In this document: piece by piece, positions 1-32,321 of the stretch
Layout of the letters: the number at the start of each line of letters is the position of its first letter
How positions within the stretch are numbered: the first letter of the stretch is position 1
Source of the DNA: a virus
Strand: one strand, 5' to 3'
DNA: 32,321 nucleotides
Virus record (IMG/VR): IMGVR_UViG_3300042446_000293
Location: 1 to 32,321 of that record
Program-made: the position numbers and the translations under genes
Notes under the pieces: generated by a model
Told to the model about the DNA's origin: nothing
Seen by the model: only the letters and a program-made list of their open reading frames with translations
The model's database searches: none

Positions 1-46
1 CACTTAATACATCTTTATCGTCTATTATTAATTCTATCAGGTTCAT
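1..46 (-). CDS. Prohead protease, N-terminal fragment (duplicate of the gene at 30773-31366)
   Basis: The first 46 bases encode the first 15 residues of the prohead protease, starting at the ATG at 46-44, and are then cut by the window edge. The bases are identical to 31321-31366, so this is the same gene seen again because the contig ends overlap, not a second gene. The preceding leader (53-66, the 14-base motif TGTTTTTAAATAAA on the minus strand) is also identical to the copy at 31373-31386. Confidence 0.8.
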   Translation of the reverse strand, partial: MNLIELIIDDKDVLS

Positions 47-126
47 ACTATTTTTATTTAAAAACATTAATTTCTATATTTTGTTATTTTTTATCCTAAA
101 CTTGCATTTTTAATTATATTTCTATC
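1..126. repeat. Terminal overlap block X (copy 1)
   Basis: These 126 bases are identical to 31321-31446; the first difference is base 127 (t) against 31447 (c). The block contains the protease start and the last codons of the tape-measure gene. With the second pair of identical blocks (917-1043 and 32195-32321) it indicates that the contig closes on itself. Confidence 0.95.
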
Positions 127-2118
127 TAATGATTGTTGGCTTGTAACTTGGTTTGCAACTACAAACGCTTGAACAGGTTGTTGGCTTCCTAATGTTTGTG
201 CTAATTGATTAACGCCTGTGTTACCTACTACGTTAAATTGTGGTGCAGGAGGAGGAGAACCACCGCCTCCTATAGATGGTGCAGAACCACCACCTGCAGA
301 AGCAGAACCACCAGCAGAACCACCACTTGATAATAATTGTTTTGCTCTTTTTACGTTTGATAATACAGATAAACCAGTAGAAGCGTAAGATATAATTCTT
401 GCAACTGTACCAATTCCAGGCACGAAAGGAAGTGCTAATTGTGCAGCTACACCCTCTGCATTTGCTAAAGTAGAAGCTTTAGAAATTGCTACAGCACTAT
501 CAATACCAATTTGAGTTAAAGCTATTGCTTTTGCTACTCCTTGACCTGCTTTTGTTTTTGCTAAACCTGTTTCTTCTAAACCAGAAATTATATTATTAAA
601 GTTTGCTTTTGAAGTTGCTATTACATCATCTTTTGCTTTTTGAAATGCTATATCTTCAGCTGCTGCTGTTTCTCTTTTTTTCTTTGCTTCATCATCTCTT
701 GCTATAGATTTTGCGGATTGGTTCATCCAATAATCTAATTCTTTTTGGTCATCTTCTGCTTTGAATTTATCAGCAAGTTCTTTTTCTTTTGTACGTTGTG
801 CTTCTTTTAAAGACAAAACCTTTGCAGAATTTTTACCATAATATTTTTCAGCTTCTGCAATTAAATCAGCATATTGTTTTTGAACTTGAAATAATTCCTC
901 TGCTCTACGTTCTGCCTCTGTATCAATTTCACCTTGTCTAATACGTTCTAAAGCATTTACTTTATCTTGTTCTAACTTAATTTCATTAGCATTATTTTCT
1001 TTTTGTTTTTCAACTCTTGTTTGTGCAGCTTGTTGTTCTATTGAATTTACAGATAATTGTAAACCCGCTCTATCGTTTTTAAGTTTTGCAAGTGCTTTTT
1101 TCTGTTCTTCTACAACTTTATCGCCCTCTTCTTGTGTTTTTTTAGGGTCAAAAATAAAAGAAGATAATCCTTTAAATACTTTTTCTTCTAATCCAAAATC
1201 TTTACCTAAAGCACTACCAACAGCATCAACTGTTTTTAAAATCATTGTTAGCGGTAAACTTATAAATTTTAAAACACCTGCTAAAATATCTTGGTTTCTT
1301 TTAGCTGCTTCAGTTTGTGCTTTTGTTGTAGCAATAGATTGCTCTATTTGTATTTCAGATGCTTTTATTACTTGGTCTGTTTGTGCTATTTTAATTTTTA
1401 AAATATCTTTTTCAGATTTACCTTGTAATTTTAAAATATTATCTTGCCCACCTATTGTATCTAATTTTTTTTGCTGAATATCTAAATTACTTTGTGATTG
1501 TTTATTTAGTGTTTCTTGCTCATTACTTACACCATTAACTGCTTCTTTAATATCGTCCCAATAAACTGCAATAGCACCAATAGCAACTAATAAAATACCA
1601 ATACCTGTTGCAGCAATTCCTGTTTTAATTCCAGCTAATGCGTTTTTAGCAACAGCTCCCATTTGTTTGAAACTATCTATACTTTCGCCTAACCCTTGTA
1701 AACCTTGAGAAAGTGCCATAGCAGCTTGTAACCTAACCATTGTTTCTTGTAGGTTTTCACTTTGTACACCAGCTAATGCTAAACTACCCTCAACAGCACT
1801 AAAACCACTTGCTACACCACTTAAAGAACCAGATAACGCACTAAATTTAGCATCAGGGTTAAACGCATCTGTTAAAGCTTTTGCATCACCAATAGCGTCT
1901 TTTAATTGTCCTGCTCTTTTAGCCGCTTCAACTGCTTCTTTTGAAGTTGCACCAAACTTTTCAGAAAGTTCTCCAACATCTGCTTGAGCTTGTCTTAATT
2001 GGCTTCTTAATGATTGCGTGGCTTTATCAGTTTGCTCAATAGAATTAGTTATATTGTTTATTCCGGTTTTAGCACCTTGACTGTTTAAATCAATTTCTAT
2101 CGTTTTTGTAATTGCCAT
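91..2118 (-). CDS. Tail tape measure protein, allele A
   Basis: The protein (675 aa) sets tail length and lies inside the tail tube. Residues 1-80 are a polar helical, coiled-coil-like region; a hydrophobic membrane-like segment lies at about residues 163-186, followed directly by a YWDDI motif; residues 210-500 are long charged helices (many K, E, Q, A); about 510-590 is a second hydrophobic helical region; and the C-terminus is a Gly/Ser/Pro-rich linker followed by a conserved tail ending in NASLG. This architecture and the position after the tail chaperone and distal-tail genes support the call. It overlaps the preceding 47-aa ORF by 22 bp. The C-terminal third exists in a second version at the other end of the window (31411-32321), which is 14 codons shorter. 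Confidence 0.88.
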   Translation of the reverse strand: MAITKTIEIDLNSQGAKTGINNITNSIEQTDKATQSLRSQLRQAQADVGELSEKFGATSKEAVEAAKRAGQLKDAIGDAKALTDAFNPDAKFSALSGSLSGVASGFSAVEGSLALAGVQSENLQETMVRLQAAMALSQGLQGLGESIDSFKQMGAVAKNALAGIKTGIAATGIGILLVAIGAIAVYWDDIKEAVNGVSNEQETLNKQSQSNLDIQQKKLDTIGGQDNILKLQGKSEKDILKIKIAQTDQVIKASEIQIEQSIATTKAQTEAAKRNQDILAGVLKFISLPLTMILKTVDAVGSALGKDFGLEEKVFKGLSSFIFDPKKTQEEGDKVVEEQKKALAKLKNDRAGLQLSVNSIEQQAAQTRVEKQKENNANEIKLEQDKVNALERIRQGEIDTEAERRAEELFQVQKQYADLIAEAEKYYGKNSAKVLSLKEAQRTKEKELADKFKAEDDQKELDYWMNQSAKSIARDDEAKKKRETAAAEDIAFQKAKDDVIATSKANFNNIISGLEETGLAKTKAGQGVAKAIALTQIGIDSAVAISKASTLANAEGVAAQLALPFVPGIGTVARIISYASTGLSVLSNVKRAKQLLSSGGSAGGSASAGGGSAPSIGGGGSPPPAPQFNVVGNTGVNQLAQTLGSQQPVQAFVVANQVTSQQSLDRNIIKNASLG
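917..1043. repeat. Terminal overlap block Y (copy 1)
   Basis: These 127 bases inside the tape-measure gene are identical to the last 127 bases of the window (32195-32321). The base just before differs (916 c, 32194 t). Together with block X they flank the two allelic versions of the tape-measure 3' region. Confidence 0.95.
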
Positions 2119-2240
2119 TTTATTGATTTTTTAAGTTCTGTTAGTGTTTCAGGTATTTTATATTTTCCTTTTGCAATATCTATCGCTTCGCTTGTTCCAA
2201 ACTTTTGAAATTCAAGCATTTGTATTACTAATTTAAGCAT
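2097..2240 (-). CDS. Small conserved-type protein before the tape measure (47 aa)
   Basis: An ATG at 2240 opens a 47-codon frame (begins MLKLVIQMLEFQKFGTSEAI) that fills the gap between the large tail protein and the tape measure, overlapping the first by 8 bp and the second by 22 bp. Such tight overlaps are the rule in this genome. The sequence looks coding: a hydrophobic start, then a GTSEAIDIAKGKYKIP stretch and a charged end. I recognise no domain. Its position matches that of short tail-chaperone-like ORFs seen before tape-measure genes, but that role is inferred. Confidence 0.65.
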   Translation of the reverse strand: MLKLVIQMLEFQKFGTSEAIDIAKGKYKIPETLTELKKSIKWQLQKR

Positions 2241-4560
2241 TTTGATTTATTACTATTATATCGTTATTATTACTTTCTATACTATATATTTTTGCAACTC
2301 CTGTAGTGTTTGCTTTGGTAGTTACTTGTACATAAGTATCACCATTTGTAATACTTGTTATTGCACCTGTTGGGTCGTTTAAAGAAGTCCACGTTAAAGG
2401 TTCGTTACTTGTTGTATCAAATCTTAAAGTTTGAGCTGTGTTATTTATTTGTCTTAAAACTGAATTATTAAAAATTAAACTTCTAAAATCTTGTATCAAT
2501 TCAAACTTACTTTCGAAAGTATCTAAATCCGTTGTAAAAGAATTTATAATATATCTTTTATCACGTATTACAATTCTGTCGTTTAAACGCAACGCTAATA
2601 GCTCTGAATAAGGTAAACGCATACTTACTTTAACCATTCTTGATTTTAAAGAATATAAGTTATTCAAGTAGTCAAAATAATAATCTTTAAACAAAGTATT
2701 ACTAACAGTATTTAATGTATAACTACTAAATTCTACACCAAAATTTAATGTGTGCATTTGTGCTTGGTAATTTACATCTTGCCCCATAACATTATAGTTT
2801 GTTATGTGATTTGTAGTAGTACCATTATTAAAATAAAAACTACAAGCTGCGTTTTCGTATTGATATAAAATTATTGGTTTTGGTACGTAAGCTGTTAAAT
2901 CAGTTTTAATTGCATAACCTACCTGTAAATTAGTTCCTGTAAATTTATTAAATATGATATTTTCAAAAGGTAATTTAACATTGTAATCAGCACCATCTGT
3001 ATTAAATGGATAACTTAAATCACCGTACTCTTTTTGGTTAGCATCTGAATAACTTTTATTTAAAATACTTTCGCTTTTTTCGTAATTAAAATTTACTTTC
3101 TTATATGGTTTAATACGTTCAAAATCAAAATCAGTTACACAATATTCTGAATAGTCTTTTATGTTACCTTGATAATACCAATTTTCTAACTGCTCTAAAG
3201 TATAGTTTTCCTCATCATAACTAAACGCTGTTAGGTTAAACATTTTTAAAATACCACTAAAGAAATCCGTTACTTTCATATCAGGCATAAAACTTGGAAA
3301 ATCTAAATTTGAAGTTATAGAACCTGCTAATACAGTTGCAGAAGAAGTATTTGTTGTTTGAGTATTATTTAAATAATCATATTCTGTAGTACTTGCTGAA
3401 ATTGTACCTGTATAAGTACAAGACTGAGCAGTACTTAAATAAAATTGAAAAGTTCCATCAATATCTCCAATACCTACATAAACATTTGTACCTGTACCAC
3501 TTTGTAAATATAATTGAACACCATCTTTAAAAATAGTAACTTGCCAATTTGTAGAAGTTGAAAGCGTAATGTTTACTGCACCACCATTAAAAAATGAAGC
3601 ACTATCTCCTGGATTATTAAATTCGTTAATATCTAAAACGTAGTTATTATTATTAATGGTTAAATTACCATCATTATTAGTAATAGCTGTAAACTCAATT
3701 AATTTCTTTAAACCTAATGGAGTAAACGCTTCTTTGTTTTTTAACCATAAATACGCTTTTGTAAATCTTGATTGCGTTAAAAAGTTACCATTAAAACTTA
3801 TTCCATATTTACTTTCTATTGCATCAAATATACGTGCTACTTTTAAAGCAGGAGATATTTCGTTATAATGTATGTGGTGTGAATTTTGTGATATATCTTG
3901 AGCACCACCACCACCATATTGCCAAACTCTTTGCGAAGTAATTAAAGGAAATAATACATCACTATCCGAAGTAGTTGTAATTTTAGTTTGTACAGTTGCA
4001 CCAGTATAATTAATAGTATAATCGTTTAATTGTGCAATATCTTTTAATTTATCCTCACCGAATTTATCTGTTAAAGATTTTAACACACCATAAAAAGTAA
4101 GTTTATAATCTTCTACTCGATTGTTTTTTATTGTAGCACTTTCTAATTGCCATAAACCTGTTCTAAATACTTGTGTATCAATTTCAATATATCCTCTGTA
4201 TCTTATTCGTTGGTCGTAACCATTATCTAAAGCGTTCTCGTACCAATGTCTAAAAATTTCGTTATTGTTATCACTTGCAGGAATTGTGAAACTCTGACTA
4301 TAATCGGTAAATACTTTTGATATATCATTAACATTTTGTATAGAAGAAGTAATACTAATTTTCTCATCGTTAAATAATTCAATACGTTTAGCAGTATTAC
4401 TTATTTGAAAATCACCACCTAAAGAATCTATCTTATCAATAAGACATTGTTGAGCTTCAAAATTACCGCTATTAGCAATAACTCTTTTTTTAAAGTCATT
4501 AACTGTTAATTCAGTAAAATCTGTATCACTTTCAGTGTATATGTATAAAGCAACTTCCAT
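2233..4560 (-). CDS. Large tail protein, probable tail-tip/distal tail component
   Basis: This 775-aa protein is the second largest structural product of the tail module. Residues 20-50 carry a short motif (GNFEAQQCLIDKI) that also occurs at the end of the 78-aa protein encoded at 23880-24116. From about residue 60 the sequence (RIELFNDEKISITSSIQNV, then a YSQSFTIPAS stretch) resembles the N-termini of tail proteins of Bacteroidetes phages. The body is Asn/Thr/Ser/Tyr-rich and beta-strand-like with no transmembrane segment. The C-terminus (about 700-775) looks like a small beta-sandwich add-on. Placement directly upstream of the tape measure, where Dit/Tal-type proteins sit, suggests a tail-tip role; no catalytic motif is visible. 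It is adjacent to the 339-aa tail gene (shared base 4560). Confidence 0.72.
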   Translation of the reverse strand: MEVALYIYTESDTDFTELTVNDFKKRVIANSGNFEAQQCLIDKIDSLGGDFQISNTAKRIELFNDEKISITSSIQNVNDISKVFTDYSQSFTIPASDNNNEIFRHWYENALDNGYDQRIRYRGYIEIDTQVFRTGLWQLESATIKNNRVEDYKLTFYGVLKSLTDKFGEDKLKDIAQLNDYTINYTGATVQTKITTTSDSDVLFPLITSQRVWQYGGGGAQDISQNSHHIHYNEISPALKVARIFDAIESKYGISFNGNFLTQSRFTKAYLWLKNKEAFTPLGLKKLIEFTAITNNDGNLTINNNNYVLDINEFNNPGDSASFFNGGAVNITLSTSTNWQVTIFKDGVQLYLQSGTGTNVYVGIGDIDGTFQFYLSTAQSCTYTGTISASTTEYDYLNNTQTTNTSSATVLAGSITSNLDFPSFMPDMKVTDFFSGILKMFNLTAFSYDEENYTLEQLENWYYQGNIKDYSEYCVTDFDFERIKPYKKVNFNYEKSESILNKSYSDANQKEYGDLSYPFNTDGADYNVKLPFENIIFNKFTGTNLQVGYAIKTDLTAYVPKPIILYQYENAACSFYFNNGTTTNHITNYNVMGQDVNYQAQMHTLNFGVEFSSYTLNTVSNTLFKDYYFDYLNNLYSLKSRMVKVSMRLPYSELLALRLNDRIVIRDKRYIINSFTTDLDTFESKFELIQDFRSLIFNNSVLRQINNTAQTLRFDTTSNEPLTWTSLNDPTGAITSITNGDTYVQVTTKANTTGVAKIYSIESNNNDIIVINQNA

Positions 4561-5579
4561 TAAATTACATCGTTTATTAAACCGTAGTTATACTCGAACT
4601 CAATTTCGTAATTAATATTTTTATCTTTTAAATGTGTTTTGTAATCAGAAGAAGTACTTTTAACTATTACAGGTTTATTATCTAATAATACAACTTCGCT
4701 CATTAACAAATCTTGAATTAAGTCAAAATAATTCTCATCCACCCAACCAGTGTTACATTTTATTTTTTGTTTACCTTGTTGGTTAAATACTTTTTTCTGT
4801 CCTTGTAATACATTATAATTTACGCTACTTGGTAATAGATTAAAATCTTTAGAATTTGTTTCTATTGATTGAATATTAGCTTTAAAAAATGTAAGATATT
4901 GCCAACCACCAAAACGATTAATAAACTCGCAAGTTATTGGGGTATATTTATTTTCGCATAATGTTTCAGCTGTAACTGAAAAAATAGCATTAGATTCTCC
5001 TGTTGGAGCATAAGATAAAAAAGAAGTACCATTAATATAATCTAATTTATAAACACCATCAGATGGTATTGTTAAATTTCTATTATCCCATCTATAAACA
5101 TATCCAACAGCAGGTGCTTTTAACCAAACATTAAAGTAACCTGTAGCACCTTGTTTTTCGTAAATTTTAATAGCTGTATTTGTTAGAGGTAAAATATCTT
5201 CGTCGTCATCATTATTATAGCCATCTATATATTCTGTGTAACCATTTAAACAAACAAAAGTTTCAGTAGATAATAAAGTATAAGTATTTAAAGTTAATTC
5301 GGTATAACGCTTTACAATACAATATGCCCAACAATTAACATCTTCTTCTAATGGTGTATTAATAGAAGATACAGGTTTAATAAACTCCTTTGCGTAATTA
5401 GCTATGTTATAAGTGTTTTCACTTTGAGCAGGACTTGGAACTTTTTTACTTAATGTATAAGTAGGCAAAGCAGGTACAGTTGTTCCTTTATTATATAAAT
5501 ATAATTCTACCTTGCTACCTAATTGCCCTGTTTCATTTACTTGTATAAAATACGGACTTCTAATAAATATTTTTTTCAT
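4560..5579 (-). CDS. Tail/baseplate-associated structural protein (339 aa)
   Basis: A soluble, beta-rich protein without signal peptide or membrane segments. The start MKKIFIRSPYFIQVNETG leads straight into strand-like sequence, with later aromatic-rich stretches (residues 150-180 and 225-235). It abuts both neighbours: the gp10-like gene ends at 5579 and the 775-aa tail protein starts at 4560, so each pair shares one base, as expected for translationally coupled morphogenesis genes. I recognise it only as a protein that commonly precedes the large tail protein in Flavobacteriia phages. Function beyond tail structure is not visible. Confidence 0.68.
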   Translation of the reverse strand: MKKIFIRSPYFIQVNETGQLGSKVELYLYNKGTTVPALPTYTLSKKVPSPAQSENTYNIANYAKEFIKPVSSINTPLEEDVNCWAYCIVKRYTELTLNTYTLLSTETFVCLNGYTEYIDGYNNDDDEDILPLTNTAIKIYEKQGATGYFNVWLKAPAVGYVYRWDNRNLTIPSDGVYKLDYINGTSFLSYAPTGESNAIFSVTAETLCENKYTPITCEFINRFGGWQYLTFFKANIQSIETNSKDFNLLPSSVNYNVLQGQKKVFNQQGKQKIKCNTGWVDENYFDLIQDLLMSEVVLLDNKPVIVKSTSSDYKTHLKDKNINYEIEFEYNYGLINDVI

Positions 5580-6091
5580 TATTTTTTGTTTAATGTATAT
5601 TGTAAAAATTGTTCAACATCTAATCCGTATGCTTCTGCTAATTCATCTGGCATACGTTCAAAAGCTTTTTCAAATGGTTTGGTAAAAAATAAACTTGGCT
5701 TAATACCATTCTTTAAAATACCACCAGAAATTAAATAAGCAGTGCTTTTAAAACTCATAAACTTGCCACTTTCTTTATTACGAAATTGAAAACGTTTTTT
5801 TGTTACCCAATCCTCAATAGGTTTTATTGGTGGTCGTTTGCTTTTATAACTAAATGGAGTATTGTATTTCTTTTTAGTACCGCTAACTCCTTTGTCTTGA
5901 AACTCACCGTAATTTTCCATTAAGAAACTTAAACGAAAACTATTAGCACTAACCTCAATTTGTTTATCTAAACTATTGTATAATTTTTTATCTACGTTTT
6001 TGCCTTGCTTTGTTAAATTACTTCTACTCTGCTGAATTACATATTTAGCAAAGTCGTTTAAATATTTATATGTTTGCTCTGTGTTTAACAT
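5579..6091 (-). CDS. HK97 gp10-like head-tail/tail completion protein
   Basis: The 170-aa protein matches the general pattern of HK97-gp10-like neck and tail completion proteins: an amphipathic N-terminal helix (residues 5-45), a central beta region with ENYGEFQDKGVSG at about residues 60-72, a basic stretch (KKKYNTPFSYKSKRPP), and a C-terminal amphipathic helix around FFTKPFEKAFERMP. It lies between the 140-aa tail completion gene and the 339-aa tail gene, the usual place for this family. The assignment rests on this pattern and on context. Confidence 0.62.
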   Translation of the reverse strand: MLNTEQTYKYLNDFAKYVIQQSRSNLTKQGKNVDKKLYNSLDKQIEVSANSFRLSFLMENYGEFQDKGVSGTKKKYNTPFSYKSKRPPIKPIEDWVTKKRFQFRNKESGKFMSFKSTAYLISGGILKNGIKPSLFFTKPFEKAFERMPDELAEAYGLDVEQFLQYTLNKK

Positions 6092-6514
6092 TTAGCAAAC
6101 AGTCATATCATTTCTAACTAACACATCAAACGTTAAAGCCCAACCTGCCAAATCGTTTTCAAATCTTTCTGTAAATGGTTCAAAACTTGGACTACCTGTT
6201 AACTCCCAAAAGTCATCACGCAAATCACCTCTATTTAATCTATCCATTACTCTAACTCCTAACTGCATTTGAGTATTCCAAACATCTACTTTATTGCTTT
6301 CATCTTTTTGATTAAGCAAATCCATTAAAAGTATTGTAATATTAAACTGAATTACATTACCTTGATGCGTTGCGTTGTTAATCATTATATGCGACAAAGG
6401 GAATAATGTACGCTTTGCTAAATCTACTCCGAATATATCACCCTCTGTAACTGTATTTACAAATGGCTCATCTAATAACGCTTCTTTAATTTTATTTATA
6501 ATACTATATACCAT
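6092..6514 (-). CDS. Tail terminator/completion-like protein (140 aa)
   Basis: A small soluble protein of mixed alpha/beta character: an N-terminal helix (MVYSIINKIKEALLDEPFV), a central pair of strands (about residues 42-65), and a C-terminal strand ending LTFDVLVRNDMTVC. This layout (about 130-150 aa, helix then beta sheet) is that of tail terminator proteins, and it sits between the chaperone and the gp10-like gene as expected. It overlaps the chaperone extension by 11 bp. Conservation in Bacteroidetes phages is remembered, the terminator role is inferred. Confidence 0.58.
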   Translation of the reverse strand: MVYSIINKIKEALLDEPFVNTVTEGDIFGVDLAKRTLFPLSHIMINNATHQGNVIQFNITILLMDLLNQKDESNKVDVWNTQMQLGVRVMDRLNRGDLRDDFWELTGSPSFEPFTERFENDLAGWALTFDVLVRNDMTVC

Positions 6515-6773
6515 TTCTTTTTAAATTTTTAATTTCTATTTCTGTTTTTTCTTTTTCAAACATTAACCACGTCATTAATTGAGTGATGGGAAGTTTGGTA
6601 ATTGAAGCAAATCGTAAAAGGTCACCTTGAGCTGCTCCGTAGATTGATTGGTACCAACCCCATTTTTTTCCAAAAGCTTCTTCACTTCCTCCGATTGTTC
6701 CGCTTCGCTGTGTATATAATCCATCAAACCGTTCAAGCAGTCGTTGGTTAAAGTCGAAAAAAAAACCAAGCAA
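6504..6773 (-). CDS. Tail assembly chaperone extension, expressed by -1 frameshift (gpGT-like)
   Basis: This frame overlaps the 223-aa chaperone gene by about 200 bp in the -1 frame and has no convincing start of its own (only TTG at 6773). Its last 52 codons (6662-6507) encode WGWYQSIYGAAQGDLLRF followed by FEKEKTEIEIKNLKR, the form of the T domain that follows G in many Bacteroidetes phages. Slippage on A AAA AAT (6668-6662) would join residue 195 of the upstream protein to this segment, giving a 247-aa product. Upstream of the slip site this frame uses CGA and CGG arginine codons that are unusual for the genome, so the portion before 6668 is probably not translated. Role by analogy to lambda G/GT: chaperoning the tape measure before tube assembly. 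Confidence 0.75.
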   Translation of the reverse strand: MLGFFFDFNQRLLERFDGLYTQRSGTIGGSEEAFGKKWGWYQSIYGAAQGDLLRFASITKLPITQLMTWLMFEKEKTEIEIKNLKRNGI

Positions 6774-7246
6774 CCTAAAACTACATCTAAAGGCATATAT
6801 TGTAAAAACTCACTATACTTCTCTGAACTTTCGTAATCTTCTATTGTATATAAATCCTTAACTTTTGTTTTTATTGGTCTAAAAAGCACTGCCATTGCTT
6901 TGTGAAACGTTTGCGTATCACTTAAATAGTTTTCCAAATCAATATACTCGCCACTTGTCATATCTTCTAACTTTGGTATAAAACCAAACTCGTAATTTCC
7001 TAACTTAAATGTTGTAATTAGTTTAGGTTTTACATTAAGTAAATTGTTTAAGTGTGCTAATAATTCTTCTGTATCAGCTAAACGAATACGTGCTACATCT
7101 TTTAAATCTATATTGCAAAATATCTCAATCGTTTTTTGATTAACAAATTCACTTGCCTCGTTATCCTTAATTAATTTATCAAACTTTTGATATTGTTTAA
7201 GGTGTATTTCGTTTAGTGTTTCTGGAATTTTAATATCTATTTTCAT
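6575..7246 (-). CDS. Tail assembly chaperone, short form (gpG-like)
   Basis: The 223-aa protein starts MKIDIKIPETLNEIHLKQYQ and carries the stretch DMTSGEYIDLENYL at about residues 95-108 and KAMAVLFRPIK shortly after, a pattern I recognise from Bacteroidetes phage tail chaperones encoded between terminase and tape measure. It is acidic and helical at the C-terminus. The frame ends at 6575, but a slippery A AAA AAT at 6668-6662 allows a -1 extension. The start is supported by the upstream TGTTTTTAAATAAA leader (7265-7252), 5 bases before the ATG, shared with three other late genes. Confidence 0.75.
   Translation of the reverse strand: MKIDIKIPETLNEIHLKQYQKFDKLIKDNEASEFVNQKTIEIFCNIDLKDVARIRLADTEELLAHLNNLLNVKPKLITTFKLGNYEFGFIPKLEDMTSGEYIDLENYLSDTQTFHKAMAVLFRPIKTKVKDLYTIEDYESSEKYSEFLQYMPLDVVLGCLVFFSTLTNDCLNGLMDYIHSEAEQSEEVKKLLEKNGVGTNQSTEQLKVTFYDLLQLPNFPSLN
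6662..6668 (-). promoter_or_regulatory. Slippery heptamer A AAA AAT for -1 frameshifting
   Basis: On the minus strand the zero-frame codons read GAA AAA AAT GGG; the heptamer A AAA AAT fits X XXY YYZ and a one-base backward slip places TGG GGT TGG (W G W) in frame. Both reading frames and the conserved downstream domain agree with a programmed -1 shift here. Confidence 0.72.
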
Positions 7247-7251
7247 ATGCG

Positions 7252-7265
7252 TTTATTTAAAAACA
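7252..7265 (-). promoter_or_regulatory. Late-gene leader motif TGTTTTTAAATAAA (chaperone)
   Basis: The 14-base motif lies 5 bases before the ATG of the chaperone gene. Identical copies precede the protease (31373-31386), scaffold (29019-29032) and the 109-aa gene (26809-26822). With the protease copy the identity extends to 18 bases. The role (translation initiation or leaderless promoter part) is inferred. Confidence 0.6.
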
Positions 7266-7298
7266 TTAAAGTTAATTTTTTGTATAAAGTAAAAACAA

Positions 7299-7418
7299 TT
7301 ATATTTGATTAGTTGCTAATTTGTAAGCGTGTACTAATTTTTTTATTTCTCCTACGTTGCGTGGTAAATTAATAGTAACCTGCTTACCTGTCTTTTTTAA
7401 TATGTGTACTTCTACCAT
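7299..7418 (-). CDS. Small protein between terminase and tail chaperone (39 aa)
   Basis: An ATG at 7418 opens a 39-codon frame (MVEVHILKKTGKQVTINLPR...) in the 200-bp gap between terminase and chaperone. It reads like a short beta-hairpin followed by a basic helix, uses typical codons for this genome and ends with TAA. No family recognised; the function is unknown. Confidence 0.5.
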   Translation of the reverse strand: MVEVHILKKTGKQVTINLPRNVGEIKKLVHAYKLATNQI

Positions 7419-7443
7419 ATAAATCATTTCACCATACGTTGGG

Positions 7444-8646
7444 TTAGTAGACATAATAACTGCCTTTGTTTGGGTTATCTAAATGAAACGTAACATTGTA
7501 ACGTATTGCATCGATAGCGTGGTTAAAATCATCTATGTATAATTTGCTGCCTTTGTTTAGGTACGCATAATTGTTTAACTCTTTTGCAATATTGCTACTT
7601 TCGTTATCTACTATAATATCATAGTCAAGCATCATAGTAACACCGCTTTCAATAGTTCCCTTTTTAATTGGTTCTATGTTTAAACCTTTGTGCCTTAAAT
7701 CTACAATTAGCCTATTCTCTGCACTATCAGCTATTATTAATTTATTGGTGGCTTTGTCTGTGCATATCTTTGCGAGTTCTTCCATACGTAAACCATTCTG
7801 ATATAAATGTTCTTTAACGTAAATCTTTTTATGGTCTTTGTCTATTGCAACTTCAATAAGTGTATCAGGGTCAATACTAAAACCAAAGTCTAATCCAAAT
7901 GAAGTAGGTAGGTTGTGTGGGTTAAACTCTCCAAACTTCCAATTAGTAAATACAACTCCCTCTGCTTTTTCTAACCAAGCACCCATTATCTGATGGTTAT
8001 ATTTTTGCTTACGTCTTGCTTTCATATCTTCTAATTGAAGTATAAAAGACTCTGAAAGGTTTTCGTAATTATCTAAATAGGTTGTGTGTATGTATGTAGT
8101 ATCTTTGTGTATTAAATTACTACCATCTGCAATACCTTTGCTTTCAAAAAAACGTTTGTAGATAAAATGCTCTTTTGTTGCAGGGTTAAGCACTAATATA
8201 ACTCTGTTTTGTATTCCTTTGGCACGTATTGAAAAGTCTATTTTATCGAAAGTATCTTCATCGTTTAATTCTTCTGCTTCATCTAACACCCAAGTAGTAA
8301 CACCAGCTAAAGATTTTAAGTTTGCAGTTTGAGTACCGCTACTTGTTTTAATACCTTTAAATAAGATTTTAGACCCTGTTTTTAAATTTACTATTTCGTC
8401 TTTAGTAATATAAAAATCGTGGCTTAAATCAGCTGTTTCAATCTTGTCAATAAACTCTGGTATAATAGAAACGTGTGCAGAAGTTAAAGTATAACGTGTA
8501 AATAATATTACGTGACCTACCTCGTAAGTAAGCAAAAGTAAAAAGGAGTTCAAAGAATATGATTTACCACTTCCTCTTCCTCCTGTAATTACAAAGTACC
8601 TACTATCTGAACCGAGTAAGTTATACTTCTGATTTAGATTTATCAT
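7444..8646 (-). CDS. terL: Terminase large subunit
   Basis: The 400-aa packaging motor has a Walker A motif GGRGSGKS at residues 22-29, a Walker B VLDEAEE at about 119-125, a coupling-type NPA motif, and a C-terminal RNase H-like nuclease with acidic residues in GLDFGFSIDP, IIADSAE and DDFNHAIDAIRY. It cuts and translocates DNA into proheads together with the small subunit, whose gene it overlaps by 26 bp. Length is normal for the short (about 400 aa) Bacteroidetes/T4-like-fold TerL group. Confidence 0.95.
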   Translation of the reverse strand: MINLNQKYNLLGSDSRYFVITGGRGSGKSYSLNSFLLLLTYEVGHVILFTRYTLTSAHVSIIPEFIDKIETADLSHDFYITKDEIVNLKTGSKILFKGIKTSSGTQTANLKSLAGVTTWVLDEAEELNDEDTFDKIDFSIRAKGIQNRVILVLNPATKEHFIYKRFFESKGIADGSNLIHKDTTYIHTTYLDNYENLSESFILQLEDMKARRKQKYNHQIMGAWLEKAEGVVFTNWKFGEFNPHNLPTSFGLDFGFSIDPDTLIEVAIDKDHKKIYVKEHLYQNGLRMEELAKICTDKATNKLIIADSAENRLIVDLRHKGLNIEPIKKGTIESGVTMMLDYDIIVDNESSNIAKELNNYAYLNKGSKLYIDDFNHAIDAIRYNVTFHLDNPNKGSYYVY

Positions 8647-8926
8647 TAATTTTAAAGATATCCTTAATGTTAAAATCGTTTATATTGTGCGTTGTTTCTA
8701 CAATATCTTTTGGTTTACCAAATATATGCTCTGCAATAAATATCTGACCACGTTGGCTATCCATTAAAGTATTCTTAACAAATGTAATTTTAGCTTCATC
8801 ATCTGTATCAGAATTGTATAATTGTTTAAGTGCTGTTACAAATAAAGTATTTACTTTTTGTTCTTCTACTTTAGGTTTACGACCTGCAGATTTATGCCCA
8901 CCGTTATTTTTTCTTTTATCTTCCAT
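8621..8926 (-). CDS. terS: Terminase small subunit
   Basis: A 101-aa protein with a basic Gly-rich start (NNGGHKSAGRKPKVEEQK) typical of small terminase subunits of the GxRxGAGRKPK type, followed by helices (about 25-75). It would recognise the packaging site and load the large subunit, whose gene follows with a 26-bp overlap. Position and motif make the call strong although the protein is short. Confidence 0.8.
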   Translation of the reverse strand: MEDKRKNNGGHKSAGRKPKVEEQKVNTLFVTALKQLYNSDTDDEAKITFVKNTLMDSQRGQIFIAEHIFGKPKDIVETTHNINDFNIKDIFKINDKSKSEV

Positions 8927-9095
8927 AATTAAAAAAGTAATTATTATTAATAAACTTATAAAAAAAATCTAAATTCATAGGAGAAAATGCCTCTACATTA
9001 ATTTGCTTTTTTAAGCCATTAACTTCATATTTACAAATACTTCTATAAATAATATCGCCATTCTCTTTATTTTTTTTTTGTATTTCTATTTTCAT
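8916..9095 (-). CDS. Hypothetical protein (59 aa)
   Basis: A short basic protein beginning MKIEIQKKNKENGD with aromatic residues at the end (FFYKFINNNYFFNYGR). The ATG at 9095 is chosen because it begins one base after the stop of the upstream gene; an ATG at 9110 would add five residues and overlap that gene. It overlaps the small terminase by 11 bp. No domain recognised; strand-helix content suggests a small soluble fold. Confidence 0.55.
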   Translation of the reverse strand: MKIEIQKKNKENGDIIYRSICKYEVNGLKKQINVEAFSPMNLDFFYKFINNNYFFNYGR

Positions 9096-9096
9096 A

Positions 9097-9480
9097 TTAT
9101 ACTGTTGCATTATAAACTTGTTTTAGTTCTGCTATCATATCTCTCCAACAGCTACCACAATTAGTACCTTTAAAATGTAAATTAAATACTTCTTTGTAAA
9201 TAGTCTTTAAACGTTCTTGAGTTTTAATTGATAATTGCTCTGGTTGGTTTGGTAAGAAGTCTTTTAAAAACGCTATGCTATCTTCTGACAAACAATTTAG
9301 TGTTTCATTATCTGTGTTTCTGTAACTCCATAATTTGTTTAGCGTTTCTTTACGTTCACTGCACCCACAGTCTTTACCTGTTACTTCGCTTATCTTATCT
9401 ACTACTGCTTTAATTCCTGTTGCTGTGGTGATTTGTTCTATTGTATCACCTAATCCTGTTGCTTTTCTACCTCGTGCCAT
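9097..9480 (-). CDS. Conserved Cys-containing phage protein (127 aa)
   Basis: The N-terminus MARGRKATGLGDTIEQITTA and the following DCGCSERKETLN are recognisable as a conserved protein of Bacteroidetes phages found upstream of terminase. Cysteines cluster as CGC (about 38-40) and CGSC near residue 110, so it may bind a metal. There is no membrane segment. It overlaps the preceding 74-aa gene by 14 bp. The role is unknown; a packaging-associated function is only suggested by position. Confidence 0.65.
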   Translation of the reverse strand: MARGRKATGLGDTIEQITTATGIKAVVDKISEVTGKDCGCSERKETLNKLWSYRNTDNETLNCLSEDSIAFLKDFLPNQPEQLSIKTQERLKTIYKEVFNLHFKGTNCGSCWRDMIAELKQVYNATV

Positions 9481-9691
9481 AATGTTTAATTATTTTTTTA
9501 TAATAAATTTTATCTTGTTTTGTTATTGTGTAATTTCCTGCTCTGCTTTTATGTAATGCGTTTGTAATCATAAAGATTAATTCAGCATTTGTATCTAATG
9601 GATTTTCGTTTATTTCAAATTTACTTAAGATATTAAAATCTATTTCAGAATAGTATTGCATCCAATCGTAAATGTATTTTACATCATTCAT
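9467..9691 (-). CDS. Hypothetical protein (74 aa)
   Basis: A small helical soluble protein beginning MNDVKYIYDWMQYYSEIDF, with a basic end. It starts two bases after the sigma-like gene ends and overlaps the 127-aa gene by 14 bp, so it belongs to the same transcription unit. No family recognised. Confidence 0.6.
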   Translation of the reverse strand: MNDVKYIYDWMQYYSEIDFNILSKFEINENPLDTNAELIFMITNALHKSRAGNYTITKQDKIYYKKIIKHYGTR

Positions 9692-9692
9692 A

Positions 9693-10181
9693 TTATTTTA
9701 AGTTATTATAGTCCTCTTGAAATAATTCCCTTAACTTTTTCTTATGTGCTTTTAACGAGTGGAATATAGAAACAAAACTAATACCTGTTTCTTTTGCTAA
9801 TTTTCGCATTGATAAATCACTATCCCTGTATATTGTAAATAGTTTCTTATCGTACATATCCCAGCTATTTACTTCAGCTTCACACTTGGTTCTAAACTTA
9901 TACCATTCAATTTCGTACTGCTCATCAAAATCAGTTTCTATTGCTTGGTCTACAAAATCTACAATAGTAAATTTATTATAAAATTGTGTTATGTAAACAC
10001 TACGTATTACAATAAAAATATATCCTTTGTTTAAATTACCATTTGTAAAGCATTTATCTTCACTTGAGTATAAGTGTAACTTAATATAAGTTTCTTGTAC
10101 TATATCCTCGTAATTAATTTTATCAAATATCTTCGCATATTCGATTAATTGTTTCTGGTGTTTGTATAACTTTTCTAACAT
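9693..10181 (-). CDS. Sigma-70-like transcription regulator
   Basis: The 162-aa protein has a region-2-like helix (DIVQETYIKLHLY, residues 26-38) and a region-4-like helix-turn-helix (SMRKLAKETGISFVSIFHSL, about 124-143) followed by a basic stretch. This is the build of small ECF/phage sigma factors, which direct host RNA polymerase to phage promoters. Its gene lies between early and late modules and has an inverted repeat in its upstream region, consistent with regulated or self-controlled expression. Being a late-gene activator is inferred from position. Confidence 0.75.
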   Translation of the reverse strand: MLEKLYKHQKQLIEYAKIFDKINYEDIVQETYIKLHLYSSEDKCFTNGNLNKGYIFIVIRSVYITQFYNKFTIVDFVDQAIETDFDEQYEIEWYKFRTKCEAEVNSWDMYDKKLFTIYRDSDLSMRKLAKETGISFVSIFHSLKAHKKKLRELFQEDYNNLK

Positions 10182-10239
10182 TACACAAATGTTACAAAAA
10201 CATTTTATATTATTAAAACATCATTGTAACATATTTGTA
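10182..10239. promoter_or_regulatory. Inverted repeat operator candidate upstream of the sigma-like gene
   Basis: The arms are 10182-10196 (TACACAAATGTTACA) and 10225-10239 (TGTAACATATTTGTA), which match as inverted repeats at 13 of 15 positions with a 28-bp spacer. The inner arm covers the region where a TTTG-type -7 element for the minus strand would sit (TAACATTTG), just before the ATG at 10181. The placement is that of an operator. Confidence 0.5.
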
Positions 10240-10251
10240 TAAAGTTATTAA

Positions 10252-10353
10252 CTATTCTTCTTCTGCTTCTGCAAATTGTTCTAAACAAGCACTACATAAA
10301 TCTTCCCAAACGTAGTGCCTTTCAGCACCACAACAATAACTATATTCTTCCAT
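10252..10353 (-). CDS. Zinc-ribbon-like microprotein (33 aa)
   Basis: The 33-codon frame starts at the ATG at 10353 behind an AATAAGATATG leader that is shared by three neighbouring small genes. It has two cysteine pairs, CC at residues 7-8 and CSAC at 18-21, in the arrangement of a small zinc ribbon, followed by an acidic end. Shortness lowers certainty, but the leader, the cysteines and the codon use support it. Confidence 0.6.
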   Translation of the reverse strand: MEEYSYCCGAERHYVWEDLCSACLEQFAEAEEE

Positions 10354-10454
10354 ATCTTATTATTATTTCTTTAGTTTATTTTTAATCTTATTTTTATACT
10401 TTGAGTACAAAATTATGCTTGTTTTTAAACCTATGTAATATTATTTTCATAATT

Positions 10455-10679
10455 TTATTTGTTGTATATTTCTTTGTAGTATTGTTCTCCTTTTGTAATT
10501 GTTTCGCAAATACCAAAACCATCTTCATCTTCAAATTCATTTTGATTAACATCATCAATAATCTGTTGCTTTTCCATTTCTTTAGCTAGTTTAATAGCTA
10601 ATGTAATTTTTTTAAATTCTTCTTTATTTAAAATAATTAATAACATCTGCTCTAACCATTCTACTGCTGTTTGTTTCAT
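10455..10679 (-). CDS. Conserved-type acidic small protein (74 aa)
   Basis: It begins MKQTAVEWLEQMLLIILNKE and continues with an amphipathic helix and an acidic segment (QNEFEDEDGFG). The type (MKQTAVEWL start, then KEMEKQQIIDD) is common in small early operons of Bacteroidetes phages. The gene is four bases downstream of the next upstream one and has an ACAAATAAGATATG leader. Function unknown. Confidence 0.65.
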   Translation of the reverse strand: MKQTAVEWLEQMLLIILNKEEFKKITLAIKLAKEMEKQQIIDDVNQNEFEDEDGFGICETITKGEQYYKEIYNK

Positions 10680-10682
10680 ATC

Positions 10683-10889
10683 TTATTTGTCTATGTGAAT
10701 TAAAAAACTAATCTTGCGTTTAATTGTAGGATATTTTTCTACTAACCATTTTGTTAAATCATCTTGTTCACAATCATCAATATGAAATATGGCATACGTG
10801 TGTACCTTATGCCCATTAAATATTTCACTGCTTTGTAAGTGTTCAGGTATTTCTGATAACTTAATTACTGACCTTGTTATTTTTTTCAT
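10683..10889 (-). CDS. Hypothetical small protein (68 aa)
   Basis: A soluble 68-aa protein beginning MKKITRSVIKLSEIPEHLQS with one internal acidic stretch (DDCEQDDLTKWL). It carries the ACAAATAAGATATG leader immediately before its ATG and lies between two other microprotein genes. No family recognised. Confidence 0.6.
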   Translation of the reverse strand: MKKITRSVIKLSEIPEHLQSSEIFNGHKVHTYAIFHIDDCEQDDLTKWLVEKYPTIKRKISFLIHIDK

Positions 10890-10910
10890 ATCTTATTTGT
10901 TTTTAAATTG

Positions 10911-11048
10911 TTAAAACCATTCTTTTTGACACTTAATACACATATATATTTTTGAGCCATTGTACTCATAAGTATTTTTCATAATACTATTACAACAAGG
11001 GCTTTTAAACTTAAAAAAATTTAAAATTTTGTTAAATATCTGTTTCAT
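10911..11048 (-). CDS. Zinc-ribbon-like microprotein (45 aa)
   Basis: The ATG at 11048 opens a 45-codon frame with a basic hydrophobic start and two cysteine pairs, SPCCNS (residues 16-21) and YMCIKCQKEW (35-44), spaced as in a small zinc ribbon. The leader ACAAATAAGATATG precedes the ATG. The role is unknown; small Zn ribbons of phages often bind nucleic acid or host polymerase, which is only a suggestion here. Confidence 0.6.
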   Translation of the reverse strand: MKQIFNKILNFFKFKSPCCNSIMKNTYEYNGSKIYMCIKCQKEWF

Positions 11049-11051
11049 ATC

Positions 11052-11141
11052 TTATTTGTTTTTAAATTCGTTTAAAATTTTTGTTAATACATAACCAATG
11101 TACGATAAGTTTAAAGCTATAAGCCATAAAAAAAATTCCAT
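11052..11141 (-). CDS. Single-pass membrane microprotein (29 aa)
   Basis: The frame MEFFLWLIALNLSYIGYVLT, then a basic tail, is one predicted transmembrane helix. Its last codons double as the leader of the next gene. It is short, so it is offered with moderate confidence; its neighbour at 11145 is of the same kind. Confidence 0.4.
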   Translation of the reverse strand: MEFFLWLIALNLSYIGYVLTKILNEFKNK

Positions 11142-11144
11142 AAT

Positions 11145-11231
11145 CTATAAAATAAAAAATAATACCGTGTAAAATACTAACCAATAAATTGTAATCAATA
11201 AATAATCTGATAATTTTAATTTAGTTTCCAT
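11145..11231 (-). CDS. Single-pass membrane microprotein (28 aa)
   Basis: The first ATG downstream of the early promoter at 11265-11296 opens a 28-codon frame (METKLKLSDYLLITIYWLVF...) that is almost entirely one hydrophobic helix. The ATTATG start context is the same as in the two other genes with this promoter, which argues that it is translated. Confidence 0.45.
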   Translation of the reverse strand: METKLKLSDYLLITIYWLVFYTVLFFIL

Positions 11232-11264
11232 AATGTTTTGTTTTAGTTGTTAATAATAATACTG

Positions 11265-11296
11265 CAAATATTATAATACTTTTTTTAATAAAAAAA
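11265..11296 (-). promoter_or_regulatory. Early promoter (microprotein operon)
   Basis: On the minus strand TTTTTTTATTAA is followed after exactly 12 bases by AATATTTG and then CAGTATTA. The same layout occurs at 17135-17166 and 18637-18668. The -7 part fits the Bacteroidetes TAnnTTTG box in all but its first base. Confidence 0.6.
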
Positions 11297-11326
11297 TATT
11301 TTACTAATTATTTTTGTAATTTATAA

Positions 11327-11887
11327 TCATTTTAAATAAGTATCAAACATTGCAGGATTAAAATTTCTTAATTCGTTCCAAGTGTTTTCTGTATATAATC
11401 TTGGGTGTATATCCCAAAACCTTGACATTGTTATTTTATTTTTTCTTAAATACTCTGCTACGTCTAAATTATTTAAGTAAGGTGTTTCAGGTATTACGCT
11501 TTCTGTTTTAATTTTGTTTTGCTTTGTTATTCGTTTTGCTTTACGTTCTTCTGCTGTACGAATATAATAATTGCTACATTGTTGTTTTTTAATTTCAGCT
11601 TTGTATTGTGCTAAAAATATTTTATCACCTGTATTAAATGCTAAATGTATTAATTTAGTATTTTTACCTGTTTTATAGTATTCTAAATTTTTAAATATAT
11701 TAAATATGTTTGAGCGTTTAACGTTTATTTCTTTACCTATTAAATCGTAAGCAGTTGATTGTTTTAAATTAGGTAATTCAGATAATCTTTTTTCTACGTA
11801 TAAACCTTTTAAAACTATGTTTTCTATTTTTCTGCAAGGAATACTAATATCAATTCCTAAATTTTCTTTTATTTCGTTAATTGTCAT
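11327..11887 (-). CDS. Hypothetical protein with HTH-like segment (186 aa)
   Basis: A basic protein of which residues about 43-75 (STAYDLIGKEINVKRSNIFN...) read like a helix-turn-helix. A Lys/Arg-rich middle (AEERKAKRITKQNK, about 112-125) could contact nucleic acid. It starts two bases after the NinG gene and closes the replication/recombination operon. I do not recognise the family. Confidence 0.55.
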   Translation of the reverse strand: MTINEIKENLGIDISIPCRKIENIVLKGLYVEKRLSELPNLKQSTAYDLIGKEINVKRSNIFNIFKNLEYYKTGKNTKLIHLAFNTGDKIFLAQYKAEIKKQQCSNYYIRTAEERKAKRITKQNKIKTESVIPETPYLNNLDVAEYLRKNKITMSRFWDIHPRLYTENTWNELRNFNPAMFDTYLK

Positions 11888-11888
11888 T

Positions 11889-12434
11889 TTATTGTTGTTT
11901 AATTAGTTCTTTTGTTTTTAGTTTGTATATTTCTATTAGTTCTTTTACTTCATCTATTGAATAAAGTGCTGGTATATTTTTTGCGTGTTTTAATTCGTTA
12001 AAGCGTTCTAAACCAATTCTATTTGGTAACCGCCAAGCATATTCTATTAAATTACCGTGTAATTCTTTGTTACATCTTATACAGCTGCTGTGTACATTAT
12101 CTTCATTAAAGCGTAAATTTGGACTTGAACCTACCGAATAAAAATGTGAAGCGTTTACATCATTATCTTTTAAAAACTTTTCACAACTTATACAGCGTTT
12201 ACTTTTATCCCTTGTGCGAATATAAGTATTAAAAACCTTTTGACAAATATTTAAGTAGTCTGATTTTGTCATTAGTTTTTCCTTAAGTACTTTCTTTTCT
12301 TTTTTCCAAGCGTTTGCGTTTTTGGTTTTCATATAATCAATAGCACATTTTGGACTGCAGCAAATCTGGGTGTTGTTTTGCGGTGTAAATTTATCTTTAC
12401 AGCTTACGCATTTTTTTTGATATACTTTTTGCAT
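11889..12434 (-). CDS. ninG: NinG/Rap-like recombination endonuclease
   Basis: The 181-aa protein has the NinG signature: an N-terminal zinc cluster (C9xxC12, C25-C26, C30), a basic helical stretch (WKKEKKVLKEKL), RCISCEKFL with NASHFYSVGSSPNLRFNEDN, then CIRCNKELHGN. NinG (Rap in lambda) is a structure-specific endonuclease acting on branched recombination intermediates. It overlaps the methyltransferase gene by one base, within the replication and recombination operon. Confidence 0.88.
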   Translation of the reverse strand: MQKVYQKKCVSCKDKFTPQNNTQICCSPKCAIDYMKTKNANAWKKEKKVLKEKLMTKSDYLNICQKVFNTYIRTRDKSKRCISCEKFLKDNDVNASHFYSVGSSPNLRFNEDNVHSSCIRCNKELHGNLIEYAWRLPNRIGLERFNELKHAKNIPALYSIDEVKELIEIYKLKTKELIKQQ

Positions 12435-13075
12435 TAAAATAGTTTTGTCTGGTTAGTGTGGTTTACTATTCTTTGTATTGCTTTGTCGTAATATTCCTTA
12501 TCTAATTCACAAGCAGTAAGTTCAAATTTATAATCGTGACAAGCTATTGCAATTGAGCCGCTGCCTAAGTGAGTGTCGAGTATTTTATCGTTTGGTTTAG
12601 CGTATTTGTCAAGAATCCATTTGTAAAGTTTAGATGGCTTTTGTGTTGGATGCATTGGTTTTTCTTGCCATAAATGAGTTCTATGTAGATTAAACATTCT
12701 TGTTACTTCTTTTGTAGAAGTCCAAGCCATTTCTCCATCGCTCATTGTTAAATCCTGTTGTCCTTTATACCAAAATATCCAAGACTTTGTGGGTTCTAAA
12801 AATTCTGTAAAATAATTACCTCCCCAAATTATTTGGTTTTTAGATACTCTTTTTAATTCGTTGAAATATTCTTCAGATGGTATTGCATTATCCCATCCTT
12901 TAAATTCGTGATGTTTTCTTATTTGAGTTCCATTTTTAATACTTTTCTTTTGTCCATCTATTCCTATACCATAAGGCGGGTCAACAATCGCTAAATCAAA
13001 ATAGTTATCAGGGTATCTAGCCATTAAAGCCATGTTGTCTTCGTTTGTTATTGTAATGTTTTGTGTAATTTTCAT
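12434..13075 (-). CDS. DNA adenine-type methyltransferase (DPPY class)
   Basis: The 213-aa protein contains DPPYG at residues 32-36 near the N-terminus and an AdoMet-binding HLGSGS motif (about 170-175, with ACELDKEYY after it) near the C-terminus. The order with the catalytic motif first corresponds to the beta class of amino-methyltransferases. WIFWYKGQQ and THLWQEKPMHPTQKP are further family marks. No restriction gene is nearby, so it is an orphan enzyme, probably protecting phage DNA from host restriction. Target specificity cannot be read from the sequence. Confidence 0.9.
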   Translation of the reverse strand: MKITQNITITNEDNMALMARYPDNYFDLAIVDPPYGIGIDGQKKSIKNGTQIRKHHEFKGWDNAIPSEEYFNELKRVSKNQIIWGGNYFTEFLEPTKSWIFWYKGQQDLTMSDGEMAWTSTKEVTRMFNLHRTHLWQEKPMHPTQKPSKLYKWILDKYAKPNDKILDTHLGSGSIAIACHDYKFELTACELDKEYYDKAIQRIVNHTNQTKLF

Positions 13076-13077
13076 AA

Positions 13078-13509
13078 TTATAATTTTAAAGTTAAGTCAT
13101 CGTTTGGACTTGGTAAGCTAACACCAAAGTATTCAAATGTAAAGTTATTAATTTCTGCGAGTAAATCCATAAATTGACTTGTTGAAAGTTCAGTAGTAGA
13201 TTTTATTCGTTCTATTACTTCGCCTGTTTCTTCATTAACAAATAGTGCTTCTTTTAAAAACTTTAGTTTAATTAAATCGTGAGTGCTTTCATTTGTCATT
13301 ATATGCCCAGCTTCTTTTAAACAATTTTGCACTATTGGAATAATAATTCCGTAATAAAATCTGTTTTGTTGTGTGCTTCTTTTCTTCTTTGCCTTTTCTA
13401 TTTTAATTACTATTTGCTTACCCTCAAAAGTTGCTATTGCATCTTTAATTAAATTTCTGTTACGTGTTAAACTTCCGTTTTTAACCTCGCTAATTATTTC
13501 AAAGTTCAT
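13078..13509 (-). CDS. NinB-like recombination protein
   Basis: The 143-aa protein carries KKKRSTQQNRFYYGIIIP at about residues 41-58, the typical K(K)RSxxQNRxYW core of the NinB family, with an N-terminal strand and a C-terminal helical part. NinB (Orf) proteins bind single-stranded DNA and assist recombination. It shares one base with the ATPase gene upstream and lies two genes before NinG. Confidence 0.72.
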   Translation of the reverse strand: MNFEIISEVKNGSLTRNRNLIKDAIATFEGKQIVIKIEKAKKKRSTQQNRFYYGIIIPIVQNCLKEAGHIMTNESTHDLIKLKFLKEALFVNEETGEVIERIKSTTELSTSQFMDLLAEINNFTFEYFGVSLPSPNDDLTLKL

Positions 13510-14345
13510 TATAAAAACTCTTGAATTTCTTTAGGCAACCAATCGTTATCATCTACATTAAATTTAATTTCTTTAAATGGTTGGTTACGTGAATATTCAC
13601 ATTTTACTAAAGTTACATCATCATCACCTTTCTCAACAAACACAACAGTTTCAGCTTTTTTTAATATACTACTTCCAACGTGTCCAACAGGTTTTGCAGT
13701 TCCAAAGTTTTTATGAAGTATGCCAGTACAATGCATTTTACCTTTAGCAGTCCAATTAAGTAACTTTTCTGTTAAACCTGTACTTTGTTCTAAAGAATTA
13801 AAATCGGTTACTAAATCTACAAAACCATCTATTGACATTAAACCAATATTATTTTTAAATTCACTTTCAAAAACAACCCAATCAATAAAATCAAAACGCT
13901 CTTTTGGAGTGTAACCACGTAAACCAAATGTTTTATAAAATTCACAATTACCACCTATCAATTCTAATACTCTGCGTTGCACTCTTTGTGCGTGAAAATG
14001 TGATTGTTCAGTATCAAATGAAAGTACAAATTTTCTTTCGTTGTTATGTCCTTTTATACTTGGGTTGTGAATGTTTGAGTTACCACCTATAAAAGCTGCT
14101 TCAATCATAGATTTAAAAAATGTTTTTCTACTTTTAGAAGCACCTACAATACAACTAAAATCGCCATAACTTCCAAATGGTATTGGGTAACTATTACCTT
14201 TGTAAATACTTTCGCCTATACTTAATGCAATAGGTTGCTGTTTTATTTCTTCTGCAGGATCTATTAAACTATCTTTAAATATTTGTTTAAAGTCAATTAT
14301 CGGTTCTGCATTATTTGCTAAATCTTCAAAATTAAAATCATTCAT
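13509..14345 (-). CDS. RecA-fold ATPase (RepA/Sak4-like)
   Basis: The 278-aa protein has a P-loop-like GASKSRKT at residues 68-75, a Walker B-like strand (GLMSIDGFVDLV, about 167-178) and a later IDGFVDL/LHKNFG pattern as in RepA/DnaB-like and Sak4-type ATPases. The P-loop is unusual (GASKSRKT rather than GxxGxGKT) but this form is typical of phage RepA-like ATPases. It probably acts in replication initiation or recombination as a ring ATPase. It overlaps the 169-aa gene upstream by 8 bp. Confidence 0.75.
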   Translation of the reverse strand: MNDFNFEDLANNAEPIIDFKQIFKDSLIDPAEEIKQQPIALSIGESIYKGNSYPIPFGSYGDFSCIVGASKSRKTFFKSMIEAAFIGGNSNIHNPSIKGHNNERKFVLSFDTEQSHFHAQRVQRRVLELIGGNCEFYKTFGLRGYTPKERFDFIDWVVFESEFKNNIGLMSIDGFVDLVTDFNSLEQSTGLTEKLLNWTAKGKMHCTGILHKNFGTAKPVGHVGSSILKKAETVVFVEKGDDDVTLVKCEYSRNQPFKEIKFNVDDNDWLPKEIQEFL

Positions 14346-14847
14346 AATATGTTACATCTTTTAATAATTCGTTTGCAGTTTTTACAAAACTTTTTTCTAC
14401 TAATTCAAAATCCCAATTCTTTTTTAATTGTTCTATAATTTCTTTTTGATTGTTTGAAATTATATTTTTATCATTTTCTATTTGCGTTTCATTTAACAAA
14501 TGTGGGTTTGTAGTATTTACTCCGATTGAATTAAAATAGTTTGTTAGTTCTGTATTTGTTAAATTTTTTTGTAAATATATTAAGTTGTAATTTAATGACA
14601 AAGATAAATCGTATTTAATTTTATTTATTGCTTGTTCAATACTTCCATAATACATTAAATTTTGATTTATCTGTATTGCTAATAATTTAGCGTATAATAA
14701 ATTTTTATTAACATATTCTTTGTTTTTATTTTCTAACGCTGTATTCAATAATTTTAGTGCTTCTATATCTTCGCTATACACATTGTTTTTATTTCGTTTA
14801 AACACGTTGTAAATACGTTTAAATGCGTTTTGTTCAGTCCAACTCAT
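14338..14847 (-). CDS. Hypothetical replication-module protein (169 aa)
   Basis: A helical, Asn-rich, soluble protein starting MSWTEQNAFKRIYNVFKRNK. It overlaps both neighbours (ATGA with the DUF6291 gene, 8 bp with the ATPase), so it is translated with the replication genes. Analogues at this place in Bacteroidetes phages are conserved but unnamed. A helicase-loader role is possible but not shown. Confidence 0.6.
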   Translation of the reverse strand: MSWTEQNAFKRIYNVFKRNKNNVYSEDIEALKLLNTALENKNKEYVNKNLLYAKLLAIQINQNLMYYGSIEQAINKIKYDLSLSLNYNLIYLQKNLTNTELTNYFNSIGVNTTNPHLLNETQIENDKNIISNNQKEIIEQLKKNWDFELVEKSFVKTANELLKDVTYYE

Positions 14848-15470
14848 AACCTATCTAATTTAATTTGTGGTTTAGGTGAAAAAGTCTTATCATTTTTAGC
14901 CCAAGTTTCTAATCTTCTGCTTATACTCCAAGTTTGTTGCAATTCAAATTTTAATTTAGTATTGCTTTTATTTGGTTCAGTCCAATATCCAAAAAAGTCT
15001 TTTAGCATATCTATAGAATATTTTTGTTTAAAAGGAATTAATGAATTTTTAAATGCGAGTGTGCGAATTTCTAAATTCGCCTTACTATCTTTATTTATTA
15101 CATTTACATTAACACTATCATTTACACTAACACTTACAGTTGAATTTGTTGAAGTTTGTTGAACAAAATCAACATTTGTTGAATTTGTTAAATTTTGTTG
15201 ATTAAGTTTTGCTAATCTTTTTGCTTCTGCAGATGCTTTACCTGCAACTGACCTACCCTCTTTTGTTTGCTCCCATTTTTTTAAATCACGTTTTAATTGT
15301 AATTTAATCATTTCAAAAACTATAGCAATAGAATTATCAATAACAGGATTTTCATCGTTTACATAAGCAAATAATGTTTTTAAAAGTAGTCCAGCTTGTT
15401 CATTAGTCATTAAATCTATAATAGATTTACTATCAGAATATAATACAAAAGAAGTTTTATCTTTAGCCAT
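14844..15470 (-). CDS. DUF6291-type replication initiator/organiser protein
   Basis: The 208-aa protein has, right after its ATG, the DUF6291 pattern SFVLYSDSKSIIDLMTNEQA and a repeated LKTLFAYVNDE stretch. A low-complexity Ser/Thr/Asn/Val linker (about 90-130) is followed by a C-terminal part with FFGYWTEPN and ISRRLETWAKNDKTF, typical for phage replication proteins. I choose the ATG at 15470 because the domain starts there; an ATG at 15524 would add 18 residues inside the preceding gene. It acts with the downstream ATPase. Confidence 0.72.
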   Translation of the reverse strand: MAKDKTSFVLYSDSKSIIDLMTNEQAGLLLKTLFAYVNDENPVIDNSIAIVFEMIKLQLKRDLKKWEQTKEGRSVAGKASAEAKRLAKLNQQNLTNSTNVDFVQQTSTNSTVSVSVNDSVNVNVINKDSKANLEIRTLAFKNSLIPFKQKYSIDMLKDFFGYWTEPNKSNTKLKFELQQTWSISRRLETWAKNDKTFSPKPQIKLDRL

Positions 15471-15705
15471 TAGATACCTCACTTTCTGTAATTTTATTAA
15501 TTTCTGTGCGAAGTGTTTTAGCAAATTTAATTGCAGTTGATTTATCTAAATCAAAACAAGTTTCTGTTTTATCTTGTAAATTTGTAATCCATAATCTAAT
15601 TGAATGTGTATTATAAGAAGTATTATCTCTATGATTAAAAAAAACTTGTAATGTTTTTTCTTCTTCTAAAATTTGGTCTAAAAATTTTAATTCAAATTTT
15701 GCCAT
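15463..15705 (-). CDS. Hypothetical protein heading the replication operon (80 aa)
   Basis: A small soluble protein (begins MAKFELKFLDQILEEEKTLQ) with a helical C-terminus (AIKFAKTLRTEINK). It is the first full-length gene after the structured leader at 15750-15837 and overlaps the DUF6291 gene by 8 bp, so its translation may set that of the operon. No family recognised. Confidence 0.62.
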   Translation of the reverse strand: MAKFELKFLDQILEEEKTLQVFFNHRDNTSYNTHSIRLWITNLQDKTETCFDLDKSTAIKFAKTLRTEINKITESEVSNG

Positions 15706-15737
15706 AATAATAAAGGTTTTAAGATACCTATAAACTA

Positions 15738-15842
15738 TTAAATTAATAAAAAAATCCCATTCATTTGGTAGTGTTGTGGAACGTACCTCCTGAATAGGAT
15801 TTTATATAATATTTTAATTTTACGTAATGCGTTCCACTTCAT
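15738..15842 (-). CDS. Candidate leader peptide (34 aa)
   Basis: The ATG at 15842 lies only 8 bases after the -7 box at 15857-15850, so the message would be nearly leaderless. The frame encodes a basic peptide (MKWNALRKIKILYKILFRRY..., 34 aa) that runs across both hairpins of the structured region and stops at 15738, just past its T-run. This is the geometry of a translation-coupled attenuator, but the frame could be chance. Confidence 0.3.
   Translation of the reverse strand: MKWNALRKIKILYKILFRRYVPQHYQMNGIFLLI
15750..15837 (-). ncRNA. Structured 5' leader, possible attenuator/pseudoknot
   Basis: On the minus strand AAAATCCTATTCA (15803-15791) pairs with TGAATGGGATTTT (15763-15751) through 13 bp with one U.G pair, and runs into a T-tract as an intrinsic terminator would. 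A second arm, GTGGAACG (15837-15830), is the exact complement of CGTTCCAC (15783-15776) located in the loop of the first hairpin. Both cannot form as simple nested helices; they form a pseudoknot or exclude one another. It lies between the promoter at 15850 and the replication operon. Confidence 0.55.
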
Positions 15843-15849
15843 TACTTTG

Positions 15850-15880
15850 CAAATATAAACAATAAAATTAAACCTGCAAA
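15850..15880 (-). promoter_or_regulatory. Promoter for the replication operon
   Basis: On the minus strand TTTG (15880-15877), 19 bases, then TATATTTG (15857-15850) is an exact fit to the Bacteroidetes TTTG/TAnnTTTG promoter. It partly overlaps the terminator of the upstream gene. Confidence 0.7.
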
Positions 15881-15898
15881 ATTAATTGCAGGTTTTTA
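15871..15898 (-). terminator. Terminator after the DUF3127 gene
   Basis: AACCTGCA (15871-15878) and TGCAGGTT (15887-15894) form an 8-bp perfect stem with an 8-base loop, just downstream of the DUF3127 stop. The T-tail on the minus strand is short (TTTAATTTT). Confidence 0.6.
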
Positions 15899-15906
15899 TT
15901 AACAAT

Positions 15907-16260
15907 CTAAAAAGGCAAGTCATCTGCTGCTTGTTGTAATACTGCTGATGGTGCTGTAAAAGTTTCAACACTTGCATTATTTACAATAGTTGCATCTTCT
16001 TTATCTATTCTCCAACCATTTAAACTACAATACCATTTACCGTTATAAGAATTACCACGTATGTTAATTCCTACCTTTACAGATTGACCTATTGCGTATT
16101 TATCTAATACTTCGCATTTGTCTTGAACAAAATCAATAGGCACTTCTTGTGGATATTGCTCATCTGTTTTAACTACTAATAATCTTTTTTTGAAAGTTCC
16201 TGCACTTCCTACTACTTCTGTATTTCCAATATGGATAATACTACCAATTACTTCACTCAT
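15907..16260 (-). CDS. DUF3127 single-stranded DNA-binding-like protein
   Basis: The 117-aa protein has the OB-fold-like layout of the DUF3127 family (residues 1-85, with GTFKKRLLVVKTDEQYPQEV and YNGKWYCSLNGWRI) and ends with DDLPF, the acidic C-terminal tip of SSB proteins that contacts partner enzymes. It would protect ssDNA in replication and recombination. It follows the 129-aa gene by 15 bases and is closed by a hairpin terminator. Confidence 0.85.
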   Translation of the reverse strand: MSEVIGSIIHIGNTEVVGSAGTFKKRLLVVKTDEQYPQEVPIDFVQDKCEVLDKYAIGQSVKVGINIRGNSYNGKWYCSLNGWRIDKEDATIVNNASVETFTAPSAVLQQAADDLPF

Positions 16261-16275
16261 TTTTATTTAATTTAA

Positions 16276-16665
16276 TTATTGTTTACGTTTAAAATCTTCG
16301 CTTTCATCTTCTCCAAATACTCCTAATTCATAAAACCCTGTAAGTTTTAATACTGCTCTACTCATTGCACGTTTTTCTGCCATTTCCATAACATACCAAC
16401 TTTGAGTGTTACCATCTTTAAAACTATCACCTTTTAAAGCACTACCAAAAGTTTCAATTCGTGTATTTTCTTTTATTGCAGTTGCTTTAACTACACAAAA
16501 TTTAGGTTCACAAGATATAACATCGTAAGTTATATTTACTAACTCTTTTGCTTGTATCTTATCAATACCACTACGAGTAATAATAATATAATGCTGATGC
16601 TTATACACATCATCTTTAGTTAATTCAAACTTAACGTAAAGCTCTTTTAATTTATCTACATTCAT
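16276..16665 (-). CDS. Sak/ERF-like single-strand annealing protein (putative)
   Basis: The 129-aa protein carries WYVMEMAEKRAMSRAVLKLT followed by GFYELGVFGEDE; the A-E-KRA-xRA-LKL-G pattern resembles the helix that ends Rad52/ERF-type annealing proteins of phages. It lies between the 145-aa gene and the SSB-like gene, the usual pair partner of an annealing protein. It is shorter than classical members (about 180-200 aa), so a related accessory protein is also possible. Confidence 0.5.
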   Translation of the reverse strand: MNVDKLKELYVKFELTKDDVYKHQHYIIITRSGIDKIQAKELVNITYDVISCEPKFCVVKATAIKENTRIETFGSALKGDSFKDGNTQSWYVMEMAEKRAMSRAVLKLTGFYELGVFGEDESEDFKRKQ

Positions 16666-16668
16666 AAC

Positions 16669-17106
16669 TTAATATTTAATTGTTAAACTATCTGCTGAAT
16701 ATTTAATGCTTACTTTTGGTACATTCATACCGTAAGCATCAAATACATCCATTCTTTGTGCAAGTTTTAAAAGTTCCTCACGTTCTTTTAAATCTGCGTT
16801 TAATTGTACCCAAATTGCATCTTCTGAAAATTGTATCATTTGTCTACCATTTACAGGATTAATTTCTATTCCAAACGCTATTTGTTTTTCACGTGGTAAA
16901 GACGCTTTTAACTCATCTCTAACGTTGCTTATTGCAGTTGTTAAACGTTCTGCTTGTGCAAACGCTTCTACTTTGCTAATTTCACCTGCATCGATTAAAT
17001 TTTTAGCAAATGTTTTTGAGGATAATTCTAATTCCTTTTTACTTGGTAAAAAATTGTTAGTTGCAATTTCTTGCATTTGCATTAATTCATAAAGATTTTT
17101 GCTCAT
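16669..17106 (-). CDS. Conserved-type recombination-module protein (145 aa)
   Basis: A helical N-terminal half (residues 1-65) precedes a segment GIEINPVNGRQMIQFSEDAI and a strand-rich end (KVSIKYSADSLTIKY). It is the first gene after the early promoter at 17135-17166 and forms an operon with the annealing-like and SSB-like genes (4 and 10-20 bp gaps). A role in recombination is inferred from position only. Confidence 0.6.
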   Translation of the reverse strand: MSKNLYELMQMQEIATNNFLPSKKELELSSKTFAKNLIDAGEISKVEAFAQAERLTTAISNVRDELKASLPREKQIAFGIEINPVNGRQMIQFSEDAIWVQLNADLKEREELLKLAQRMDVFDAYGMNVPKVSIKYSADSLTIKY

Positions 17107-17134
17107 AATGTTTTTGTTTTGATTATTAATACTG

Positions 17135-17166
17135 CAAATATAAATATAATTTATTTAATAAAAAAA
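17135..17166 (-). promoter_or_regulatory. Early promoter (recombination operon)
   Basis: On the minus strand TTTTTTTATTAA, 12 bases, TATATTTG, then CAGTATTAATA and an AACATTATG start context. It is the best matching of three copies and drives 17106 and following genes. Confidence 0.7.
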
Positions 17167-17179
17167 CTTTTTATTATAT

Positions 17180-17443
17180 TTATTCAGTTATCATAGTGTA
17201 GTTTTTACGAATAACTGTATCTATTTTAAAAGCTAATTCATTTAGATAAGTTCCTTTTGTTATTTGCTTACTTTCAAATATTGCTTCCATCATAGGTTCT
17301 AAAGCATCTTCTAATTCTTTGCCTTTGTCTATAATTTCTTTTGCTAAAAAACTATTTGCTTTTATATCGCTTAACTCTGTAATTAACAAATATGTTAGCG
17401 TTGCTATTTTATGGCTACTTAAATTGTGTTTCTTATTATTCAT
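17180..17443 (-). CDS. Hypothetical early protein (87 aa)
   Basis: A soluble, largely helical protein (begins MNNKKHNLSSHKIATLTYLL) with a heptad-like Leu/Ile pattern. It ends shortly before the recombination-operon promoter and starts two bases after the 93-aa gene. No family recognised. Confidence 0.6.
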   Translation of the reverse strand: MNNKKHNLSSHKIATLTYLLITELSDIKANSFLAKEIIDKGKELEDALEPMMEAIFESKQITKGTYLNELAFKIDTVIRKNYTMITE

Positions 17444-17444
17444 A

Positions 17445-17726
17445 TTAATTTTGTATTGGGTGGCTAAAAACTACATCTTTTACAGTTGTGTAAGGTAAAC
17501 TTGCACGTTTGTTAAAGTAATTTGAAACATTATTATTTTCGTTTATAGCTTCTAATTTACGTTTAGATAATTCCTCTTCAAAATCTCTTTTAAGTTCTAA
17601 AAATAAATTAATACTTTGTGCTGTATTTTTATCTCTAAATAAAATTAATTTCAAATCTAATAATTCCTCGTTTTGGTTTTTAACTCCTGTTAAAATATTC
17701 CAATAATTTGTTAATCTGTTTTTCAT
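17445..17726 (-). CDS. Hypothetical early protein (93 aa)
   Basis: A charged helical protein (LELKRDFEEELSKRKLEAIN at residues 43-62) with a C-terminal stretch RASLPYTTVKDVVF. It lies in the early operon immediately after the 29-aa frame. No family recognised. Confidence 0.6.
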   Translation of the reverse strand: MKNRLTNYWNILTGVKNQNEELLDLKLILFRDKNTAQSINLFLELKRDFEEELSKRKLEAINENNNVSNYFNKRASLPYTTVKDVVFSHPIQN

Positions 17727-17727
17727 T

Positions 17728-17817
17728 TTATTGCCCTTTACTTGCTAAATAATTAAATAACCAAATCAATTTTGGTCTTATAAATTCGTAACCTAACCAT
17801 ATTAATAAGTATTTCAT
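17728..17817 (-). CDS. Possible hydrophobic microprotein (29 aa)
   Basis: The frame MKYLLIWLGYEFIRPKLIWL... starts in an ATGA overlap with the upstream gene's stop and ends two bases before the next ATG, so it fills the gap exactly. It is rich in Trp, Leu and Tyr, like a membrane-binding peptide. Shortness makes it uncertain. Confidence 0.45.
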   Translation of the reverse strand: MKYLLIWLGYEFIRPKLIWLFNYLASKGQ

Positions 17818-18005
17818 AGTCCTTTTTCTTTTTTAAAAATTTCTAATAGTTGTTTAATAACATATTCTTTTTCATTTTTTAAGTTATCAAATTTTAGCAA
17901 CCACTCCGCAAACTCAATAGCGTATTCGTCTTTTTGTTTATTGTTAAATATTTTTATTTGTTCTTCTAATGCCTCAACATCAAATACATTTTCTTTTAAT
18001 TTCAT
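17814..18005 (-). CDS. Hypothetical early protein (63 aa)
   Basis: A mostly helical acidic-basic protein (begins MKLKENVFDVEALEEQIKIF) with coiled-coil-like spacing of hydrophobic residues. It starts four bases after the HTH gene and shares ATGA with the 29-aa frame. No family recognised. Confidence 0.6.
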   Translation of the reverse strand: MKLKENVFDVEALEEQIKIFNNKQKDEYAIEFAEWLLKFDNLKNEKEYVIKQLLEIFKKEKGL

Positions 18006-18009
18006 AATT

Positions 18010-18225
18010 TTAAATTTTAGTTATTATTTCGTTTTCTATTAATATTAAATCTTTTTCAATTAAACCTTTTTGCTTTAATAATTTAGCAAGGTGTACAGCT
18101 TCTTTTAAATTATACTGCTTTTTCTTTTGATAGTGTATTAGTTGAGTACTTACTCCTGTGTGCTTACTTAACCTGTATGCGGTTAAATCTGTTTGTTCCA
18201 ATAACTGCTCGATTGCGTTTTTCAT
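18010..18225 (-). CDS. Cro/XRE-like helix-turn-helix DNA-binding protein (71 aa)
   Basis: Residues 12-34 (LTAYRLSKHTGVSTQLIHYQ...) form a helix-turn-helix of the Cro/XRE type, with the turn at HTGVS. The C-terminal half is a helix that could dimerise. It shares one base with the upstream 57-aa gene (TAATG). No companion integrase or antirepressor is seen, so an early-gene regulator is more likely than a lysogeny repressor. Confidence 0.72.
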   Translation of the reverse strand: MKNAIEQLLEQTDLTAYRLSKHTGVSTQLIHYQKKKQYNLKEAVHLAKLLKQKGLIEKDLILIENEIITKI

Positions 18226-18398
18226 TACTTTATTTGGTTTTTAAGTTGCTCGATTGTTTTTTCTAACTCGCTCATATAGTTTTCAATTTTAATAAAAGCC
18301 AAACCTAATTCTGTTTGTGCCATTACTTCTGTATCTACTAATTCACTGCAATACAGTTCGTGCATTTCTGCTCTTAAATCTTCTAATTTAGTTGTCAT
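18225..18398 (-). CDS. Small coiled-coil protein (57 aa)
   Basis: The frame starts at ATG 18398 inside the end of the 72-aa gene (11-bp overlap) and its TAA overlaps the ATG of the HTH gene (TAATG). Its sequence (MTTKLEDLRAEMHELYCSEL...) is a strongly helical, acidic pattern ending SELEKTIEQLKNQIK. The tight coupling on both sides supports it as a real gene. Confidence 0.65.
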   Translation of the reverse strand: MTTKLEDLRAEMHELYCSELVDTEVMAQTELGLAFIKIENYMSELEKTIEQLKNQIK

Positions 18399-18606
18399 AA
18401 AATAATTCCATTAAATTGTTAATAGTAATTTCTTTTTTTGTTGTTTCTTGTAATACTCTGTACGCATTTTCTACTGATAAATTCATACAGCTAATTTCTG
18501 TTTCAAGTGTAGTAATTAATTTTTTACCTATGTAAGGATACTGTTGTTTGTAAAGTAATAATTTACCTTTGTTTTCATCTGTTAATTTTTCATAAAGTGT
18601 TTTCAT
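18388..18606 (-). CDS. Hypothetical early protein (72 aa)
   Basis: The first gene of the early operon, 30 bases after the -7 box at 18637-18644. It begins MKTLYEKLTDENKGKLLLYK, a soluble helical protein. No family recognised. Confidence 0.6.
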   Translation of the reverse strand: MKTLYEKLTDENKGKLLLYKQQYPYIGKKLITTLETEISCMNLSVENAYRVLQETTKKEITINNLMELFYDN

Positions 18607-18636
18607 AATATTTGTTATTTGTTAATTATTGATATG

Positions 18637-18668
18637 CAAATATAAAACGTTTAATTTTAATAAAAAAA
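18637..18668 (-). promoter_or_regulatory. Early promoter (first early operon)
   Basis: On the minus strand TTTTTTTATTAA, 12 bases, TATATTTG, then CATATCAATAATT. It directs the block of small early genes from 18606 downwards. The stretch after the -7 box (TATATTTGCATAT) also occurs in the plus-strand promoter at 20926. Confidence 0.7.
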
Positions 18669-18691
18669 TTTTTTACTATATTTTTTTGCAT

Positions 18692-18720
18692 AAAAAAAGG
18701 TCAGCACTTGCCAACCCTTT
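18692..18720 (-). terminator. Terminator after the spanin-like gene
   Basis: On the minus strand AAAGGGTTGGC, loop AAGT, GCTGACCTTT gives an 11-bp stem with G.U pairs, followed by a T-run. It lies 20 bases after the stop of the 258-aa gene and before the early promoter. Confidence 0.7.
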
Positions 18721-18740
18721 AAAACATTGATAAAATTAGT

Positions 18741-19517
18741 TTAAAATATTTTTAAATAATATCCAATACCTATGCGTTTTTCAGTATCAAATGAAGCATT
18801 TATTATATTACCTCGTTTATTTTTTATGCCAATTCCAGCACTAAATAACGGTTTATCTAATAACAAAGTATTTGCAACATTTACACCTAAATATAAATTG
18901 TTTTTTGGCTTCGGTGCATCTACTTCTAAAGTTTGTGCCTTAATAGTGTAGTCAAACTTCATAGCGTGTATTTTGCCGCTCACTTCTCCACTTACTTGAG
19001 CATTTATATACTTGTCATCAAATTGTTGTTTAAAAGCGTTTATTTCGATTGCTTTGTTATACGCTTCTATTTGTTGCAAACTATCCATTTTAATAAATTC
19101 GTTTTGCATACGATTATTTTCCTCAAACAATTTGTCTATTTGAGAAACATAAAAACCTACTCCAGCAGTATCACGTACTTTTTTAGTTATTGGCACGTGT
19201 ACTATATTGGTTTGTATTTTTGTCGTTCCTTTGACTTCTTTGGTTTGTATTTTTATCTTTTCTGCAGTTTGTGGCGCTGGATTGCAACCACGAAAAAATA
19301 GTAATGCTATAAATAATACCCAACCTAACCAAGTTAAATAATTTATTTTTTTAGTTTCCATATCTAATTCTTTAATTGTTTCGTTAATACTTTGTTGTTG
19401 GTATCCTAACTGAATTAATAAACCTGTAATGATATCCATTATTTCTACAACTTCTAAATCGTCGTGTTCAGTTTCTACCGTGTAGATAGTTCCGTACTGT
19501 TTAATTTCTATTTTCAT
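18741..19517 (-). CDS. Membrane-anchored coiled-coil protein, spanin-like (258 aa)
   Basis: Residues 1-50 (MKIEIKQYGTIYTVETEHDD...) look like a small soluble phage protein that is usually separate; an internal Met at 53 begins METKKINYLTWLGWVLFIAL, a transmembrane segment (about 58-76) followed by FFRGCNPAP, which is not a perfect lipobox. Residues 120-175 are charged helix, coiled-coil-like, and the end (about 205-258) is beta-strand-rich, closing GYYLKIF. Topology (cytoplasmic start, one membrane pass, periplasmic coil, strand-rich end) fits a spanin for outer-membrane disruption, near the lysis genes, but homology is not recognised. The N-terminal part looks like a fused gene. Confidence 0.55.
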   Translation of the reverse strand: MKIEIKQYGTIYTVETEHDDLEVVEIMDIITGLLIQLGYQQQSINETIKELDMETKKINYLTWLGWVLFIALLFFRGCNPAPQTAEKIKIQTKEVKGTTKIQTNIVHVPITKKVRDTAGVGFYVSQIDKLFEENNRMQNEFIKMDSLQQIEAYNKAIEINAFKQQFDDKYINAQVSGEVSGKIHAMKFDYTIKAQTLEVDAPKPKNNLYLGVNVANTLLLDKPLFSAGIGIKNKRGNIINASFDTEKRIGIGYYLKIF

Positions 19518-19647
19518 ATTTTAATTTTATTATTTTATGATACACTGTGTTTATACTTTCTTTGTTGCAGCCCCTGTTATAATTAAATTTTATAATTCTT
19601 AATATTCTTTGTAGTGGTGAATATTGTTTTTGTTTTATTTCGTTCAT
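19501..19647 (-). CDS. Small basic protein (48 aa)
   Basis: The ATG at 19647 opens a 48-codon frame (MNEIKQKQYSPLQRILRIIK...) with a single CNKES region and many Lys/Asn/Ile. It starts two bases after the phosphoesterase stop and overlaps the following gene by 17 bp. No family recognised. Confidence 0.5.
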   Translation of the reverse strand: MNEIKQKQYSPLQRILRIIKFNYNRGCNKESINTVYHKIIKLKYENRN

Positions 19648-19649
19648 AA

Positions 19650-20861
19650 CTAAAAAATTATAGGATTAATACTTTTTTGATTTTCGTAATAGTTTAAAAT
19701 TATAAAACTACTGTTTGTGTTTTTAAAGTTTGTTTTTACCCAATCACTTGGCGGAGAAAATGCTCCAAAGTTTTGATATTCAAAAGCACTTGAACTGGTA
19801 AAATCTAATAATAATTGATGACTATCACCTTTGCTAAATTCTATTGTGTAATTATGCAGTCTGTACTCATCAATATAGTTTTTAATCTTTTCAATTTGTA
19901 CAGCGTCTAAATGTGGTTTAAAACCAAACTTCATATTTTTATCATCTTTTCCGTGACATAAAATAAAACATCTGTTTTCTACGATATAATGGTCTATAAA
20001 CTTTCTTTGATTACTTACCTTAACGTTTTCGTATTTAAGTTCTATATACGCTTTAAAAGCACTATTAACAATATAACCAAAACTTCCAGCGTGGTTATCA
20101 TTACAAATATTAGTACATTCTATTTTATTATAATAAGGAATTAATGCGTCAATCATTTTAATTTTAAAACCTAATCCTACATCAAACGCTTTTTGATTAT
20201 CCATATTTTGTGGTAAACTATGCCCACCACGAGTAGTAACACCATCGTAACCATCCATAAAATCGCCCAGCTCGTGTATAATTAAAGTATCTGATTGTTT
20301 GTTAATTAAAGTTTGTGCAACCATAATTTCTAAACGATTGTTTAACTCTGCTTCATTCCAAGCACCATCATACAAACTATATCCGTTTTGGTTTACTTCC
20401 ATACCTACGTGAACATCAGTATAAACTAATCTGTCAAATATTGATAAATCTAATTTACTTTTTATTTTTGATAATTTAATCGGTACAACTAAATCTTTAA
20501 AAATATTTGTAAAATCAATTTCTTTTTCTAGGTTTATTTCTTTTATTGGTTCTGTAATAATCCATTGCTGTTGAGTTGAAACATTTGTAGAAACTCTTTT
20601 TATTTCGTGGTTATTAGGTATGTCAATTAACTTTTTAGGACTTAATTTTTCTACTGAAGAAATTACTTTGCCTTTATTGTTTAACGTTTTTCTAACTTCT
20701 TTAAATTCAGTTTTGTGAAAATCTCTAATTTTTGTAAGTTGCTTTAATTGTGCTTCAGTAATTCGATAACGTGGGTTTGCATTTAAGTCTGTTTTTTGAA
20801 TTACTGTTAAACCTAAAGCACGAGCTTCTAGTTCCGTTAATCTAGTTCTTTGTGTTTTCAT
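19650..20861 (-). CDS. Calcineurin-like metallophosphoesterase family protein
   Basis: The 403-aa protein has the ordered metal motifs of the metallophosphoesterase fold: VYTDVHVG (D149, H151), ELGDFMDG (D200, D203), CNDNHAG (N256, H257), LCHGKDD (H303) and KGDSHQ (H348). A basic N-terminal third (residues 1-60, possible helix-turn-helix) may bind DNA. The substrate is unknown; similar proteins in Bacteroidetes phages are thought to be nucleases or phosphodiesterases. It has its own promoter (20886-20916) and leads a three-gene unit. Confidence 0.8.
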   Translation of the reverse strand: MKTQRTRLTELEARALGLTVIQKTDLNANPRYRITEAQLKQLTKIRDFHKTEFKEVRKTLNNKGKVISSVEKLSPKKLIDIPNNHEIKRVSTNVSTQQQWIITEPIKEINLEKEIDFTNIFKDLVVPIKLSKIKSKLDLSIFDRLVYTDVHVGMEVNQNGYSLYDGAWNEAELNNRLEIMVAQTLINKQSDTLIIHELGDFMDGYDGVTTRGGHSLPQNMDNQKAFDVGLGFKIKMIDALIPYYNKIECTNICNDNHAGSFGYIVNSAFKAYIELKYENVKVSNQRKFIDHYIVENRCFILCHGKDDKNMKFGFKPHLDAVQIEKIKNYIDEYRLHNYTIEFSKGDSHQLLLDFTSSSAFEYQNFGAFSPPSDWVKTNFKNTNSSFIILNYYENQKSINPIIF

Positions 20862-20885
20862 AATTTATTTGTTTAAAAGTTTCAA

Positions 20886-20916
20886 CAAATATATAAAATT
20901 ATTTTGTATAAACAAA
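20886..20916 (-). promoter_or_regulatory. Promoter of the metallophosphoesterase unit
   Basis: On the minus strand TTTG (20916-20913), 19 bases, TATATTTG (20893-20886), then TTGAAAC and ATG at 20861, 24 bases later. The stretch from the -7 box to the ATG is nearly the same as before the plus-strand gene at 29105. Confidence 0.75.
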
Positions 20917-20933
20917 TATTTATGTTATATTTG
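20902..20933 (+). promoter_or_regulatory. Divergent plus-strand promoter
   Basis: TTTTG (20902-20906), 19 bases, TATATTTG (20926-20933). It overlaps the minus-strand promoter at 20886-20916 and points away from it. The bases after the box (TATATTTGCATATTCATAATT) differ at only two positions from those of the minus-strand promoter at 18637. Confidence 0.6.
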
Positions 20934-20937
20934 CATA

Positions 20938-21000
20938 TTCATAATTTGTTTTGATTAATAGTTAAGAAAAAACCCTTGCAGTATTTGTAAGGGTTTTTTT
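20938..21000 (+). ncRNA. Candidate small RNA, about 60 nt
   Basis: A transcript from the promoter at 20902-20933 would start near 20938-20940 and end at the T-run of the terminator at 20967-21000. The segment has no ATG. Existence of the RNA is inferred from promoter plus terminator. Confidence 0.35.
20967..21000. terminator. Bidirectional terminator between endolysin and the divergent promoters
   Basis: AAAACCCTTGCA (20969-20980), loop GTATT, TGTAAGGGTTTT (20986-20997): a 12-bp stem with one wobble, with T-runs on both strands. It ends the lysis unit on the minus strand and the candidate RNA on the plus strand. Confidence 0.85.
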
Positions 21001-21004
21001 GATT

Positions 21005-21379
21005 TTACCAACGAGCTTTTACGTTCCTAATGTCATAATGGACAAAGTTTGGATATATTCCTATACCGCCTTGTTGCATTTTACCACTTGCTATTAAACC
21101 CTCAATTATTTTTGCAACTTCTTTAGGTGTCATACCTTTTACAGTAATATCAGAAGCATTGCCTTTTAAATGTTGGCTATCTTTTACTCCACCTATTTTT
21201 TTATTGTAGTCTGGTGAGCGGTATGCAGAATTAATAGTAATTGTTTTCCCAATAGCGTCACGTAATACTTGTAAATTTTTAGCCAATTTAATAATGTTAA
21301 TCATTACATCGTTTGGCATAGTTGAACCATCTTTACAATTAAATTCCTCTAAACTAAAATTAGTCGTTATTTTCGCCAT
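21005..21379 (-). CDS. Endolysin, M15_3-type peptidase
   Basis: The 124-aa enzyme has the M15 zinc-peptidase pattern SAYRSPDYN then SQHLKGNASDI (H70, D77) and FVHYDIR (H114) as metal ligands. It would cleave peptide bonds in peptidoglycan (as in L-Ala-D-Glu or DD-carboxypeptidase-type lysins). No signal peptide is seen, so it depends on the two adjacent holin-like proteins. A terminator follows the stop by four bases. Confidence 0.88.
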   Translation of the reverse strand: MAKITTNFSLEEFNCKDGSTMPNDVMINIIKLAKNLQVLRDAIGKTITINSAYRSPDYNKKIGGVKDSQHLKGNASDITVKGMTPKEVAKIIEGLIASGKMQQGGIGIYPNFVHYDIRNVKARW

Positions 21380-21533
21380 TGTTTTTTTTCTTTAAAGTTT
21401 CAACTGTTTTTAATATTGTGTAAAAAATAGAAGCTATTAATAGAATTATTTTTAAAAAGTTTTCAATATTAGAAAAACTTAACAGCATAGCAATAGCATT
21501 AAAAAAATACAATTTCAAATCGTTATGAGACAT
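21360..21533 (-). CDS. Holin-like small membrane protein 2 (57 aa)
   Basis: The ATG at 21533 opens a 57-codon frame (MSHNDLKLYFFNAIAMLLSF...) with a hydrophobic helix (about residues 26-42) and a basic, Lys-rich end. It overlaps the 66-aa holin-like gene by 11 bp and the endolysin by 20 bp. Such small, overlapping membrane genes between holin and lysin are typical of phage lysis cassettes. Holin or holin partner, undecided. Confidence 0.65.
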   Translation of the reverse strand: MSHNDLKLYFFNAIAMLLSFSNIENFLKIILLIASIFYTILKTVETLKKKNNGENND

Positions 21534-21723
21534 TTTTATTTTTCATTAAACGTTCAACAATACTTGTAACTCCCTCGATAGTTATATAAGAAGTTCCAAT
21601 AATTACCCAATCAGTAGAAGTAATAACTCCAGAGAATAAACCCGCTGAAGCAATTACAAATACTGTTAATTTTCTACTTACCCATTTGCTTAATAACAAA
21701 TCTATTTTTTCTTTTCTGCTCAT
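21523..21723 (-). CDS. Holin-like small membrane protein 1 (66 aa)
   Basis: Residues 15-60 form two hydrophobic helices separated by TSTDW (KLTVFVIASAGLFSGVI... and VIIGTSYITIEGV...), with basic residues at both ends. This is the size and layout of a class II-type holin that would open the inner membrane for the endolysin. It shares one base with the 110-aa gene. Confidence 0.7.
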   Translation of the reverse strand: MSRKEKIDLLLSKWVSRKLTVFVIASAGLFSGVITSTDWVIIGTSYITIEGVTSIVERLMKNKNVS

Positions 21724-22055
21724 TATTCAATAATTTCAATTGGTCCGTCTGCGTTTTGTGAGTATCCTGCAAATGAATGTACACAATCAATAGGGAAAAC
21801 CTCGTTAGGTGTAAAATCAATTACATCGGTAGTCATTACATCGTAAAAAACACCATCGTAAAAAATAGGTTCTGTAATTACATTGCCCTCTTCATCATAA
21901 GTACCAGGTACCTTAACAATTTGTCCAATTAAAACAACTGCTTGAGTTCCGTTAGCATAAGATAAACCTTCTTCTGTTTCGATATAAACTCCTTTAGCGA
22001 TTAAATCAGCTGTTGCAGTTTCTGTGTCTTTGTAATTTAATTTGTATATAAACAT
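21723..22055 (-). CDS. Conserved-type protein after the tail fibre (110 aa)
   Basis: A soluble acidic beta-rich protein starting MFIYKLNYKDTETATADLIA. It begins two bases after the fibre gene and joins the lysis cassette. Similar proteins follow the fibre in Bacteroidetes phages, but I cannot name the family; a tail-fibre assembly or virion role is inferred from position. Confidence 0.55.
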   Translation of the reverse strand: MFIYKLNYKDTETATADLIAKGVYIETEEGLSYANGTQAVVLIGQIVKVPGTYDEEGNVITEPIFYDGVFYDVMTTDVIDFTPNEVFPIDCVHSFAGYSQNADGPIEIIE

Positions 22056-22056
22056 T

Positions 22057-23880
22057 TTATAAAGTTGTTAAAGTTGCTAACTCAGCATTTGTTAATCTTG
22101 TTTTAAATAGTATTGCAGAATTTATTCTGTCGTCTAAAAAGTTAGATGATGCTGAAGTTTCTATCTTTCCTAAATAAACTGCTGAACAAGTGGGAATAGT
22201 TGCAGAAGTATCGCTTCCAACTAAAACACCATCTACATAAAAAACTACATCATTAGCTTTATATCCTACCGCAATTTTATGAATTCCGTTAGACAAACTT
22301 GAAGATGATATATCAGCTTGGGCAGCTCCACCTAAATTATCTATAATAACTCTAAATCTATTTGAGGTGTTAAATAATGTCATTATTCTATTAGTAGAAG
22401 TTCCGTCGCTTATAGAAAAAATTCTTGATAAATTAGTCCAATTATTTACATTAACTTCCGCATATAAAGTCCCCTCTGTTTGCCCTATCAAACTACTTAT
22501 TCCTGTTTTAGAAATTACATCTGCGTTTCTTGTTACTGTACTTGCTACCGTTGGAATGTATGAAGTAGCGTTTGCACCTACTTCATATTGCCATCCTGCT
22601 ACAAAAACATTAGCATTTACATTTCCAACATATGAAACAGAAAGATTTAAATTGTTTGTATTATTTATTAAATAAATCACTGCGTATGTTGACGATGCCG
22701 TAACGCCAACCCAAGTTATAGAACATCTATAATAACCATTACTAATAGAAGTTATTGATGCCGAAGTCAATTGTGATGATGTACTTAATACTTGACCTGT
22801 TGATATATTAAAATTTGCAAAATTTTCACCATAAAAGGCTCTTAATCTAACTATGTCAGGAGCGGCAGAACCGCTTCCTTTTTTTAAATAACAAGAATAT
22901 GTATAAGTAGTTCCAATTACTTGTGGTAGTGTAGATATAGTAGATATGAAATGTTGCGAATTAAGCGATGTCTCACCCAATAAAAACGCTTTTTCACCAT
23001 TTAAAAAATTCGTTGATGATTGGGCAATAGTAGCTCCCGATGTATCATAATAAACATTTGTAAGCTCGTTACTTCTTAAAACTAAATTTGTTCTCTGTGG
23101 TTCCACAAGAATCGACGGACAAGTACTATTTGTATAGTCTAATCTTGGAATGTTTGATGCACTACTACCATCTTGTGTAATACCCGCAAATTTTGTTCTA
23201 ATTGATGCTACCGTAGGAATGTATTCTGTTGCTACGTTGCCTTCTTGAAGCATTGCACCCCAAACATAAACACCACTTGTTCCGTTACCTAAATAAGAAC
23301 TTACTCCATTTGCAGTAGATATTCTTATATTAGTCCTTCCAGTAGTACCAGATTGAGTAAAAATATAAGTACATCTAAACCAATCATTTCCATAATTTTC
23401 TATTTTACCACTACCTATTGCGGAACTTCCTAAAACTCCATTTTGTAAGTCAAAATATTGAAACCCACCAGAAGAATTATCAAAATAAGCAACCCAATTC
23501 CTTTCAGCTTTTTTAGCAAAAAATGAAAAAGAATAAACAACACCGTTTACTAAAGTAATATTTCTTGAAATATCGTGAGTAAGTAAATTAATGTCTTCTA
23601 TTAATTTATCAGCTGTAGAAGTTCCATCAGGTGCTGTTGTTGAATTTGATGTAATAGTAGCTCTTGTTTTAACCCATAAAGCATTATCAAACTGCTCTGA
23701 ATAAGTAGCTAAATTCGTTCTTGGTATCTCAACCAAACCATTAGCATCAACTCTTGTTGCACTTGTTGCTCTTACAACGTCTAAATCACCACTTCCATCG
23801 GTAGGTTTTATTGCGTATAACTTACTCGTTTTTACACCATTCGGCGTTACAACCAAACTTGCAGTTTCAAATAAACTCAT
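22057..23880 (-). CDS. Tail fibre / receptor-binding protein with LamG-like C-terminus
   Basis: The 607-aa protein opens with an attachment-like region (residues 22-54, YAIKPTDGSGDLDVVRATSA). Two carbohydrate-binding-like modules follow: about 56-215 (TNLATYSEQFDNALW) and 263-440 (NLVLRSNEL). Each ends with a YIPTVAS motif (about 220 and 443). The C-terminus (about 460-605) is LamG-like (GTLYAEVNVNNW, HKIAVGYKANDVVFYVDGVL, DDRINSAILFKTRLTNAEL). It likely binds host surface glycans at the tail tip. The pattern of repeated modules with divergent sequence fits host-range variation. It shares a base with the 78-aa gene. Confidence 0.8.
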   Translation of the reverse strand: MSLFETASLVVTPNGVKTSKLYAIKPTDGSGDLDVVRATSATRVDANGLVEIPRTNLATYSEQFDNALWVKTRATITSNSTTAPDGTSTADKLIEDINLLTHDISRNITLVNGVVYSFSFFAKKAERNWVAYFDNSSGGFQYFDLQNGVLGSSAIGSGKIENYGNDWFRCTYIFTQSGTTGRTNIRISTANGVSSYLGNGTSGVYVWGAMLQEGNVATEYIPTVASIRTKFAGITQDGSSASNIPRLDYTNSTCPSILVEPQRTNLVLRSNELTNVYYDTSGATIAQSSTNFLNGEKAFLLGETSLNSQHFISTISTLPQVIGTTYTYSCYLKKGSGSAAPDIVRLRAFYGENFANFNISTGQVLSTSSQLTSASITSISNGYYRCSITWVGVTASSTYAVIYLINNTNNLNLSVSYVGNVNANVFVAGWQYEVGANATSYIPTVASTVTRNADVISKTGISSLIGQTEGTLYAEVNVNNWTNLSRIFSISDGTSTNRIMTLFNTSNRFRVIIDNLGGAAQADISSSSLSNGIHKIAVGYKANDVVFYVDGVLVGSDTSATIPTCSAVYLGKIETSASSNFLDDRINSAILFKTRLTNAELATLTTL

Positions 23881-24116
23881 TATATATTTTCTATTAAATT
23901 AATTAAACATTGTTTTGCTTCAAATACTCCTGTATCTGTAGCAATTCTTGCAATAAAATCTACAACAGCTTCAATTTCATTACCTAATATTTCAGTTTCT
24001 CCACTCCAACTAACACCATAAATTGAACCCCAAGATATATCATTATTGATAGCACCTTGACCCCAACCAATATCGTTGTTGTTTACACCTTGTCCCCAAT
24101 CTATATTATTTGCCAT
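23880..24116 (-). CDS. Tail-fibre-associated small protein with Gly-Trp repeats (78 aa)
   Basis: Residues 3-32 are three imperfect copies of a 9-10-residue repeat (NNDIGWGQGA-type), followed by a GVSWSGET segment. The C-terminal 27 residues (FIARIATDTGVFEAKQCLINL...) match a motif at residues 25-48 of the 775-aa tail protein. The gene leads directly into the fibre (one shared base). A fibre-anchor or assembly role is inferred. Confidence 0.6.
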   Translation of the reverse strand: MANNIDWGQGVNNNDIGWGQGAINNDISWGSIYGVSWSGETEILGNEIEAVVDFIARIATDTGVFEAKQCLINLIENI

Positions 24117-24225
24117 TGTTAGATTTTAAAGTTTCTACTTTTTTTAATTGTTCTACTTTTGCTAAATATAAATTTAGCTTCTTAAAATTTTTAATCTTTA
24201 CGTTATTATAAAAACCAGCCACCAT
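24106..24225 (-). CDS. Small coiled-coil protein (39 aa)
   Basis: The ATG at 24225 opens a 39-codon frame (MVAGFYNNVKIKNFKKLNLY...) that overlaps the connector gene by 20 bp and the 78-aa gene by 11 bp, ending with TAA. The second half (LAKVEQLKKVETLKSN) is a heptad-like helix. Its overlaps follow the pattern of the surrounding genes. Confidence 0.5.
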   Translation of the reverse strand: MVAGFYNNVKIKNFKKLNLYLAKVEQLKKVETLKSNNGK

Positions 24226-24718
24226 AAAAATTATTTGTATCAGGATTTACATCCTCGTTATTGTTATTATTATATTCAGGGTATGTATTCATATTATAAC
24301 ACATAAAATCTATAAATCTTTGTGTATAACTTTCAGCTATGTCCCTTTCTTTTTCAACTAAAAAATCAACTTCCGCTTTATCTACGTTAGTTGCGTTTTC
24401 AGAACTATGTTTAAACAAACCTTTGTTACTTAATGTATATGCAGCAAATGGTAAATAGTAAACCATTGCCCAATGTATAAGCATAGGTTTAACGTAAATC
24501 GTTAAAAGATTTTTATAATCTACAAACCCAGCTTGGTTAATATCGTTGTTTAAAATCAAAGTTTGTAACTTTTGGTAAAGTTTAGAACCTAAATAGTTTT
24601 GAATAGTAATATCTTGACTGATTTTAATATACTCGATAAAATCGTCAGCATCTAAATTACCATTTACTATTGTAAATTTCTTTACATCTTCTGTACTTAT
24701 TAGTAATGCGTATGCCAT
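24206..24718 (-). CDS. Head-tail connector-like protein (170 aa)
   Basis: The 170-aa protein begins MAYALLISTEDVKKFTIVNG and is mostly helical (about residues 20-140), like head-tail connector proteins encoded after the portal. A Bacteroidetes family that I remember as DUF6712 is a possible match. The C-terminus is Asn-rich. It starts two bases after the portal gene. The connector role is based on size, helical pattern and place. Confidence 0.58.
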   Translation of the reverse strand: MAYALLISTEDVKKFTIVNGNLDADDFIEYIKISQDITIQNYLGSKLYQKLQTLILNNDINQAGFVDYKNLLTIYVKPMLIHWAMVYYLPFAAYTLSNKGLFKHSSENATNVDKAEVDFLVEKERDIAESYTQRFIDFMCYNMNTYPEYNNNNNEDVNPDTNNFYGGWFL

Positions 24719-24720
24719 AA

Positions 24721-26472
24721 TTATTTATTGTATTCTGGATGATGTCCGTTATTTGGCATATCAATAGGTCTCATTGCCACCTCTTTATCGTTTCTTACTC
24801 TGTAACCGTACTTTTCAGCTTTATTAGTGCTTATTTGCGTTGCGTTTGGATTTGTAACATCTATTTTAATGTTTTCAAAAGATACGTAAGTTTGTCTTAA
24901 CCATTTGTGCTTACAATTAACTCCGCCCTTGTATAAAAACAAATTATAATTTTGACCGTTATGTCCTTGCCCTGGATTTACAGAATTGCTATCTGTTTTA
25001 TCAATATCTTCTTTACGATATAATTTATTAGCACCAATCATTTTATTGCAAAATTCACGCTCACCTATTGCACTTCCGCTATATTTATAACGTGTAATAA
25101 AACGAACACCATCAATATTTTCATCTTGTTTGCTTTTTGCGTTTGGTCTACCTGTAATAGTAGCAGCAAATTTTTGTAACAAACTTTGTTTCTTTTTGTT
25201 ATTTAAAGCTTCAATTTCTGCATCTAATTCTAATTCACTATCTAAATCTACTTCTGTTTCATCTATTAAAACCCATTCAGCACCTAAAACTTCGCCTTTG
25301 TTAATTAATGCGTTTGCTAATTCAGGATTTGTATGTGCAGATAATTGAGTACCTGTTTCTTCTGTTACTTGGTCTTGTGTTTGTGCATTTTCTAAATCTG
25401 TAAACTCTAAAGGCTGTATTGTTTTAAAGTATAATTTTAACTTAATATTATTAACTGCTAAAATAATATCTAACGCTTCGATAATTTCTAATTGATATGG
25501 TTTGATAACTAAATTATCATATAACAAAGTAGCTGTTTTAATTTCATCTGCATTGTTAGAAAAACCACCACCAGCATCACGAATACCTAAAAGCATTGGA
25601 CTTGTTACTCTATGTCCTACAACTAATTTTTCAAAACATTCTTTGCTTAAATATTCGTAATGTGCAGGTGCATCGTTTAAAGGAATATCATCTACAGTAG
25701 TTTTATTTTCTACCGAGCTGTTAAATCCTACAATTACTTTTTCACCTCTTGCACCTGTTAATTTTCTTTTAACCTCGTTTGCAATTTCTTCTCTTTTTTC
25801 TTCAGGCGGTACACCGTTATTAAAGTTTATAACTTTAGTACCACTAAAACCATTCATTACATCGTTAATCAAATAATCAGAAATTTCTTCCTCTAATTTT
25901 GCGTATGGTAAAGCACCAGAATAATCTATTGGAGTGTAATAATGATAACCACTAATATAAGGTTTAATAACGTAAATTTCAACTTCTTTTTTATTACCAA
26001 AACCAAAAGCAGGAATACGTTTTAATTCTTCACTTGGTTTTTTATTATTCCAATCAGGGTGATAATACCAAGCTTCAATTTCTCCTTTGTCATTACATTT
26101 TTCAGCACGTAAAGTATGCATCGGAAAATGGTCTACGAATTTAACTTCACCTTTTTCATATCCAATTTGCATAGCAGCCATTCCTAATAACTTGCGTTCT
26201 AAACCTACTTTCTTTAAACAGTTAGGTTTTATAATAGATATCATTTTAGCGTACTCATCAGGTTTTTTATTTGCATCTAATGCCGACAAACCTTTCCCGT
26301 AAATCATATTAGAAACACCTGTTATAATAGCGTTGTTAGTTGTGCTGTATAAATACCTTTCAATTAAAAAACTAAAGTAATTATTATCTAATCCGTATTC
26401 TACAAACTCACCTTTTTTACTTTCGTTTATTTGCGGTGAAGTATATGCACTTAAATTTAAAATGTGAAACAT
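24721..26472 (-). CDS. Portal protein with C-terminal head-morphogenesis-like extension
   Basis: The start MFHILNLSAYTSPQINESKK and the core (EFVEYGLDNNYFSFLIERY, DDIPLNDAPAHYEYLSKE, VTSPMLLGIRDAGGGFSNNADE) fit a portal protein, the dodecameric ring through which DNA enters. The last 120 residues add REFCNKMIGANKLYRKEDID and NPGQGHNGQNYNLFLYKGGV, an extension reminiscent of Mu gpF-type head proteins. I choose ATG 26472 (583 aa), one base after the upstream stop, over ATG 26547 inside the previous gene. The order after capsid and tail tube is unusual. Confidence 0.85.
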   Translation of the reverse strand: MFHILNLSAYTSPQINESKKGEFVEYGLDNNYFSFLIERYLYSTTNNAIITGVSNMIYGKGLSALDANKKPDEYAKMISIIKPNCLKKVGLERKLLGMAAMQIGYEKGEVKFVDHFPMHTLRAEKCNDKGEIEAWYYHPDWNNKKPSEELKRIPAFGFGNKKEVEIYVIKPYISGYHYYTPIDYSGALPYAKLEEEISDYLINDVMNGFSGTKVINFNNGVPPEEKREEIANEVKRKLTGARGEKVIVGFNSSVENKTTVDDIPLNDAPAHYEYLSKECFEKLVVGHRVTSPMLLGIRDAGGGFSNNADEIKTATLLYDNLVIKPYQLEIIEALDIILAVNNIKLKLYFKTIQPLEFTDLENAQTQDQVTEETGTQLSAHTNPELANALINKGEVLGAEWVLIDETEVDLDSELELDAEIEALNNKKKQSLLQKFAATITGRPNAKSKQDENIDGVRFITRYKYSGSAIGEREFCNKMIGANKLYRKEDIDKTDSNSVNPGQGHNGQNYNLFLYKGGVNCKHKWLRQTYVSFENIKIDVTNPNATQISTNKAEKYGYRVRNDKEVAMRPIDMPNNGHHPEYNK

Positions 26473-26473
26473 A

Positions 26474-26803
26474 TTATTCAAATATTTTATAATCGTTATT
26501 TGTTGTATGTTGAGTATATTCGTCTTTGTTAATCGTATAACTTGCAATAGTTTGATTTGTACAAAAAACTTTATCTCGGTAAACTATATCCGTACCATTT
26601 AAAATAGTAAGTGTATAATATTTATTTTGTTTAATTGGGAATATTTTAGAAGTAGTAACGTAATATCTATCTATTGAAAACGTGCAATTTAATTCTACTT
26701 CTATGTTAGTTTCTTCATCTCGCAATACAATAGCATCAGCATTACTACCATAAATAATAGCGTTTAATGTTTGAGCAGTTGCTTGTTCTCTTAAGATTAT
26801 CAT
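26474..26803 (-). CDS. Conserved-type head/tail small protein (109 aa)
   Basis: A soluble, strand-rich protein (begins MIILREQATAQTLNAIIYGS) without membrane segments. It precedes the portal and has the TGTTTTTAAATAAA leader (26822-26809) five bases before its ATG, as three other late genes have. Beta-rich and about 100 aa, it could be a head decoration or adaptor protein, but nothing in the sequence proves it. Confidence 0.58.
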   Translation of the reverse strand: MIILREQATAQTLNAIIYGSNADAIVLRDEETNIEVELNCTFSIDRYYVTTSKIFPIKQNKYYTLTILNGTDIVYRDKVFCTNQTIASYTINKDEYTQHTTNNDYKIFE

Positions 26804-26808
26804 ATTCT

Positions 26809-26822
26809 TTTATTTAAAAACA
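26809..26822 (-). promoter_or_regulatory. Late-gene leader motif (109-aa gene)
   Basis: The exact 14-base TGTTTTTAAATAAA motif sits 5 bases before the ATG at 26803, as at 7252-7265, 29019-29032 and 31373-31386. Confidence 0.6.
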
Positions 26823-26847
26823 CAAAAGTTACATTTTTGTTAAAACA

Positions 26848-26881
26848 AAAAAAAAGCGTATAAATTAATACACGCTTTTTT
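26848..26881 (-). terminator. Terminator after the tail tube gene
   Basis: AAAAAAGCGT (26850-26859) pairs with ACGCTTTTTT (26872-26881) around an AT-rich loop with further TAT/ATA pairs; a T-run follows on the minus strand. Confidence 0.8.
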
Positions 26882-26900
26882 AACACTAAAAAAAGATTTT

Positions 26901-27425
26901 TTAAATACCGTTTACAACTGTAAATCCAGCTAAAACTAAAGTAGTATCTATAAAGTTAGCAGGTACTTTTTCCATTCCTGTTAAAGTTAAGGTATATCCA
27001 GATAAATCTCCCATTGCACCACCTGTTACAATAGTACCACCTGTTACATCCATACCGTGTTGTAAACCTGCGTAAAATAAATTACCGTTGTTATCTTCAA
27101 CAATAGCTTGTGGTCTTCCGTAAGCTAATAATTTTAATTCTTTGTTATCTTTTGGAGTTAATCTTTTAAAAGTTAATTCCAAAACTTGCTCAAAAAACGT
27201 TGTACCGTTTTCTCTTGAGCTATTAATATTTTGAGTAAAGGTACTTGCACCTTTTAACTCATATTTGTAAGCAGATGGAGTACCAGCAACCGCATCGATT
27301 GCATCAGTATTTGTAGCATCGTAAGTGTATCCTGTTGCATCTCCGTAATTTACAAAGTAAACATTCTTTAAACCACCTACGCTGCTTTTACAAACTTCTA
27401 ATCTCCCTAAAGTTAAATCACACAT
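26901..27425 (-). CDS. Major tail tube protein (putative)
   Basis: The 174-aa protein begins MCDLTLGRLEVCKSSVGGLK. It has the layout of Bacteroidetes phage tail tube proteins: FFEQVLELTFKRLTPKDNKE, then LLAYGRPQAIVEDNNGNLFY, GGAMGDLSGYTLTLTGMEKV. Strands predominate, with no membrane segments. It is framed by two terminators (27446-27483 before, 26848-26881 after), so it is transcribed as its own unit, expected for an abundant protein. Confidence 0.7.
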   Translation of the reverse strand: MCDLTLGRLEVCKSSVGGLKNVYFVNYGDATGYTYDATNTDAIDAVAGTPSAYKYELKGASTFTQNINSSRENGTTFFEQVLELTFKRLTPKDNKELKLLAYGRPQAIVEDNNGNLFYAGLQHGMDVTGGTIVTGGAMGDLSGYTLTLTGMEKVPANFIDTTLVLAGFTVVNGI

Positions 27426-27445
27426 ATTTTTATATTTTAAAATTT

Positions 27446-27483
27446 TAAAAAAAAAAGGTGGCGTTTATTGCACCACCTTTTTA
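27446..27483 (-). terminator. Terminator after the major capsid gene
   Basis: AAAAAGGTGG (27452-27461) pairs with CCACCTTTTT (27473-27482); on the minus strand a long T-run follows. It lies 19 bases after the capsid stop. Confidence 0.85.
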
Positions 27484-27501
27484 AATTTATTTAGTTATTA
27501 A

Positions 27502-28434
27502 TTATGCTGGAGTGTAAAGTACGATTTCAGAACCAACACCATATTGAACAGCAGCAGTAAATCTCATAACAACTCTTACATTTTGACTTCCGTCAATATC
27601 TGCCATATCAATTAATTTAACTTCATTATAGTCAGATAATAAACCTGTACCAAAATATAAGTTAGATTTTTGAGCAGCCATCATAAAGTTAGCAGCTAAA
27701 CCGTTAGCAACAAATACTTTAACACCATCAAAAGATAATGAACCATTGTTAAACCATTGAGTACCTTGTGAATTAGTACCGTTAGCACCTAAACCAGAAG
27801 CAGCAAAACCACCTAAAGCTCTTACGTATGCTCTTGCAACGTTTTGAGAAACGTAAATATGTAAATCTTCTTTTCCATATAATGTAGCAGGAATAGCGTC
27901 AATTACTTTACCCATTTCAGCAATAACGTTAGCAGCAGTTACAGTAGTACCAACTACATCAATAACAGCAGCATCAGCAGTAGCTAAAGTTACTAAACCT
28001 GCATATTCTCCAGCGTTAGCATTAACACCTCTCCAAATATTAGTTTCATTTTTCTCTGCTACTTTAGCTGCTACGTGAGCAATTAAATAATCAGCAAAAG
28101 ATTTAGGTAAAGTTTCGAAAGCAGACATTCCCATTTCGATAGATTGCCAAGTACTTGCGAAATCTTTTTTACACAATTCCAAATTTACTTGGAATTCTTC
28201 AGGGGTAATTACTCTTTCAGTTAAAGTAACTGTAGAAGTTGCATCAAAAGCACAAGTAGCATCTTTAACGATAGCGTCAGTTGCTAAACGTTGAATAACT
28301 GATTTGTACTTTACGTTTGGCATTACTTCAATTCCACCATTTTCGATAGTAGAAGCTGATAATAATGCAGCTGAAATGTATTTTTTTGAAAATTCACCAG
28401 CGTAAGTTGTTGTAATACTTGTAGTAGTAGCCAT
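27502..28434 (-). CDS. Major capsid protein (HK97 fold)
   Basis: The 310-aa protein starts MATTTSITTTYAGEFSKKYI and has the order of a HK97-type capsid protein of Bacteroidetes phages: an N-terminal arm, then VITPEEFQVNLELCKKDFA, a spine-like helix (DYLIAHVAAKVAEKNETNIW), and a P-domain with the DLHIYVSQNVARAYVRALGG strand-helix. The end MRFTAAVQYGVGSEIVLYTP is typical. It is preceded by the scaffold gene (16-bp gap) and followed by a terminator. The protease downstream of the tape measure would process the prohead. Confidence 0.88.
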   Translation of the reverse strand: MATTTSITTTYAGEFSKKYISAALLSASTIENGGIEVMPNVKYKSVIQRLATDAIVKDATCAFDATSTVTLTERVITPEEFQVNLELCKKDFASTWQSIEMGMSAFETLPKSFADYLIAHVAAKVAEKNETNIWRGVNANAGEYAGLVTLATADAAVIDVVGTTVTAANVIAEMGKVIDAIPATLYGKEDLHIYVSQNVARAYVRALGGFAASGLGANGTNSQGTQWFNNGSLSFDGVKVFVANGLAANFMMAAQKSNLYFGTGLLSDYNEVKLIDMADIDGSQNVRVVMRFTAAVQYGVGSEIVLYTPA

Positions 28435-28450
28435 TTTTTTTAATTAATTA

Positions 28451-29008
28451 TTAGTTTGCTATTTTATTCATTACTCTGTCGAATGTAGTCATTACTCTGT
28501 TTTGTGAGAATAACACTTTTTCAACGTTTGGTTTTGCATCAGGATTGTGTGTTAAAGGTTGAGCAGATAATTCTACTTTTTCTTCAATAACATCTACCTG
28601 TTTTGCTAATTCCGTTTTTAAACTTTCGATTTCTAATTTTAAAGCATCAACATCTTCTTTTGAAAAATGCGACTCTCTAACAGTAGACTCGATTACTTTT
28701 TTAGCTGTTGCTGTTTGAGCTGCTTCAACCTCAACTTCTACTTCAGGAGCTTCCTCTTCAGGTGCTTCAACTGCTGCTTCTTTGATTTCTTTGATTTCGC
28801 CTTCAACTTCAACTACTAAAATCATTCCGTTATCAAGAATATACTCTCCTATTGGAAGTGCTACTCTATCTTCACCGTTTACAATAAACACCGCTTGACC
28901 TGCTTCGAAGATTTCCGCTTCGATAATAGTCCCGTTGTCTAATGTCATTTGCTCAAGTTTGATTTCCATACCAAGCAACTTTTTGATTTCTGTAATTACG
29001 TTTGACAT
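28451..29008 (-). CDS. Head scaffold-like protein (185 aa)
   Basis: Residues 1-75 form strands with GTIIEAEIFEAGQAVFIVNG and GEYILDNGMILVVEVEGEI, an acidic middle (about 78-98, EEEAPEVEVEVE), and a coiled-coil-like helix (about 113-143). This size, acidity and position immediately before the capsid gene are those of a capsid scaffold or its delta domain. The TGTTTTTAAATAAA leader lies before its ATG. Not recognised at the sequence level beyond this group. Confidence 0.65.
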   Translation of the reverse strand: MSNVITEIKKLLGMEIKLEQMTLDNGTIIEAEIFEAGQAVFIVNGEDRVALPIGEYILDNGMILVVEVEGEIKEIKEAAVEAPEEEAPEVEVEVEAAQTATAKKVIESTVRESHFSKEDVDALKLEIESLKTELAKQVDVIEEKVELSAQPLTHNPDAKPNVEKVLFSQNRVMTTFDRVMNKIAN

Positions 29009-29018
29009 ATTTATTAAA

Positions 29019-29032
29019 TTTATTTAAAAACA
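29019..29032 (-). promoter_or_regulatory. Late-gene leader motif (scaffold)
   Basis: The exact TGTTTTTAAATAAA copy lies 10 bases before the ATG at 29008, slightly farther than the other copies (5-6 bases). Confidence 0.55.
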
Positions 29033-29046
29033 ATACTTGTTTGATA

Positions 29047-29079
29047 TTGTTACATTTTTAAAAATTATTTGTATATTTG
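29047..29079 (+). promoter_or_regulatory. Plus-strand promoter of the small-gene island
   Basis: TTG (29047-29049), 22 bases, TATATTTG (29072-29079), then TTGAAAC and an AAAACAAAATAATTATG start context at 29105. The box-to-ATG segment nearly repeats that of the metallophosphoesterase gene (minus strand, 20893-20861). Confidence 0.75.
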
Positions 29080-29104
29080 TTGAAACATTTAAAACAAAAT
29101 AATT

Positions 29105-29320
29105 ATGGAAGCAAGAAAAAAAGCAAAAGAGATATATGAAAAATATAAATTAATTTGTGATAATTTATTAAACAATTCAGGCAATAAAGAATTAGCTAAA
29201 CAATATTCTTTAATAGCAGTTAATCAAGTTATAGAAAGTCATTATAAATTATTATTAGGAGTAAACCCATCAGTTTATAATTTTTGGAAAGAAGTAAAAC
29301 AAGAAATAAAAAAATTATGA
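29105..29320 (+). CDS. Island gene 1: small helical protein (71 aa)
   Basis: The first of four plus-strand genes; a basic helical protein (MEARKKAKEIYEKYKLICDN, later LLLGVNPSVYNFWKEVKQE). It is the only gene group on the plus strand and lies between the tandem paralogues and the scaffold gene. Its stop overlaps the next start (ATGA). No family recognised. Confidence 0.7.
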   Translation: MEARKKAKEIYEKYKLICDNLLNNSGNKELAKQYSLIAVNQVIESHYKLLLGVNPSVYNFWKEVKQEIKKL

Positions 29321-29433
29321 TTTGGAAAGTATTTACATTTATTTTAGTTTATATTATACAAGCTAAAATTTGGATTGCATTAGGTAAATTAATTGAAAAA
29401 GAAAAACAAAATGAAACCAAAAAAACCAAGTGA
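29317..29433 (+). CDS. Island gene 2: membrane microprotein (38 aa)
   Basis: An ATGA overlap couples this 38-codon frame to gene 1. Residues 4-22 are one hydrophobic helix (KVFTFILVYIIQAKIWIALG) and the end is basic. Coupling on both sides and the membrane segment support it despite its length. Confidence 0.55.
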   Translation: MIWKVFTFILVYIIQAKIWIALGKLIEKEKQNETKKTK

Positions 29434-29650
29434 AGAATATTTAGATTTTTTAAGAAAATATAAAGAAGAAGAAGAAATATTTTTAATTGAAAATTGTTTG
29501 TATAGTAAATACAATACTATGCAAGAATATTTAGAAGATAAAATTAAACAACATATTCAATATTATATTGATGCAGGATTAGAACCTGTAGAAATAAAAG
29601 AATTTTTTAAGGGTATATCCTTATTTAATAAAATAAATTTAAACTTATAA
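29411..29650 (+). CDS. Island gene 3: helical protein (79 aa)
   Basis: The frame starts at ATG 29411 (MKPKKPSEEYLDFLRKYKEE) inside gene 2; an in-frame TTG at 29393 is less likely. The protein is charged and helical (about residues 5-65), ending with a hydrophobic stretch FKGISLFNKINLNL. No family recognised. Confidence 0.65.
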   Translation: MKPKKPSEEYLDFLRKYKEEEEIFLIENCLYSKYNTMQEYLEDKIKQHIQYYIDAGLEPVEIKEFFKGISLFNKINLNL

Positions 29651-29658
29651 CCTTAAAA

Positions 29659-29814
29659 ATGATTTTAAATTATATTTATATTTCGGTAAAAGATATAAAA
29701 GATGAAGCATTTGAAGTTCCTTTTTGGTTTACTTTTGTATTTATTTTTTTTATTATATTAAGTTGTTATTTAATAAAAAAATATGTAGAAAATTTGCCTT
29801 TTCATAAAGATTAA
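29659..29814 (+). CDS. Island gene 4: membrane protein (51 aa)
   Basis: A 51-codon frame with one strong transmembrane helix (residues 20-39, VPFWFTFVFIFFIILSCYLI) and a basic end. It follows gene 3 by eight bases and is closed by the hairpin at 29818-29846. Together with gene 2 it suggests a membrane-acting island. Confidence 0.6.
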   Translation: MILNYIYISVKDIKDEAFEVPFWFTFVFIFFIILSCYLIKKYVENLPFHKD

Positions 29815-29817
29815 TAA

Positions 29818-29846
29818 AAAAAGGGTAGAAATTAATCTACCCTTTA
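29818..29846. terminator. Terminator between island and paralogue genes
   Basis: AAAGGGTAGA (29820-29829) and TCTACCCTTT (29836-29845) form a perfect 10-bp stem with a 6-base loop; the T-run is stronger on the minus strand. It ends convergent transcription from both sides. Confidence 0.85.
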
Positions 29847-29849
29847 ATA

Positions 29850-30164
29850 TTATATTGATTTTATTTTAGTAAAAAAAGTTTGATAGCTTTTAACTAAATC
29901 TGTTAATCCTACTATTTCTTTTGGAATATCAACACCTAATTCATTAGCTTTTGAAACTGCACTACCATAAAATTTTTCAAAATCAGCAACTGCTCTTAAG
30001 CCACCATTAGCTAAAGTAAAATTACTTTCTATTTTTTCTTTTAAATCTTTTGCAGTTAATACTGCTTTTTTAATATCATCAAATAAAGCCAAATCTACTT
30101 TATGCGTTCCTAATTCAGTTTTAGTAAATAATTTACCAAATACATTTTTTTCTTGTGGTGTCAT
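29850..30164 (-). CDS. Conserved-type head-module protein, paralogue 2 (104 aa)
   Basis: The first 26 residues (MTPQEKNVFGKLFTKTELGT...) match the neighbouring 133-aa protein at about 21 of 26 positions; the rest is helical and more diverged. A tandem duplication is evident. It is followed by a terminator. In Bacteroidetes phages the single-copy form sits near the protease; the function is unknown. Confidence 0.7.
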   Translation of the reverse strand: MTPQEKNVFGKLFTKTELGTHKVDLALFDDIKKAVLTAKDLKEKIESNFTLANGGLRAVADFEKFYGSAVSKANELGVDIPKEIVGLTDLVKSYQTFFTKIKSI

Positions 30165-30195
30165 TTTTAATTTATTTAATTGTTGTTGTATTTTA

Positions 30196-30597
30196 TTACT
30201 TTCCTATTGATTTAATAGCATTATTCATATTACCTAAAGTATCATCAATTTGAGAAGCAAAATCATACATAGTCAAAATTTGTTTGTAAGAGTCTGTATT
30301 TTTAACATCTAAACCTAATTCAGTTCCTAATTTTTCAAATTTAGTTCTTAAGCCATCTACAACTTTTACTCTACCTTTTGCAAATCCTTGATTATTTGCA
30401 AAAAATTTATAACTTGAATTTAAAGTTGCTACAGATTTTTGTATTATAGCATCAGCTTTATTTGCGTTATCTAAAAACGTTTTAATGTTTTTTAATTCTG
30501 CTGTAATTTCATCTGTTACAGCTAATTCTACTTTGTGAGATGCTAATTCTGTTTTAGCAAATAATTTACTGAATACGTTTTTTTCTTGTGGTGTCAT
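30196..30597 (-). CDS. Conserved-type head-module protein, paralogue 1 (133 aa)
   Basis: Starts MTPQEKNVFSKLFAKTELAS and continues as a helical protein with many charged residues. It precedes its paralogue (29850-30164) with a 31-bp gap and follows the Cys-rich gene by 3 bases. Both belong to the head module between protease and scaffold. A structural or assembly role is inferred. Confidence 0.7.
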   Translation of the reverse strand: MTPQEKNVFSKLFAKTELASHKVELAVTDEITAELKNIKTFLDNANKADAIIQKSVATLNSSYKFFANNQGFAKGRVKVVDGLRTKFEKLGTELGLDVKNTDSYKQILTMYDFASQIDDTLGNMNNAIKSIGK

Positions 30598-30600
30598 TGT

Positions 30601-30795
30601 TTATCCGTTTACTCTTGTTATTACTCTTACTCCGTTATTTTCTGTAACGGTTACACTATCTACTCCTGTAGTTGCACCAATGCCTTGATTTTGTAAATCA
30701 CCATTGCAACATTCTTTACTATACGTGTTGTCATCACATAGACAACCTTTTTTACCATTTACTGGACTCGTTTTACTTTTTGTTTTCGTACTCAT
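30601..30795 (-). CDS. Small Cys-rich protein (64 aa)
   Basis: A conserved-looking core, KKGCLCDDNTYSKECCNGDL with QNQGIG after it (residues 14-39), has four cysteines as CxC and CC and could bind metal. The C-terminus is strand-like (DSVTVTENNGVRVITRV). It overlaps the protease end by 23 bp. I recognise the motif from Flavobacteriia phages, without a known function. Confidence 0.7.
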   Translation of the reverse strand: MSTKTKSKTSPVNGKKGCLCDDNTYSKECCNGDLQNQGIGATTGVDSVTVTENNGVRVITRVNG

Positions 30796-31366
30796 TTATT
30801 AAAGATTTAATTTGTTCAACAATACTTTCGTTTTTACTTAACTGCTTTTTTTCTTCTAATTTATCTGCAAAATATCCCTCTAATGAAAAACCTTTTACTT
30901 TTCCTGTTTTAACATAGTCATTCCAAATACCATCATCTTCAACTTTAACCGAAGCCATCCAAGTACCTACAGGCACACTTAAATTATAAATAGCAGATTT
31001 ATCTTTTGCCATATCTTCAACTATCCAACTTTCAACAACGGTTAAACCTTTAATTTCTTTACCGTGTTCTAAAGTCCAATTATTTTGGTTACCATTTTTA
31101 AAGAATAATTGACTTGCTTTGTTTACTGTATCTTTTGAAAAGTAAATATAATATTCATCTTCGCCATTACGTCTGTAAATTGGCTTTTCAGGAATTAAAA
31201 CAGCACCCATTAAAATACGCTTTTCAGTATCTACTTGAGCTAATTTAATTTCTTCTGCTTTTAACGCTACGAAATTAGACTCAATAGCAGGAGTTTCTAC
31301 TACACTAATAGCATCTACACCACTTAATACATCTTTATCGTCTATTATTAATTCTATCAGGTTCAT
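30773..31366 (-). CDS. Prohead protease, XkdF/S78-like (Peptidase_S78_2)
   Basis: From the ATG at 31366 the protein is 197 aa. A strand GAVLIPEKPIYR (about 54-65) and YYIYFSKDTV (72-81) lead to LEHGKEI with His101 and to VKGFSLEGYF with Ser161, the H and S of the S78-type serine protease, also GTWMASVKVEDDGIW. It would trim scaffold and capsid in the prohead. I prefer ATG 31366 over the ATG at 31387, because the upstream stretch is the shared TGTTTTTAAATAAA leader also seen before three other genes. The gene follows the tape measure after the circular junction. Confidence 0.82.
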   Translation of the reverse strand: MNLIELIIDDKDVLSGVDAISVVETPAIESNFVALKAEEIKLAQVDTEKRILMGAVLIPEKPIYRRNGEDEYYIYFSKDTVNKASQLFFKNGNQNNWTLEHGKEIKGLTVVESWIVEDMAKDKSAIYNLSVPVGTWMASVKVEDDGIWNDYVKTGKVKGFSLEGYFADKLEEKKQLSKNESIVEQIKSLINEYENKK

Positions 31367-31446
31367 ACTATTTTTATTTAAAAACATTAATTTCTATATT
31401 TTGTTATTTTTTATCCTAAACTTGCATTTTTAATTATATTTCTATC
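31321..31446. repeat. Terminal overlap block X (copy 2)
   Basis: Identical to 1-126 over all 126 bases; it holds the protease start, the intergenic gap and the last codons of the tape measure. Past 31446 the sequences diverge. Confidence 0.95.
31373..31386 (-). promoter_or_regulatory. Late-gene leader motif (protease)
   Basis: The TGTTTTTAAATAAA motif lies 6 bases before the ATG at 31366. It identifies this ATG rather than the one at 31387 as the start. Confidence 0.6.
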
Positions 31447-32321
31447 CATACTTTGTTGGCTTGTAACTTGGTTTGCAACTACAAACGCTTGTACAGGTTG
31501 TTGGCTTCCTAAAGTTTGTGCTAATTGATTAACACCTGTGTTACCTACTACGTTAAATTGAGGAGCAGCAGGAATAGATGGAGCAGCACCACCACCGCCT
31601 CCGCCACCACCGCTACTACCAGAAGCAGAAGCAGATTTCATTTTAGCAATTTGTATAGCACTAAAAACCCCAGCTAATCCCGCTTGTACATAAGGATATG
31701 CTGGAAATAATGCAGTAATAGGAGATTTTTGTGCAGTTGTATAAGCATTTTGTACACCTTGAATACCACTAACAACAGTTTGTGCTATTGCTGCTGCTTT
31801 ACCTATTTTAGAACCTCTACCTGCAACTTCTTGAATTAAATTTAAACCTTGATTTGCAAATTCTGCTTTAGCGTTAAATAATTGATTTTCTTTTTCAATT
31901 TCTTCATCTTTTAATTTTTTTACATCTTCTGTGCTTTTCTTTGCGGCATCATCTCTTGCAATAGATTTTTCAGACTCTTTAATCCAATAATTATTTTCCT
32001 CTTGTTCTTTAGTTAATTTTTTTTCTGCATCTTCTTTATCAAATTTATCTTGTAATTCTTTTTCTTTTGTACGTTGTGCTTCTTTTAAAGATAAAACTTT
32101 TTCAGAATTTTTACCATAATATTTTTCAGCTTCTGCAATTAAATCAGCATATTGTTTTTGAACTTGAAATAATTCCTCTGCTCTACGTTCTGCTTCTGTA
32201 TCAATTTCACCTTGTCTAATACGTTCTAAAGCATTTACTTTATCTTGTTCTAACTTAATTTCATTAGCATTATTTTCTTTTTGTTTTTCAACTCTTGTTT
32301 GTGCAGCTTGTTGTTCTATTG
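31411..32321 (-). CDS. Tail tape measure protein, allele B (3' part, cut by window end)
   Basis: The frame is open from the window edge to the stop at 31411 (302 codons plus stop). Its N-terminal part here (from 32321 down to about 32115) is almost identical to allele A, then it diverges: the hydrophobic region is different (AAIAQTVVSGIQGVQNAYTT..., then a FPAYPYVQAGLAGVFSAIQI stretch), and the Gly linker is shorter, before the shared end NIIKNASLG. The version is 42 bp (14 codons) shorter. It is the alternative tape-measure C-terminus in the same genomic place as allele A. Confidence 0.85.
   Translation of the reverse strand, partial: IEQQAAQTRVEKQKENNANEIKLEQDKVNALERIRQGEIDTEAERRAEELFQVQKQYADLIAEAEKYYGKNSEKVLSLKEAQRTKEKELQDKFDKEDAEKKLTKEQEENNYWIKESEKSIARDDAAKKSTEDVKKLKDEEIEKENQLFNAKAEFANQGLNLIQEVAGRGSKIGKAAAIAQTVVSGIQGVQNAYTTAQKSPITALFPAYPYVQAGLAGVFSAIQIAKMKSASASGSSGGGGGGGGAAPSIPAAPQFNVVGNTGVNQLAQTLGSQQPVQAFVVANQVTSQQSMDRNIIKNASLG
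32195..32321. repeat. Terminal overlap block Y (copy 2)
   Basis: The last 127 bases of the window equal 917-1043. The block ends the contig at a point of full identity with allele A. Confidence 0.95.

Follow-up and report, generated by a model that had tools for sequence, protein, structure and literature searches.

A covarying 5'-leader RNA with kissing hairpins, a candidate conditional attenuator of early genes in phages of Bacteroidota

The window analysed here is a whole stretch of 32,321 nucleotides, an IMG/VR virus record (IMGVR_UViG_3300042446_000293), in which an operon of replication genes on the minus strand is preceded by a structured leader. Positions 15845-15748 of that strand encode, in turn, a hairpin at the 5' end (H1), a linker rich in A and a long hairpin resembling a terminator (H2). 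In order of transcription, the features of the locus are these.

15850..15880, minus strand: sigma-A promoter of Bacteroidota type, with TTTG at 15880-15877, a 19-nt spacer and the -7 box TATATTTG at 15857-15850
15845..15845, minus strand: predicted start of transcription (+1), both where H1 begins and the fifth base after TTTG, placed from the F. johnsoniae -7 spacing
15824..15845, minus strand: hairpin H1, GTAATG (15845-15840) paired with CATTAC (15829-15824), loop AA followed by GTGGAACG
15830..15837, minus strand: kiss strand 1, GTGGAACG, in the H1 loop, pairing with 15783-15776
15804..15823, minus strand: A-rich linker with a conserved AAAATATTATA-type motif, from counts of AA(N)ATTA
15751..15803, minus strand: hairpin H2, outer stem 15803-15791/15763-15751 (13 bp), inner stem GGTA (15787-15784)/TACC (15770-15767)
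15776..15783, minus strand: kiss strand 2, CGTTCCAC, in the H2 loop, the exact 8-mer complement of GTGGAACG, with a 5-nt spacer AACAC after it
15748..15754, minus strand: U-run of seven T after H2, terminator-like in its U frequency and its anchoring to H2
15714..15736, minus strand: SL3, AGTTTATAGGTATCTTAAAACCT, a covarying mini-hairpin of 4 bp before the start codon, 84% paired
15463..15705, minus strand: first gene of the operon, an 80-aa protein with conserved ends and a variable middle
14844..15524, minus strand: second gene, a DUF6291/primosomal-type, replisome-organiser-like protein (Pfam DUF6291, 1.7e-19; PHROG 6451 primosomal, 1e-5)

A first-pass annotation of this DNA had correctly located the promoter, the complementary 8-mers and the hairpin of 13 bp that ends in a T run. 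What had been overlooked is that GTGGAACG sits inside the loop of a hairpin of its own, GTAATG-AA-GTGGAACG-CATTAC, and that H2 contains a 3x3 purine internal loop, GGA/AAA, beyond which the inner GGTA/TACC helix closes the loop carrying CGTTCCAC. The segment folds 4.3 sd better than its dinucleotide shuffles. The two-hairpin fold reaches -23.1 kcal/mol, compared with -15.9 kcal/mol when the 8-mers are forced into a nested helix, a cost of ~7 kcal/mol. A perfect AGGAGGT is present in H2 (15791-15785), though Flavobacterium mRNAs lack Shine-Dalgarno sites; since homologues substitute GGAAAGC and other sequences for it, it is structural and not a ribosome site.

The promoter consensus used, TTTG/TAnnTTTG, comes from the available text of PMC6847099, and a box like that of the window precedes most homologues. 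The same text places the F. johnsoniae -7 element at -12 to -5. Since, in addition, the gap between box and H1 peaks at 4-6 nt over all elements, H1 would begin at +1 or within a few bases of it. Just upstream, a hairpin terminating an SSB-type gene (ACCTGCA..TGCAGGT, 15894-15872) extends into the -33 element of the leader's promoter; the terminator of one operon and the promoter of the next thus have bases in common.

The 80-aa protein has no Pfam match, and no relatives were found in a set of 84,980 prokaryote genomes. Among its viral homologues (L001-L080) the ends are near-invariant, MAKFELKF... and LDKSTAIKFAKTLRTEINKITESE, while the middle is hypervariable and differs in length between phages, as if the core had been diversified or swapped. 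The AlphaFold model comprises strands and a C-terminal helix; with moderate confidence (pLDDT 78) and no significant match in the PDB (best E 0.05), the protein was not retained as a candidate RNA-binding regulator. An RNA motif linked to DUF2693 was likewise dropped, given the missing Pfam match and a literature that offered nothing useful. SL3, accompanied by conserved AGUUUA and CUUAAAA immediately 5' of the start codon, was found solely ahead of this gene family. Its variants are AGG/CCT, CGG/CCG, CCG/CGG and CAG/CTG, seen as AGGT..ACCT, CGGT..ACCG, CCGT..ACGG and CTGT..ACAG in homologues such as L003, L010 and L069 2956-3003, and it is possibly a translational or autoregulatory site. At the two ends of the window (91-2118 and 31411-32319) the same tape-measure-like C-terminus, GNTGVNQLAQTLGSQQPVQAFVVANQVTSQQS.DRNIIKNASLG, follows differing upstream sequence, reflecting either a duplicated gene end or an assembly that joins two strain variants.

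A search of IMG/VR with the 80-aa protein retrieved 80 loci, whose 230 upstream bases were inspected by reading, and the same leader was found upstream of the gene in most of them. It is also present, at 85% identity, in the Muminvirus phages of Flavobacterium. Searching IMG/VR with the exact pattern GTGGAACG...CGTTCCAC, in contrast, gave mainly unrelated matches because the kiss sequence varies. Comparison of leaders also disposes of a 34-aa leader peptide proposed earlier: many homologues have ATGAAGTGA at this place and stop at codon 3 (ATG AAG TGA), and no conserved short ORF of the kind found in leader-peptide attenuators is seen.

Covariation was assessed in an alignment of 42 diverse homologues, with 500 shuffles and slid structures as controls. 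For the structure described above, 96.7% of cells are paired; shuffled controls reach 81.8% and slid ones ~40%. Of its 29 pairs, 23 have changed on both sides, and all five covariation measures exceed every one of the 500 shuffles. Compensatory changes, a check the first-pass annotation had proposed, were thus found in all three helices. The kiss helix consists of standard pairs in 99.7% of cases, with compensatory change in 6/8 pairs and one-sided changes nearly absent. H1 is 96.8% paired and has two-sided changes in 5/6 pairs; for H2 the figures are 10/12 pairs in the outer stem and 2/3 in the inner one. Exceptions in the stems comprise 81 G.U and 4 A.C, where column shuffles lead one to expect 117:40. 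That G.U is tolerated and A.C is not points to RNA of the minus strand as the active form.

Selection of the sequences does not account for the kiss. Of 69 leaders located through SL3, a separate motif ahead of the start codon, 64 exceed the 99th percentile of shuffles for the kiss, with 46 different kiss sequences among leaders chosen in this way. On reading, three of the five leaders below the cut-off have a discernible kiss (L061, L076 and L221), in another the element is shifted upstream (L037) and the last (L230) is a coding match and not a homologue. The kiss is therefore no artefact of how the set was chosen. Furthermore, a scan for the architecture in 29 related contigs (0.94 Mb) gave 52 matches scoring at least 31, compared with 6 in three shuffled copies (2 expected). 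Given the gap between the fold and its shuffles, this excess and the kiss in independently chosen leaders, a chance origin of the structured leader is excluded.

One set of sequences shows covariation in H1, H2 and the kiss helix alike, and the nested 8-mer helix is costlier; the three are therefore supported together, and the alignments identify the interaction as a predicted kissing complex compatible with both stems. The hairpins had been taken for mutually exclusive; this is contradicted by the joint covariation and by the lower stability of the nested alternative. The loop pairing itself stands as an exact, covarying 8-mer, but not its supposed competition with the terminator hairpin, because it fits both stems. 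Nor was an alternative antiterminator fold found, such as classical switching by mutually exclusive pairing employs.

Two loop designs recur. One has a short 5' spacer, mostly AA, then the kiss and nothing after it; the other has the kiss followed by a spacer of 4-6 nt. The first is found in H1 and the second in H2 in 33 elements, the designs are exchanged between the hairpins in ~20, and no element has a long spacer in both loops, although some of these class assignments hinge on the automatic choice of stem. There is also a compact class with kisses of 6-7 bp and little spacer in either loop. Since the designs can be swapped between H1 and H2, it is the geometry that is kept, as would be expected of a kissing complex and not of mutually exclusive hairpins. 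The linker motif AA(N)ATTA is common to many elements of differing kiss type: it occurs in 24/35 linkers accompanying a window-like kiss (shuffled mean 7.4, maximum 14) and in 23/68 others (shuffled mean 10.2, maximum 19). Linker length is not correlated with helix length (rho 0.09), so the linker does not serve as a strict ruler. In most long linkers (28-36 nt) a further small hairpin separates H1 from H2, for example TTAGTC..GACTAA or GGTTAA..TTAACC (L009, L015, L060, L061, L038 and FCL-2, L289 near ~37500), suggestive of a possible third arm. A second internal motif recurs in H2, GUUAGUAGG..CCGAAAGC, ahead of unrelated genes (L296 4715, L298 317, L294 and L207 8845), and may be a defined tertiary module.

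A phage contig carries between one and four elements, and their kisses differ; the order of the cassette is sigma-A promoter, H1 at +1, linker, H2, U-run and ATG. Among the genes that follow are the 80-aa/replication operon, endonucleases of the NUMOD4-HNH and GIY-YIG types, DEAD helicases, an ERF recombinase, YopX, KilA-N, a DNA methylase and a Phg_2220_C replication protein. The idea of a control before the replication operon is thus upheld in that a covarying structured leader lies there, and is too narrow in that the element also precedes many other early genes. Among cultured phages it occurs in five genera (Muminvirus, Cellulophaga phi10:1 and phi19:1, FCL-2 and Polaribacter P12002L), ahead of the replication region; the sole match in B124-14 is doubtful and lies on the non-coding strand. 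A pattern scan of the 84,980 prokaryote genomes, one species each, revealed no convincing chromosomal copy, and a CM search of five genomes found no match among the 150 candidates scored per genome, the latter being weak evidence. The element seems to belong to virulent phages, since the Muminvirus phages are described as virulent in the available text of PMC7077304.

As in attenuators, a GC-containing hairpin with a U-run stands ahead of the gene. In elements with short spacers, U accounts for 89-100% at positions 2-5 after H2, compared with 32% T in the remaining leaders of these contigs. The run is anchored to H2 and not to the ATG, being sharper when sequences are aligned on H2, elements of unrelated genes included. 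The d'Aubenton-Carafa score, which was trained on E. coli, is above zero (d > 0) in about half of the elements and is -13 in the window. By comparison, the terminators at ordinary gene ends in these phages are tight, short hairpins followed by uninterrupted U-runs, reaching d of about 40-49 in the best cases. H2 has the architecture of a terminator and, on its low scores, looks a weak or conditional one. Its distance from the ATG ranges from 7 to >50 nt and, in most elements of genes outside the 80-aa family, is 7-21 nt; in many elements, therefore, effects on translation are inseparable from those on termination.

The window and 17 diverse homologous loci match no family in Rfam 15 at gathering score, the best sub-threshold scores falling far below the cut-offs, and the element is not described in the accessible text of the open literature on structured RNAs, Flavobacterium and Bacteroides transcriptomes, HK022 put, P4 CI RNA and T4 hairpins. 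The description of the leader as new accordingly agrees with Rfam. We class it with the control RNAs of 5' leaders, an unusual one in that its hairpins kiss within one molecule. Like attenuators and the expression platforms of riboswitches, it combines a 5' leader, a terminator-like hairpin and U-run directly before the gene, and conserved RNA structure upstream; unlike them, it has no exclusive antiterminator, leader peptide or known ligand aptamer, and its upstream hairpin kisses the terminator hairpin. Nor is there a riboswitch-like core of strictly conserved unpaired bases: loops, internal loop and stems vary freely across elements, the weak linker motif being the only sequence kept. In the copy-number RNAs of plasmids (ColE1 RNAI/RNAII, pT181), hairpin loops of 7-8 nt kiss and control replication genes, the contact being an intermolecular one between sense and antisense; the leader has the loop kiss and the replication genes in common with these, its own kiss being intramolecular. 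The dimer initiation loop of HIV-1, with two 5' purines and then the kissing bases, makes an intermolecular contact through a palindromic 6-mer. The loop design is alike, whereas the leader uses a non-palindromic 8-mer within one RNA.

Phages offer partial parallels. According to the available text of PMC9378689, the put RNAs of HK022 are two stem-loops just 3' of early promoters and are repeated within the genome, and the leader too has two stem-loops near an early promoter. It differs from put, as described there, in that its hairpins kiss, its sequence is free to vary and its second hairpin, with a U-run, ends near the start codon. The CI RNA/seqA-seqC control of P4 resembles it in linking RNA-RNA pairing to termination ahead of phage replication genes; there, in the accessible account (PMC4825925), a processed RNA acts in trans, while the leader has both partners in one short RNA. 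T4-type hairpins, as presented in the available text of PMC2988022, similarly put an RNA structure near the start codons of homing endonuclease genes in phages. Those hide a ribosome binding site, whereas Flavobacterium lacks Shine-Dalgarno sites and the elements have a promoter of their own.

Our preferred reading, to which we assign a probability of about one half, is that the leader would be a 5'-terminal kissing-hairpin RNA acting in cis as a conditional transcription attenuator of phage early genes. RNA polymerase would start at the sigma-A promoter, and H1, being the first RNA to leave the enzyme, would fold at once; after another ~35 nt the loop of H2 would appear and dock on that of H1 through 6-9 Watson-Crick pairs. 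H2 would then close before the U-run, leaving from a few to a few dozen bases to the start codon. That termination occurs here is an inference, which extends to the step under control, to its trigger and to which way the kiss acts; on this view the kiss would set how often polymerase pauses or stops at H2, leaving a leader of ~100 nt, or reads through into the gene. Anything that altered kiss formation, such as a phage or host protein or an altered polymerase, could turn the gene up or down.

H1, the kiss and H2 might, alternatively, act after transcription, as a compact cap against 5'-end-dependent decay and/or a gate on translation, with the U-run mainly an unstructured landing zone for ribosomes. 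We consider this unlikely, if a serious competitor. In its favour, H1 at the inferred +1 would leave the 5' end unexposed, H2 scores as a weak terminator and is commonly close to the ATG outside the 80-aa family, Flavobacterium translation is tuned by structure near the start (available text of PMC6847099), and T4-type phages gate homing-endonuclease genes, which are common here, by hairpins near the start codon (accessible text of PMC2988022). A U-run that is fixed to H2 and far richer in U than other leaders of the contigs is not what this predicts, however, and the variable distance from H2 to the ATG is unlike a translational switch. The position next to promoters, two stem-loops in ~100 nt, the presence of the element at more than one early promoter per phage and the lack of any apparent dedicated protein would suit a complex of H1 and H2 that binds transcribing polymerase and makes it resist downstream pauses and terminators, as in HK022. 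This we judge improbable: put is two stem-loops binding the beta' zinc-binding domain, a U-run being absent from its description in the available text of PMC9378689, and long-range antitermination would be of little use ahead of the single homing genes that some elements precede.

The loops, being mutually complementary, could also pair between molecules, and the terminated leader might then be a small RNA pairing with leaders as they are transcribed from other copies of the genome or from superinfecting relatives, in copy-number or immunity control. Kiss sequences do vary between elements of one genome and between phages, and the satellite phage P4 is a precedent for RNA-driven termination before replication genes (accessible text of PMC4825925). 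Yet the main kiss types recur in many phages rather than diversifying, intramolecular pairing should win kinetically, and the cultured relatives sampled, Muminvirus, are virulent in the account available in PMC7077304; we think such a role very improbable. Scarcely credible is a feature of the DNA, namely operator palindromes at +1, or of chance inverted repeats without functional RNA. H1 is indeed a palindrome at the start site, a common location for operators, but loop-loop complementarity over a distance covaries almost perfectly and the stems accept G.U and not A.C; for the kiss, these facts and its presence in independently chosen leaders refute the reading.

Overall, the design has been kept by compensating mutations across many phages of Flavobacterium-type bacteria and ahead of many different early genes, which makes the leader very likely a hitherto undescribed switch of phage genes, whether of on/off or dimmer type. 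Somewhat short of an even chance, in our estimation, is the wider proposal of a new class of phage gene switch, a portable promoter-leader cassette whose 5'-end hairpin would kiss the loop of a terminator-like hairpin near the promoter and so set read-through, with a separate kiss code for each promoter, at many early genes in phages of Bacteroidota. The covariation of the intramolecular kiss is exceptionally clean, and the loop-swap variants and many kiss sequences constitute natural compensatory mutants for relating a tertiary contact to termination or translation. With the element in cultured phages (Muminvirus, Cellulophaga phi10:1 and phi19:1, FCL-2 and P12002L), the proposal is testable now. 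If true, early genes, and replication genes above all, would be under the control of a large and undescribed family of structured RNAs in phages of an abundant aquatic bacterial group where phage gene regulation is little known.
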